The notes below the pieces were generated by a model, which ran no database searches, had not been told where the DNA came from, and saw only the letters and a list, made by a program, of their open reading frames with translations. Made by a program: the position numbers and the translations under genes. A stretch of 46,259 nt of DNA from an uncultured SAR86 cluster bacterium. Lineage in GTDB: Bacteria; Pseudomonadota; Gammaproteobacteria; Magnimaribacterales; Magnimaribacteraceae. The stretch is taken from NCBI GenBank assembly GCA_938075195.1, contig CALJGK010000013.1, positions 1 through 46,259 on the forward strand. The letters run 5' to 3'. Positions 1 to 46,259 of this stretch are shown one piece after another (within the stretch, counting starts at the first letter, position 1; the number at the start of each line of letters is the position of its first letter).

Positions 1-546
1 GCAAATCCAGAAGCAATCTTTTTAGTTCCTATGGGCGATAGACGTAGGCTTGAGAGAAAAGGGATTAAGAATGTAAAAGAATTTCTATGGTGGGATGATA
101 TTGAAATTAAAGGATCAAAATTTACTTTCACCCCCGTACAGCATTGGTCAGCAAGAGGTATTGCGGACAGAAATAAAAGCCTTTGGGGAGGGTGGTTCAT
201 GCAATTAAAAGAAGAGGCCATTTACCATGCAGGAGACACTGGTTATTCCAAAGATTTTATTGAAACAAAAAACCGATTAGGTTCACCTTCTCTTAGTTTA
301 ATACCTGTTGGTGCTTATGCACCTAGGTGGTTTATGAAAACACATCATGTCAATCCACCTGAGGCTATTCAAATTGCTATCGATCTTGAGTCTGAGAAGA
401 ATTTTGGAATGCATTGGGGGACCTTTCAATTAACAGATGAAGAGATCTTAGAGCCGCCCAAATTATTAAAAAAAGCTTTAACAGATAAAGATCTGCCCGA
501 CGAATTTTTTACAATCCTAAAGCCAGGACAGGTTGTAGCACTTTAG
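1..546 (+). CDS. NAPE-PLD-like MBL-fold metal-dependent hydrolase (5' truncated)
   Basis: The reading frame is open from base 1, so the gene begins outside the window; the ATG at 31 is internal. What remains is the C-terminal part of a metallo-beta-lactamase-fold protein like N-acyl-phosphatidylethanolamine phospholipase D. Visible family marks are HWSARG followed by NKSLWGGW, the metal-ligand stretch HAGDTGY, and the late segment THHVNPPEA with GMHWGTF. Family members hydrolyse phosphodiester or related ester bonds using two metal ions; the substrate here cannot be told. The N-terminal HxHxDH metal site would lie upstream and is not seen. Its stop codon overlaps the hemJ stop on the other strand by four bases (TTAG). 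Confidence 0.85.
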   Translation, partial: ANPEAIFLVPMGDRRRLERKGIKNVKEFLWWDDIEIKGSKFTFTPVQHWSARGIADRNKSLWGGWFMQLKEEAIYHAGDTGYSKDFIETKNRLGSPSLSLIPVGAYAPRWFMKTHHVNPPEAIQIAIDLESEKNFGMHWGTFQLTDEEILEPPKLLKKALTDKDLPDEFFTILKPGQVVAL

Positions 547-968
547 AATCTTGGTTGAAATACAACCAAGACAACTATTATTAAAAGTAAAATTGTAGGT
601 AATTCATTTATCACCCTAAAGAACTTCTCTGATTTTTCATTTACATCATTCTCAAACCTCATCCTTAAAAAATTAAGATATATATGAAAAAGCGTCATGC
701 CCATGACAAAAAACATCTTTAGAACCAGCCAAATTTCAGGACCCTTATAGCCTAAAAGCACAATCCCAGATATCCAGACAAAGACAAGTGATGGATTCCC
801 TATGATCTTCAGGAGCTTTGACTCCATAACTTTGAAGGTTTCTGAAGAATCTGAACCTACTTCTTTTGTTGAGTGATATACAAATAATCTTGGCAGATAG
901 AACAATGCGGCCATCCAAGTAATCACAGAAATTATATGTATGGTTTTAAAGATCAGGAAAATGTTCAA
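543..968 (-). CDS. hemJ: protoporphyrinogen IX oxidase HemJ
   Basis: HemJ-family (UPF0093) membrane protein of 141 residues, the usual length, which oxidises protoporphyrinogen IX to protoporphyrin IX in the inner membrane. The first helix carries the hallmark HIISVITW followed by FYLPRLFVYH, with the conserved histidine; the C-terminus has the typical RVINELPT and a last hydrophobic helix ending in QPRF. About four membrane segments are apparent. It is the last gene of the minus-strand run hemCD-hemB-hemE-hemF-hemJ and starts four bases after hemF stops. The start codon is TTG; I see no in-frame ATG nearby. Oxygen-dependent HemY and anaerobic HemG are not present in the window. Confidence 0.92.
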   Translation of the reverse strand: MNIFLIFKTIHIISVITWMAALFYLPRLFVYHSTKEVGSDSSETFKVMESKLLKIIGNPSLVFVWISGIVLLGYKGPEIWLVLKMFFVMGMTLFHIYLNFLRMRFENDVNEKSEKFFRVINELPTILLLIIVVLVVFQPRF

Positions 969-972
969 GTTC

Positions 973-1785
973 CTAATCCCATTTTGCAGTAGGTGGCATT
1001 GACATCAAAATGGCATCAGTATTACCCCCTGTTTTTAACCCAAATGAAGTGCCCCTGTCCCAGATTAAGTTGAACTCAACATAGCGACCTCTTTTGATCA
1101 GTTGTTGATTTTTTTGTTCATCAGTCCAGCTGTCATTCTTCAGATTTCTAATTATGGTGGAGATCCCTTTTAAAGTAGAAAGCCCAACCTCTTGAATAAA
1201 AGAAAAATCTTTATCCCAGTCATTAGTTTCTAGGTGATCTATGAATATTCCTCCTTCACCTCTTGCTTCTGATCTGTGCGGTAAATAAAAATATTCATCA
1301 CAAGCTTTTTTATATTTTTGATAGTAATCAGGGTCAGCTTTATCACAGGCCTCTTTCATACACTGATGGAAGAAATTAACATCATCTTCTGGAACAATTG
1401 TTGGTGTTATATCGCCCCCGCCACCGAACCATGAATCACCGGTTACTATAAATCTTGTATTAAAGTGAAAGGCTGGAACTAAGGGAGAGTGCATATGGGC
1501 AACTAGACTAATGCCACTTGCCCAGTAGTTTGGGGTGTCTTCCGTACCCTTCACTTCGGATTTAAAGTCATTATCAAACTGTCCAGAAACTGTTGAGATG
1601 TTGACCCCTACTTTTTCAAATACATCGCCTTTCATAAGGCTCATCTCACCACCACCATCGAATTTATGATCCCAGTATTTTCTTTCAAATTTTGCGTTAT
1701 CTATATCTTCAAACTCATCACAAAACTTATCCCTTAGTTCTCTGAACCAGCTGGAGGTAAGTGCTTTTTTTTCTTCAATATCCAT
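973..1785 (-). CDS. hemF: oxygen-dependent coproporphyrinogen III oxidase
   Basis: HemF performs oxidative decarboxylation of coproporphyrinogen III to protoporphyrinogen IX, using O2, in the cytoplasm. Family signatures are FHFNTRFI followed by WFGGGGDITP in the middle and YVEFNLIWDRGTSFGLKTGG with ILMSMPP at the C-terminus. The protein has 270 residues, slightly shorter than the roughly 300 of E. coli HemF, mainly because the tail after the final TAKW motif is short. The ATG overlaps the hemE stop by one base (TAATG), so the two are probably translationally coupled. Having the oxygen-requiring enzyme fits an aerobic lifestyle. Confidence 0.96.
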   Translation of the reverse strand: MDIEEKKALTSSWFRELRDKFCDEFEDIDNAKFERKYWDHKFDGGGEMSLMKGDVFEKVGVNISTVSGQFDNDFKSEVKGTEDTPNYWASGISLVAHMHSPLVPAFHFNTRFIVTGDSWFGGGGDITPTIVPEDDVNFFHQCMKEACDKADPDYYQKYKKACDEYFYLPHRSEARGEGGIFIDHLETNDWDKDFSFIQEVGLSTLKGISTIIRNLKNDSWTDEQKNQQLIKRGRYVEFNLIWDRGTSFGLKTGGNTDAILMSMPPTAKWD

Positions 1786-2804
1786 TAGAAATTTTCTCTA
1801 ATTTTAGTAACAAATGCTTTCACATTTTCTTGAGGAGTTGTCTTGAGTACGCCGTGTCCCAAGCCACAGACCCATCCAAGTCTATCGTCAGGCCCTAGAT
1901 CTGCCATATGATTTATAAACTCTTCTAGTTTGGGCAAAAATTGTTCATAGGGAAGGGTAAGAAAATTTTCACTAAAGTTACCCTGAATGAAACCATTGCC
2001 TGTTTGATTGAAATAATCTTTCAGATCGATACTGGAATCTAAACCCATACCTGCTAGCGAAATACCTTCTTGGTTTTTTTTATCAATGATTATGTCGTAA
2101 TTAATGCCGTCTTTTGCGTAATATCCCACTTTGTTTGGAAATTCTTTAGATAACTCATTGAATGTTTTATCTAAATAAATTTTAAAATCTTCATCAGCTA
2201 ACTGATGAGCGGCAGAGTCAAAGATCATCACTATCTCTGCTCCAGCATTTAATTGAAGCTTGATGTTCTCTTTCAGAAGCGGGAGTATCACATTTTCTAA
2301 TAGCCCTACTTGAAAGTTAGATATCGAGATATCGCTCAAGTCTTTGTTAACATTACAGGCATAGGCAATTAAGGTCCACGGACCTCCGACAAAACCTATT
2401 AGAGATTTTTCTTCAGGAAGTCTTTCTATAGTTCTTTCAATTGCCTCTCCTTGAAAATCCATAAAATCTATTGGATTTTGATTGGTCAGGAGACTACCCG
2501 CGTTCTCTTCATCAAGATGGAGACCAAATTGCGGGCCAGGGTTATATGATAAATCCATACCGAGGGCTTCTAGAGGAAACAATATGTCACTGAAGAGTAT
2601 TGCAACATCAAAATCAAATTCATTAATTGGCCCCATGGCCGTTTCTGCAGCAAGTCTTGGCTTTTTACATAGCTCCTCGAATGTGTAATTTTTTTTAAGA
2701 CTTTGATAATGATCATGATATCTGCCTGCTTGCCTCATAAGCCAAATAGGAGGACAAGCCTGAGACTTTCTTTCTAGTGCATTTTTAAATTTTTTATTTG
2801 GCAA
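1785..2804 (-). CDS. hemE: uroporphyrinogen decarboxylase
   Basis: HemE removes the four acetate carboxyls of uroporphyrinogen III to give coproporphyrinogen III. The N-terminal substrate-binding signature PPIWLMRQAGRY is intact, followed by the conserved aspartate segment LFSDILFP and FVGGPWTL; the C-terminal GLGHGVLKTTP is also typical. Length (339 residues) matches the family. The start appears to be TTG, placed by the usual distance to the MRQAGRY motif. It lies six bases downstream of hemB and overlaps hemF by one base, inside an evident hem operon. Confidence 0.96.
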   Translation of the reverse strand: MPNKKFKNALERKSQACPPIWLMRQAGRYHDHYQSLKKNYTFEELCKKPRLAAETAMGPINEFDFDVAILFSDILFPLEALGMDLSYNPGPQFGLHLDEENAGSLLTNQNPIDFMDFQGEAIERTIERLPEEKSLIGFVGGPWTLIAYACNVNKDLSDISISNFQVGLLENVILPLLKENIKLQLNAGAEIVMIFDSAAHQLADEDFKIYLDKTFNELSKEFPNKVGYYAKDGINYDIIIDKKNQEGISLAGMGLDSSIDLKDYFNQTGNGFIQGNFSENFLTLPYEQFLPKLEEFINHMADLGPDDRLGWVCGLGHGVLKTTPQENVKAFVTKIRENF

Positions 2805-2810
2805 GGTAAC

Positions 2811-3806
2811 TTATTGATTTAATTTAGAAGCAACTTCTTTTGCAGCGTAGGTCAATACACAATCAGCTCCTGCTCGCTTAAAACTCAATAATGATTCGAT
2901 TAAAACTTCTTCAGCTAGCCATTCATTTTGAATTGCCGCCTTAAGCATCGCATACTCTCCACTTACTTGGTAAGCGAAAGTAGGAATTTTAAAAGTATCT
3001 TTTACGGATTTAATGACGTCTAGATATGGCATACCAGGTTTTACCATAACAATGTCAGCGCCTTCTTCAATATCCATCCTGACTTCATGCAAGGCTTCAT
3101 CGATATTCGCTACTGACATTTGATAAGTATCTTTGCTGCCGGCTCCTAGGTTAGAGGAGGAACCCACCGCATCTCTGAATGGACCATAAAATTTAGAGCT
3201 ATACTTTGCGGCGTAAGAAAGAATGATGGTATTAAAAAATTCATTTATTTCTAAAGAATCCCTTATCTTTGCAATTCTGCCATCCATCATGTCTGAGGGG
3301 GCAATCATATCTGCACCGGCTTTGGCTAAAGTAAGAGCTTGCTCGGAAAGAATATTCAGGCTTTTATCATTATCAACATAGCCTGTTTTGTCGAGGATTC
3401 CGTCTTGTCCATGAGATGTATAAGGATCAAGCGCTACATCAGCTATGATGGCTAAATCTGAATTCTGTTTTATTTGCCTAATCGCCTCACAGACTAAATT
3501 ATCTTCATTAAGAGATTCAGTTCCTAGTTCATCTTTTTTACTGGGATCAATGACAGGAAATACTGCTACTGCCTGTATTTTACAATCCTGAATTTTTTCT
3601 ATTTCTTCATCGAGGGCATTTAATCCATATCTATTGATTCCAGGTAATGAATTAATCCTCTCAGTCCCGTCTAATCCTTCTTTTACAAAGATAGGCTGGA
3701 TCAAATCATTAACTGTAAGATTATTTTCAGCTACTAGATTTCTTATGGCAGAGGTGAACCTAGTCCGTCTTAATCTTGATTGTGGATATTTTCTCGATAC
3801 GTTCAT
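2811..3806 (-). CDS. hemB: porphobilinogen synthase (5-aminolevulinate dehydratase), Zn-ligand-free type
   Basis: HemB condenses two 5-aminolevulinate molecules to porphobilinogen. Both Schiff-base lysines are visible: K201 in SYAAKY just before FYGPFRDA, and K256 in VMVKPGMP. The three cysteines that bind catalytic zinc in the E. coli enzyme are replaced by A125, D127 and D135 (segment DVALDPYTSHGQD), the pattern of the Pseudomonas-like magnesium-using class. Length (331 residues) is normal. It follows hemCD by 46 bases, which may hold a weak internal promoter, and precedes hemE by six bases. Confidence 0.96.
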   Translation of the reverse strand: MNVSRKYPQSRLRRTRFTSAIRNLVAENNLTVNDLIQPIFVKEGLDGTERINSLPGINRYGLNALDEEIEKIQDCKIQAVAVFPVIDPSKKDELGTESLNEDNLVCEAIRQIKQNSDLAIIADVALDPYTSHGQDGILDKTGYVDNDKSLNILSEQALTLAKAGADMIAPSDMMDGRIAKIRDSLEINEFFNTIILSYAAKYSSKFYGPFRDAVGSSSNLGAGSKDTYQMSVANIDEALHEVRMDIEEGADIVMVKPGMPYLDVIKSVKDTFKIPTFAYQVSGEYAMLKAAIQNEWLAEEVLIESLLSFKRAGADCVLTYAAKEVASKLNQ

Positions 3807-3852
3807 ACTAATTGAAAAAAAATCTAATTATACATTACGCAAAAGGTCTATT

Positions 3853-5352
3853 TTACTTTATCTGATTTGAGATATTTTTAATCCAACTATCGTAGCTCAA
3901 AAAAGCAACGGTATTTTTGGCCTCTTTTTTAATTAACTCAAAGGTTTTTCCTAAACCACAGGCATGATTTTTATTTCTAATCTCGGGATATTTATCAATA
4001 GCTAATTGAAAAGAGCTTGCACTCATCCAGTAAAAATATTCACATTTCTGAAGTCTTGCTGATAACTCAAGTGGTTTTAGTCTATAAGTAGGCAGAAGGT
4101 GCTTAGAGCTATCTTTATTATCGACATGAGTAATCTTATACCATTCTTTTTCTGCAAAAGGGCTCTCTTCAGGTGAGTTATTTTCTCCGAGGCTATCTGA
4201 GGTTCCATTAACCCAATAACCTTTTTTTGCTAGAGATTTCCATGTATCAATCCCACTTGTCCAGATGATATTTGAATCATCTATTAAATCGGGTCCATCT
4301 ACCGTATTAGATCTACTAACGTAAATTCCAGAGTTTTTGATTGATTTAAGGTCTTCATAAGAATCCGCAAGCGGCCTTCTTTCAAAAAAACTTTGTTCCT
4401 GTCTATCAATAGGGTAATAGTTTTCTTTGTTGACTGAATCAAAATAATCTTTATGACTATTGCCAGAAAAGGATCTTACCGAAATATTCTCACCACCCTC
4501 AGTTTCTCCTTTTACCGTCAATAGAGTGCCTGTTTCAAGGACCTCATTGCTGACTCCTATTTTTTGATGACAGCCACCTCCATAAGACTTTAATATAATT
4601 CTTTCAGCCTCTATAGAATCAAATACTGATTCAATTGAAATTCTAGAGATAATACTTTTTATTGCCTCGTCATCTTGCCTAGCCTCAATAGCGAGGCCTC
4701 CTTGGGCGGCTGCACAAGGGTTGTGTGAAAGAGGAAGTACCATCCACTTCAGAGTATCAATCATTTTGAGTAATTCATTCTTTTCATTCAAGAATTCATC
4801 GCTCTTGGTGTCTAGCAGTCTATCAATTGCAGCTTTCGCAATAACAAGACCATCATCCTCGCCTTTTATTAGTTTGTTTAATCTAGTGTGTATATTTCCC
4901 CTGACATCTTTGAAAGAAATTTGCGTTTTAAAAGGCAGGCATAAAGGTAGAAAATTTGATAGATTTCTCTCTCTTCTTGGAGATGAACTTAGTATTGATA
5001 TATTCTCTTTGTCTAAACTGTCTTGTTTTATAAAGATCATGTCCCTCATATCAGCTCTTTCAATAGTTCCCACTATCTCGGTACCTTCCTCTAGATCAAC
5101 AGGCAAATCCTTCCAGGAATGAACTGCAATATCGGCTCTTCCATCGATCAGATCATGTCTAATATCATTGGTAAATACTCCAATATCCGGCATTTTATTA
5201 AGAGGAGTATTTAAATCAGAATCACCCAAAGTAGTTTTGTATTCATGAAGAATCTTAAGATCAGGGAACGCTTCAGAGATTCTTGCAGCCACTAAGTGAG
5301 CTTGAATCCTAGCTAGAGGACTTTTTCTTGAGACTATTTTTATGGATTTCAA
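3853..5352 (-). CDS. hemC: hydroxymethylbilane synthase fused to a divergent uroporphyrinogen-III synthase-like domain
   Basis: Residues 1 to about 300 are HemC: SRKSPLARIQ at the N-terminus, HSWKDLP with catalytic Asp82, the RGNIHTRL substrate-binding segment, NPCAAAQGGLAIEAR, and the dipyrromethane-cofactor Cys261 in YGGGCHQKIG. The protein then continues to residue 499. This tail of about 160 residues has HemD-like traits, such as a YVSR strand at its start and an MSASS segment followed by a CGLGKTFELIKKEA stretch that resembles the HemD GxxTAxxL region, but it is short and divergent. The start is TTG; an in-frame stop upstream without any ATG between excludes a longer form. It is the first gene of the hem operon, divergent from hemA. 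HemC is certain; the HemD assignment is an inference. Confidence 0.88.
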   Translation of the reverse strand: MKSIKIVSRKSPLARIQAHLVAARISEAFPDLKILHEYKTTLGDSDLNTPLNKMPDIGVFTNDIRHDLIDGRADIAVHSWKDLPVDLEEGTEIVGTIERADMRDMIFIKQDSLDKENISILSSSPRRERNLSNFLPLCLPFKTQISFKDVRGNIHTRLNKLIKGEDDGLVIAKAAIDRLLDTKSDEFLNEKNELLKMIDTLKWMVLPLSHNPCAAAQGGLAIEARQDDEAIKSIISRISIESVFDSIEAERIILKSYGGGCHQKIGVSNEVLETGTLLTVKGETEGGENISVRSFSGNSHKDYFDSVNKENYYPIDRQEQSFFERRPLADSYEDLKSIKNSGIYVSRSNTVDGPDLIDDSNIIWTSGIDTWKSLAKKGYWVNGTSDSLGENNSPEESPFAEKEWYKITHVDNKDSSKHLLPTYRLKPLELSARLQKCEYFYWMSASSFQLAIDKYPEIRNKNHACGLGKTFELIKKEAKNTVAFLSYDSWIKNISNQIK

Positions 5353-5412
5353 TTTTAAACTAAATGAGAATACTTCTTAATAACACACTTAAATGCATTT
5401 CGATTTACAATG

Positions 5413-5440
5413 TTGCACGCTCCAACCTCAATTATATAAA
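5413..5440 (+). promoter_or_regulatory. candidate sigma70 promoter of hemA
   Basis: TTGCAC at 5413-5418 and TATAAA at 5435-5440 are separated by 16 bases in the 108-base divergent region between hemCD and hemA. Transcription would begin near 5447, leaving a leader of about 14 bases without a Shine-Dalgarno sequence. The assignment rests on the consensus match only. Confidence 0.5.
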
Positions 5441-5442
5441 CT

Positions 5443-5454
5443 TTTACTAGTAAA
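5443..5454. promoter_or_regulatory. 12-bp perfect palindrome at the hemA start, possible operator
   Basis: TTTACTAGTAAA is a perfect palindrome six bases before the hemA ATG. It overlaps the predicted transcription start and lies within the hemCD upstream region as well. A repressor or regulator bound here could act on both arms of the heme pathway. No known binding-site family is recognised, and a palindrome of this size can arise by chance in AT-rich DNA. Confidence 0.35.
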
Positions 5455-5460
5455 TAATTC

Positions 5461-6711
5461 ATGAACTACAAAAAATTCTTTTCTGATGAGCTCATTTCTT
5501 TAAAATCCCAAGGTCTCTATAGGAAATTTAGAGCAATAAATAGAAACAAATCTAGTTTTCCCAAGGCCACTGAGCGCTTTGAAGGCAATCAAAGAGAAGT
5601 TGAAGTATGGTGTAGCAACGATTACTTAAATCTCAGTCAGCACCCTGAAGTCACTAAGACTTCTATTAATGTGATTAATGAACTCGGAACAGGGTCCGGT
5701 GGGACTAGAAATATTTCTGGAACCTCTACTTATCATGTTGATCTCGAACAACTATTAGCCGATTTACACAAAAAAGAGTCTGCCTTACTTTTCCCTTCAG
5801 CATATACAGCCAACCAATCTACTTTATGGACGCTATGCAAGAATCTGGAAGGGGTGGAAATATTCTCAGATGAACTTAACCATGCCTCATTAATCCAAGG
5901 CATTAAGAATGCAAATGTTGAATGTCATGTGTTTAGACATAATGACACAGAGCACCTTGAAGAGCTTATCAATAACGCCAACGCAGATAGTCCTAAAATT
6001 ATTGTATTTGAATCCCTTTATTCAATGGAAGGTTTAAGATCTCCATTACAGAAAATTATAGAGATAGCAAAAAAATATAATGCCTTGACCTACTTAGATG
6101 AAGTTCATTCAGTGGGACTATATGGTCCTGAAGGCAGGGGTATAACTGCTGAAAAAGGACTAGAGGATGACATAGATATCATTAATGGAACTCTTTCGAA
6201 GGCTTTTGGACAAATGGGTGGTTATGTAGCTGCAAGTGCAGATGTCATCGATTACATCAGAAGCTTTGCTCCGGGTTTTATCTTTACTTCTTCAATGAAT
6301 CCTTCCGTGGCTGCAGCCTCCATCACTAGTATTAAGATAGCTATGGAGTCTGAGGAGCTTAGAGACAATATAAGAATAAACTCAGACCGCATAAGACTTG
6401 GCTTGAGAGATCTTCAAATTCCTTTCCTTGAAAATGATAGTCACATTATTCCAATCCACCTTTATGATCCTAGGGTATGTAAGGAAGCAGCTAATCTTCT
6501 GTTAGAAAAGCATGGAATATATATACAACCTATTTTTCATCCTACTGTTCCGAAAGGAGATGAAAGATTCAGGGTCACCATCACACCAAGACATGAAGCT
6601 AGCGACATCAATCATTTCTTAGATGCCATTGATGATGTGTGGAAAACTATGGGCTTGAAAAGATCAGATGCTGCAAAAGAGGATAAGCCTGCTATCTCTA
6701 GGATTTATTAA
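5461..6711 (+). CDS. hemA: 5-aminolevulinate synthase (Shemin/C4 pathway)
   Basis: PLP-dependent alpha-oxoamine synthase that condenses glycine with succinyl-CoA to 5-aminolevulinate, the first step of C4 heme synthesis. The segment [11 protein letters not shown] (Thr82, Asn84, Ile85) matches the ALAS-specific succinyl-CoA pocket and separates it from BioF, glycine C-acetyltransferase (Kbl) and serine palmitoyltransferase. The PLP lysine is K247 in GTLSKAFG, and [12 protein letters not shown] carries the PLP-contacting Asp and His. Length (416 residues) is normal. It diverges from the hemCD-B-E-F-J operon, which supports a role in heme supply. Gammaproteobacteria mostly make ALA from glutamyl-tRNA, so this enzyme is unexpected in such a gene neighbourhood. 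Confidence 0.93.
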
Positions 6712-7125
6712 TTAGAGATCACCCTCTACTCTGACTTCGCTCTGATTGACGGTGAATTGTTCACCATACCTTGCTTCAAGTTTCTTTTGATTCTCAGCTA
6801 TGACTTCAACAGGGTTGAGATCCAAGGCCATGCAGGCGGTAACCCAGTACCACATCACGTCCCCCAGCTCTCTTTTCATGTGAAAAATATTATCTTCATC
6901 TGCAGGCTTGCCCTGTAGAACCATTTTTTTTACGATCTCTACAAACTCACCAGTCTCGCTCCCCAATCCTAAAGCAGCGGTCAGTAACCGCGAAACATCG
7001 ATAACTGAGTTATCTTGAATACTATCAAGGGATTTTTTTAAATCTTCAATATTTAAACTTGGATCGCTCGTAACTTTTGTTACAAAATCGCAATAAGTTT
7101 CAAAGAATTTTTCAGCATTTTCCAT
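6712..7125 (-). CDS. MazG-like nucleotide pyrophosphohydrolase
   Basis: A small single-domain all-alpha NTP pyrophosphohydrolase of 137 residues. The metal-binding pattern is visible as GSETGEFVE (ExxxE type) followed by RELGDVMWYW (ExxD), and KKLEARYG is a common MazG-family tail. Such proteins hydrolyse (d)NTPs to monophosphates and pyrophosphate; the preferred substrate cannot be read from sequence. It is shorter than the two-domain E. coli MazG and resembles the stand-alone forms also found in phages. Its stop codon directly abuts that of hemA (TAATTA), and it diverges from uvrD across 126 bases. Confidence 0.82.
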   Translation of the reverse strand: MENAEKFFETYCDFVTKVTSDPSLNIEDLKKSLDSIQDNSVIDVSRLLTAALGLGSETGEFVEIVKKMVLQGKPADEDNIFHMKRELGDVMWYWVTACMALDLNPVEVIAENQKKLEARYGEQFTVNQSEVRVEGDL

Positions 7126-7211
7126 GTCTTAATGATACCTAAAGAATTAGAGATTAATAGAGACTTTAAATAATTTCATAAATGACATTTTATTTTATAA
7201 GAATGATCAAT

Positions 7212-7240
7212 AACTCAAGAATGAAAAACGATTCTTAGTT
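7212..7240 (+). promoter_or_regulatory. imperfect hairpin just upstream of uvrD
   Basis: AAGAAT and ATTCTT form a six-bp stem around an eight-base loop, extended by AACT/AGTT with one bulged C. It ends 11 bases before the uvrD GTG start. It could be an operator or an mRNA structure limiting translation. No LexA-type CTG-N10-CAG box was seen here. Confidence 0.4.
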
Positions 7241-7251
7241 AAAATATATCT

Positions 7252-9417
7252 GTGGATGTATCAGAAATTTTTGAAAGCCTAAACGAACCCCAAAGAAATG
7301 CAGTAACTTCTGAATCGAAGAATTTACTTGTTCTTGCTGGTGCAGGGTCAGGAAAAACTCGCGTGATAGCTCATCGTGTTGCTTGGTTAATAAAAGCTGA
7401 AAACATTAACCCACATTCAATTCTAACTGTAACTTTTACAAACAAAGCTTCAAGAGAAATGCGAGGCAGGATAGAGGATATAGTCCAAGAAGAAATGGGA
7501 AATTTCTGGTGTGGTACCTTTCATGGTATTTCCCATAGATTATTGAGGACACATTGGGAAGAAGCTGGCCTCAGAAAGGAGTTTGCTATTCTTGATTCTG
7601 AAGATCAGTTCAGAGTGATAAAGCGAGTAGTTAAATCTATGGGCCTAGATGATACTAAGTGGCCACCTAGACAAATCCAATGGTTTATTAATAAGCAAAA
7701 AGATGAATGCAGAAGATCTAAAGATGTTGAAGTATCCGATGATTATTTTGTAGAGAAGATGAATGAAGTTTACAAGGCATATGAAGAGCTTTGCGAACGA
7801 GAGAGCCTAGTAGATTTTGGTGAACTTCTATTAAGAGTATATATTTTATTAAAAACTAACCTAGAAGTGCTAAGCCACTATCAAAGAAGATTTAGTCATA
7901 TATTGGTCGATGAATTTCAAGATACAAACGAAGTACAATATCAATTTCTTCGTCTTCTAGCGGATGGAGGAGCAAATTTCATGTCTGTAGGAGATGACGA
8001 TCAATCTATTTATGGATGGCGAGGAGCCAAAAGCGAAAACATCAATAGATTTACTACTGACTATAAAGACACTGAAATAGTTAGGCTTGAACAGAACTAT
8101 AGATCTACTTCGGTTATTTTAAATGCTGCAAACTCAGTAATTAAGAATAACCAAGGAAGGATGGGTAAGGAATTATGGACAGATCAAAAAGAAGGAGAGC
8201 CTATTTCTATTTACTCGGCCTATAACGAAGATGATGAGGCAAGGTATGTAGTAGGCAGTATCCAAAATTGGATAAATCAAGGCAGGAGCTTAGATGAAGT
8301 AGCTATTTTGTATAGGTCTAATGCACAATCCAGAGTTTTGGAAGAAGCGATTTTGAGAGAATCTCTGCCTTATAAAATCTATGGCGGATTAAGGTTTTAT
8401 GAAAGAGCAGAAATAAAAAATGCTATGAGTTATCTGAGACTAATCTATGGCAGAGAAGATGATGCAGCATTCGAAAGAGTGATTAATATACCTCCACGAG
8501 GCATAGGGGCTAAGACGATTGACATCATTAGAGCCAAAGCAGCTGAAAAAAGTATTTCTTTATGGAAGTCATGTGAGGAATTGATAGATATCGAAGGCCT
8601 TACACCAAGAGCATCTCAATCAATCCAAGGCTTTATGTCTAGTTTTGATTCCCTTGAAGACGAGACAAAGGATTTGCAGTTGAGGGATATCGTTGATATT
8701 GCTATTGAAAGAAGCGGCCTTATTCCTTATCACAAAAAGGAAGCAGGTGAAAAAGGCAGGACTAGAGTGGAAAATTTATCTGAATTAGTTGGAGCAGCCA
8801 GAGACTTCGAACCTGACTCTTTTGAAGAATTAGAAGAGAGTGCTTTAAAGATGTTCATAGATCATGCGGCATTAGATGCCGGCGAAACTCAGGCTTCAGA
8901 ACATGAATCAGCAATACAGCTCATGACATTGCATTCAGCTAAGGGACTAGAATTCCCTCTTGTTTTTATAACCGGATTTGAAGAAGGTCTTTTTCCTCAT
9001 AAACTATCAATTGAAGATCCTAATCAGTTACAAGAGGAAAGAAGGTTGTGTTACGTCGGAGTGACCAGATCAATGGAAAAGCTATTCGTAACTCATGCTG
9101 AGATGAGAAACTTATATGGTTCAGAAAGCTTTAATCCAGTTTCAAGATTTTTAAGGGAAATACCAGAGGAATTGACTGTAGAGGTAAGAACGGGCGGAAA
9201 TGTTCCCAGAAGATCTAAGTATGTCCCCAAAAAACCTTCGGGCGAAGTTCCCGATACGGAGTTTAAACTGGGTCAGAGGGTACTTCATGAAGCTTTTGGA
9301 GAAGGCATTATTCTCAATTATGAAGGGCAAGGTGCTAATGCTAGAGTAGAGGTAAACTTCGATAATAGTAAAACTAAATGGCTGATGGTTTCTTACGCTA
9401 AACTACAGCAAATATGA
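7252..9417 (+). CDS. uvrD: DNA helicase II (UvrD/PcrA family, SF1A)
   Basis: A 3'-5' DNA helicase for nucleotide-excision and mismatch repair. All superfamily 1 motifs are present in order: Q-motif LNEPQRNAV, Walker A AGAGSGKT, motif II VDEFQDTN, motif III GDDDQSIYGWRGA, motif IV LEQNYRST, motif V LHSAKGLEFPLVF and motif VI CYVGVTRS. The last 60 residues (LGQRVLHEAFGEG) form the Tudor-like C-terminal domain of UvrD/PcrA, which favours UvrD over Rep. The length is 721 residues, as in E. coli. Start is GTG, one base after a T-rich stretch with no clear ribosome binding site. Its stop overlaps the next ATG by four bases (ATGA). Confidence 0.95.
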   Translation: MDVSEIFESLNEPQRNAVTSESKNLLVLAGAGSGKTRVIAHRVAWLIKAENINPHSILTVTFTNKASREMRGRIEDIVQEEMGNFWCGTFHGISHRLLRTHWEEAGLRKEFAILDSEDQFRVIKRVVKSMGLDDTKWPPRQIQWFINKQKDECRRSKDVEVSDDYFVEKMNEVYKAYEELCERESLVDFGELLLRVYILLKTNLEVLSHYQRRFSHILVDEFQDTNEVQYQFLRLLADGGANFMSVGDDDQSIYGWRGAKSENINRFTTDYKDTEIVRLEQNYRSTSVILNAANSVIKNNQGRMGKELWTDQKEGEPISIYSAYNEDDEARYVVGSIQNWINQGRSLDEVAILYRSNAQSRVLEEAILRESLPYKIYGGLRFYERAEIKNAMSYLRLIYGREDDAAFERVINIPPRGIGAKTIDIIRAKAAEKSISLWKSCEELIDIEGLTPRASQSIQGFMSSFDSLEDETKDLQLRDIVDIAIERSGLIPYHKKEAGEKGRTRVENLSELVGAARDFEPDSFEELEESALKMFIDHAALDAGETQASEHESAIQLMTLHSAKGLEFPLVFITGFEEGLFPHKLSIEDPNQLQEERRLCYVGVTRSMEKLFVTHAEMRNLYGSESFNPVSRFLREIPEELTVEVRTGGNVPRRSKYVPKKPSGEVPDTEFKLGQRVLHEAFGEGIILNYEGQGANARVEVNFDNSKTKWLMVSYAKLQQI

Positions 9418-10529
9418 GTAAGATAATGAAAATGAAAAGATTATTAGTTATAGGGTTGACCACAATTGTTATTGCCTGTTCTGGTTCTGAAAATCCACAA
9501 GTCCAGAATCAGGAATGCTTTTCGACCGGTGAAAAAACCATCAAGTGGACTATGGTGACTACCTGGCCAAAGAATTTTCCTGGACTTGGTATGGGTCCAG
9601 AAAATTTTTCTGATTACGTTAACGAGATGACTTGTGGAAGGATGCAAATAAAAGTTTATGGAGCCGGAGAATTTGTACCGGCACTTGGCGTATTCGATGC
9701 TGTTTCTCAAGGTAATGTTCAACTTGGCCATGGTGCCTCCTATTACTGGACAGGAAAAGTTAAGTCTTCTCAGTTTTTTACTGCTGTCCCTTTTGGGCTT
9801 ACCGCTCAAGAAATGAATGGATGGTTAAACTATGGAGGAGGGATGGAGCTTTGGGAAGAGGCTTATGCTCCTTTTAATTTGATTCCTTTGGCCGGAGGAA
9901 ATTCTGGTGTACAAATGGCAGGATGGTTTAAGAAAGAAATAAATTCTTTAAAAGATCTAAAGGGTTTAAAAATGAGAATACCTGGTTTAGCAGGCGAGGT
10001 ATTTACTCGTGCAGGAGCGGAAACAGTTACCTTACCAGGCAATGAAATATTCTTATCACTCCAACAAGGAGTTGTAGATGCAGCAGAATGGGTTGGACCT
10101 TACAATGATCTCACTTTTGGGTTTCATCAAGTAGCCGATTATTATTATTATCCCGGATGGCATGAACCCGGTTCTACTTTGGAGATTATTATTAATAAGG
10201 ATGCTTATGAATCTTTACCTAAAGACTTAAAGGCGATTATTAAATATGCTGCAAAGTCTGCAAATCAGGAGATGCTTGATGAATATACTGCTAGGAATAA
10301 CAAGGCACTTACCGAGCTTATAGACAAGCATAATGTTGACCTTAGAAAACTTCCCGATAGTGTTTTGCGAGAGCTTAAGAAAATTACTGATGATGTAATG
10401 CAAGACTTTATTCAAGATGATCCTATGGCTCAGAAGGTTTATAAATCCTATACGGAATTCAAAGAACAAGTAATCAACTATCATAGAATTTCAGAGAAAG
10501 CCTATATAGATACACGAGAGTTAGATTGA
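9414..10529 (+). CDS. dctP: TRAP transporter solute-binding lipoprotein, DctP/TakP-like
   Basis: Periplasmic binding subunit of a TRAP transporter. An N-terminal lipoprotein signal ends in TTIVIAC; the ATG at 9426 (MKMKRLL) gives a more typical signal than the ATG at 9414, which overlaps uvrD. The carboxylate-binding arginine lies in LKMRIPG, followed by AAEWVGPYND and VADYYYYPGWHEPG, segments characteristic of the TakP alpha-keto-acid-binding group. A 2-oxoacid or related carboxylate ligand is therefore likely but not proven. The gene sits between uvrD and lipB, overlapping both by four bases, while permeases DctQ and DctM lie on the opposite strand beyond lipA. That split arrangement is unusual for a TRAP system. 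Confidence 0.88.
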   Translation: MSKIMKMKRLLVIGLTTIVIACSGSENPQVQNQECFSTGEKTIKWTMVTTWPKNFPGLGMGPENFSDYVNEMTCGRMQIKVYGAGEFVPALGVFDAVSQGNVQLGHGASYYWTGKVKSSQFFTAVPFGLTAQEMNGWLNYGGGMELWEEAYAPFNLIPLAGGNSGVQMAGWFKKEINSLKDLKGLKMRIPGLAGEVFTRAGAETVTLPGNEIFLSLQQGVVDAAEWVGPYNDLTFGFHQVADYYYYPGWHEPGSTLEIIINKDAYESLPKDLKAIIKYAAKSANQEMLDEYTARNNKALTELIDKHNVDLRKLPDSVLRELKKITDDVMQDFIQDDPMAQKVYKSYTEFKEQVINYHRISEKAYIDTRELD

Positions 10530-11140
10530 AGAATGCAGAGATAAAAGATCTTGGTCTTGTTGATTATGATGAGGCTTGGAAATTAATGGCTAAATCTATT
10601 TTTGATAGGCCTGATGAAGGTCCAGATGAAATATGGTTTCTTGAGCACAATCCTATTTATACATTAGGTCAGGCAGCATTCGAGGGAAATATTATTTCTG
10701 AAAATGATATCCCAATAATGAGAACAGATAGGGGTGGTGAGGTAACTTATCATGGTCCAGGACAACTCATAATTTATTTTTTATTAAATTTACGAAGGCT
10801 TAAATGGGGCCCAAAAAAATTAATTTTTGAGATAGAAAGTCTATTAATAGATTTATTGTCTAGATATGACATTCAAGGCGAGAGAGTACCAGGCGCACCA
10901 GGAATCTATGTTAATCATAAGAAAATAGCCTCTATAGGTCTTAAGATAAAAAAAGGTTTTTGCTATCACGGTATAAGTCTTAATATTGATATGGACTTAA
11001 AGCCATTCGATAACATAATTACCTGCGGCATAGAATCCTTAGAGGTTATACAAGTAAAAGACCTTAGAGAGATAACTATGGCTCAAGTCAAGATTGACTT
11101 GATGGATCTACTAAAAACTAATCAAACTCAAGCTGCCTGA
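10526..11140 (+). CDS. lipB: lipoyl(octanoyl) transferase
   Basis: LipB moves octanoate from acyl carrier protein to lipoyl-domain lysines of 2-oxoacid dehydrogenases and GcvH. The signature TDRGGEVTYHGPGQ is intact. The catalytic pair is K133 (HKKIASIGL) and C167 (IITCGIES), equivalent to K135 and C169 of E. coli. Length (204 residues) is normal. Start is TTG, overlapping the preceding stop as TTGA. The stop shares one base with the lipA ATG, so lipB and lipA should be translationally coupled. Confidence 0.95.
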   Translation: MKNAEIKDLGLVDYDEAWKLMAKSIFDRPDEGPDEIWFLEHNPIYTLGQAAFEGNIISENDIPIMRTDRGGEVTYHGPGQLIIYFLLNLRRLKWGPKKLIFEIESLLIDLLSRYDIQGERVPGAPGIYVNHKKIASIGLKIKKGFCYHGISLNIDMDLKPFDNIITCGIESLEVIQVKDLREITMAQVKIDLMDLLKTNQTQAA

Positions 11141-12096
11141 TGGAAAATCTGATACCCACGAAAACTATCAAAGAAAATGGTGTTGTGGCTATCAAGAATG
11201 GTATTAAACCTAATCCTAATAAGCTTATACCAATAGAACGAAAGCCTACTTGGCTTAGAATAAAATCGTTAAATTCACCAAAATATAGAGAACTTAAAAC
11301 CATCGTTTCTGAAAAGAAATTGCATACAGTTTGCGAGGAAGCTATGTGTCCAAATATTCAGGAATGTTGGAGTCATGGGACTGCAACTTTTATGTTACTT
11401 GGATCAGTTTGTACCCGAGCATGCAAGTTCTGTGCAGTTGATACTGGCAATCCTAAAGGTTTATTAGACAAAGAAGAGCCTTTAAAGGTTGCAAATTCCA
11501 TCTCTCATATGAATTTAAAATATGCAGTATTAACTTCCGTTAATAGAGATGATTTAAGTGATGGAGGGGCAAATCATTTTTCTGAAACTGTAAAAGCAAT
11601 TAAAGAAAAATCCCCCAAGGTGATGATTGAGGCATTGGTTCCTGATTTTTTGGGAAATAAAAAATCCATAGAAGTAATTATTGATTCTAATTTAGACGTC
11701 TTTGCACAAAATCTAGAAACTGTTGAGAGATTAACTAAAAAAGTGAGAGATCCACGAGCAGGATATGGCCAAACCTTAGATGTTTTGTCTTCTGCAAAAG
11801 AATATTCTTCAAAAATTATTACTAAGACCAGTTTGATGTTAGGTTTAGGTGAAAATGAAAACGAAATACTAACCGCTTTCTATGATATTAAAAGTGCAGG
11901 AGTAGATGTCCTGACTCTTGGTCAATACATGAGGCCAACCATAAACCATTTACCAGTTGAGAAATGGTATTCACCGGATGAGTTTAATTACTTTAAAGAC
12001 TTAGCAAATAAAGTGGGTTTCTTGGAAGTAGCTGCAGGCCCTATGGTAAGGTCTTCTTACAGGGCAGATAAAATTGCCCATCTCATTGACAGCTAA
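11140..12096 (+). CDS. lipA: lipoyl synthase
   Basis: Radical-SAM enzyme inserting two sulfurs into the octanoyl chain. Both iron-sulfur clusters are encoded: auxiliary cluster C65-x4-C70-x5-C76 and radical-SAM cluster C91-x3-C95-x2-C98, plus the C-terminal RSSYRAD serine ligand. Length (318 residues) matches the family. It completes endogenous lipoate synthesis with lipB, and its product is needed by GcvH at the other end of the window. Its stop overlaps the convergent dctM stop by four bases (CTAA). Confidence 0.97.
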   Translation: MENLIPTKTIKENGVVAIKNGIKPNPNKLIPIERKPTWLRIKSLNSPKYRELKTIVSEKKLHTVCEEAMCPNIQECWSHGTATFMLLGSVCTRACKFCAVDTGNPKGLLDKEEPLKVANSISHMNLKYAVLTSVNRDDLSDGGANHFSETVKAIKEKSPKVMIEALVPDFLGNKKSIEVIIDSNLDVFAQNLETVERLTKKVRDPRAGYGQTLDVLSSAKEYSSKIITKTSLMLGLGENENEILTAFYDIKSAGVDVLTLGQYMRPTINHLPVEKWYSPDEFNYFKDLANKVGFLEVAAGPMVRSSYRADKIAHLIDS

Positions 12097-13466
12097 CTGC
12101 CATATACAGCTCTAGGAAGGGCAGTAACAAGATCAGGAAATAAAGCTAAGGCAATAAGAACTCCTACCTGGATTAAGATAAAAGGAATAACCCCTCTATA
12201 AATATCCTTTGTTGCAAGACTGTCCGGAGCAACTCCTCTCAAGTAAAAAAGAGCAAATCCAAATGGTGGTGTAAGAAATGATGTTTGAAGATTGATGGCT
12301 ATCATTATGCCCAGCCATATGGGATCCACTCCCAGCATGAGTAATGCAGGTCCTACAATGGGCACAACAACTAAAGTGATCTGAATAAAGTCTAAGATAA
12401 ATCCAAGTAAGAAGATGATGATCATCACAACCAAAACAGCTCCAAAGGCACCTCCTGGCAACTCTGTAAATATTCCTGTTATCAGATCATCGCCTCCAAA
12501 ACCTCTAAAAACCAGTGAAAAAATTGAAGAACCAAGAAGTATCATAAATACCATCGCTGTAATTTCTGTGGTTGTTTCAACAGCATCTGTAAGGTTCTTT
12601 ATGGTTAAACTACTTTTGCTAACAGCTAACAAGACTGCACCAAAAGCGCCAACTCCTGCAGCCTCAGTAGGTGTTGCTATACCAAGAAGTATTGATCCTA
12701 GTACGGATGAAATTAAGACGAACGGAGGTAATAAGGAGGAAAGCATTATTTTCCATCTGCCGGATACCATTGTAACTTCTTGTGCTGGAGCCATTTGAGG
12801 AGAGATGTATGCTCTTATAACTACATATAGGGCATAACAGAAGACAAGAATTAGTCCGGGAACAATTGCGCCCATAAATAAATCTCCAACCGAAACTGTT
12901 CGAGCTGAAAAATTTCCAATACTTAACTGAGACTGCTGATAAGCAGCTGAAAGAACATCACCTAAAATTACAAGTGCAATAGATGGCGGGATGATTTGTC
13001 CTAAAGTACCAGTAGCACAAATTGTTCCTGCCGCAAGACTCGGGTCGTATTGCCTGGATAGCATAATAGGCAAAGATATTAGCCCCATTGCAATCACTGT
13101 AGCCCCTACGATTCCGGTGCTCGCCGCTATAAGAGTACCAACAAAAATCACCGATAAAGCTAGGCTACCTCTAAAGCCACCTATGACCTCAGCCATATTG
13201 CTAAGTAAGTCTTGAGCTAAGTTAGATTTCTCAAGCAGTACGCCCATAAAAACAAATAAAGGAACTGCCACTAACGTCATATTGGTCATGTCTCCATACA
13301 GTCTGTTGGGTATTGCACCTAAGAAAGCACCCTCAAATGTACCTGTTAAAACCCCTATACCAGCAAATATAAGAGCTGTACCTGCAAGAGAAAAAGCAAC
13401 AGGAAAGCCCGCAAGAAGAACAATGCAGATCACCCCGAACATTAATAGAGGTATAAATTCAACCAT
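12093..13466 (-). CDS. dctM: TRAP transporter large permease DctM
   Basis: The 12-segment ion-coupled permease of a TRAP transporter (457 residues), moving carboxylates inward with sodium. Typical DctM features are the PLLMFGVI start helix, VPLFVFMG, GLIS followed by a CATGTLGQIIPPS segment, and the late FLTPPFGFALFYLRG. The QIIPPSI and FLTPPFG hairpins are the family hallmarks. Its ATG overlaps the dctQ end by eight bases, so the two are coupled. The probable binding-protein partner is the DctP gene at 9414, on the opposite strand beyond lipBA. Confidence 0.94.
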   Translation of the reverse strand: MVEFIPLLMFGVICIVLLAGFPVAFSLAGTALIFAGIGVLTGTFEGAFLGAIPNRLYGDMTNMTLVAVPLFVFMGVLLEKSNLAQDLLSNMAEVIGGFRGSLALSVIFVGTLIAASTGIVGATVIAMGLISLPIMLSRQYDPSLAAGTICATGTLGQIIPPSIALVILGDVLSAAYQQSQLSIGNFSARTVSVGDLFMGAIVPGLILVFCYALYVVIRAYISPQMAPAQEVTMVSGRWKIMLSSLLPPFVLISSVLGSILLGIATPTEAAGVGAFGAVLLAVSKSSLTIKNLTDAVETTTEITAMVFMILLGSSIFSLVFRGFGGDDLITGIFTELPGGAFGAVLVVMIIIFLLGFILDFIQITLVVVPIVGPALLMLGVDPIWLGIMIAINLQTSFLTPPFGFALFYLRGVAPDSLATKDIYRGVIPFILIQVGVLIALALFPDLVTALPRAVYGS

Positions 13467-13956
13467 GCTTAATTGTCAGTAAAGATTTTATGATTTCAGA
13501 AAGACTTTGCAGACCTAACAATAAAGCTACAGCAATCAATAATGATTTTTGAATGAATACAAATGGAAGCCCATCTGGTTCTGGAGAAACTTCCATTATT
13601 CTCCAGGAAAATTCTACATATCCCCAAGAGTACAGAAGTATGGTCCAACAGACTGGTTGAAGAAAAATAATATTACCCAAAAGATCAACGAGCGCTTTTC
13701 TTGATTCAGAGAAGTTTCTATAAAAGATATCTACTCTCACGTGAGCACCTCTTTTTAGAGCAAATGCAGAGCCTAATAAAAAAAGGCTACCATGAAGATA
13801 CAAGACGACATCTTGTAAAAGAACAGACCCCATATTTAATCCATATCTCATGATGACCACAATACAAGTCACGACTACCATCATAGCCACAAACCATGAG
13901 CAGATTTTTCCAGTCATTTCAGAGAAGCTATCTAAGGTTTTACTAATTCTTTCCAA
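13459..13956 (-). CDS. dctQ: TRAP transporter small permease DctQ
   Basis: Four-helix small permease subunit of the TRAP transporter (165 residues). The first membrane segment follows SWFVAMM. The ALKRGAHVRVDIFY motif between helices 2 and 3 is the classic DctQ signature (RGxHxxVD). The start appears to be TTG at 13956; an ATG at residue 14 (13917) is a possible alternative but would leave almost no cytoplasmic lead before helix 1. It diverges from the acyl-CoA dehydrogenase gene across about 54 bases. Confidence 0.9.
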   Translation of the reverse strand: MERISKTLDSFSEMTGKICSWFVAMMVVVTCIVVIMRYGLNMGSVLLQDVVLYLHGSLFLLGSAFALKRGAHVRVDIFYRNFSESRKALVDLLGNIIFLQPVCWTILLYSWGYVEFSWRIMEVSPEPDGLPFVFIQKSLLIAVALLLGLQSLSEIIKSLLTIKHG

Positions 13957-14010
13957 GGTGAATCTATTTTTGTTAATGCTAATATGAATTATAATTACAG
14001 AGAGGTATAT

Positions 14011-15222
14011 ATGAACTTACAATTTACACAAGAAGAACTAGATTTTCAAAAGGAAGTTAAGGACTGGATAAAAGAAAACTATCCGTCTGATATGAAAGAG
14101 AGATATGTCAACTCTCCAAATGGTCATTTAACTAAAGAAGAACACGTACAATGGCAGCAAGCACTTTTTTCAAAAGGCTGGGCGGGCATCAACTGGCCTA
14201 AAGAATATGGGGGTGCTTCTTTCTCTGCTTCTCAAAAATACATTTTTAGCAAAGAGATGGCTGCAGCAAGAGCTCCTGGCTTCACTGCATTTGGAATCTC
14301 AATGGTTGCTCCTGTAATTATGGCCTTTGGATCAGATGAACAAAAGAATAAATACCTTCCTGATATTCTTTCTTCAAAAGTTTGGTGGTGTCAGGGTTAT
14401 TCAGAACCAGGCTCAGGTTCAGATCTGGCTTCACTAAAAACAAAAGCAGAAGATAAAGGGGATCACTATTTAGTCAATGGTGCAAAAACTTGGACAACTA
14501 TGGCTCAACATGCCGATATGATTTTTTGCTTGGTTAGAACAAGCCAAGAAGATATTAGACAAAAAGGTATTTCATTTTTACTTATCGATATGCATTCTGA
14601 GGGAATAGAGGTACAACCTATTAATACCCTTGATGACACGCCTATCGGACATCATGAAGTTAATACTGTCTTTTTTGAAGATGTTAAGGTCCCGAAAGAA
14701 AACCTGATTGGTGAAGCAGGCAAAGGATGGACCTATGCTAAATACTTACTAGAGTTTGAAAGAGGAAATGGCTATTCCTCAGAGTTGTATCAACAACTTC
14801 AACAGATAAAGGCAAAAGCAGCAATCGAAGATGCAAGCGGTTGTAAATTATCTGAAGAATCTAATTTTGTGGAATCAGTAGCTAAACTTGAGATTCAAAT
14901 CAACGCTATGGAAGCAACAGAACTTAGAATACTCGGTAGCTTAACTGCCGGTCAGAATGTAGGACCAGAGTCATCTCTTCTAAAAACAAGAGGAACCGAA
15001 ATAGGACAAGCTATAACCGAATTAGCTGTTGAATTAGTTGGATATTACGGAATTCCTTTTAATAACCCTGGCCCTGAAATTGGACATAATGAACCTCCGA
15101 TAGGAAGTAGGTTCGCCAACACTGCTGCACCAAGGTATTTCAATTATAGGAAGGCTAGTATTTATGCTGGTTCCAATGAGATTCAAAGAAATATTATGGC
15201 CAAGTTAGTTCTTGGCCTGTAG
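14011..15222 (+). CDS. acyl-CoA dehydrogenase (PimC-like long-subunit type)
   Basis: FAD-dependent acyl-CoA dehydrogenase of about 403 residues. The N-terminal helical domain begins LQFTQEELDFQKEV. The middle beta domain has the FAD/substrate signature GYSEPGSGSDLASL, and the C-terminus has the FAD-binding IYAGSNEIQRNI. I prefer the ATG at 14011, which has AGAGG five bases upstream, over the ATG at 13984. The overall pattern resembles the large subunit of pimeloyl-CoA dehydrogenase and related enzymes, some of which work as heterodimers, but no second subunit adjoins. Substrate chain length is unknown. Confidence 0.88.
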   Translation: MNLQFTQEELDFQKEVKDWIKENYPSDMKERYVNSPNGHLTKEEHVQWQQALFSKGWAGINWPKEYGGASFSASQKYIFSKEMAAARAPGFTAFGISMVAPVIMAFGSDEQKNKYLPDILSSKVWWCQGYSEPGSGSDLASLKTKAEDKGDHYLVNGAKTWTTMAQHADMIFCLVRTSQEDIRQKGISFLLIDMHSEGIEVQPINTLDDTPIGHHEVNTVFFEDVKVPKENLIGEAGKGWTYAKYLLEFERGNGYSSELYQQLQQIKAKAAIEDASGCKLSEESNFVESVAKLEIQINAMEATELRILGSLTAGQNVGPESSLLKTRGTEIGQAITELAVELVGYYGIPFNNPGPEIGHNEPPIGSRFANTAAPRYFNYRKASIYAGSNEIQRNIMAKLVLGL

Positions 15223-15225
15223 TTT

Positions 15226-15999
15226 ATGCTTATTCTTGTTTCACCTGCAAAGACTTTAGACTATGAGTCTGAGCTAAAAGTAAAAGAATTCTCAATAGCT
15301 TCTCATTTATCTGATAGTAATCTTCTTGTTGAAGAGTTGCAGAAAAAAAGTCCAGAAGATCTTGCTTCTTTAATGGGTTTGAGTGAAAAATTATCCCTTC
15401 TTAATTTTGAAAGAAATATGAACTGGGTTAAACCAACAAAACTTAGTGATAGCGCAAGACAAGCTATTTTCGCGTTTAAAGGAGATGTTTATCAAGGACT
15501 AGAAGCATCATCTCTTTCAGAATCGGAAATAAAGTATGCTCAAAAAAACCTTTGCATCCTATCTGGACTTTACGGCATGTTGAAACCCTTGGATTTAATG
15601 TACCCGTACAGGCTTGAAATGGGTACCAAGATGAAAAATAAGCGTGGTGATAATCTATATGAGTTTTGGGGATCAAAAGTAACAAATTCGCTTAATAACC
15701 TAGGTATTGAAAATAGATCTAAAGCGGTTGTAAATCTTGCTTCTGTCGAATATTTCTCTGTATTGAAACCGAATGAACTTAACTTACCAGTAATAAGTCC
15801 AGTATTTAAGGATTATAAGAACGGAAAGTATAAAATTATCAGCTTTTTCGCCAAGAAAGCCCGAGGATCAATGACAAGATATATTATCCAAAACAAGGTT
15901 AAGAAAGCCGAAGAATTGCTAGGCTTCGACCTTGACGGATATAGTTACAGCGAAAAGGATTCTAAAGAAAATACACCAGTTTTCTTAAGAAAAAACTAA
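15226..15999 (+). CDS. yaaA: YaaA/UPF0246 family protein (peroxide stress, DNA-binding)
   Basis: The DUF328 family protein YaaA of E. coli lowers free intracellular iron during peroxide stress and has been reported to bind DNA. Recognition rests on the opening ILVSPAKTLDYES, the central FKGDVYQGL, LYGMLKPLDLMYPYRLEMG, and KGSMTRY-like ARGSMTRYI near the end. The 257 residues equal the E. coli length. It begins three bases after the acyl-CoA dehydrogenase stop, so co-transcription is likely. Its stop overlaps the convergent crotonase stop by four bases (CTAA). Confidence 0.95.
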   Translation: MLILVSPAKTLDYESELKVKEFSIASHLSDSNLLVEELQKKSPEDLASLMGLSEKLSLLNFERNMNWVKPTKLSDSARQAIFAFKGDVYQGLEASSLSESEIKYAQKNLCILSGLYGMLKPLDLMYPYRLEMGTKMKNKRGDNLYEFWGSKVTNSLNNLGIENRSKAVVNLASVEYFSVLKPNELNLPVISPVFKDYKNGKYKIISFFAKKARGSMTRYIIQNKVKKAEELLGFDLDGYSYSEKDSKENTPVFLRKN

Positions 16000-16847
16000 A
16001 CTCCCACCTCTCCATCTAGATATTTTCTTCTAGGAAGCATGTCTTCAAAGACAGGTTCTGTGTTTTCAGCCTTGGCTTTAAAGGCCACAGACATTTCGTC
16101 GCTTATGCCTACGGCTGTATTCCAGAGTGCTATGTGGTTTAAAGATTCTTCGATTGAGTGGTCTCTACCGTAATTTAATGATTCTTTTGTTCCTGCTATA
16201 GCAAGAGGACCTTTAGAGGCAATATCTTTAGCTATTTGCATAACTTTTTCCATCATATCCTCTTTAGTTTCAAAGATTTCATTTATCAATCCATGTTTCA
16301 TGGCTTCCTCTGGAAGAAATCTTCTGCCAGTATATGCCAACTCTCTAACTACGCCTTCAGGTATCAATCTTGGTATTCTTTGAAGTGTACCCACGTCTGC
16401 TGCCATTCCTATATTGATCTCTTGAATGCAGAAAAAAGCATCTTTTGTGCAATATCTCATATCAGTAGCAGTTGCCAGATCAACACCACCACCTACACAT
16501 GCACCTTGCACCGCCGCAATGACTGGAACTCTTGCTTTTTCAAGACATGTGATGGTGTGCTGAAGGTCTAGAGTTACTCTGTATCCTGACTCCTTTCTCA
16601 TTCCCATGTGTGCGTTGGGTTGTTTGTCTGAAGGCGAAAAATTAGCTAGATCCATGCCAGCGCAAAAATGTTTCCCTTCTCCCGAAAGAACTATAACTCT
16701 TGCCGAAGCATTGTCTGAAATATCTTCAATCAAATGAGGTAATTCTGACCAAAAAGCCTTATTCATGGAGTTGAACTCGTCTGGTCTAGACATTTTTATG
16801 TGTGCTATTTTATCTTTTATATCTAAATCAAAGCATGTGTATTCCAT
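15996..16847 (-). CDS. crotonase-family protein, probable delta3,5-delta2,4-dienoyl-CoA isomerase
   Basis: Enoyl-CoA hydratase/isomerase superfamily protein of 283 residues. The oxyanion-hole segments HFCAGMDL and GACVGGGVDL are clear. Three acidic residues match the catalytic set of mammalian ECH1 dienoyl-CoA isomerase: D123 (GVDL), E143 (QEINIG) and D151 (AADVGTLQRIP). This pattern favours shuttling of double bonds in polyunsaturated acyl-CoA over simple hydration. A strong AAAGGAG lies seven bases before the ATG. A small ORF on the same strand ends 20 bases upstream. The acyl-CoA dehydrogenase two genes away suggests a shared role in unsaturated fatty acid breakdown. Confidence 0.87.
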   Translation of the reverse strand: MEYTCFDLDIKDKIAHIKMSRPDEFNSMNKAFWSELPHLIEDISDNASARVIVLSGEGKHFCAGMDLANFSPSDKQPNAHMGMRKESGYRVTLDLQHTITCLEKARVPVIAAVQGACVGGGVDLATATDMRYCTKDAFFCIQEINIGMAADVGTLQRIPRLIPEGVVRELAYTGRRFLPEEAMKHGLINEIFETKEDMMEKVMQIAKDIASKGPLAIAGTKESLNYGRDHSIEESLNHIALWNTAVGISDEMSVAFKAKAENTEPVFEDMLPRRKYLDGEVGV

Positions 16848-16867
16848 TCCGATCTCCTTTAAATTGC

Positions 16868-17035
16868 TCAGCTATTTTCTGCTAAATCTATAATTTCTTC
16901 AACTTTTGTTATTAGTTTATCCACATGATCAAAGGTCTTATTATGAGGCATGACCACCTTTCTTTCTCTGCTAAGAAGATTCAATCCCTGCTTTAACTCT
17001 TGCACGCTCTCTATTAACTTGTCTTTGTTTTCCAT
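16868..17035 (-). CDS. small hypothetical protein, 55 residues
   Basis: An ATG-started ORF of 55 codons (MENKDKLIESVQ at the N-terminus, IIDLAENS at the C-terminus) fills the gap between the crotonase and cysQ. It is predicted to be helical and charged, with leucines or isoleucines at heptad-like spacing on either side of a central RKVVMPHNK linker, which suggests a short coiled-coil hairpin. No signal peptide or membrane segment is evident. It lies 20 bases upstream of the crotonase and could share its transcript. I do not recognise a family. Its own ribosome binding site is weak, so translation is uncertain. Confidence 0.5.
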   Translation of the reverse strand: MENKDKLIESVQELKQGLNLLSRERKVVMPHNKTFDHVDKLITKVEEIIDLAENS

Positions 17036-17094
17036 ATTATTTTTTTATCTGATAACAGAATGTTGTATTGTAGAAGAAAAGATAGTTTCAAGAA

Positions 17095-17904
17095 ATGGAA
17101 GTTTTAAAATTAAAAAAAATCTCAGATTCTGTAATTGAAGCAGTTAATGCTGCTTCATTAAAAGTTATGGAAATATATAACTTAAATGATTTTGATATTA
17201 TTGATAAAAGTGACGGATCTCCGGTAACTCTTGCAGACAAGGTTTCTCATGAAGTCCTCTCAACCTCTTTAAAATTAATTGATGATGATATTCCTATATT
17301 GTCCGAGGAGGGGGATAGTTACAATAATAATTCAGATCTATTTTGGTTAATTGATCCTCTCGATGGGACAAAGGAATTTATCAATAGAAATGGAGAATTT
17401 ACGGTTAATGTGGCTCTAGTTGAAAACGGAATACCTATTCTTGGTGTTGTAGCAGCTCCTGCAATCGATGAAACTTTTGTAGGGTTTTCCGATCAGGCTT
17501 ATAAAATAATCAATAAAAAGAAATCGAAGATAGCCTCCAGAAAACAATTGCAGGAATTTTGTCTTGTAACGGTAAGCAAAAGCCACAAAAGCGAAAAAGA
17601 TCAGCTGTTTATAGATTTATGCAAAGAGGAATTTAATAGTGTCCAAGAGTTACCCGCTGGAAGTTCGTTAAAGCTATGCAGAGTTGCTGAAGGTGAAGCT
17701 GATATTTACAACAGACTAGGGCCTACCTATCAATGGGATATTGCAGCAGGACAAGCTGTTGTTGAAGCAGCTGGCGGAATAGTATCAGATCTGAGTGGCG
17801 AGGTTTTAAGATATGAATTCAATTCTGAGAAGAAGAATCCATTATTTTTTTGCGCAGGAGATAAGTTCTACCCCTGGCAAATGATATTTAACAAGTTAAT
17901 CTAA
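17095..17904 (+). CDS. cysQ: 3'(2'),5'-bisphosphate nucleotidase CysQ
   Basis: Inositol-monophosphatase-fold enzyme that dephosphorylates 3'-phosphoadenosine 5'-phosphate (PAP), a by-product of sulfate assimilation and of phosphopantetheine transfer. Metal-binding motifs are ILSEEGD and WLIDPLDGTKEF, with YQWDIAAGQAVVEAAGG near the end. The 269 residues are close to the usual 246-270. It is divergent from the small ORF across 59 bases, and its stop overlaps the quinone oxidoreductase stop by nine bases. Other IMPase-family activity is possible, but the DGTKEFI form favours CysQ. Confidence 0.92.
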   Translation: MEVLKLKKISDSVIEAVNAASLKVMEIYNLNDFDIIDKSDGSPVTLADKVSHEVLSTSLKLIDDDIPILSEEGDSYNNNSDLFWLIDPLDGTKEFINRNGEFTVNVALVENGIPILGVVAAPAIDETFVGFSDQAYKIINKKKSKIASRKQLQEFCLVTVSKSHKSEKDQLFIDLCKEEFNSVQELPAGSSLKLCRVAEGEADIYNRLGPTYQWDIAAGQAVVEAAGGIVSDLSGEVLRYEFNSEKKNPLFFCAGDKFYPWQMIFNKLI

Positions 17905-18858
17905 AGTTAGAATAATTTTCCCTATATTTTCATTTGCTTCCATAATTTCATGGGCCTTTTCAGACTCAGACAAAGGGTATGTTGAGTGAATAATGGGGAT
18001 AAGCTCGCCCGACTTAAAAAGAGGTAATACTTTTTGTGATAATTCTTCCATTACGATATTCTTAGTTTCCACATTTCTTGCTCTAATCGTTGACCCTATA
18101 ATCCTCTGTCTTTTGATCATTAAATGCCCTAAGTTAAGGCTAGTCTTAGCTCCGCTCATCAAACCAATTATTACCAATCTACCCTCTATTCCAAGAACAT
18201 TTAAGTTGCTCTCAAAGTATTCTGCTCCCACAGGATCAAGAATTATATCAACTCCATCAGGAGCCCATGATTTGATCTTGGAGAAGATGTCTCTTGATCT
18301 CACTTCGCCATCAGAAGCACCTAAATTAATACACATATCTATTTTATTTTTTGATCCAGCGCTAACAAAACTCTCACATCCGAATGCTTTCGCTAATTGT
18401 ATTCCGGCGGTTCCAATTCCACTTGCACCGGCATGAAAGACTACTTTATCTCCTTCTTTCATTGACGCCTCCATGAAGAGATTTAGCCAGCAAGTGGCAT
18501 AGACTTCTGGAATAGAAGCTGCTTCAACCCAATTTAGATTGGCTGGTTTATACAAGGTATGAAATTGAGGACAGGTCACATACTCTCCATATCCACCACC
18601 ACCCAGTAATGCAATTACTTCATCTCCAGGCTGCCTAGCTGAAACATTCTTTCCAACAGATTCTATTATTCCACTGCATTCGAGACCTAATATCTCGCTT
18701 GCTCCAGGTGGAGGAGGGTATAGGCCTTTTCTTTGTGCGATATCAGCCCTATTAATTCCTGCAGCTTTTACTTTAATTAAGACTTCATCATCCCCTGGAA
18801 GAGGGACTGGAGTTTCTGATATCACCAAATTATCTTCTATTACTTTGATTGCTTTCAT
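17896..18858 (-). CDS. zinc-independent MDR oxidoreductase, quinone oxidoreductase / PIG3-like
   Basis: Medium-chain dehydrogenase/reductase of about 320 residues. The N-terminal GroES-like domain includes NRADIAQRKGLYPPPPGAS and GLECSGIIESVG. The Rossmann domain has HAGASGIGTAGIQLAK. There are no structural or catalytic zinc cysteines, which places it with NADPH:quinone reductases such as human TP53I3 (PIG3). I place the start at the ATG at 18858 (MKAIKVIEDN); the upstream ATG at 18888 adds a non-family stretch. It diverges from rpoH across about 100 bases. Confidence 0.87.
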   Translation of the reverse strand: MKAIKVIEDNLVISETPVPLPGDDEVLIKVKAAGINRADIAQRKGLYPPPPGASEILGLECSGIIESVGKNVSARQPGDEVIALLGGGGYGEYVTCPQFHTLYKPANLNWVEAASIPEVYATCWLNLFMEASMKEGDKVVFHAGASGIGTAGIQLAKAFGCESFVSAGSKNKIDMCINLGASDGEVRSRDIFSKIKSWAPDGVDIILDPVGAEYFESNLNVLGIEGRLVIIGLMSGAKTSLNLGHLMIKRQRIIGSTIRARNVETKNIVMEELSQKVLPLFKSGELIPIIHSTYPLSESEKAHEIMEANENIGKIILTLD

Positions 18859-18881
18859 ATTTTTCTTACTTATAAACACAA

Positions 18882-18896
18882 TTAGCATTTTGCTAA
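18882..18896. promoter_or_regulatory. inverted repeat TTAGCA-TTT-TGCTAA between qor and rpoH
   Basis: A perfect six-bp inverted repeat with a three-base centre lies 24 bases upstream of the oxidoreductase start and 64 bases upstream of the preferred rpoH start. It looks like an operator for a dimeric regulator in a divergent promoter region. No regulator family is recognised. Confidence 0.35.
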
Positions 18897-18959
18897 CTAT
18901 TTAATTTTTTGACTAAATTTGCACCAATATTAGCTAAAAATGTAAAATTCGCATTGATT

Positions 18960-19853
18960 ATGCCTAAAAAAGTCCTAAAAAGTGAAAATTCTGTTGGTAC
19001 AGAGCTCCAAGAAATGGAGGCATTATCCCCTGGAGGAGATCTTCAGGCTTATATAAATTCAGTGCATAGCATTGGAATACTTACTCCAGAAGAAGAAAGA
19101 AAGCTTGCCGAGGATTTGTACTATAGAAATGACTTAGATGCTGCTAGAAAGCTAGTTTTAGCACATTTACGATTTGTTATTTACATAGCTAAAACATATT
19201 CTGGATATGGACTTCCAGAGTCTGATCTTATCCAAGAAGGCAATGTAGGTTTAATGAAAGCGATAAGAAAGTTCAATCCAGAAATGGGTGTTAGGTTGGT
19301 GTCATTTGCAGTTCATTGGGTCAAAGCAGAAATGCATGAGTATGTCCTTAAAAATTGGAAAATTGTAAAAATCGCTACCACTAAGGCTCAAAGGAAACTT
19401 TTCTTTAACTTAAGAAGTAAAAAGAAAGGACTGGGGTGGTTAACAGAGGAAGAAGTTGAAGCTATGGCCAAAGACTTAGGCGTTAAACCTTCTGAGGTCA
19501 GAGAAATGGAGAAAAGACTTAGCGGAATAGATATGTCTTTTGATCCTCTGTCTGATTCAGATGATGACGAGGCCGCTTTTTCTCCTTCTCAGTATTTAGA
19601 AGACAAAGAGGCTGATCCCGCGGATATATTTGAAAAAGAAAGTTTTGATGAAAACAATGCAACCTTGCTTTACGAGGCCATTAATCAGCTTGATGATAGA
19701 AGTAGGGATATTTTACAAGATAGATGGCTTGCAGATGAAAAATTAACGCTTCATGAGCTTGCAGAAAAATATGATATTTCTGCTGAGCGAGTACGCCAAA
19801 TAGAAAAAAATGCAATGAAAAAAGTTAAGCAATCTTTCTCAGCAGAAGAGTAG
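18960..19853 (+). CDS. rpoH: RNA polymerase sigma-32 (heat shock)
   Basis: Sigma-70 family factor of 297 residues directing heat-shock transcription. The RpoH box, absent from other sigma factors, is seen as QRKLFFNLR at 144-152. Region 2 has [14 protein letters not shown] and [14 protein letters not shown], and region 4 ends in the helix-turn-helix [21 protein letters not shown]. The start at 18960 gives [10 protein letters not shown]; a longer in-frame TTG start at 18909 is less likely. A possible promoter is TTGCAC at 18919 with TAAAAT at 18943 (18-base spacer), which would give a very short leader and leave little room for an E. coli-style RNA thermometer. trmB follows after one base. Confidence 0.95.
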
Positions 19854-19854
19854 G

Positions 19855-20520
19855 GTGTTTACTCGAGATCGCCTGAAAAGCTTTGTCCTTAGAAAAGGCC
19901 GCATAACAGCTAATCAAAAACAGGCTATAGAAACTCTCTGGGACCAATATGTTTTAAGCACTAAAGAAGATATTAATAAATTTCTGCTCAATAGATCTTC
20001 CGTCTTAGATATAGGGTTTGGAGCTGGGGAGACAACAACTTACTTAGCTAAGAATATGCCTGAGAGTTCTGTTTTAGGTGCTGAAGTATATCTTGCGGGA
20101 ATTGGATCAACTCTAAGTAAATCAAATGAGGAGGGTCTAAATAATATTAAAATTCTTAACAGTGATATTGCCCCCTTTTTGGAAGAAACAATTTCTGATG
20201 ATTCATTTGATCTTGTGTTGATGTTTTATCCCGATCCTTGGCCCAAGCGTAAGCATCATAAAAGGAGATTATTTCAAGCAGATTTCTTAAATTTGATTCA
20301 CAGTAAGTTGAAAAAAAATGGAATTTTTTATTTTAAGACCGATTGGAGTCATTATTATCAAGAGTCCAGTAAAATTCTTCTAGATGACAAAAACTGGCTA
20401 ACACTAGATGAAAGTGAGCTCACGCCGGTTTTAAAGGAAATACCAATAACTTCTTTTGAGAAGAAGGCATTGAAAGCCCAAAGAGATTTAAAAAAAATTA
20501 TCCTAAAGAAAATTAGTTAG
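19855..20520 (+). CDS. trmB: tRNA (guanine-N7-)-methyltransferase
   Basis: Class I SAM-dependent methyltransferase forming m7G46 in tRNA variable loops. Motif I reads LDIGFGAGETT, and the signature FYPDPWPKRKHHKRRL is diagnostic for TrmB. The start is GTG, one base after the rpoH stop, so it is likely coupled to rpoH. Length (221 residues) is typical, slightly shorter than E. coli. It ends in an eight-base convergent overlap with rdgB. Confidence 0.94.
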   Translation: MFTRDRLKSFVLRKGRITANQKQAIETLWDQYVLSTKEDINKFLLNRSSVLDIGFGAGETTTYLAKNMPESSVLGAEVYLAGIGSTLSKSNEEGLNNIKILNSDIAPFLEETISDDSFDLVLMFYPDPWPKRKHHKRRLFQADFLNLIHSKLKKNGIFYFKTDWSHYYQESSKILLDDKNWLTLDESELTPVLKEIPITSFEKKALKAQRDLKKIILKKIS

Positions 20521-21094
20521 TTAGTTTCGACAAATCCTTTAATAGTTCCCTGAAAGCCAAGGATCTGTGTGATATGGCATTTTTCTCCTCTTTCTCAAGC
20601 TCGGCAAGATGCATTCCATTTTGGGTAATAAAAATTGGATCATATCCAAATCCTTTATCTCCTTTAAAACCTTCAGAAATTCTCCCTTCTAAAGCTCCAA
20701 AGCTTTTAATAATTTTTCCTTCAAAGAAACCAACTAAGCAACACTTGAATCTTGCATCCCTAAACTCTGATTCAAGGCCTGTCATATTTTTAAGAAGTTT
20801 TAAGCAATTATCTTTATCTTCACCTGATTCAGAATATCTGGCTGAATAGATACCTGGCCCTCCGTTTAGAGCATCTACCTCTAGTCCTGAGTCATCTCCA
20901 ATAGCCGGTATTTCTAAAGCATTAGAAATAAATTTAGCCTTGATAAGGGCATTTTCATAAAATGTTTTCCCAGTCTCTGGAGGGAGTTCTGAAATACTCT
21001 CCGGTATAGGGATGAGCTCAAAATTTGTATTTTTCGCAAGCTGTTGAAACTCTTTTAACTTACCTGAATTTTTTGTAGCAATGGCAATCTTCAT
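20513..21094 (-). CDS. rdgB: dITP/XTP pyrophosphatase (HAM1/RdgB)
   Basis: Removes non-canonical purine triphosphates (dITP, XTP) from the nucleotide pool. The N-terminal ATKNSGKLKEF, the catalytic GDDSGLEVDALNGGPGIYSARY and the C-terminal ISHRSLAFREL are standard. Length (193 residues) matches E. coli RdgB. Its ATG overlaps the metW stop by four bases, so it is the third gene of metX-metW-rdgB. It would therefore fall under the metX leader riboswitch candidate. Confidence 0.96.
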   Translation of the reverse strand: MKIAIATKNSGKLKEFQQLAKNTNFELIPIPESISELPPETGKTFYENALIKAKFISNALEIPAIGDDSGLEVDALNGGPGIYSARYSESGEDKDNCLKLLKNMTGLESEFRDARFKCCLVGFFEGKIIKSFGALEGRISEGFKGDKGFGYDPIFITQNGMHLAELEKEEKNAISHRSLAFRELLKDLSKLTN

Positions 21095-21678
21095 TTAGAA
21101 ATTTTATACATAGCAGTAGACCCAAAGAGATTAGGTAGAAGCCTAGTCAAGGAGTTTTCTATCCCGGAGCTATCAAAAAATCTTTTTTCGATTATATTTA
21201 TGCCGCATTCAATGCAAAGTAATTCGAAGTCTTTAATAGTGCACAGATGAATATTAGGTGTGTCATGCCATGCATTTGGTAATGATCCAGTGACGGGCAT
21301 TTTCCCTGAGACAAGTAAATTTAGTCTGGTAGACCAATATCCAAAGTTTGGAATTGTCACAATACATTCTTTGCCTATTCGGGTGACCTCAAGTAAAGCT
21401 TTTTTAGGCTCTCTAAGCACCTGAATAGTCTGGCTCATAATTACCGTATCAAAACTTTTATCTCCAAAGTTGCTTAATCCTTCATCTATGTTTTGTTGAA
21501 TGACATTAAGCCCAGATTGGATACAAAGAGTTATATTTTCTTGGTTAATTTCTATTCCTAATGAGGTTGTATTGAGTTCTTCTGACAATATTTTCAGGAT
21601 TTCTCCTTTTCCACAGCCAAGGTCTAGAATCTCAGAATCCCTTTTTACCCAGTTTTTAATAACTTCTAAAGTATCCAT
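21091..21678 (-). CDS. metW: MetW methyltransferase-like protein
   Basis: Small class I SAM-methyltransferase-fold protein (195 residues) with motif I DLGCGKGEIL and the MetW-typical PNFGYWSTRLNLLVSGKMP. In Proteobacteria metW accompanies metX and is thought to support homoserine acylation; its exact reaction is not settled. The ATG follows the metX TAA directly with no gap, and its stop overlaps rdgB, so all three are coupled. Confidence 0.93.
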   Translation of the reverse strand: MDTLEVIKNWVKRDSEILDLGCGKGEILKILSEELNTTSLGIEINQENITLCIQSGLNVIQQNIDEGLSNFGDKSFDTVIMSQTIQVLREPKKALLEVTRIGKECIVTIPNFGYWSTRLNLLVSGKMPVTGSLPNAWHDTPNIHLCTIKDFELLCIECGINIIEKRFFDSSGIENSLTRLLPNLFGSTAMYKISK

Positions 21679-22788
21679 TTAATTTTCTAAGAATGAGGAA
21701 AGGCCATTTACATACTCCTTATCAGCAAATAAGAATGAATCATGACCATGAGGGCTATCAATCTCCATGTAACTAACATCCTTTTTTGCTTTAATAAGGG
21801 CATTAACTATTTCTTTAGATCTTTCAGGAGAAAATCTCCAGTCAGTAGAAAAAGAGACTATTAATAACTGAGCTTCTATTTCTTTAAATGCTTTATCTAA
21901 CTTCCCTTCAAATTTATCAGCAGGATCAAAATAATCTAGGATTTTGGTCATAAGCAGGTAAGTATTCGCATCAAATGATTCTGAAAACACATCACCTTGA
22001 TATCTTAGATAGCTTTCTACTTCAAATTCAGCATCAAATCCAAATTTTAACTTGCCCTCTTTAAGCTCTCTTCCAAATTTATTCCTCATGGCTTCTTCAG
22101 ATAAATAGGTGATATGACCAATCATTCTTGCAAGTTTTAGACCTTGCTTAGGAGATTTACCAACATCTAAGTATCTTCCAGAAACAAAGTCAGGATCATT
22201 TACTATTGCTTGCCTAGCGACCTCATTGAAGGCTATATTTTGAGCGCTTAGCTTTGGAGCTGCGGCTATGATTCCGGCTTTCTTGATCCTTTTAGGAAAA
22301 AGACATGACCATTCCAATGCCTGCATACCACCAAGACTTCCACCAATCACGGCATGCCATACTTTTATACCAAGAGAATCAGAGAGCATACTTTGGCATC
22401 TAACCCAGTCTGCCACTGTAATGATTGGAAAATCAGGCCCATATGATTTTCCTGTTTGTTTATTAATTGACGAAGGTCCCGTAGAGCCATGACACCCGCC
22501 AATATTATTAGGACAGACAACAAAGAATTTATTTGTATTGATAGCTTTTTCAGGTCCTATAAGAGCATCCCACCAACCTGGTCTTTCTTCGTTTTGGTAT
22601 GTGCCCGCAGCATGATGATTGCCACTGAGGGCATGACAGATAAGAATAGCATTTGAAGCATCAGAATTTAAGGTTCCATAGGTCTCATAAACTAGGTCAA
22701 TGTTTTCAATATCCTGACCACATTCAAGCTCCAGTTTACCGTCAAGGGTGATCTTGTTTACTTCTATTGCTTCTAGTGAGTTACTCAT
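21679..22788 (-). CDS. metX: homoserine O-acyltransferase MetX
   Basis: Alpha/beta-hydrolase acyltransferase that activates homoserine for methionine synthesis. The catalytic triad is visible: S151 in [13 protein letters not shown]316 in [12 protein letters not shown] and H349 in SPHGHDSFL. Length (369 residues) is normal. The name is usually homoserine O-acetyltransferase, but many proteobacterial MetX proteins, especially those paired with MetW, use succinyl-CoA; the acyl donor is left open. Its leader carries a SAM-II riboswitch candidate and a hairpin covering AAGG about eight bases before the ATG. Expression is therefore likely low when SAM is plentiful. Confidence 0.94.
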
Positions 22789-22825
22789 AATTAAACCTTT
22801 TTGCTGACGCTAAGAAGGTTTAATT
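22789..22825 (-). promoter_or_regulatory. ribosome-binding-site-sequestering hairpin of metX
   Basis: A perfect 11-bp inverted repeat (arms 22815-22825 and 22789-22799, loop of 15 bases) lies directly before the metX ATG. The 3' arm contains the AAGG that should bind 16S rRNA. There is no U-tract after it, so it is a translational block, not a terminator. Its 5' arm can alternatively pair with UUUAAUU at 22846-22852 in the aptamer. Confidence 0.7.
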
Positions 22826-22829
22826 AAAT

Positions 22830-22880
22830 GCATTAGCTGTATTTCAATTAAACGCCCGCAAGCTATGACAAATCGGCGAA
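22830..22880 (-). ncRNA. SAM-II-like riboswitch aptamer in the metX leader
   Basis: Reading the minus strand, P1 is formed by CGCC (22878-22875) with GGCG (22856-22853). Between them lie the SAM-II landmarks GAUUUG (22874-22869) and GCUUGC (22863-22858). Downstream of P1, a UUUAAUU/GAAAU stretch is followed by GCUAA (22837-22833). UAGCU (22865-22861) pairs with AGCUA (22838-22834) as the expected pseudoknot. SAM-II (SAM-alpha) aptamers control met genes mainly in Alphaproteobacteria and in marine metagenome metX leaders. The match is by eye against remembered consensus elements. Confidence 0.72.
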
Positions 22881-22886
22881 AGATTT

Positions 22887-22915
22887 ATTATATTTGAACA
22901 ATCGTTAGAATCCAA
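22887..22915 (-). promoter_or_regulatory. candidate metX promoter
   Basis: On the minus strand a perfect TATAAT (22892-22887) lies 17 bases after a weak TTGGAT -35. The predicted start falls near 22880, at the first base of the SAM-II-like aptamer, which supports both calls. The -35 overlaps the end of yggT. Confidence 0.55.
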
Positions 22916-23480
22916 CAGAGAGCCATACTGGTAATCCTGACTCTATTGCAAATTGAACAAATAGTACCTGTAAGAAGTTGAGAGCAATAAAAGCAAAGAT
23001 TGGCGAAAAATCTAATCCTCCCATTGGAGGTAATAATAACCTAAACGGTTTAAACATTTGGTCAGACATCTGCCTTATAAGAACTATTGCTGGATGAAAA
23101 TTAGTACCCGCTACAAAACTCACAATGATTCCTCCTAATAAAATCCACCAGACCATTTTAAAGGTCAAAAGCATTACAGAGTAAGCCGACCAGACCAAAA
23201 TTTTCGAAGGCACATAATCAATAGAACCTGTCATTGCGGCAGCGTAAAAGGCTCCAGCTTGAATAAAAATAGCAACTAAAAAAGATGCAAAGTCTAGATT
23301 GCGGAAAGGTTTTATGAAGGAACGCAGGAATTGACTAGGAAGATCAACGGCCTTGATAATTCCTTGAACTAATGGATTGTAGTAATCAACTTTTAATAAT
23401 CTAAATAAGAAATTAAAAACTACACCTATCGTGAAAATATCCATCAAGGCTTTAAATAAGAATAATGTAGCTTCCGACAT
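22905..23480 (-). CDS. yggT: YggT family membrane protein
   Basis: Inner-membrane protein of 191 residues made of two YggT repeats (about 5-95 and 100-190), each with two hydrophobic segments and the family RxL/NP-type loops (NPLVQGIIKAVDLPSQFLRSFIKP and the second-half MSDQMFKPFRLLLPPMGGLDFSPI). YggT proteins have been linked to osmotic or division-related functions; the role is not established. The gene follows proC with a one-base TAATG overlap, as in many gammaproteobacteria. Confidence 0.9.
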   Translation of the reverse strand: MSEATLFLFKALMDIFTIGVVFNFLFRLLKVDYYNPLVQGIIKAVDLPSQFLRSFIKPFRNLDFASFLVAIFIQAGAFYAAAMTGSIDYVPSKILVWSAYSVMLLTFKMVWWILLGGIIVSFVAGTNFHPAIVLIRQMSDQMFKPFRLLLPPMGGLDFSPIFAFIALNFLQVLFVQFAIESGLPVWLSVGF

Positions 23481-24298
23481 TAATTATCTCCTAGTTCTAT
23501 AGATTTTTTTTCAGCTTCATCCATAGATAATTTTATTATTTCTTTCAATTTACGTTTTTCAAATCCCTCAATTGCTTTTTCCGTAACACCGCCAGGTGAA
23601 GTCACCTTTTTTCTTAATACATGAGGCGCATCGATTGAGCTATTTGCCAAGTTGGCCGAACCTGCGATCATAGAAGATATTAAGTTTACTTTTTCTTCCT
23701 CAGAGAGTTCTAAATTTTTTGAGGATTCAAGCATAGACTCTATGAGATAAAAAATATATGCAGGCCCGGAACCAATTAGAGCCGTAAAAATATCTATATT
23801 ATTTTCTTTAATTTCTGAGACTTTTCCAACACATTCAAAAAGAATTCTGGCGTCGGTTATATCTTCAGGTTTAATAAATTTATTTGAACATAATGCGGTA
23901 ACGCCTTCCATTATGCTTGCAGGTGTATTCGGCATTGCCCTTATAATTTTTTGTTTAGAACTCATTAATGCTGCTATTTTTTCAATCTTTATTCCTGCTG
24001 CGATAGAAATGACTAAATGATTTTCGTGATTGATACTGTCACTGATTTCATTTACTACATCTTCAATAATATTTGGTTTAACGGCCAAGATGATAATGTC
24101 GGTATTTTTTATAACTTCGATGTTGTTTTCGGTTACTTGGATCCCAAAGTCCTTTTCTAGTTTTTGAAGATGTTGTGCCTCAGGAGAGGAGGCAATAATC
24201 TTTAAAGGTTCATATTTGCTATTGATTAGTCCAGATATGAGGGCGGTAGCCATATTACCAGCTCCAATAAATCCGACTCTTTTATTTAAATCGTTCAT
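23480..24298 (-). CDS. proC: pyrroline-5-carboxylate reductase
   Basis: NAD(P)H-dependent last step of proline synthesis. The Rossmann motif GFIGAGNMATALI is at the N-terminus. RAMPNTPA and the C-terminal signature LRKKVTSPGGVTEKAIEGFE are diagnostic. Length (272 residues) is normal. It overlaps yggS by four bases upstream and yggT by one base downstream, the conserved yggS-proC-yggT order. Confidence 0.97.
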   Translation of the reverse strand: MNDLNKRVGFIGAGNMATALISGLINSKYEPLKIIASSPEAQHLQKLEKDFGIQVTENNIEVIKNTDIIILAVKPNIIEDVVNEISDSINHENHLVISIAAGIKIEKIAALMSSKQKIIRAMPNTPASIMEGVTALCSNKFIKPEDITDARILFECVGKVSEIKENNIDIFTALIGSGPAYIFYLIESMLESSKNLELSEEEKVNLISSMIAGSANLANSSIDAPHVLRKKVTSPGGVTEKAIEGFEKRKLKEIIKLSMDEAEKKSIELGDN

Positions 24299-24993
24299 TT
24301 TCTTTGACCAAAGATTCCTGTACCTATTCTTATCATTGTAGACCCTTCTTTAATTGCAATACCGTAATCTGAAGACATTCCCATCGATAGTGTATTCATA
24401 TTCATGCCCTTTTGGTTAAGTGAATCGAAGATTTCTTTGACTTCCCTAAAAACCTTTTGTTGTTCTTGGACAGAATCTCTGGGCCTGGGTATTACCATCA
24501 AGCCTTTGATTTCTAAATTTTTAAAATCCTTGATCTCAAAAAAAATATTTTCAATCTCCTTCAGTTCAACGCCTGATTTAGAGGTTTCTTTATCAATATT
24601 CAATTGGATACAAACTTTTAATGCATTTTTGTAGTGTGGCCTTGCATCATGAAGTTTTTTAGCAATTTTTATACTATCTACTGCATGAGCCCAATCGAAG
24701 ATCTCTGCTATTTTTTTTGCCTTACGTGATTGTATTGAGCCAATAAAATGCCAGGTTACATCTCCTCCAATAGAATCTATCTTAGATTCGGCTTCTTGTA
24801 GGTAGTTCTCTCCAAAATGATTTATGCCTGAAATATAAGCTTCTCTAATTTTTTCAATAGATTGGGACTTGCTTGCACCAAGAACAGTGATTTTACTTGG
24901 ATCCCTACCTGCCTTCTCGCAAATACTATTTATTTCTGAGTTAACTTTTAATATATTTTTTGATATCACAGATTCACATTTCGTCTGGAGCAT
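24295..24993 (-). CDS. yggS: YggS/PLPBP family pyridoxal phosphate homeostasis protein
   Basis: Single-domain TIM-barrel PLP-binding protein (232 residues) that buffers pyridoxal phosphate and affects amino acid metabolism. The PLP lysine is K42 in LGASKSQS; the HFGENYLQEA, WHFIGSIQSRKA and SMGMSSDYGIAIKEGSTMIRIG segments are family hallmarks. Its start lies 20 bases inside the end of argS, a longer overlap than elsewhere in the run. No alternative internal start precedes the PLP lysine. Confidence 0.95.
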   Translation of the reverse strand: MLQTKCESVISKNILKVNSEINSICEKAGRDPSKITVLGASKSQSIEKIREAYISGINHFGENYLQEAESKIDSIGGDVTWHFIGSIQSRKAKKIAEIFDWAHAVDSIKIAKKLHDARPHYKNALKVCIQLNIDKETSKSGVELKEIENIFFEIKDFKNLEIKGLMVIPRPRDSVQEQQKVFREVKEIFDSLNQKGMNMNTLSMGMSSDYGIAIKEGSTMIRIGTGIFGQRK

Positions 24994-26716
24994 TGATGCC
25001 TAGAACCAAGAGACCGTTCAGAAGCACTTGCTTGATACCGTTAAGTAGGAATAATCTTGAATTCATCAACTTCTCATCTTCTACTATAAATTTCTCACTA
25101 TTGTAGTAGCTATGAAAAAGTCCTGCTAAATCCTTTAAATAGTAGCAAATAAGATGAGGTTCGCTAGATTTAGCAGCGCGTTCTACAACACTTGGATATT
25201 GTTTTAAGATCTTTTGTATTTCAACTTCTTTTTCTAGGTCTAATAATGATAAATCAGAGTCAATTAAATCCTTAATCATAGTATTAGATTTCTTTAAGAC
25301 ACTACATATACGTGCATGAGCATATTGTATGTAGTAGAGAGGATTGTCTTTTGATTGTTCTTTAGCAAGATCTAGATCAAAGTCTAAATGCTGGTCCGCT
25401 TTTCTGTTGATATAGAAGAATCTAGCAGCTTCAGTTGTTACTTCATCCATAAGTTCTTTGAGGGTTATGAATTCTCCACTTCTAGTCGACATGGTCACTT
25501 TTTCCCCAGCCCTGATTAGATTTGCAAACTGAATATAGACTACTTCAAGCTTCTTAATATCCCTATTGCTTGCTTCCATGGCCGCATTCACTCGCGGGGT
25601 GTAACCATGATGATCTGAACCCCAAATATTAATTACTCTATCGTAACCCCTGTCATATTTATCACTATGATAAGCTACATCAGATGCAAAATAAGTATGT
25701 TCTCCGTTACTTCTTTTCAGCACCCTGTCTTTGTCGTCTCCAAAATCTGACGATCTAAACCAGACTGCATCCTCTTTTTCATAAACAAAACCGAGAGAAC
25801 TAAGTTCTTCAATTGACTTATCGACTTTACTCTTAACGGAGCCATCGGGTTCATAAAGCGAAGACTCTGAAAACCAATAGTTATGATTAACACCAAAATC
25901 TAGTAAATCTTTTTTAATTATTTTTAATATCTCTTCTAGGGCAAAATTTCTTAAAAAGAAAAAATCTTCACCGAGCATTGAATGAATAGCTTCTACTATT
26001 TTATCTGTAAATGCCTCATCTTCATCTTTTTCAGGGTCGATCAAAATACTTACTTCCTCTTGAGAAGAATAAAATTTATCTGATTGAATCTGTTTTAGGC
26101 TATCAGCAATTGAGATTAGATATTCTCCCTGATAGCCATTTTTTATCATGTTTATTTCGTTGTTAAAGAGCTGCGCATATCTTAACCATAGACTAGCGGC
26201 CAATATATTCATTTGTCTTCCAAAGTCGTTGATATAGTACTCCTCGTCAACCTTAAATCCTGCTTCCCTTAAAAGGTTGGCAAGCACAGATCCAAAAACC
26301 GCCCCACGGCCATGTCCTACATGCAAAGGTCCCGTGGGATTACTAGAGACATACTCTATTAAAACAGTTTGATTATTTGGTTCAGATTTTCCATAAGAAT
26401 CTTTTTCTTTAAAGATTTGCTTAAGTACTTCGTTGTGTGTTTTTGTTGATAAGAAAAAATTTATAAATCCGGGACCTGCCACTTCTACTTTGATTAAATC
26501 TTCATCATTAATAAATGCATCCTTTATGGTATTGGCTATAATTTGAGGATTAGTTTTCAGAGGCTTAGCGAGGATAAGCGCTATATTGGATGCTAAATCA
26601 CCATGATTCTTGTCGCTATTTTCTTGAAGAGTGACGGAGAGCTCGTCAATTCTTAGTTCTTTTCCATATAAGTTATCTAGTATCTTTACAAGATTTTCTT
26701 GAATCTTTTCTTTCAT
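24974..26716 (-). CDS. argS: arginyl-tRNA synthetase
   Basis: Class I synthetase of 580 residues charging tRNA-Arg. The HIGH-like motif is HVGHGRGAVFG in SNPTGPLHVGHGR, and the KMSKS-like region reads KVTMSTRSGE. The N-terminal add-1 domain and the C-terminal anticodon-binding DALR domain (last 120 residues, with YYLKDLAGLFHSYYN) are present. It follows efp by eight bases. Confidence 0.97.
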   Translation of the reverse strand: MKEKIQENLVKILDNLYGKELRIDELSVTLQENSDKNHGDLASNIALILAKPLKTNPQIIANTIKDAFINDEDLIKVEVAGPGFINFFLSTKTHNEVLKQIFKEKDSYGKSEPNNQTVLIEYVSSNPTGPLHVGHGRGAVFGSVLANLLREAGFKVDEEYYINDFGRQMNILAASLWLRYAQLFNNEINMIKNGYQGEYLISIADSLKQIQSDKFYSSQEEVSILIDPEKDEDEAFTDKIVEAIHSMLGEDFFFLRNFALEEILKIIKKDLLDFGVNHNYWFSESSLYEPDGSVKSKVDKSIEELSSLGFVYEKEDAVWFRSSDFGDDKDRVLKRSNGEHTYFASDVAYHSDKYDRGYDRVINIWGSDHHGYTPRVNAAMEASNRDIKKLEVVYIQFANLIRAGEKVTMSTRSGEFITLKELMDEVTTEAARFFYINRKADQHLDFDLDLAKEQSKDNPLYYIQYAHARICSVLKKSNTMIKDLIDSDLSLLDLEKEVEIQKILKQYPSVVERAAKSSEPHLICYYLKDLAGLFHSYYNSEKFIVEDEKLMNSRLFLLNGIKQVLLNGLLVLGINAPDEM

Positions 26717-26724
26717 TTGGAAAA

Positions 26725-27288
26725 TTATTTACGACCCTGATATTCGCCGTTTCTTGTATCGATAGTGACTATTTCACCTTCTGATACAAATAGTGGAACC
26801 TTTATAATTGCACCAGTAGAGACGGTTGCTGGTTTAGAACCTCCAGTCGCAGTATCGCCTTTAACTCCCGGATCAGTTTGTGTAATTTCTAAATCTACAA
26901 AAGTAGGAGCTGCCACTGAAATAGGACTATCATTCCACGACAGTACCTTACAGATATCTTCTTCTGTCACCCATTTGTTGAGTTCTCCAACCATTTCCGT
27001 ATTTACGGGAATCTGTTCGTAGGTATCTGGATGCATAAAGTACCAAGTATTTCCATCACTATAGAGAAATTGCATATCAAGTTCCGTAACATCAGCAGCT
27101 TCAAGAGATTCTCCAACCTTGCATGTTTTTTCTCCAACTCTGCCAGTCAGATAGTTTCTAAATTTTATCTTACTAAAGGCCTGGCCTTTACCAGGCTTAT
27201 TGAATTCTTCATCGATGATCACGCAAGGATCATTATCAATGATTATTTTTAGTCCGACTTTGAAATCGCTAGTTGAATAAGTTACCAA
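26725..27288 (-). CDS. efp: translation elongation factor P
   Basis: EF-P relieves ribosome stalling at polyproline stretches. The three OB-like domains and length (187 residues) are standard. The modifiable residue is K34 in NKPGKGQAF, the E. coli type that is beta-lysylated by EpmA/EpmB; those genes are not in the window. The start is TTG, fixed by alignment of the N-terminal VTYSTSDFKVG with the E. coli protein. Confidence 0.96.
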   Translation of the reverse strand: MVTYSTSDFKVGLKIIIDNDPCVIIDEEFNKPGKGQAFSKIKFRNYLTGRVGEKTCKVGESLEAADVTELDMQFLYSDGNTWYFMHPDTYEQIPVNTEMVGELNKWVTEEDICKVLSWNDSPISVAAPTFVDLEITQTDPGVKGDTATGGSKPATVSTGAIIKVPLFVSEGEIVTIDTRNGEYQGRK

Positions 27289-27296
27289 GTTAGTGC

Positions 27297-28127
27297 CTAT
27301 AAGTTTTTAAGTGAAATTAGTTTAGAACCAAATTTTACTCGCTTATTTTCGTTCAAGGAATCTAAATCTAATTTCTTTGAATCTTCAAAAATTAATATCA
27401 CAGTTGATCCCATTCTAAAGTGGGCTAATTCGTCTCCAATTTCGACATTGCATTCTTCTTCTTTTGGGCCAATATTCCATTCCTCTATAAGGTCATGTCT
27501 TGAATGTGCTGGCTTAGAATTCCAAAATGGGACAATACTTCCAACAACTGAGGCGCCAACGGATACCAATGCATAGTTCATCATAGCCGAGTTAATATGC
27601 AATACGGATCTTTCATTCTTAATATAAAGCTTAGGTATGGTTTCCTGGGCATTTTTATTGACACTATAGAGGGACTTGCCTAAATGCATGGATGAAATAA
27701 TCTTACCTTTAAGGGGACAATGAATTCTATGGTAATCGGTAGGTGCCAAATAAATAGTCATGAAGTATCCATCCCTGTATTTATTCACGCTATCTTTTCC
27801 AATGAGCTCATCCAGGGGGTAGCGATATTTTTTGGCTTGAATAAGTTGTTGCTTATCCACAAAGCCATGATCAACTATTTCTCCATCAACCGGCGAGATA
27901 AAGCTATTGCTTGATTCATATACTTCTCTATTCTTTAGTCTCCTTGTAAAAAAATCATTATAGGAATGATATTTATTTATATCTGAGTAAATTGCCTCTT
28001 CAAGATTTGGCTTATAAATTCTCAAAAATGTTTTTATTAAAAAATTTTTTAAAAAATAATTTCTACTATCTGCCAAGAGCCCAATTAAAAACGTTATTAA
28101 AAGATGGGGGATAAATTTTTGTATCAT
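27297..28127 (-). CDS. psd: phosphatidylserine decarboxylase proenzyme
   Basis: Membrane-associated, pyruvoyl-dependent enzyme making phosphatidylethanolamine. The self-cleavage site is visible as RMGSTVILIF near the C-terminus, splitting between Gly and Ser. SPVDGEIVDHG and APTDYHRIHCPLKG in the beta chain are typical. The 276 residues fit the short bacterial family. It abuts the upstream DUF1295-like gene without a gap and precedes efp by eight bases. Confidence 0.95.
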   Translation of the reverse strand: MIQKFIPHLLITFLIGLLADSRNYFLKNFLIKTFLRIYKPNLEEAIYSDINKYHSYNDFFTRRLKNREVYESSNSFISPVDGEIVDHGFVDKQQLIQAKKYRYPLDELIGKDSVNKYRDGYFMTIYLAPTDYHRIHCPLKGKIISSMHLGKSLYSVNKNAQETIPKLYIKNERSVLHINSAMMNYALVSVGASVVGSIVPFWNSKPAHSRHDLIEEWNIGPKEEECNVEIGDELAHFRMGSTVILIFEDSKKLDLDSLNENKRVKFGSKLISLKNL

Positions 28128-28898
28128 TTATTTAAAATAAAATATTTTAGGAACGGTTTCTGTATAAGTCTTGTATTCAGTGAGTTTCAATAAAAGATTC
28201 TTTTCTATTTTAGGTAATATATTTTGGAAAATTATAAAGGTAAGCAATAAAAATCCAAAAATAGACCACAAAGAGCTGATCGCACTAAAAGCAATAACTT
28301 GGATACCTAGAAAGAACAGAAATATCCCAATTAGATTTGGATGTCTACTTACTGCCCATGGCCCTGTACTAACTATTCTAGTCTTTTTAAAAGAGAGAGT
28401 TTTTAGATGTTTCTCGCTTTTAAGCTCGAGAGTGATGCCTAAAAGGCATATTACTAAACCAAGTAAATCTAAATAATTTAAATGCGAAGCTCCTGATAAG
28501 TAGTTAGTTGATATAAAAGAACTAAAGCAAATAAATTGAAAGAGGGATAATTTAAGGATATGTCTAAAAATTCTAAAAATATTCTTGCTGGCAATTTCGA
28601 CTCTAAGCACTTCAAGGAAATTGGATAATAGTATGACTTTTATAGATCTATAGGAGAACATTGATTTAATACACCATATAAAAAGCATGGTATTTGCTAG
28701 TAATTGTCTGTTAGAAAACTCAGATATGAGCATAAAACCCTTCAAGATTGAACCTGTCAATATAGATGCCAGGATCGATGAGAAAAAAAATTTTAGAAAA
28801 AACCTTGGACTTTTTCTAGAAACACTCCTTGAGATAAGGCTGATTAAAACCAAAGTATTAATAAAGTAAAGAATTGTTAAGAATTCAATGTTTGACAT
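28128..28898 (-). CDS. DUF1295 / steroid 5-alpha-reductase-like membrane protein
   Basis: Polytopic protein of 256 residues with about six or seven membrane segments. The C-terminal half has RIVSTGPWAVSRHPNLIGIFLFFLGI and an EKNLLLKLTEYKTYTETVPKIF tail. These resemble DUF1295 and isoprenylcysteine methyltransferase-like folds, in which SRHPNxxG binds the cofactor (NADPH or SAM). The substrate is unknown. Being first in a run with psd suggests a membrane-lipid role, but that is only context. It begins the minus-strand operon opposite the TonB system. Confidence 0.7.
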   Translation of the reverse strand: MSNIEFLTILYFINTLVLISLISRSVSRKSPRFFLKFFFSSILASILTGSILKGFMLISEFSNRQLLANTMLFIWCIKSMFSYRSIKVILLSNFLEVLRVEIASKNIFRIFRHILKLSLFQFICFSSFISTNYLSGASHLNYLDLLGLVICLLGITLELKSEKHLKTLSFKKTRIVSTGPWAVSRHPNLIGIFLFFLGIQVIAFSAISSLWSIFGFLLLTFIIFQNILPKIEKNLLLKLTEYKTYTETVPKIFYFK

Positions 28899-28933
28899 CT
28901 TCTATATCTCAGGCTCCTAGTTTTTTTTTGGCA

Positions 28934-28962
28934 TTGCATTGAAACTTATTTGTCTCTATAGT
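28934..28962 (+). promoter_or_regulatory. candidate promoter of the TonB operon
   Basis: TTGCAT at 28934-28939 and TATAGT at 28957-28962 have a 17-base spacer. Initiation near 28969 would give a leader of about 100 bases before the DUF3450 gene, longer than most leaders in this window. Confidence 0.5.
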
Positions 28963-28985
28963 TTACCCGTTCGTCTTGGGGAAGG

Positions 28986-29019
28986 TGAAAGAATGTTGCT
29001 GAAAAGCAGCTGAATTTCA
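28986..29019 (+). promoter_or_regulatory. structured 5' leader hairpin with GAAA tetraloop
   Basis: GTTGCT (28995-29000) and AGCAGC (29005-29010) pair around a GAAA tetraloop, with one G-U pair. An outer TGAAA/TTTCA stem (28986-28990 with 29015-29019) continues it across a GAAT/TGAA internal loop. It sits in the predicted leader of the TonB operon. No known riboregulator family is recognised. Confidence 0.4.
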
Positions 29020-29069
29020 TCTACTATACGAATATATTTTATAAGAATTAGAAAAGTTAGGAGATAGCT

Positions 29070-29834
29070 ATGACGCGTCTTTGTAAATTTGTTTTCATGC
29101 TGGCTGGAATTTCAGTTTCTGGCCTTGTGTTTAGTGATCAGATTCAACCTCTTTTAGATGTTGGCCAGGCTAGACAGGTTGCAGAAAAAACATCTCAATC
29201 AAAAATTGATGAAATGGATGATCAGACATCTGTAATTGTTAGTGAGTTTAAAACAGTAAGTAAGCAGATAGAAGGTTTAAGGGTCTACAACGCTCAAATG
29301 AAACAGCAGATTCAACGTCAAGAAGAAAGACTGAAAGAAATTGATAAAACAATGAAGGAAGCACAAATAATGCAAAGGCAGATCCCTCCTTTTACCAGAA
29401 GAATGCTTGCGGGCGTAGAGACTTCAATTGAGCTTGATTTGCCATTCCACCTATCTGAGAGAAAAGAACGTATAGCCTTTGCGAAGGCTGCTTTAGATAA
29501 TCCAACCGTGTCTCCTGCTGAGGGATTAAGACAGGTGTTAGAGGCATTTAATGTAGAAGCTGAGTACGGTAGAAAGCTAGATGCCTACAAAGACAGCATC
29601 ATAATTGATGGTGAATTAAGAGAAGGTAATATCTTGAGAGTAGGAAGATTGGCAATGGTTTTCCAGACAGCTGATGAGACTCAAACTCATGCGTGGAACA
29701 ACGAAACAAGGTCTTGGGTTGAGCTCGATAACAGCTATAGAAACCCAACTCGAAGAGGTTTAAGAATCGCAAATAAATTGGCTACTGTCGATTTAATGGA
29801 ACTACCTTTACCAGCACCTACGGAGGTTAACTAA
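29070..29834 (+). CDS. DUF3450 periplasmic coiled-coil protein of the TonB system
   Basis: A 254-residue protein with a Sec signal peptide (about 1-22, ending VFS-DQ) and a long coiled coil (about 30-110, rich in Q, K and E). The C-terminal globular part includes LRVGRLAMVFQTADETQTHAWN. This matches the DUF3450 family, which precedes ExbB-like genes in marine gammaproteobacterial TonB clusters. Its role is unproven, likely helping the periplasmic part of the energising complex. AGGAG lies six bases before the ATG. The next gene starts one base after its stop, with GGAGG inside this gene's end. Confidence 0.85.
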   Translation: MTRLCKFVFMLAGISVSGLVFSDQIQPLLDVGQARQVAEKTSQSKIDEMDDQTSVIVSEFKTVSKQIEGLRVYNAQMKQQIQRQEERLKEIDKTMKEAQIMQRQIPPFTRRMLAGVETSIELDLPFHLSERKERIAFAKAALDNPTVSPAEGLRQVLEAFNVEAEYGRKLDAYKDSIIIDGELREGNILRVGRLAMVFQTADETQTHAWNNETRSWVELDNSYRNPTRRGLRIANKLATVDLMELPLPAPTEVN

Positions 29835-29835
29835 A

Positions 29836-31227
29836 ATGAACAAAATTAAACTTTTTATATTTATTATTAGCTTTGGTCTTGTATCTTCGATTGCCTATAC
29901 AGAAGATGGCGAAGAAGAAGCAGCAACACCTTCCAATCCTCAAGAGCTTCTAGAAATAGTAAGGCAAGGTCAATTTGCAGATACTAGACAGCAAAGAAAC
30001 AGGGAAAGCGAATTTCGTAATGAAAAAAATAAACAAGCGAAACTTCTTTCTGATGCGAAAGATGAAAGAGCAAGACTAGAGAGAGAAGCTGCAAGGTTAG
30101 AACAACAGTTTGAAGCAAACGAAGCTCTCTTAGTGGTAGCAGAAGAGCAATTAAGAGAAAGACTGGGCTCTTTGAATGAAATATTTGGACATATAGCTGG
30201 TAATACAACTGAAGCTAGAAATATTATGGAGTCGTCCATCACTGCTGCCCAATTCGGTAAAGATCGAGAAGAGTTTATGACAGCTCTTGGTTCAAAAATG
30301 AACGAAGGAATTAAATTGGCTTCTATAGAAGAGCTTGAGACGCTTTGGTATGAACTTCAAAGAGAAATAAATGCTTCTGGGGAAGTGGTTAAGTTCAATA
30401 CAGAGGTTATCACTACAGACGGAAATGTAGAAAATAGAGATGTTGTAAGGGTAGGAAACTTTAATGTTGTATCCGATGGTCAGTATTTAACATATTCTCC
30501 TTCCAGAGGTGCCTATTCTGAGCTATCTGCTCAGCCTGCAGGAAGATATACATCCCAGTCTTCAGATCTTTTAGGTGGAGACGCCTTCCCGGTTCAATTT
30601 GCAGTTGATCCAACGGGCCCACAGGGTGGTTCATTGCTTGAAAGTTTGATATCTATGCCTGGTACATGGGGAAAAATGCAAGAAGGTGGATTTGTTGGTA
30701 CCGTACTAATGATTATTGGTTCACTAGCAACATTACTGTTTATTTGGAGATTTTATGAGCTTTGGACTATAAGAGGCTCCGTTAGAGCGCAAGCTGGATC
30801 TGCAACATTAACTGATGACAATGCATTAGGTAGAATCTTGAAGATTGCTGAAGAAGACAAAGAAGCCGATACAGAGACTCTAGAGTTGAAGATGGCTGAA
30901 CAAATTCTTAAAGAGAGACCAAGCGTAGAAGGGCTGAACTGGGTTCTGAAGATTGTTTCAGTAGTCGCTCCTTTGATGGGTCTATTCGGAACTATTATAG
31001 GAATGATCGAAACCTTTACTATGATCACTTTGTTTGGTACTGGAGATCCTAAGACTATGGCAAGTGGTATTTCTACAGCTCTGGTAACAACTTGGTTAGG
31101 TCTGATGGTGGCCATACCTACTACTTTTATGTACGCAACAGTTAATAATATTTCTAGAGGAGTATTGGGTACGATAGAAGAGCACAGCACAGGAATGGCA
31201 GCTAAACGTTCAGAGGGAACCAAATAA
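29836..31227 (+). CDS. TtpC-like MotA/TolQ/ExbB proton-channel protein with periplasmic coiled-coil domain
   Basis: A 463-residue protein with a signal-like N-terminus (ends near AYTEDG), a charged coiled-coil region (about 30-110) and a periplasmic domain. The C-terminal MotA_TolQ_ExbB domain (about 270-455) holds VSVVAPLMGLFGTIIGMIETF and STALVTTWLGLMVAIPTT. In Vibrio TonB2-type systems the equivalent TtpC is needed with ExbB2/ExbD2/TonB2 for siderophore uptake. The tandem of this protein and a short ExbB identifies that architecture. Confidence 0.88.
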   Translation: MNKIKLFIFIISFGLVSSIAYTEDGEEEAATPSNPQELLEIVRQGQFADTRQQRNRESEFRNEKNKQAKLLSDAKDERARLEREAARLEQQFEANEALLVVAEEQLRERLGSLNEIFGHIAGNTTEARNIMESSITAAQFGKDREEFMTALGSKMNEGIKLASIEELETLWYELQREINASGEVVKFNTEVITTDGNVENRDVVRVGNFNVVSDGQYLTYSPSRGAYSELSAQPAGRYTSQSSDLLGGDAFPVQFAVDPTGPQGGSLLESLISMPGTWGKMQEGGFVGTVLMIIGSLATLLFIWRFYELWTIRGSVRAQAGSATLTDDNALGRILKIAEEDKEADTETLELKMAEQILKERPSVEGLNWVLKIVSVVAPLMGLFGTIIGMIETFTMITLFGTGDPKTMASGISTALVTTWLGLMVAIPTTFMYATVNNISRGVLGTIEEHSTGMAAKRSEGTK

Positions 31228-31247
31228 TATTTATAAACAAATAGACT

Positions 31248-31772
31248 ATGCAGTTTTTTTATAATTTCTCAGATGCTCTCTTTGCCTTTATGCAAAGGGG
31301 CGGAGATGTACTTTATTTAATAGGACTTTTAGCCTTTGTCATGTGGTTCCTGATTTTTGAAAGAATGTGGTTTTATTATCTAACTCACAAAAATTATTTA
31401 GGAATTTCAGTGGCAGAATGGGAAACAAGACAAGATAAGGGCTCTTGGAATTCAAAGGCTATTAGAGATATGCTCATTTCTGAGAATGCCATAAGAATAG
31501 ATCAAAATCTAAGTTTAATAAAAATGTGTGTTGGTATAGCACCTCTTTTTGGATTGTTTGGAACTATCACAGGAATGATAGAAGTTTTTCACTTACTTGC
31601 TGTAACGGGTGGTGGAGATGCTAAGGCAATGGCTGGTGGGGTTTCTAGATCAACTATTCCTGCTATGGCAGGTTTAGCTGTTGCATTGACAGGAACTTTA
31701 GCCAATCAATTTTTAGTTAATAAAGCTCAAAAAGAGAAAGATTTACTAGTCGATCGACTAGTTGCAGAATAG
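31248..31772 (+). CDS. exbB: biopolymer transport protein ExbB (ExbB2-type)
   Basis: Inner-membrane proton-channel subunit of 174 residues with three membrane segments: FLIFERMW after the first, MCVGIAPLFGLFGTITGMIEVF, and the third around MAGLAVALTGTLANQF. Short ExbB of the TonB2 class, without a long N-terminal extension. It passes proton-motive force to TonB in complex with ExbD. A 20-base gap separates it from the TtpC-like gene. Confidence 0.93.
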   Translation: MQFFYNFSDALFAFMQRGGDVLYLIGLLAFVMWFLIFERMWFYYLTHKNYLGISVAEWETRQDKGSWNSKAIRDMLISENAIRIDQNLSLIKMCVGIAPLFGLFGTITGMIEVFHLLAVTGGGDAKAMAGGVSRSTIPAMAGLAVALTGTLANQFLVNKAQKEKDLLVDRLVAE

Positions 31773-31782
31773 GAAATTAATT

Positions 31783-32193
31783 ATGAGAAGATCACCAATC
31801 AGTAGTGCAGTAGCGGAAGAAGAAGATATTAATTTAACTCCCATGTTAGATGTAGTGTTTATACTTTTAATCTTTTTTATTGTAACTGCAAATTTCATTA
31901 AAGAGCCTGGTTTAGAAGTCAATAGACCCGATGCAGAAACTTCAAATATTCAAGAAAATGCAGCCATACTTATTGCCATTGGAGCGACCAATGATATTTG
32001 GATAGATGGTAGAAGAGTGGATGTTAGGCAAGTAAAGGCAAACATAACAAAGCTTCTTGCTGACAATCCTCAAGGGTCAGTTGTTATTCAAGCAGATGAG
32101 AAGGCTCAGGCTGATGCCATTATCCAAGTAATGGATCAATCTAGAGAAGCTGGTGTTTATGCCATCTCTTTAGCATCTGAACCTAAGTTTTAA
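31783..32193 (+). CDS. exbD: biopolymer transport protein ExbD
   Basis: Single-pass inner-membrane protein of 136 residues. The key segment DINLTPMLDVVFILLIFFIVTA has the functional transmembrane Asp, and the periplasmic domain includes VVIQADEKAQADAIIQVMDQSREAG. I place the start at the ATG at 31783, preceded by AGGA nine bases upstream, because the longer ATG at 31762 adds a non-family leader that overlaps exbB. Confidence 0.93.
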   Translation: MRRSPISSAVAEEEDINLTPMLDVVFILLIFFIVTANFIKEPGLEVNRPDAETSNIQENAAILIAIGATNDIWIDGRRVDVRQVKANITKLLADNPQGSVVIQADEKAQADAIIQVMDQSREAGVYAISLASEPKF

Positions 32194-32198
32194 AATTT

Positions 32199-32840
32199 AT
32201 GGGATTTTTTGCTGAACAAAATTTAAAAATGTTAGGGGCAACCTTAACCTCATCATTGTTTTTAACGGTGGTAATCTTTTATGTCATGCAAGCATTAATT
32301 GATGTAGGTGATGTAGAGTTAGACGACAAGTCTTTCAAAATTGCTGATGTAACGATGCCAGAAAGAGAGCTAGAATTAATGATGGACATGGAGCGCCCTC
32401 AAGAAGAAGAACCGCCACCAGAGACAATGCCTCCAGAGTTTGATATGACTCCTCCTGCAGATTTAGATGCTTCCTCTGCAAGGCCAAATTTGAGTTTCAA
32501 AGGAAAAAAAGCTGGTGTTTTTGCGGATGGGTCCTATGTTCCTATTTTCCAAGTACCGCCCGTCTATCCTAGAAGAGCACTTGAGAGAGGCATAGAAGGA
32601 TGTGTAATGTTGAAATTTACCGTTACAAAGGTAGGATCTACAAAAGAACCTGAAGTTGAATGGTCAGTGCCTCCAGGAATTTTTGATCGTGCTGCAATGA
32701 GATCAGCCTTAAAATATAAATATAAACCTCAAATAAGAGATGGTGAAGCTATAGAAGTCCCTAATGTAAGAACAATTATTGTTTTCAAGATTGATGACCC
32801 AGGCAAGCCAGCAGATTATACTCCCGAGGGATGTGCGTAG
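32199..32840 (+). CDS. tonB: TonB energy transducer
   Basis: 213 residues: an N-terminal membrane anchor (about 12-34), a short Pro/Glu-rich linker (EEEPPPETMPPEF, about 67-80) and the C-terminal TonB domain with VPPVYPRRALERGIEGCV, followed by the AMRSALKYKYKP segment. It carries proton-motive force to TonB-dependent outer-membrane receptors. The linker is much shorter than E. coli TonB, as in TonB2 types. No receptor gene is adjacent, so the cluster may serve several receptors elsewhere. Confidence 0.93.
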   Translation: MGFFAEQNLKMLGATLTSSLFLTVVIFYVMQALIDVGDVELDDKSFKIADVTMPERELELMMDMERPQEEEPPPETMPPEFDMTPPADLDASSARPNLSFKGKKAGVFADGSYVPIFQVPPVYPRRALERGIEGCVMLKFTVTKVGSTKEPEVEWSVPPGIFDRAAMRSALKYKYKPQIRDGEAIEVPNVRTIIVFKIDDPGKPADYTPEGCA

Positions 32841-32846
32841 ATTGTT

Positions 32847-34310
32847 ATGATTAGATTAAGTTACTCTTTAAAATTACTTTTAATTGCCACAGTGATAAGT
32901 TTATTGCCTGTTGCATTAGGAGTCTCACCATTAGATTATAAAGGAGCTTCTGTAGAGGCTGCCGAAGACGATCAGAAGAAGAAGAAGAAAAGAAGACGTA
33001 CAAAATTGCCTAGTAAGAAGATGCAGAGGATTCTTCAAACCATGGTTCCTATGATTGAAGAGGAGCAGTGGGAAGCTGCTCTCCTCGCGTTACAGCCAGT
33101 AGCTGTAGTCGATTCTAAGTTTACTAGTACTGATAGATCTAAGATGTATTACTATCAAGGATATATTTTCTTTTCTCAAGAAAAATATGGCCTTGCTGAA
33201 GGTGCCTATAAGAATCTGATGTCTGAAAAAGATTCAACTGATCAAGAGAGGTTAGGGGCTTTATTTTCATTATCGCAGCTTTCATATATTGCTGAAGACT
33301 ATAGATCAGCAATTAATTACCTTCTAGAGTGGTTAGAGTTAGAAGAGCTTCCAAGTTCTGATGGATATGGATTGCTGGCACAAGCTTATTATCAGCTAGA
33401 AGATTTCCAAAAATCAGTTGAAGCCATTGACACCGCAATCAACATTCAAGAATCCCAAGATATTGCAATTAAGGTAGCAGTTCTAGATGCTGAAGGTAAT
33501 GAAACCGGGGAGATGATCGAGACTGGAGAAACACGAAAAGGAGTTGCGAAGGAAAACCATTACCTTTTAAAAATGGCCTTGTATTCTGAGCTGAAGAAAG
33601 ACTTAGAAGTTTTACCTATTTATGAAATTCTAGTTCAGCATTATCCTAAAAAGAGATATTGGACAAACCTTTCAGGTCTATATGGTCAGAGAGATAGACA
33701 AATGGATCAGATGGGAGCTTTAGAAGCTGCTTATGATGATAGGTTGCTAGATAAACAAAGAGAGTTTACTGCTCTCTCTCAATTATTATTCATGTTTGAG
33801 AATCCTCGCAAAGCTGCAAGGGTGATTGAAGACGGATTAAATCAAGGCATTGTAAAAAAAGAAGAAAAGACTCTAAAAGCAGCAGCTCAATACTGGCACG
33901 CTTCTAAGGAACTTGAAAAAGCAAAGCCTTATTATGAAAAGGCTGCTATTAAGTCTAAAGAAGGTGAGCTATATATCTTTTTAGGACAAGTGCATTTTAG
34001 TTTGGATGAATTCTCTGAAGCTGAAAATGCTATCAGACAGGGAATAAAAAAAGGGAAACTTAAGGATGAAGCTGCTGCATTTATGCTGCTAGGGCAAATT
34101 AATTTTGAGAACCAAAAATGGGAATCAGCCATCACTGCCTTTAGAAAATGCATAGACGTAGCTGAAAAACAGTTCGACGACAAGAAAAAGAAACAGAAAG
34201 AGAAAAAGAAAAGAGTCCAAGATCAGGCAAGAAAATGGGTAACTTATACTGAAGGCGAAGAAGAGAGAGTAGAAGCCCTGAAGCTTAAACGAAAGGCTTT
34301 AGGCGTCTAG
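32847..34310 (+). CDS. TPR-repeat protein of the TonB cluster
   Basis: A 487-residue protein with an N-terminal hydrophobic signal or anchor (about 8-28), a Lys/Arg-rich patch (KKKKKRRRTK), and multiple tetratricopeptide repeats through about residue 440 (for example YYQGYIFFSQEKYGLAEGAY and YIFLGQVHFSLDEFSEAENAI). A second basic stretch, KKKKQKEKKKR, is near the C-terminus. In Vibrio TonB2 loci a TPR protein, TtpB, follows tonB2. It is probably periplasmic; its partner is unknown. Its stop overlaps folA by four bases (CTAG). Confidence 0.83.
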   Translation: MIRLSYSLKLLLIATVISLLPVALGVSPLDYKGASVEAAEDDQKKKKKRRRTKLPSKKMQRILQTMVPMIEEEQWEAALLALQPVAVVDSKFTSTDRSKMYYYQGYIFFSQEKYGLAEGAYKNLMSEKDSTDQERLGALFSLSQLSYIAEDYRSAINYLLEWLELEELPSSDGYGLLAQAYYQLEDFQKSVEAIDTAINIQESQDIAIKVAVLDAEGNETGEMIETGETRKGVAKENHYLLKMALYSELKKDLEVLPIYEILVQHYPKKRYWTNLSGLYGQRDRQMDQMGALEAAYDDRLLDKQREFTALSQLLFMFENPRKAARVIEDGLNQGIVKKEEKTLKAAAQYWHASKELEKAKPYYEKAAIKSKEGELYIFLGQVHFSLDEFSEAENAIRQGIKKGKLKDEAAAFMLLGQINFENQKWESAITAFRKCIDVAEKQFDDKKKKQKEKKKRVQDQARKWVTYTEGEEERVEALKLKRKALGV

Positions 34311-34786
34311 ATCTTAAGATATTCTACGAAACTAAATTTAATATCATTCTCGGAGCTGTCCTTTCTAGACACTTCTTTCCATTCTTCATCACTCCATTCC
34401 GGAAAATAAGCATCAGGTGAATCTATATCTAAGCCAACCTCTGTAATAATCAATTTTGTTGCAATAGGCAGGAATTCTTTATAAATATACTCTCCACCTA
34501 TAATATTTATTGTTTTTGAAAATATTTTTGCTTCATCTATTGCATCTTCAACAGAGGTTACTTCCACAACACCTTCTCTATCTTGGGGAGATCTAGTCAT
34601 AACTATGTTTTTTCTATTTGGAAGAGGTCTTCCTATAGAATCAAAGGTAGCTCTGCCCATAATGATCGCACTATTCTGAGTCTTTTCTCTGAAGAACTTA
34701 AGGTCTTCTTTTATATCCCAGGGTATGCCACCATTTTTCCCTATAGCTAAATTTTGATCTACGGCTGCAATTAAAATGATTTCCAT
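34307..34786 (-). CDS. folA: dihydrofolate reductase
   Basis: NADPH-dependent reduction of dihydrofolate to tetrahydrofolate. The N-terminal ILIAAVDQNLAIGKNGGIPWDIKEDL with the active-site acidic residue, IIMGRATFDSIGRPLPNRKNIVMTR, and INIIGGEYIYKEFL are standard. Length is 159 residues. It overlaps the thyA stop by one base (TAATG), pairing the two enzymes of thymidylate synthesis. Confidence 0.96.
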   Translation of the reverse strand: MEIILIAAVDQNLAIGKNGGIPWDIKEDLKFFREKTQNSAIIMGRATFDSIGRPLPNRKNIVMTRSPQDREGVVEVTSVEDAIDEAKIFSKTINIIGGEYIYKEFLPIATKLIITEVGLDIDSPDAYFPEWSDEEWKEVSRKDSSENDIKFSFVEYLKI

Positions 34787-35688
34787 TAAACGGCTATCGG
34801 CGCACTAATAAAAGGATGAGAATCATAATTTAACAATTCAAAATCTTCGTAACTATAATCAAATATAGAAGCCTTTTTATTTATTCTTAATTTAGGGAGT
34901 GTATGCGGTTGTCTAGAAAGCTGTTCTTCAACTTGATCTAAGTGGTTTAGATATATATGAGTGTCTCCTAGCGAATGTACAAATTCCCCAGGCTCTAAGC
35001 CTGTTACTGAAGCTATCATACAAGTCAGTAGTCCATAGGAAGCTATGTTGTAGGGCACGCCTAAGAATACATCGGCACTCCTTTGATACAACTGGCAGGA
35101 AAGTTTATTTTCGTTTACATAAAACTGGAATAAGGTATGACAAGGTGGCAGCCCAGACTTGATCATTATTGGAATTTCTTTAGGGTTCCAGGCTGAAACT
35201 ATATGACGCCGAGAGTTTGGATTACTTTTAATATCTTCAATGACTTGACTCAGTTGATCTATGCCTTCGAAATCTCTCCATTGTTTACCATAGACAGGCC
35301 CTAGATCGCCATACTGTTCACAAAATCTATCATCCTCTTTTATAAGCTCTATAAATTCGCCTAACTTTGCCTTCCATTCACTAGAGTGCATAGTAATTTT
35401 ATCTGCTTGGCCGGTTGTTTCTAGCCAACTCTGAAAAGGCCATTCATTCCATATATTCACCTTATTCTTAACTAAATATCTTATGTTCGTATCTCCATTT
35501 ATGAACCAAAGGAGTTCGTGGAGAATTGCATCAAAGTTAACTTTTTTAGTAGTCACAAGTGGAAAGCCATCTTGTAAATTGAACCTCATTTGGTGGCCAA
35601 AAATACTGATTGTCCCAGTCCCCGTTCTGTCCTCTTTCTTGGTACCCTGAGTTTTAATTTCTTTAAGTAAATCTAAATATTGTTCCAT
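34786..35688 (-). CDS. thyA: thymidylate synthase
   Basis: Converts dUMP to dTMP with methylene-tetrahydrofolate. The nucleophilic cysteine lies in [31 protein letters not shown] and [13 protein letters not shown] are typical. Length is 300 residues against 264 in E. coli. The extra part is an insertion around residues 85-120 ([14 protein letters not shown]), like that of Lactobacillus ThyA. A start at the second codon (ATG, 35688) is preferred over TTG at 35691. It lies directly after lgt. Confidence 0.97.
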
Positions 35689-35692
35689 CAAT

Positions 35693-36463
35693 TTAAGTTT
35701 GTTTTCTGTACGAATAATAAATTAGAATTATTCCAATTACTATCATGGGTAAGCAGAGCATCTGTCCCCTAGTTAAAATATCAAAGGCGGTAAAACCAAT
35801 ATGTTGATCAGGTGTCCTGAAGAACTCAGTGAGGAACCTTATCAAGCCATAACCTAGAAGAAAATGACCTGAAATATTCATAGTAGGTTTTGGTTTCTTT
35901 GCAATCCAAAGCATATAGATAAAAAGTAAAATTCCTTCCCCAAAAGCCTGATAGAGTTGGGAAGGATGCCTAGTCATACCAAGAGGATCAGAGGGAAAAA
36001 TAACACCCCAACTCCAATCAGTCGGTCTGCCAAGTAATTCAGAGTTCATAAAATTTCCTAATCGAACAAACCCAAGACCAGGTGGAACAAAAGGAGCGAC
36101 TCTATCCATTAACCAAAAGAAATCAACCTTCCAGCTCTTTGATAACCAAAAACAAGCAATTAATACACCAACTAGCCCGCCATGAAAAGATAGACCGCCT
36201 TGCCAAATAAAAAATATAGAGAAAGGATTGTTAATGAATTGATCTATAGAGTAAAAAAATACATAACCGGCCCTGCCTCCCATTATTGCTCCTAGAAGGC
36301 TATAAAACATTAAATCGCTGACTTGATCTAAATTTAAATTCTTTTGATATCGTCTTATCAGAAAATAAATAGCATAAAATGCGGCCAGCCAAGTTAGTCC
36401 ATACCATCTTATGGCAATAGGCCCAATTTGAAGTGCTACTGGATCGATTTCAGGTAGTATCAT
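35693..36463 (-). CDS. lgt: prolipoprotein diacylglyceryl transferase
   Basis: Inner-membrane enzyme adding diacylglycerol to lipobox cysteines, the first step of lipoprotein maturation. It would act on, for example, the DctP lipoprotein in this window. The catalytic HGGLVGV motif and [23 protein letters not shown] signature are present, with several membrane helices; 256 residues is normal. It overlaps the upstream symporter stop by one base (TAATG). lgt-thyA-folA order is common in gammaproteobacteria. Confidence 0.95.
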
Positions 36464-38211
36464 TAAGGTCTTCTAATGTCATCAACCAGTTCTAAAACTT
36501 CGTCTGGAGGAGGTTTTGTTAAGCTTGAGACAGATAAAGCAATAATAAAATTTAATAGCATGCCAACACTGCCAATGCCTTCAGGAGAAATTCCCATGAA
36601 CCAGAAATCACTATTATTTATTTCAGGGTTAATAAACTTAAAGTAGATAATATAAGACGCAGTAAATATGAGTCCTAGCAGCATTCCCGTAATTGCTCCT
36701 TCTTTGTTGAGTCTTTTATAGAATATTCCAAGGAAAAGTGCAGGAAAGAAAGTTGCGGCCGCAAGTCCGAATGCAAAAGCAACAACCTGAGCTACAAAAG
36801 CAGGGGGGTAAATGCCAAATATACCGGCAATGCCAATAGCTACAGCAGCAGACATCCTTGCATACCTCAGTTCTTGCTTCTCAGTAATTTGAGGCATGTA
36901 AGTTTTTTTCAATAGATCATGGGAAACTGATGAAGATATCACAAGCAATAAACCAGCAGCTGTAGATAGGGCTGCAGCGAGACCTCCTGCTGCAACTAGT
37001 GCAATTACCCATCCAGGCAATTGAGCAATTTCAGGGTTTGCTAATACGATGATATCTCTGTCAATATAGATTTCATTCTCATTAGAGAGATTAGGTTCAT
37101 TCTGCAAAAGCCTTTCACCATACTCACCTCTTTCATCTAGATATTTAGGTTTAACATCTTCAAGAGCACTTCCAGAGGAATATTTTATTTTTCCATCTTC
37201 GTTTTTATCTTGCCAAGCGATTAATCCTATTTCTTCCCAGTTTTTAAACCAACTTGGAGAAGTGCTATAAGGTTGATCTTGAATGGAATCAATTAAATTC
37301 ATTCTAGCAAAAGCAGAGACTGCAGGTGCAGTAGTATACAAAAGAGCTATAAATATCAGAGCATACCCTGCTGACTGTCTTGCAGCGCCTACACTCGGAA
37401 CGGTGAAGAACCTTACGATGACATGAGGTAAACCTGCCGTTCCAAACATTAATGCTGCAGTTATACAAAATATATCGATATTCGTTTTTACATTTTCAGT
37501 ATAGGCAACAAAACCCAGATCTCTTGTAACCCGATCAAGTTTATCTAGAAGATATATTGGGCTGTCAACAAGTGTACTGCCAAATCCAATTTGAGGTATG
37601 ACTTGACCTGTCATTAGGATTGAAATAAATATCGCTGGAACGAGATAAGCAAAAATCAAAACACAATATTGTGCAACCTGAGTATAGGTGATGCCTTTCA
37701 TGCCACCTAACACTGCATAGAAAAATACGATTGCCATTCCGATAATTACACCCGTGTTGATATCCACCTCTAGAAATCTTGAGAAAACAATACCGACCCC
37801 TCTCATTTGGCCTGCTATGTATGTGAACGATATGAAAATAAGGCACAAAACTGCTAATTTTCTGGCTGTTGAAGAATAATATCTTTCCCCAATGAAATCA
37901 GGAACTGTAAATTTTCCAAATTTTCTTAGATACGGAGCTAGCAATAATGCCAGTAAAACATATCCACCCGTCCAGCCCATTAAATACACCGAACCATCTT
38001 TTCCTAAAAAAGCAATGAGTCCTGCCATAGAAAGAAAAGAAGCAGCTGACATCCAATCTGCTGCAGTAGCCATACCGTTTGCAATAGGGTGAACCCCTTT
38101 TCCTGCAACATAGAAGTCATTTGTTGATTTTGCTCTAGACCATAAAGCAATTCCGATATAAAGAGTAAATGTGGCTCCCACAAAGATATAGGTTAGCAAT
38201 TGAGTAGTCAT
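36463..38211 (-). CDS. sodium:solute symporter, VC_2705 subfamily (acetate permease-like)
   Basis: SSS-family transporter of 582 residues, with about 12-13 membrane helices and the family segments ADWMSAASFLSMAG, RYYSSTARK and LAAALSTAAGLLLVISSS. A hydrophilic insertion at about 305-395 contains DKNEDGKIKY (D335, N337, D339, G340), which resembles part of an EF-hand calcium loop but lacks the last acidic ligand. Partner gene DUF4212 lies directly upstream with an ATGA overlap, which fixes it in the VC_2705/DUF4212 pair, related to ActP. Substrate is probably a small carboxylate, inferred from relatives. Confidence 0.88.
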   Translation of the reverse strand: MTTQLLTYIFVGATFTLYIGIALWSRAKSTNDFYVAGKGVHPIANGMATAADWMSAASFLSMAGLIAFLGKDGSVYLMGWTGGYVLLALLLAPYLRKFGKFTVPDFIGERYYSSTARKLAVLCLIFISFTYIAGQMRGVGIVFSRFLEVDINTGVIIGMAIVFFYAVLGGMKGITYTQVAQYCVLIFAYLVPAIFISILMTGQVIPQIGFGSTLVDSPIYLLDKLDRVTRDLGFVAYTENVKTNIDIFCITAALMFGTAGLPHVIVRFFTVPSVGAARQSAGYALIFIALLYTTAPAVSAFARMNLIDSIQDQPYSTSPSWFKNWEEIGLIAWQDKNEDGKIKYSSGSALEDVKPKYLDERGEYGERLLQNEPNLSNENEIYIDRDIIVLANPEIAQLPGWVIALVAAGGLAAALSTAAGLLLVISSSVSHDLLKKTYMPQITEKQELRYARMSAAVAIGIAGIFGIYPPAFVAQVVAFAFGLAAATFFPALFLGIFYKRLNKEGAITGMLLGLIFTASYIIYFKFINPEINNSDFWFMGISPEGIGSVGMLLNFIIALSVSSLTKPPPDEVLELVDDIRRP

Positions 38212-38465
38212 GAATCCTCTTCTTCAGAAAATTTCTTATCAAGTCTTTTCATGAGCCAAACATAAAGAAAAATAAGTATCACGAAAATATAGATACTCCC
38301 TTGTTGGGCAAACCAAAAGCCTAATTTAAAACCGCCAAATTTTATTTGATCAAGATAATCCGAAAAAATTATTCCAAAACCAAAAGACGATATAAACCAA
38401 ATTACTAGAAGTGAAATAACTATCTTAAGGTTCGCTTTCCAGTATTTATTATTTTTTTTGTTCAT
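38208..38465 (-). CDS. DUF4212 small symporter subunit
   Basis: An 85-residue protein with two membrane helices. The family pattern is clear: YWKANLKIVISLLVIW at the start, SFGFGIIFSDYLD, and GFKLGFWFAQQGSIYIFVILIF. It regularly accompanies VC_2705-type sodium symporters and is thought to be their accessory subunit. Its stop overlaps the symporter start by four bases, and it begins one base after the TSUP gene stops. Confidence 0.9.
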   Translation of the reverse strand: MNKKNNKYWKANLKIVISLLVIWFISSFGFGIIFSDYLDQIKFGGFKLGFWFAQQGSIYIFVILIFLYVWLMKRLDKKFSEEEDS

Positions 38466-39251
38466 TTATCGCATCAAGAGATTCAGAGCCATTATCATAA
38501 CTAAAAAAGCAAAGCCTATTCTTAATTTTTTTTGTTTCATGCGATGGGCAATATTTACTCCGTATTTAGCGGTTAACGAGCTCATCAGCCCTACAATGAT
38601 TGTGGCGGGTAGATAGATATACCCAATACTGTTATCTGGTAAATTAATATTTCCATATCCAATAACAATATAAGAGATTGATCCTGCCAGAGCGATTGGA
38701 ATGCCACAGGCGGCAGAAGTCCCTATTGCATTCATCATCTTAAGCCCTCTGTGATAGAAGTAAGGAACTGAAAATATACCACCTCCAATTCCAAAAACAC
38801 CAGATAGCCAACCAATACCTGCGCCCGCTATAACTGGACCTGCTAAATTTGTCTTAGGGTTTTGAGATGGAGGCGGAAATTCAAATATTAATTGAATAGA
38901 TGCAACAACCAAGAAAAGCGAAACTAATCCTTGAAGGGTACTACTTTCTATATAGCCTGCTGTAATGCCTCCAAGGCTAGATCCAATTACTATACTTGGT
39001 GCTACTATCCTTATTAGCTTCCAGTTTACTGCTCCTTTGGTGTTATGAGAGAAAGTAGAAGAGATTGAACTGAAGGCTATGACGCCAAGAGAACTTCCTA
39101 AAACCATATGTGATAGAATTTCTTCAGGAAATCCAAGAAAGGCAAAGATATAAAAGAATGTAGGAATAATGATTATTCCACCACCAATACCAAATAACCC
39201 AGCTAAAACACCTGAGAATGTACCAAGTAAAAAATAGAGTAGAATTTCCAA
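38466..39251 (-). CDS. TauE/SafE (TSUP) family permease
   Basis: Membrane protein of 261 residues with two homologous halves, each starting at a glycine-rich repeat: GLFGIGGGIIIIPTFF near residue 20 and GVFGIGGGIFSVPYFY near residue 160. TSUP proteins export or import sulfonates, sulfite or other organic anions; substrate unknown. The start appears to be TTG. Position next to lgt/thyA/rppH matches other gammaproteobacterial gene orders. It heads the minus-strand operon TSUP-DUF4212-SSS-lgt-thyA-folA. Confidence 0.87.
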   Translation of the reverse strand: MEILLYFLLGTFSGVLAGLFGIGGGIIIIPTFFYIFAFLGFPEEILSHMVLGSSLGVIAFSSISSTFSHNTKGAVNWKLIRIVAPSIVIGSSLGGITAGYIESSTLQGLVSLFLVVASIQLIFEFPPPSQNPKTNLAGPVIAGAGIGWLSGVFGIGGGIFSVPYFYHRGLKMMNAIGTSAACGIPIALAGSISYIVIGYGNINLPDNSIGYIYLPATIIVGLMSSLTAKYGVNIAHRMKQKKLRIGFAFLVMIMALNLLMR

Positions 39252-39292
39252 TTCTCAATTTTATCATTAAGTCCTTCTTCGCTCTTTAATTT

Positions 39293-40066
39293 ATGTGTTT
39301 AATTGCTTTATCTGTAGAAAAATCTAAAGATTGGCAAGGTAAGGATTCTTATTTTTTTAAGATTGTTGCTAACAGAGATGAATATCATGAGAGACAAACT
39401 ACCGGTATGCACTGGTGGCCAAATCAGTCCATACTTGCCGGTAGAGATGAAGTTGCTGGAGGTACTTGGCTTGGCACAAACCGAGAAGGAAAGTTTGCTG
39501 CAATTACTAATCTTAAGGAAAACAATAATAATAAATATCAGGTTTCTAGAGGATCGCTTGTTACAGGATTTCTTGAATCTCAATTATCTGCAAAGGCTTA
39601 TTTAGAAGAACTCGAGGCAGAAAAAGAGGAATATGCAGGCTTTAACCTCATTGTTGGTGATAAAAATGGGTTATTTTACTTATGTAATAGACTAGAAGGA
39701 ATCTTCTTTATATCAGAAGGCACACATGCTTTAGGGAACTTAACACTAAACGCTTCAACCAAGAAAGCCGAAGCAATAAGGCATGACTTAAATGACATTT
39801 TGCATGAAGGTTTTACAGCAGAGAAAGCCTTTAACGTTATGAAGAAAGAATATGGAAATCTTCACGAAAAAACAAAGAAAGAACTTCAGATAAGAGATGG
39901 AGAGGAAATTCCTTATAGATTTATTAGATCTCCTATATACGGCACTAGGTGTACGACTGTATTTACTTCCAGTCCATCGGGCGATGTATCTATTTCAGAG
40001 CTAACTTATTTAAAAGAAGGAATAGAAGGTTCGAGTGTTGATTTTTCTTTTAGCATTAAAGATTAG
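39293..40066 (+). CDS. NRDE family protein (TANGO2-like)
   Basis: 257 residues with the defining NRDEYHER motif near residue 27, MCLIALS at the N-terminus, GGTWLGTNREGKFAAITN, and the C-terminal FIRSPIYGTRCTTVF. The mature N-terminal Cys2 could act as an Ntn-type nucleophile, but activity is not established. Human TANGO2 has been linked to heme handling and lipid metabolism. Its stop overlaps rppH by four bases (TTAG). Confidence 0.9.
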   Translation: MCLIALSVEKSKDWQGKDSYFFKIVANRDEYHERQTTGMHWWPNQSILAGRDEVAGGTWLGTNREGKFAAITNLKENNNNKYQVSRGSLVTGFLESQLSAKAYLEELEAEKEEYAGFNLIVGDKNGLFYLCNRLEGIFFISEGTHALGNLTLNASTKKAEAIRHDLNDILHEGFTAEKAFNVMKKEYGNLHEKTKKELQIRDGEEIPYRFIRSPIYGTRCTTVFTSSPSGDVSISELTYLKEGIEGSSVDFSFSIKD

Positions 40067-40557
40067 TTATTTCTTATGTAATCAGCATAAAAGGGAAGAA
40101 AATCTTTTAAAACCTTTCTGTAGGCATCTCTTTTGAAATCTACTCCTGAACCGACTGGATGCCAGTAGCTTGCCCAAGTCCATTCGGTAAACTCTATCTG
40201 ACTATGGAGATTTAAGTTAATGTCATCATCTTGTCCTAGGAATTTCGCCAAAAACCATTTCTGAGTTTGGCCTTTAAAATTTCTATTCTTTAGAGAAAAA
40301 TATTTTGGAATTTTTTCTTTTGGTACATCGTATTTGATCCATCTGTCATTTTCTTTAATGATTTTAATTTGGTTTTTATGCAGTCCTACTTCTTCATAAG
40401 TTTCTCTAATAATAGCTTTTTCAGGAGACTCTCCTTCATCTATTCCTCCTTGAGGGAACTGCCATCCATCTCCTGTCTTTCTTTTGCACCAGAGAAGCTT
40501 ACCTTCTTGATTAAAAATAATTATGCCAGCATTTGGTCTGTATAATGTTTTTTCCAT
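40063..40557 (-). CDS. rppH: RNA pyrophosphohydrolase (Nudix)
   Basis: Removes pyrophosphate from 5'-triphosphorylated RNA, starting decay. YRPNAGIIIFN at the N-terminus, WQFPQGGIDEGESPEKAIIRETYEEVGL (complete Nudix box) and the C-terminal KRDAYRKVLKDF are RppH-specific. Length (164 residues) matches. AAGGA lies eight bases before the ATG. It diverges from the HAD gene with only 35 bases between starts. Confidence 0.95.
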   Translation of the reverse strand: MEKTLYRPNAGIIIFNQEGKLLWCKRKTGDGWQFPQGGIDEGESPEKAIIRETYEEVGLHKNQIKIIKENDRWIKYDVPKEKIPKYFSLKNRNFKGQTQKWFLAKFLGQDDDINLNLHSQIEFTEWTWASYWHPVGSGVDFKRDAYRKVLKDFLPFYADYIRNN

Positions 40558-40576
40558 ACTTTTATCCTTACCTGCA

Positions 40577-40585
40577 TATAATAAT
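40577..40585. promoter_or_regulatory. overlapping bidirectional -10 elements, rppH/HAD
   Basis: In the 35-base divergent spacer, TATAAT (40577-40582, plus) overlaps TATTAT on the minus strand (40585-40580). Transcripts would begin about 10 bases past each element. The HAD mRNA would be leaderless or nearly so, and rppH would have about a 16-base leader. -35 elements would lie inside the opposite genes and were not confirmed. Confidence 0.4.
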
Positions 40586-40592
40586 AAAAAAA

Positions 40593-41246
40593 ATGAAATT
40601 AGTTTTATTTGATTTAGATGACACCCTCTTTGATGGCGATACCGAAGGAGAGTGGGTGAAGTTTATGGATCAAAACGGCTTTATTACTGATAATCTATTC
40701 TTTGAAAGGATGGAAGTTTTTACAGATAGTTATAGAAGGGGAGAGCTAGATGTCATCGAATATTCGGAGTTTCTTTTAAGCCCTCTAAAGGGGAAAAAGC
40801 TGTCAGGGCTAAAGGAATCAATAAAAATATTTTCAGCTGACGTGGTTAGCAGACTCACCGATGATTTAACTATCAAACTCTTAAAGCGTCATGCAGGTGA
40901 TAAAAAAATTCTTACCTCAGGTTCTTTATCTTTTCTAGTTCAGGACATTGCTAATCATTTAGGTATTGAGGATAGTTTTGGAACTGATGCTGAGTATGCA
41001 GGAGATCGATTTACTGGAAAAATAGCGGGGATACCTAATTTTTCAGAAGAAAAAGTAAGAAGAATAAAAATCTGGATGGAATCAAGGCAATTTGAAAAAA
41101 TTTATGCCTATTCTGATTCTATACATGATCTTCCTTTACTTCAGTTTGCCGATATTTCTACAGCTGTAAATCCAGACAAGAAACTTAGGAAAGAAGCAGA
41201 GAAAAGATCATGGTCTATCGATGATGAAAGGATCTCTTACTCGTAG
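40593..41246 (+). CDS. HAD-IB family phosphatase (SerB/HisN-like)
   Basis: Haloacid dehalogenase-like hydrolase of 217 residues from the ATG at 40593 ([13 protein letters not shown]); the in-frame upstream ATG at 40533 lies inside rppH and adds a non-family leader. Motif I is FDLDDTLF, motif II is LTSGS, and motif IV is [11 protein letters not shown]. This HAD-IB group includes phosphoserine and histidinol-phosphate phosphatases and is often beside rppH in Pseudomonas-like genomes. Substrate not determined. Confidence 0.85.
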
Positions 41247-44065
41247 TCTTCCATGGAAGGGCAGCTACAAATAAGGTTTCTATCGCCATAAACATTATCT
41301 ACCCTGCCGACTGGAGGCCAGTATTTATTTTCATAAAGACCTTCGACTGGATATGCCGCTTGTGCACGATCATATCCATGAGCCCATGAATTGGTTATTA
41401 ACATTTTGGCTGTATGTGGGGCATTTTTTAATAAATTATCTTCTAGTGAAGCCTTGCCGCTTTCTATCTCTCTTATCTCTTCTCTAATTTTAATCATAGC
41501 CTCACAAAATCTATCTAATTCTTGTAAAGATTCACTTTCCGTGGGCTCTATCATTAATGTTCCTGCCACGGGCCAAGACATTGTTGGTGCATGAAAACCA
41601 TAATCGATTAATCTCTTGGCTACATCTTCGACTTCTATACCAGCCAACTCCTTGAGTGGTCTTATGTCGATGATGCATTCATGCGCGACTAATCCATTTT
41701 TACCTTTATAAAGAATTTCATAATGATCTTTCAATCTAGTCGCAATATAATTAGTGTTGAGTATTGCGTTTTGGGTAGCATTCAGAAGACCATTTGTACC
41801 CATCATTTTTATATACATCCAGCTTATAGGAAGGATACTGGCGCTTCCCCAGTCTGTCCCTGAAACAGGTCCTACGGCATTATTCTCAATATGATGGGAC
41901 GGAATAAAGTCTTTTAGCTTCTCAACAACTCCAATAGGTCCTATGCCGGGTCCACCACCTCCATGAGGAATGCAGAAAGTCTTATGGAGATTGAGATGAG
42001 AAACATCTCCGCCAAAAGCTCCTGGGAAGCATAAGCCAACCATAGCATTAAAATTAGCACCATCTATGTAAACGAAGGCTCCATGGGAATGAATAATTTC
42101 ACATACTTCTGTTACAGAAGTTTCAAAGACTCCATGTGTAGAAGGGTAGGTTATCATTAAAGAAGATAGATTCTTGGAGTGTGTTTCAGCTTTTTCTTTA
42201 AGATCCTGTAGATCGATATTGCCATGCTCATCGCAATCAACAGGTACAACTTTTAATCCGACCATCTGAGCTGAAGCAGGATTAGTTCCATGAGCAGATT
42301 TTGGAATGAGACATATATCTCTATGTGCTTGATTATTATTTTTATGAAAGGCATCGATAGCAAGTAGCCCTGCATATTCTCCTTGTGATCCAGCATTTGG
42401 TTGTAAGGAGATGGCAGCATAGCCAGTTAGCAAGGAAAGCATTTCTTCCATTTCCTCAATAAGTTTTGCATATCCTACTAATTGATCTTTGGGAGCAAAG
42501 GGATGAATATTAGAAAACTCTGGCCAACTTACAGGTATCATTTCAGAAGTTGCGTTGAGCTTCATAGTACACGAACCTAGAGGTATCATGGCTCTATCTA
42601 GTGCAATATCTTTGTCACACAACTTTCTAATGTATCTCAACATTTCAGTTTCAGTATGAAATTGATTAAAAACTTTATGGTCCAGGAATGTTGATTGTCG
42701 TGTTAGATTTTCAGGAATAGAAGAAGTCTGAGTTTCTTGAAGATTTGCTGCTGACCCGGAAAATATTTCTACCAATTTTTTTATATCATCTAGTGTTGTG
42801 GTTTCGTCGATAGAGACTCCTAAAGATTCAGAGTTTATGTGCCTTAAATTGATTTCATTTTCAATTGCTCTTGCGTGAATCGAATGAGTTAGAGATTTTG
42901 TTTCAATAACTAAGGTATCAAAAAAGTCTTTATTTTTAGATTCAAGCCCTAAAAGAGACAGACCCTCTTTTAGGATACTCGTTAGAGTGTTTACCTTTTT
43001 TGCTATTTCTATTAAACCCTCTCTGCCGTGATATAAAGAATAGAATCCAGCCATGATGGCGAGTAAGGCTTGGGCTGTACAGATATTGCTCGTGGCCTTT
43101 TCTCTTCTTATATGCTGTTCTCTGGTCTGCAAGGCAAGTCTGTAGGCTAAATCTCCTGCACTATCTACTGAAGCCCCAACAATTCTTCCTGGCAGGGATC
43201 TCTTGAGGTCTTCTCGGACCGACATGAAAGCAGCATGGGGCCCCCCACATCCCAATGGAACTCCAAATCGTTGAGATGAACCAATCACTATATCTGCACC
43301 CATTTCTCCAGGAGGCTTGATTAATGTTAGAGCTAATAAGTCGGTTGCAAAAACTGCAATACCTTTTTTTGCATGAATTGACTCTACTATTTCTTCATGA
43401 TTTGTAATGAGACCATCTGACCCTGGATATTGAATAAAGACACCATAACAATCTTCTTTGTTGGCTAATTCTAAAGGACCAATTTTTAGTTTTATTCCAA
43501 GAGGCTTGGCTCTAGTTTCTAAGACATTTATGGTATTTTGAAAGCTATTTTCATCAACATAAAAGACATCAGAAGTAGATTTAGTAACTCTTTTCGCTAA
43601 AGTCATGGCTTCAGCTGCAGCTGTTGCTTCATCTAATAGTGAGGCATTTGCGATATCCATTCCAGTCAAATCACTGACCATAGTCTGGAAATTTATCAGT
43701 GCTTCTAATCTACCCTGAGAGATTTCGGGTTGATAAGGAGTATACGAGGTATACCATCCAGGATTTTCAAAAACATTTCTAAGAATGACTTTTGGTGTAT
43801 GAGTGTTGTAGTGGCCTTGCCCAATATAATTCTTATAAATCTTATTCTGCTTGGCAATTTTTTTAAGTTCCTCTAAAGCTTCTTCTTCTGTCTTTTCCTC
43901 ACCAATTTCAACTTTATTTTTTTCAAGTATATTTGAAGGAACAACGGTGTTGATGAATTCATCCATTGAACTAAATCCAATAGATTCAAGCATATAAGCA
44001 TTATCTTCTGCGTTAGCTCCTATATGTCTCTTAGAGAAAAGGTTATTTTTTTTTAAATTAGTCAA
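41237..44065 (-). CDS. gcvP: glycine dehydrogenase (decarboxylating), P-protein
   Basis: PLP enzyme of the glycine cleavage system, decarboxylating glycine and passing the aminomethyl group to GcvH lipoate. It is the fused single-chain type (942 residues). The N-terminal half carries [14 protein letters not shown], and the C-terminal half has the PLP lysine in [18 protein letters not shown]. The start seems to be TTG, since an in-frame stop lies two codons upstream. It follows gcvH by 12 bases and ends in a ten-base convergent overlap with the HAD gene. Confidence 0.97.
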
Positions 44066-44077
44066 AGGTTAATCTGG

Positions 44078-44461
44078 CTATTCTTCGCATGAAGCATTGT
44101 ATTCATCTTCTGTCATTAAATCTTGGAAGGCTGAAGTATCTTCTAGTTTAATTTTAAAGAACCATCCATCCTCGAAAGGTGAGTTATTTACAATCTCGGG
44201 TTCATCAAATAATTTTTCATTTACCTCTATAACTTCACCTGATAAAGGAGAATATACATCTGAAGCAGCTTTGACCGACTCTACTATTGCAGACTCCTCT
44301 TCAGCATCTAAAGATTTTCCTAAATCTGGAAGCTCAACAAAAACTATATCGCCCAATAAGTCTTGGGCGTGCTCACTAATACCTACAGTTAGTATTCCCT
44401 CTTCATCAATTCTTCCCCATTCATGACTTGCAAGATACCTGACTTCATTAGACGTACTCAT
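44078..44461 (-). CDS. gcvH: glycine cleavage system H protein
   Basis: Lipoyl-carrier protein of 127 residues. The lipoylated residue is K64 in ESVKAASDVYSPLSGEV, with the N-terminal YLASHEWGRIDEEG typical. LipB and LipA encoded in the same window would supply its cofactor. The ATG overlaps the gcvT stop by four bases. Confidence 0.97.
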   Translation of the reverse strand: MSTSNEVRYLASHEWGRIDEEGILTVGISEHAQDLLGDIVFVELPDLGKSLDAEEESAIVESVKAASDVYSPLSGEVIEVNEKLFDEPEIVNNSPFEDGWFFKIKLEDTSAFQDLMTEDEYNASCEE

Positions 44462-45555
44462 AATCTTTCCTTAAATATTTCTTTGCCTTCTTTAATAAAT
44501 TTTGGATTACCAATTTTAGCAAAAATTTTCTTTCCCCTCACTTCCGCAAAACAATTATTGATGTCTTTTTTTGGAATCCTAGCTAATCCAATTGGTTTTT
44601 TGAGCGTAGGAGAGTAGGTACCACTAGTGATAATACCTTCAAGGGTTTTTTCCTCATCGAGATATAATTTCTCTCCTTGTCTTAATATGGCTCTCTCATC
44701 GAGCATGATTCCCACAAGTTCGAGCTGATCCTTCTCAAGGCGTGATTTGAGTAGAGCTTCCTTGCCATAAAAATTTCTTTCTTCATCACTGAAATCAACC
44801 GTCCATGACATATTGCATTCAAATGGAGTGATGGAGTCATCCATTTCGAAACCATATAGATTCATTCCAGCTTCCAATCTTAAAGTATCTCTCGCAGCCA
44901 AGCCCACGGGCTTAGCCCCAACTTCTATTGCATTTTGCCAAAGACTAATAGCCTGTTCATGAGGCAGTAAGACCTCAATTCCTAATTCTCCTGTATAACC
45001 TGTCTTAGCGGCAAACATATCATTACCGTAAACACCTTGTTGTCTATTTTTTAATTCGAGAGCCTTGAAGATAGGAGCAGGGCATTGAGATAATACTTCG
45101 GCTGACTTAGGGCCTTGTATTGCAATCATCGATAAATCATCACGTTCTTGTATTTCTACTTTAAAGTTTTTTGAATTTTGAGAAATCCATCTTAGGTCTT
45201 CACCTCTAGTGGCGCAGTTAACCACTAGTCGGTAACCGAAATCCATTTTATAAGCTATCAAGTCGTCAATGACACCTCCCTGATCATTTAACATCGCTGA
45301 ATATAGCCCTTCGAAATCTTCAGTAAGTTTGTAGATATCATTAGCTATAAGCTTTCTGATAAAAACTTCTACATCTTCACCTTTAAAGTCAAGAATTGTC
45401 ATATGAGATACATCAAACATACCACATCCTTCTCTTACGCTGATGTGTTCATTAATTTGAGAGCCGTAATTGATGGGCATCGACCAGCCATGGAAGTCTA
45501 CCATTTTTGCATTTAGGTCTAGATGGTTTTTATGAAGAGAGGTTTTCTTAGTCAA
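44458..45555 (-). CDS. gcvT: aminomethyltransferase, glycine cleavage T-protein
   Basis: Transfers the methylene from aminomethyl-lipoate to tetrahydrofolate, giving methylene-THF and ammonia. The N-terminal MVDFHGWSMPINYG and DVSHMTILDFKG, AARDTLRLEAGMNLYG, and the C-terminal GTYSPTLKKPIGLARIP are clear; 365 residues is normal. The start is TTG, as upstream in-frame codons reach a stop without ATG. It leads the gcvT-gcvH-gcvP operon. No glycine riboswitch was recognised upstream. Confidence 0.96.
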   Translation of the reverse strand: MTKKTSLHKNHLDLNAKMVDFHGWSMPINYGSQINEHISVREGCGMFDVSHMTILDFKGEDVEVFIRKLIANDIYKLTEDFEGLYSAMLNDQGGVIDDLIAYKMDFGYRLVVNCATRGEDLRWISQNSKNFKVEIQERDDLSMIAIQGPKSAEVLSQCPAPIFKALELKNRQQGVYGNDMFAAKTGYTGELGIEVLLPHEQAISLWQNAIEVGAKPVGLAARDTLRLEAGMNLYGFEMDDSITPFECNMSWTVDFSDEERNFYGKEALLKSRLEKDQLELVGIMLDERAILRQGEKLYLDEEKTLEGIITSGTYSPTLKKPIGLARIPKKDINNCFAEVRGKKIFAKIGNPKFIKEGKEIFKERL

Positions 45556-45618
45556 AGCTATGTACTTAAATCAGAATTGTACTATTTCTAACCTTTCTTG
45601 TCTTTCAGATTAATGGAA

Positions 45619-45641
45619 TTATCCACTAGAAATGTGGATAA
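45619..45641. promoter_or_regulatory. inverted pair of DnaA-box-like sites
   Basis: TTATCCAC and GTGGATAA form a perfect eight-bp inverted repeat with a seven-base spacer. The right half, read on the minus strand, is the perfect DnaA box TTATCCACA; the left half matches 8 of 9. The location is upstream of gcvT. It may be a regulator's operator or a DnaA-binding site; two further perfect boxes occur inside genes (16917 and 27853). Confidence 0.4.
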
Positions 45642-45731
45642 AGCTGTTAATTAAATTCAGAGAAGCTGCTGGGAGAGATGCTTGACTATATTGTATAAAA
45701 TTTAATCAAATATATTTATTCACCCAATAAC

Positions 45732-45744
45732 AACACGTAGTGTT
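45732..45744. promoter_or_regulatory. inverted repeat AACAC-GTA-GTGTT
   Basis: A perfect five-bp inverted repeat with a three-base centre, 37 bases before the aminotransferase ATG. It is a possible operator or small hairpin for that gene. No known regulator motif is recognised. Confidence 0.3.
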
Positions 45745-45780
45745 AATATCTTGTTTTTTTAATTATCTAAGACTAGTAAA

Positions 45781-46259
45781 TGGATTATATTTCTCAGTTT
45801 GAAGTGTTTAAATCTAAAGAACTTTCTCTAGATTTAACCAGAGGAAAGCCTTCAGAGGCACAGTTAGATCTATCTAACGGCCTTATCAATTTCGATGAAA
45901 AAGATTTTTCAACACATGGAGTGGATATAAGGAATTATGGAGAGGTAAAAGGTTTAGAGGCCTGCAGAAAGCTAGGTTCTGATATTTTAGGATGCTCAGA
46001 AGACTACATTTGGTCTGGTGGAAACAGCAGTCTATCATTGATGTCTAAATTTTTATCCTTCCTTTTTATTCAAGGTAATGGATCCGGCCCTTGGAATAAC
46101 AAAGAGCGAGTCTCAGTCCTATGTCCAGTTCCTGGATATGATAGACATTTCAAACTATGTGAAACTTTTGGCATTAATATGATCCCTGTTAGTTTAAAGG
46201 GGGATGGGCCAGACTTAGAAGAAGTAAGGACATTGGTTGAATCAGATGAGTCTATCAGA
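45781..46259 (+). CDS. PLP aminotransferase, AspT-like (PF12897 type; 3' truncated)
   Basis: Open from the ATG at 45781 to the window end, 159 codons seen. The segment LSLDLTRGKPSEAQLDLS at the N-terminus is a hallmark of the actinobacterial AspT-like aspartate aminotransferases (subgroup 1c), as is the later SVLCPVPGYDRHF. SGGNSSLSLM matches the PLP-phosphate-binding region. The catalytic lysine would lie beyond the window, so activity cannot be confirmed. It diverges from the gcv operon. Confidence 0.8.

Follow-up and report, generated by a model that had tools for sequence, protein, structure and literature searches.

A divergent SAM-II-type riboswitch candidate ahead of metX in SAR86 bacteria and its hairpin without a U-tract

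Does the short leader of metX in SAR86 bacteria sense SAM, and at which level would it control the genes behind it? The question arose from an initial annotation of a SAM-II-type riboswitch candidate in the window analysed here, a stretch of 46,259 nucleotides that makes up a contig of the SAR86 metagenome-assembled genome G000. The candidate lies on the minus strand and occupies the 116 nt between yggT and metX, plus the last bases of yggT. SAM-II is known ahead of metX or metXW (PMC4239095, PMC2704228), metXW being a reported SAM_alpha target (PMC4239095), and has been reported from Alpha-, Beta- and Gammaproteobacteria (PMC2704228). We found no paper in the open-licence literature describing SAM riboswitches in SAR86. 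Comparison with related genomes makes it probable that the element is a SAM-II family riboswitch that would turn metX-metW(-rdgB) off when SAM is plentiful.

Organization of the metX locus

Along the minus strand the leader reads TTGGAT-17-TATAAT, CGCC, GAUUUG, GCUUGC, GGCG, UUUAAUU, GCUAA, an 11-bp hairpin and the metX AUG. The promoter and the genes are placed as follows.

22887-22915, minus strand: putative promoter overlapping the yggT end, read from the sequence (TTGGAT 22915-22910, 17-nt spacer, TATAAT 22892-22887)
21679-22788, minus strand: metX, MetX family homoserine O-acyltransferase (NCBIfam NF047916 MetX_succinyl, 600 bits, cut-off 560; NF001209, 537.5 bits, cut-off 331)
21091-21678, minus strand: metW (TIGR02081 metW, 239 bits; PF07021)
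20513-21094, minus strand: rdgB, non-canonical purine NTP pyrophosphatase (TIGR00042, 183 bits; PF01725)

Curated models confirmed metX, metW and rdgB of the initial annotation, and TATAAT indeed stands shortly before the first helix of the element, 8 nt ahead of P1. TTGG-N-TATAAT is present in 19 of 19 leaders of the genus, with its -35 part overlapping coding sequence. A consensus promoter scanner did not call the TTGGAT/TATAAT promoter, because TTGGAT matches the consensus at only three of six positions.

NCBIfam has an exception model for the homoserine O-succinyltransferase type of MetX, and the protein encoded here exceeds its cut-off (600 against 560 bits), so the substrate may be succinyl-CoA instead of acetyl-CoA. 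MetY is of the O-acetylhomoserine sulfhydrylase type, despite MetX scoring as the succinyl type.

Membership of the SAM-II family

No Rfam match was obtained by cmscan at gathering threshold over the whole window, and a scan of 22700-23000 at E<=10 returned nothing relevant, neither RF00521 (SAM-II) nor RF01826 (SAM-V). The gathering threshold of RF00521 is 36 bits, which the element in the window does not reach. Such a search of the leader had been named beforehand as a test of the annotation, and its empty result formally speaks against a SAM-II, yet it is outweighed by what was found in relatives. As the Rfam scans were empty, membership was tested by homology instead.

The metX leaders form a continuous series over six genera. 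Every one of the 19 genus genomes has the element ahead of metX, as do all 14 leaders that were read in five further genera of the family, and the core bases of the aptamer are invariant over genera. In two other families of the order (26 leaders read) no element was seen, and metX starts within a few bases of yggT. Five genomes, from genera g2 and g5, have a metX leader that RF00521 itself recognises at 27.9-35.6 bits (E <= 1.7e-4), below gathering. In the window's own genome this model gives 35.3 bits (gathering 36) for the metY leader, an ordinary SAM-II with terminator, and 25.3 bits for a further leader, whose downstream gene is similar to the TonB-receptor-like genes of relatives. Most SAR86 SAM-II, this metY element included, score just under 36 bits; the cut-off is therefore a sensitivity limit, not a defining biological feature. 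At E<=0.01 RF00521 matches 34 of 35 family genomes, and it matches 95 of 369 sampled genomes of the class.

A covariance model, R2, was made from g1 and g6 sequences only, that is, from metX leaders without a listed Rfam match. R2 retrieved the Rfam-recognised metY (including that of the same genome), metB-like, OmpW and metX elements, mostly at E 1e-7 to 1e-11. The more divergent SAM-II forms ahead of TonB-receptor-like and homocysteine methyltransferase genes were not retrieved in the R2 search. Over 199 genomes of the order, R2 at E<=1e-10 found a single place in each of 27 genomes, which belong to g1, g4 and g6, and this was always the metX leader; the divergent form thus appears as a metX-specific SAM-II subtype. 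Judged by homology, the window element is a divergent SAM-II despite failing the Rfam score, and R2 and the relatives support the proposal of a SAM-II type ahead of metX-metW-rdgB, though Rfam misses it.

MetJ was found in none of the 35 family genomes (the control was positive in E. coli), so SAM-sensing RNAs probably carry methionine regulation in this family.

Aptamer structure

A custom covariance model, R1, recognised the aptamer as its only strong match within the window.

22830-22883, minus strand: SAM-II-type aptamer (P1, L1, P2 pseudoknot, L3), divergent, without Rfam match (R1: 80.3 bits, E 5.6e-19)
22853-22878, minus strand: P1 helix, CGCC 22878-22875 pairing with GGCG 22856-22853; 4 bp here, 6 bp in some relatives
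22830-22863, minus strand: P2 pseudoknot, GCUUGC 22863-22858 with GC(U)AA(U)GC 22837-22830; bulged U 22835
22846-22852, minus strand: UUUAAUU in L3, candidate anti-hairpin strand, an aptamer segment able to pair with the hairpin 5′ arm instead

The SAM-II landmarks GAUUUG (22874-22869), GCUUGC (22863-22858), the P1-closing GGCG and GCUAA (22837-22833) follow one another on the minus strand as annotated. The P1 that closes GAUUUG...UUGC in SAM-II is present, with 4-6 bp and compensatory changes: across the family one core pair changes from G-C to A-U (23 v 4 sequences), and an outer pair shows a second G-C to A-U compensatory change. The initially proposed pseudoknot UAGCU/AGCUA had to be given up as P2, its outer pair being broken in 13 of 27 family sequences. 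P2 is instead GCUUGC/GCUAAUGC, as the RF00521 alignment of metY shows. In the 27 family sequences 96.3% of its cells are paired and four core pairs are invariant, which is conservation, not covariation. The bulged U 22835 corresponds to the bulged, SAM-contacting U of SAM-V (U47) (PMC6061858).

The aptamer is 95% identical per column (15 genomes, two genera). It departs from the Rfam consensus in having 4 instead of 6 bp in P1 and 15 instead of 11 nt in L3, which has a 2-nt insertion relative to genus g2. P2a of the divergent metX forms appears to consist of two GC pairs at a shifted place, or is absent: the canonical CC/GG occurs only in g2, a shifted 2-bp GC/GC in g1, g4 and g6, and no Watson-Crick P2a was seen in the g5 and g7 leaders. 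The 3′ P2a helix of SAM-II has 5 bp in 60% of members and 2 bp in the metX structure (PMC6061858).

A P2a of only two base pairs occurs in SAM-V as well as in the metX SAM-II structure (PMC6061858), and together with the missing SAM-II Rfam match in the window this could point to a SAM-V, or to a sensor of another ligand such as SAH. We consider this very improbable. The region has no RF01826 match at E<=10, the best ones in the genome lying elsewhere at chance level; the SD is located ~30 nt downstream in a separate hairpin; the element is continuous with RF00521-recognised metX leaders of the same family; and the bases matching the SAM-contacting core are unchanged.

The hairpin at the metX start

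The hairpin containing the metX ribosome-binding site begins four nucleotides after the aptamer homologue.

22789-22825, minus strand: expression-platform hairpin without U-tract; 11-bp perfect stem AAUUAAACCUU 22825-22815 / AAGGUUUAAUU 22799-22789

The SD motif AAGG (22799-22796) is buried in the stem, and the metX AUG (22788-22786) follows directly after it. A perfect 11-bp inverted repeat occurred in 2 of 1000 shuffles of the leader. The stability of the hairpin (z = -5.2 vs dinucleotide shuffles, 0 of 500 as low) confirms the perfect stem burying AAGG that had been annotated at the metX start.

Family leaders outside the three-genome clade of the window carry CCUGUU..AACAGG or a close variant, followed by T7 to T9, and in every one of them the hairpin looks like an intrinsic terminator. 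The relatives' hairpin was not called by a consensus terminator scanner, which allows loops of at most 8 nt; stem energy and T-tract are thus the basis for reading it as a terminator. Since the T-tract abuts an AUG in g1, g5, g6 and g7, no ribosome-binding site is plausible there other than the AGG of the terminator stem, so that control in nearly all relatives would be exerted by termination and probably also at translation.

The window clade (G000, G004 and G017) has a TTTAATT tail instead, with a T-tract score of 3.02 vs 4.95-5.56 in all other family leaders. Its two changed tract letters (U-to-A) pair with the UU of the hairpin 5′ arm; within the stem one G-C pair became U-A through changes in both arms, and a different pair is no longer formed. 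An assembly error behind the lost U-tract is unlikely, because three separate assemblies share it. These comparisons indicate that the clade would have kept the hairpin and given up the terminator, sequestration of AAGG remaining. The tract, changed to UUUAAUU, would extend the stem, so control in this clade should be translational only.

In all other family leaders T7-T9 follow the same hairpin, and the window tail keeps five T in seven, as would be expected if the window hairpin were still a (weaker) intrinsic terminator and control mainly transcriptional, as in the relatives. We regard this as rather unlikely, given the low T-tract score and the pairing of the changed letters inside the stem, which removes the single-stranded U-tract. 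For the window's lineage the data support a separate SD-sequestering hairpin. The further claim that such a hairpin is unlike classic SAM-II was not borne out as stated: a separate downstream hairpin is nothing unusual for SAM-II, and it is the missing U-tract that is unusual. Most SAM-II act by transcription termination, the metX SAM-II being a rare translational case (PMC6061858).

On balance, we lean towards a SAM-II subtype that has no listed Rfam match and occurs only ahead of metX in three SAR86 genera, one clade having converted a combined terminator/RBS hairpin to a purely translational one. The subtype missed by Rfam and the platform conversion within one clade are what is new here, and the Rfam SAM-II model overlooks an entire group of orthologues in a lineage that is abundant in the ocean. 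If the reading is true, the two U-to-A changes provide a natural before-and-after pair of a riboswitch moving from transcriptional to translational control. Near-identical natural sequences with and without the platform U-tract would allow a direct comparison of both control levels under one aptamer.

A short open frame spans the hairpin 5′ arm in the window and might encode a leader peptide (AUG CAU UUA AUU AAA CCU UCU UAG, 22833-22810) whose translation opens the hairpin. This idea is contradicted by the comparison and deserves almost no credence: the frame is not conserved and ends after two codons (AUG CAU UAA) in most genus relatives, the AUG is absent in leader L031, and no SD lies ahead of the frame.

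Alternative pairing and the proposed switch

UUUAAUU (22852-22846) is complementary to AAUUAAA of the hairpin 5′ arm, as pointed out initially. In the single window sequence this complement is unremarkable (z = -1.4, 45 of 500 shuffles as low), so its support comes from relatives. Here the P1 3′ strand and UUUAAUU form with the hairpin 5′ arm a 12-pair helix, in which 93.3% of cells are standard pairs (27 sequences), against 22-57% for slid registers. Covariation of this helix was barely above shuffles, the test being weak because the pairing is mostly invariant. An extended 15-pair helix was discarded, as its covariation was no better than that of shuffles. Relatives thus keep both alternative pairings, the hairpin with a compensatory change and the anti-pairing with weak covariation.

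When the 95-nt window leader was folded, the probability of the hairpin was 0.17 with the aptamer unheld and 1.00 with the aptamer held; with the aptamer held the hairpin closed in every folded sequence (P = 1.00). Once 48 nt of metX were added, the SD hairpin remained closed in equilibrium folding whether the aptamer was held or not, and the two G of the SD stayed paired with P1 in the anti state. Switching would therefore have to be co-transcriptional or ribosome-assisted, and in these models the alternative pairing is a plausible co-transcriptional antiterminator/anti-sequestor rather than a demonstrated equilibrium switch. With SAM bound, P1 and the pseudoknot would hold GGCG-UUUAAUU, the hairpin would form and metX would be off. 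With no SAM, the GGCG-UUUAAUU strand would pair with the 5′ arm AAUUAAACCU on its exit from the polymerase, leaving the binding site open. We grade this OFF mechanism only as likely, because the covariation of the anti-pairing is weak and equilibrium folding favours the closed hairpin. Of the complete switching logic proposed initially, the conserved alternative pairing stands; the weak covariation and the closed equilibrium state with coding sequence leave the rest less secure.

The closed SD hairpin would also be expected of a relic, in which the aptamer still folds but the hairpin forms constitutively and expression has ceased to respond to the ligand. To this reading we assign a low probability, since the core bases are invariant over genera and most changes of the window clade restore pairing or add to it (one compensatory pair, two pairs gained, one lost), which suggests continued selection. 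We thus retain the riboswitch reading, for which SAM binding, the OFF direction, the translational level and co-transcriptional switching are what we infer from sequence comparison.

Other putative SAM-sensing leaders in the order

In five loci of SAR86 family f1, a SAM-II is followed after ~10-35 nt by a SAM-I/IV (RF01725) ahead of OmpW, with RF01725 scores of 51-69 bits, above gathering. Seven SAM-II then SAM-I/IV tandems have been reported already (PMC9481103), so those of SAR86 are of a known kind. In family f2 we observed tandem SAM-II, two matches ~35 nt apart in the same orientation.

SAM-II + SAM-I/IV tandems, five f1 loci: L118 124-323; L073 1372-1576, minus strand; L065 1389-1575, minus strand; L070 573-762; L058 2315-2504, minus strand
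Further SAM-II + SAM-I/IV tandems: G147:C1:160924-161103; G129:C2:9674-9862, minus strand; G113:C14:1773-1961
Tandem SAM-II, family f2, two matches per locus: G184:C29:1836-1910 and 1944-2018; G143:C1:8809-8883 and 8921-8995
Further SAM-II-like leaders, SAR86 f1: L056, L064, L116, L125, L131 (and L002); L072, L075, L134; L122; L129; L124

The f1 genes behind the SAM-II-like leaders encode a TonB-dependent-like outer-membrane receptor (named by eye, the incomplete L002 copy being without a Pfam match), a homocysteine S-methyltransferase, a cystathionine gamma-synthase-like protein, a 1-Cys peroxiredoxin and an ATP-grasp-like protein.

Comparison with known SAM riboswitches

The element shares with SAM-II (RF00521, SAM_alpha; metY/metX leaders) P1, the GAUUUG L1 and the GCUUGC/GCUAA pseudoknot core with its bulged U, as well as the methionine-gene context and a downstream hairpin. 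It differs from the SAM-II model in the 4-bp P1, the putative 2-bp P2a at a shifted place, the L3 of 15 vs 11 nt and the missing Rfam match, and the window clade lacks a terminator U-tract. With SAM-V (RF01826) it has in common the bases of the SAM-binding core and, probably, a 2-bp P2a; unlike SAM-V, it has no match to that model and no P3, and its SD lies outside P2a. A parallel in setting is the Sargasso Sea metX SAM-II (PDB 2QWY), also a marine metX leader for which translational control is proposed and which has been termed a rare translational SAM-II (PMC6061858). There, however, the SD lies inside the pseudoknot (P2a), whereas in the window it sits in a separate hairpin that appears terminator-derived. 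Terminator and SD control are combined in the SAM-II of Sinorhizobium meliloti metA and metZ, likewise methionine genes (PMC9373788); S. meliloti metA has a terminator and an SD in distinct elements, while in the SAR86 relatives both would reside in one hairpin.
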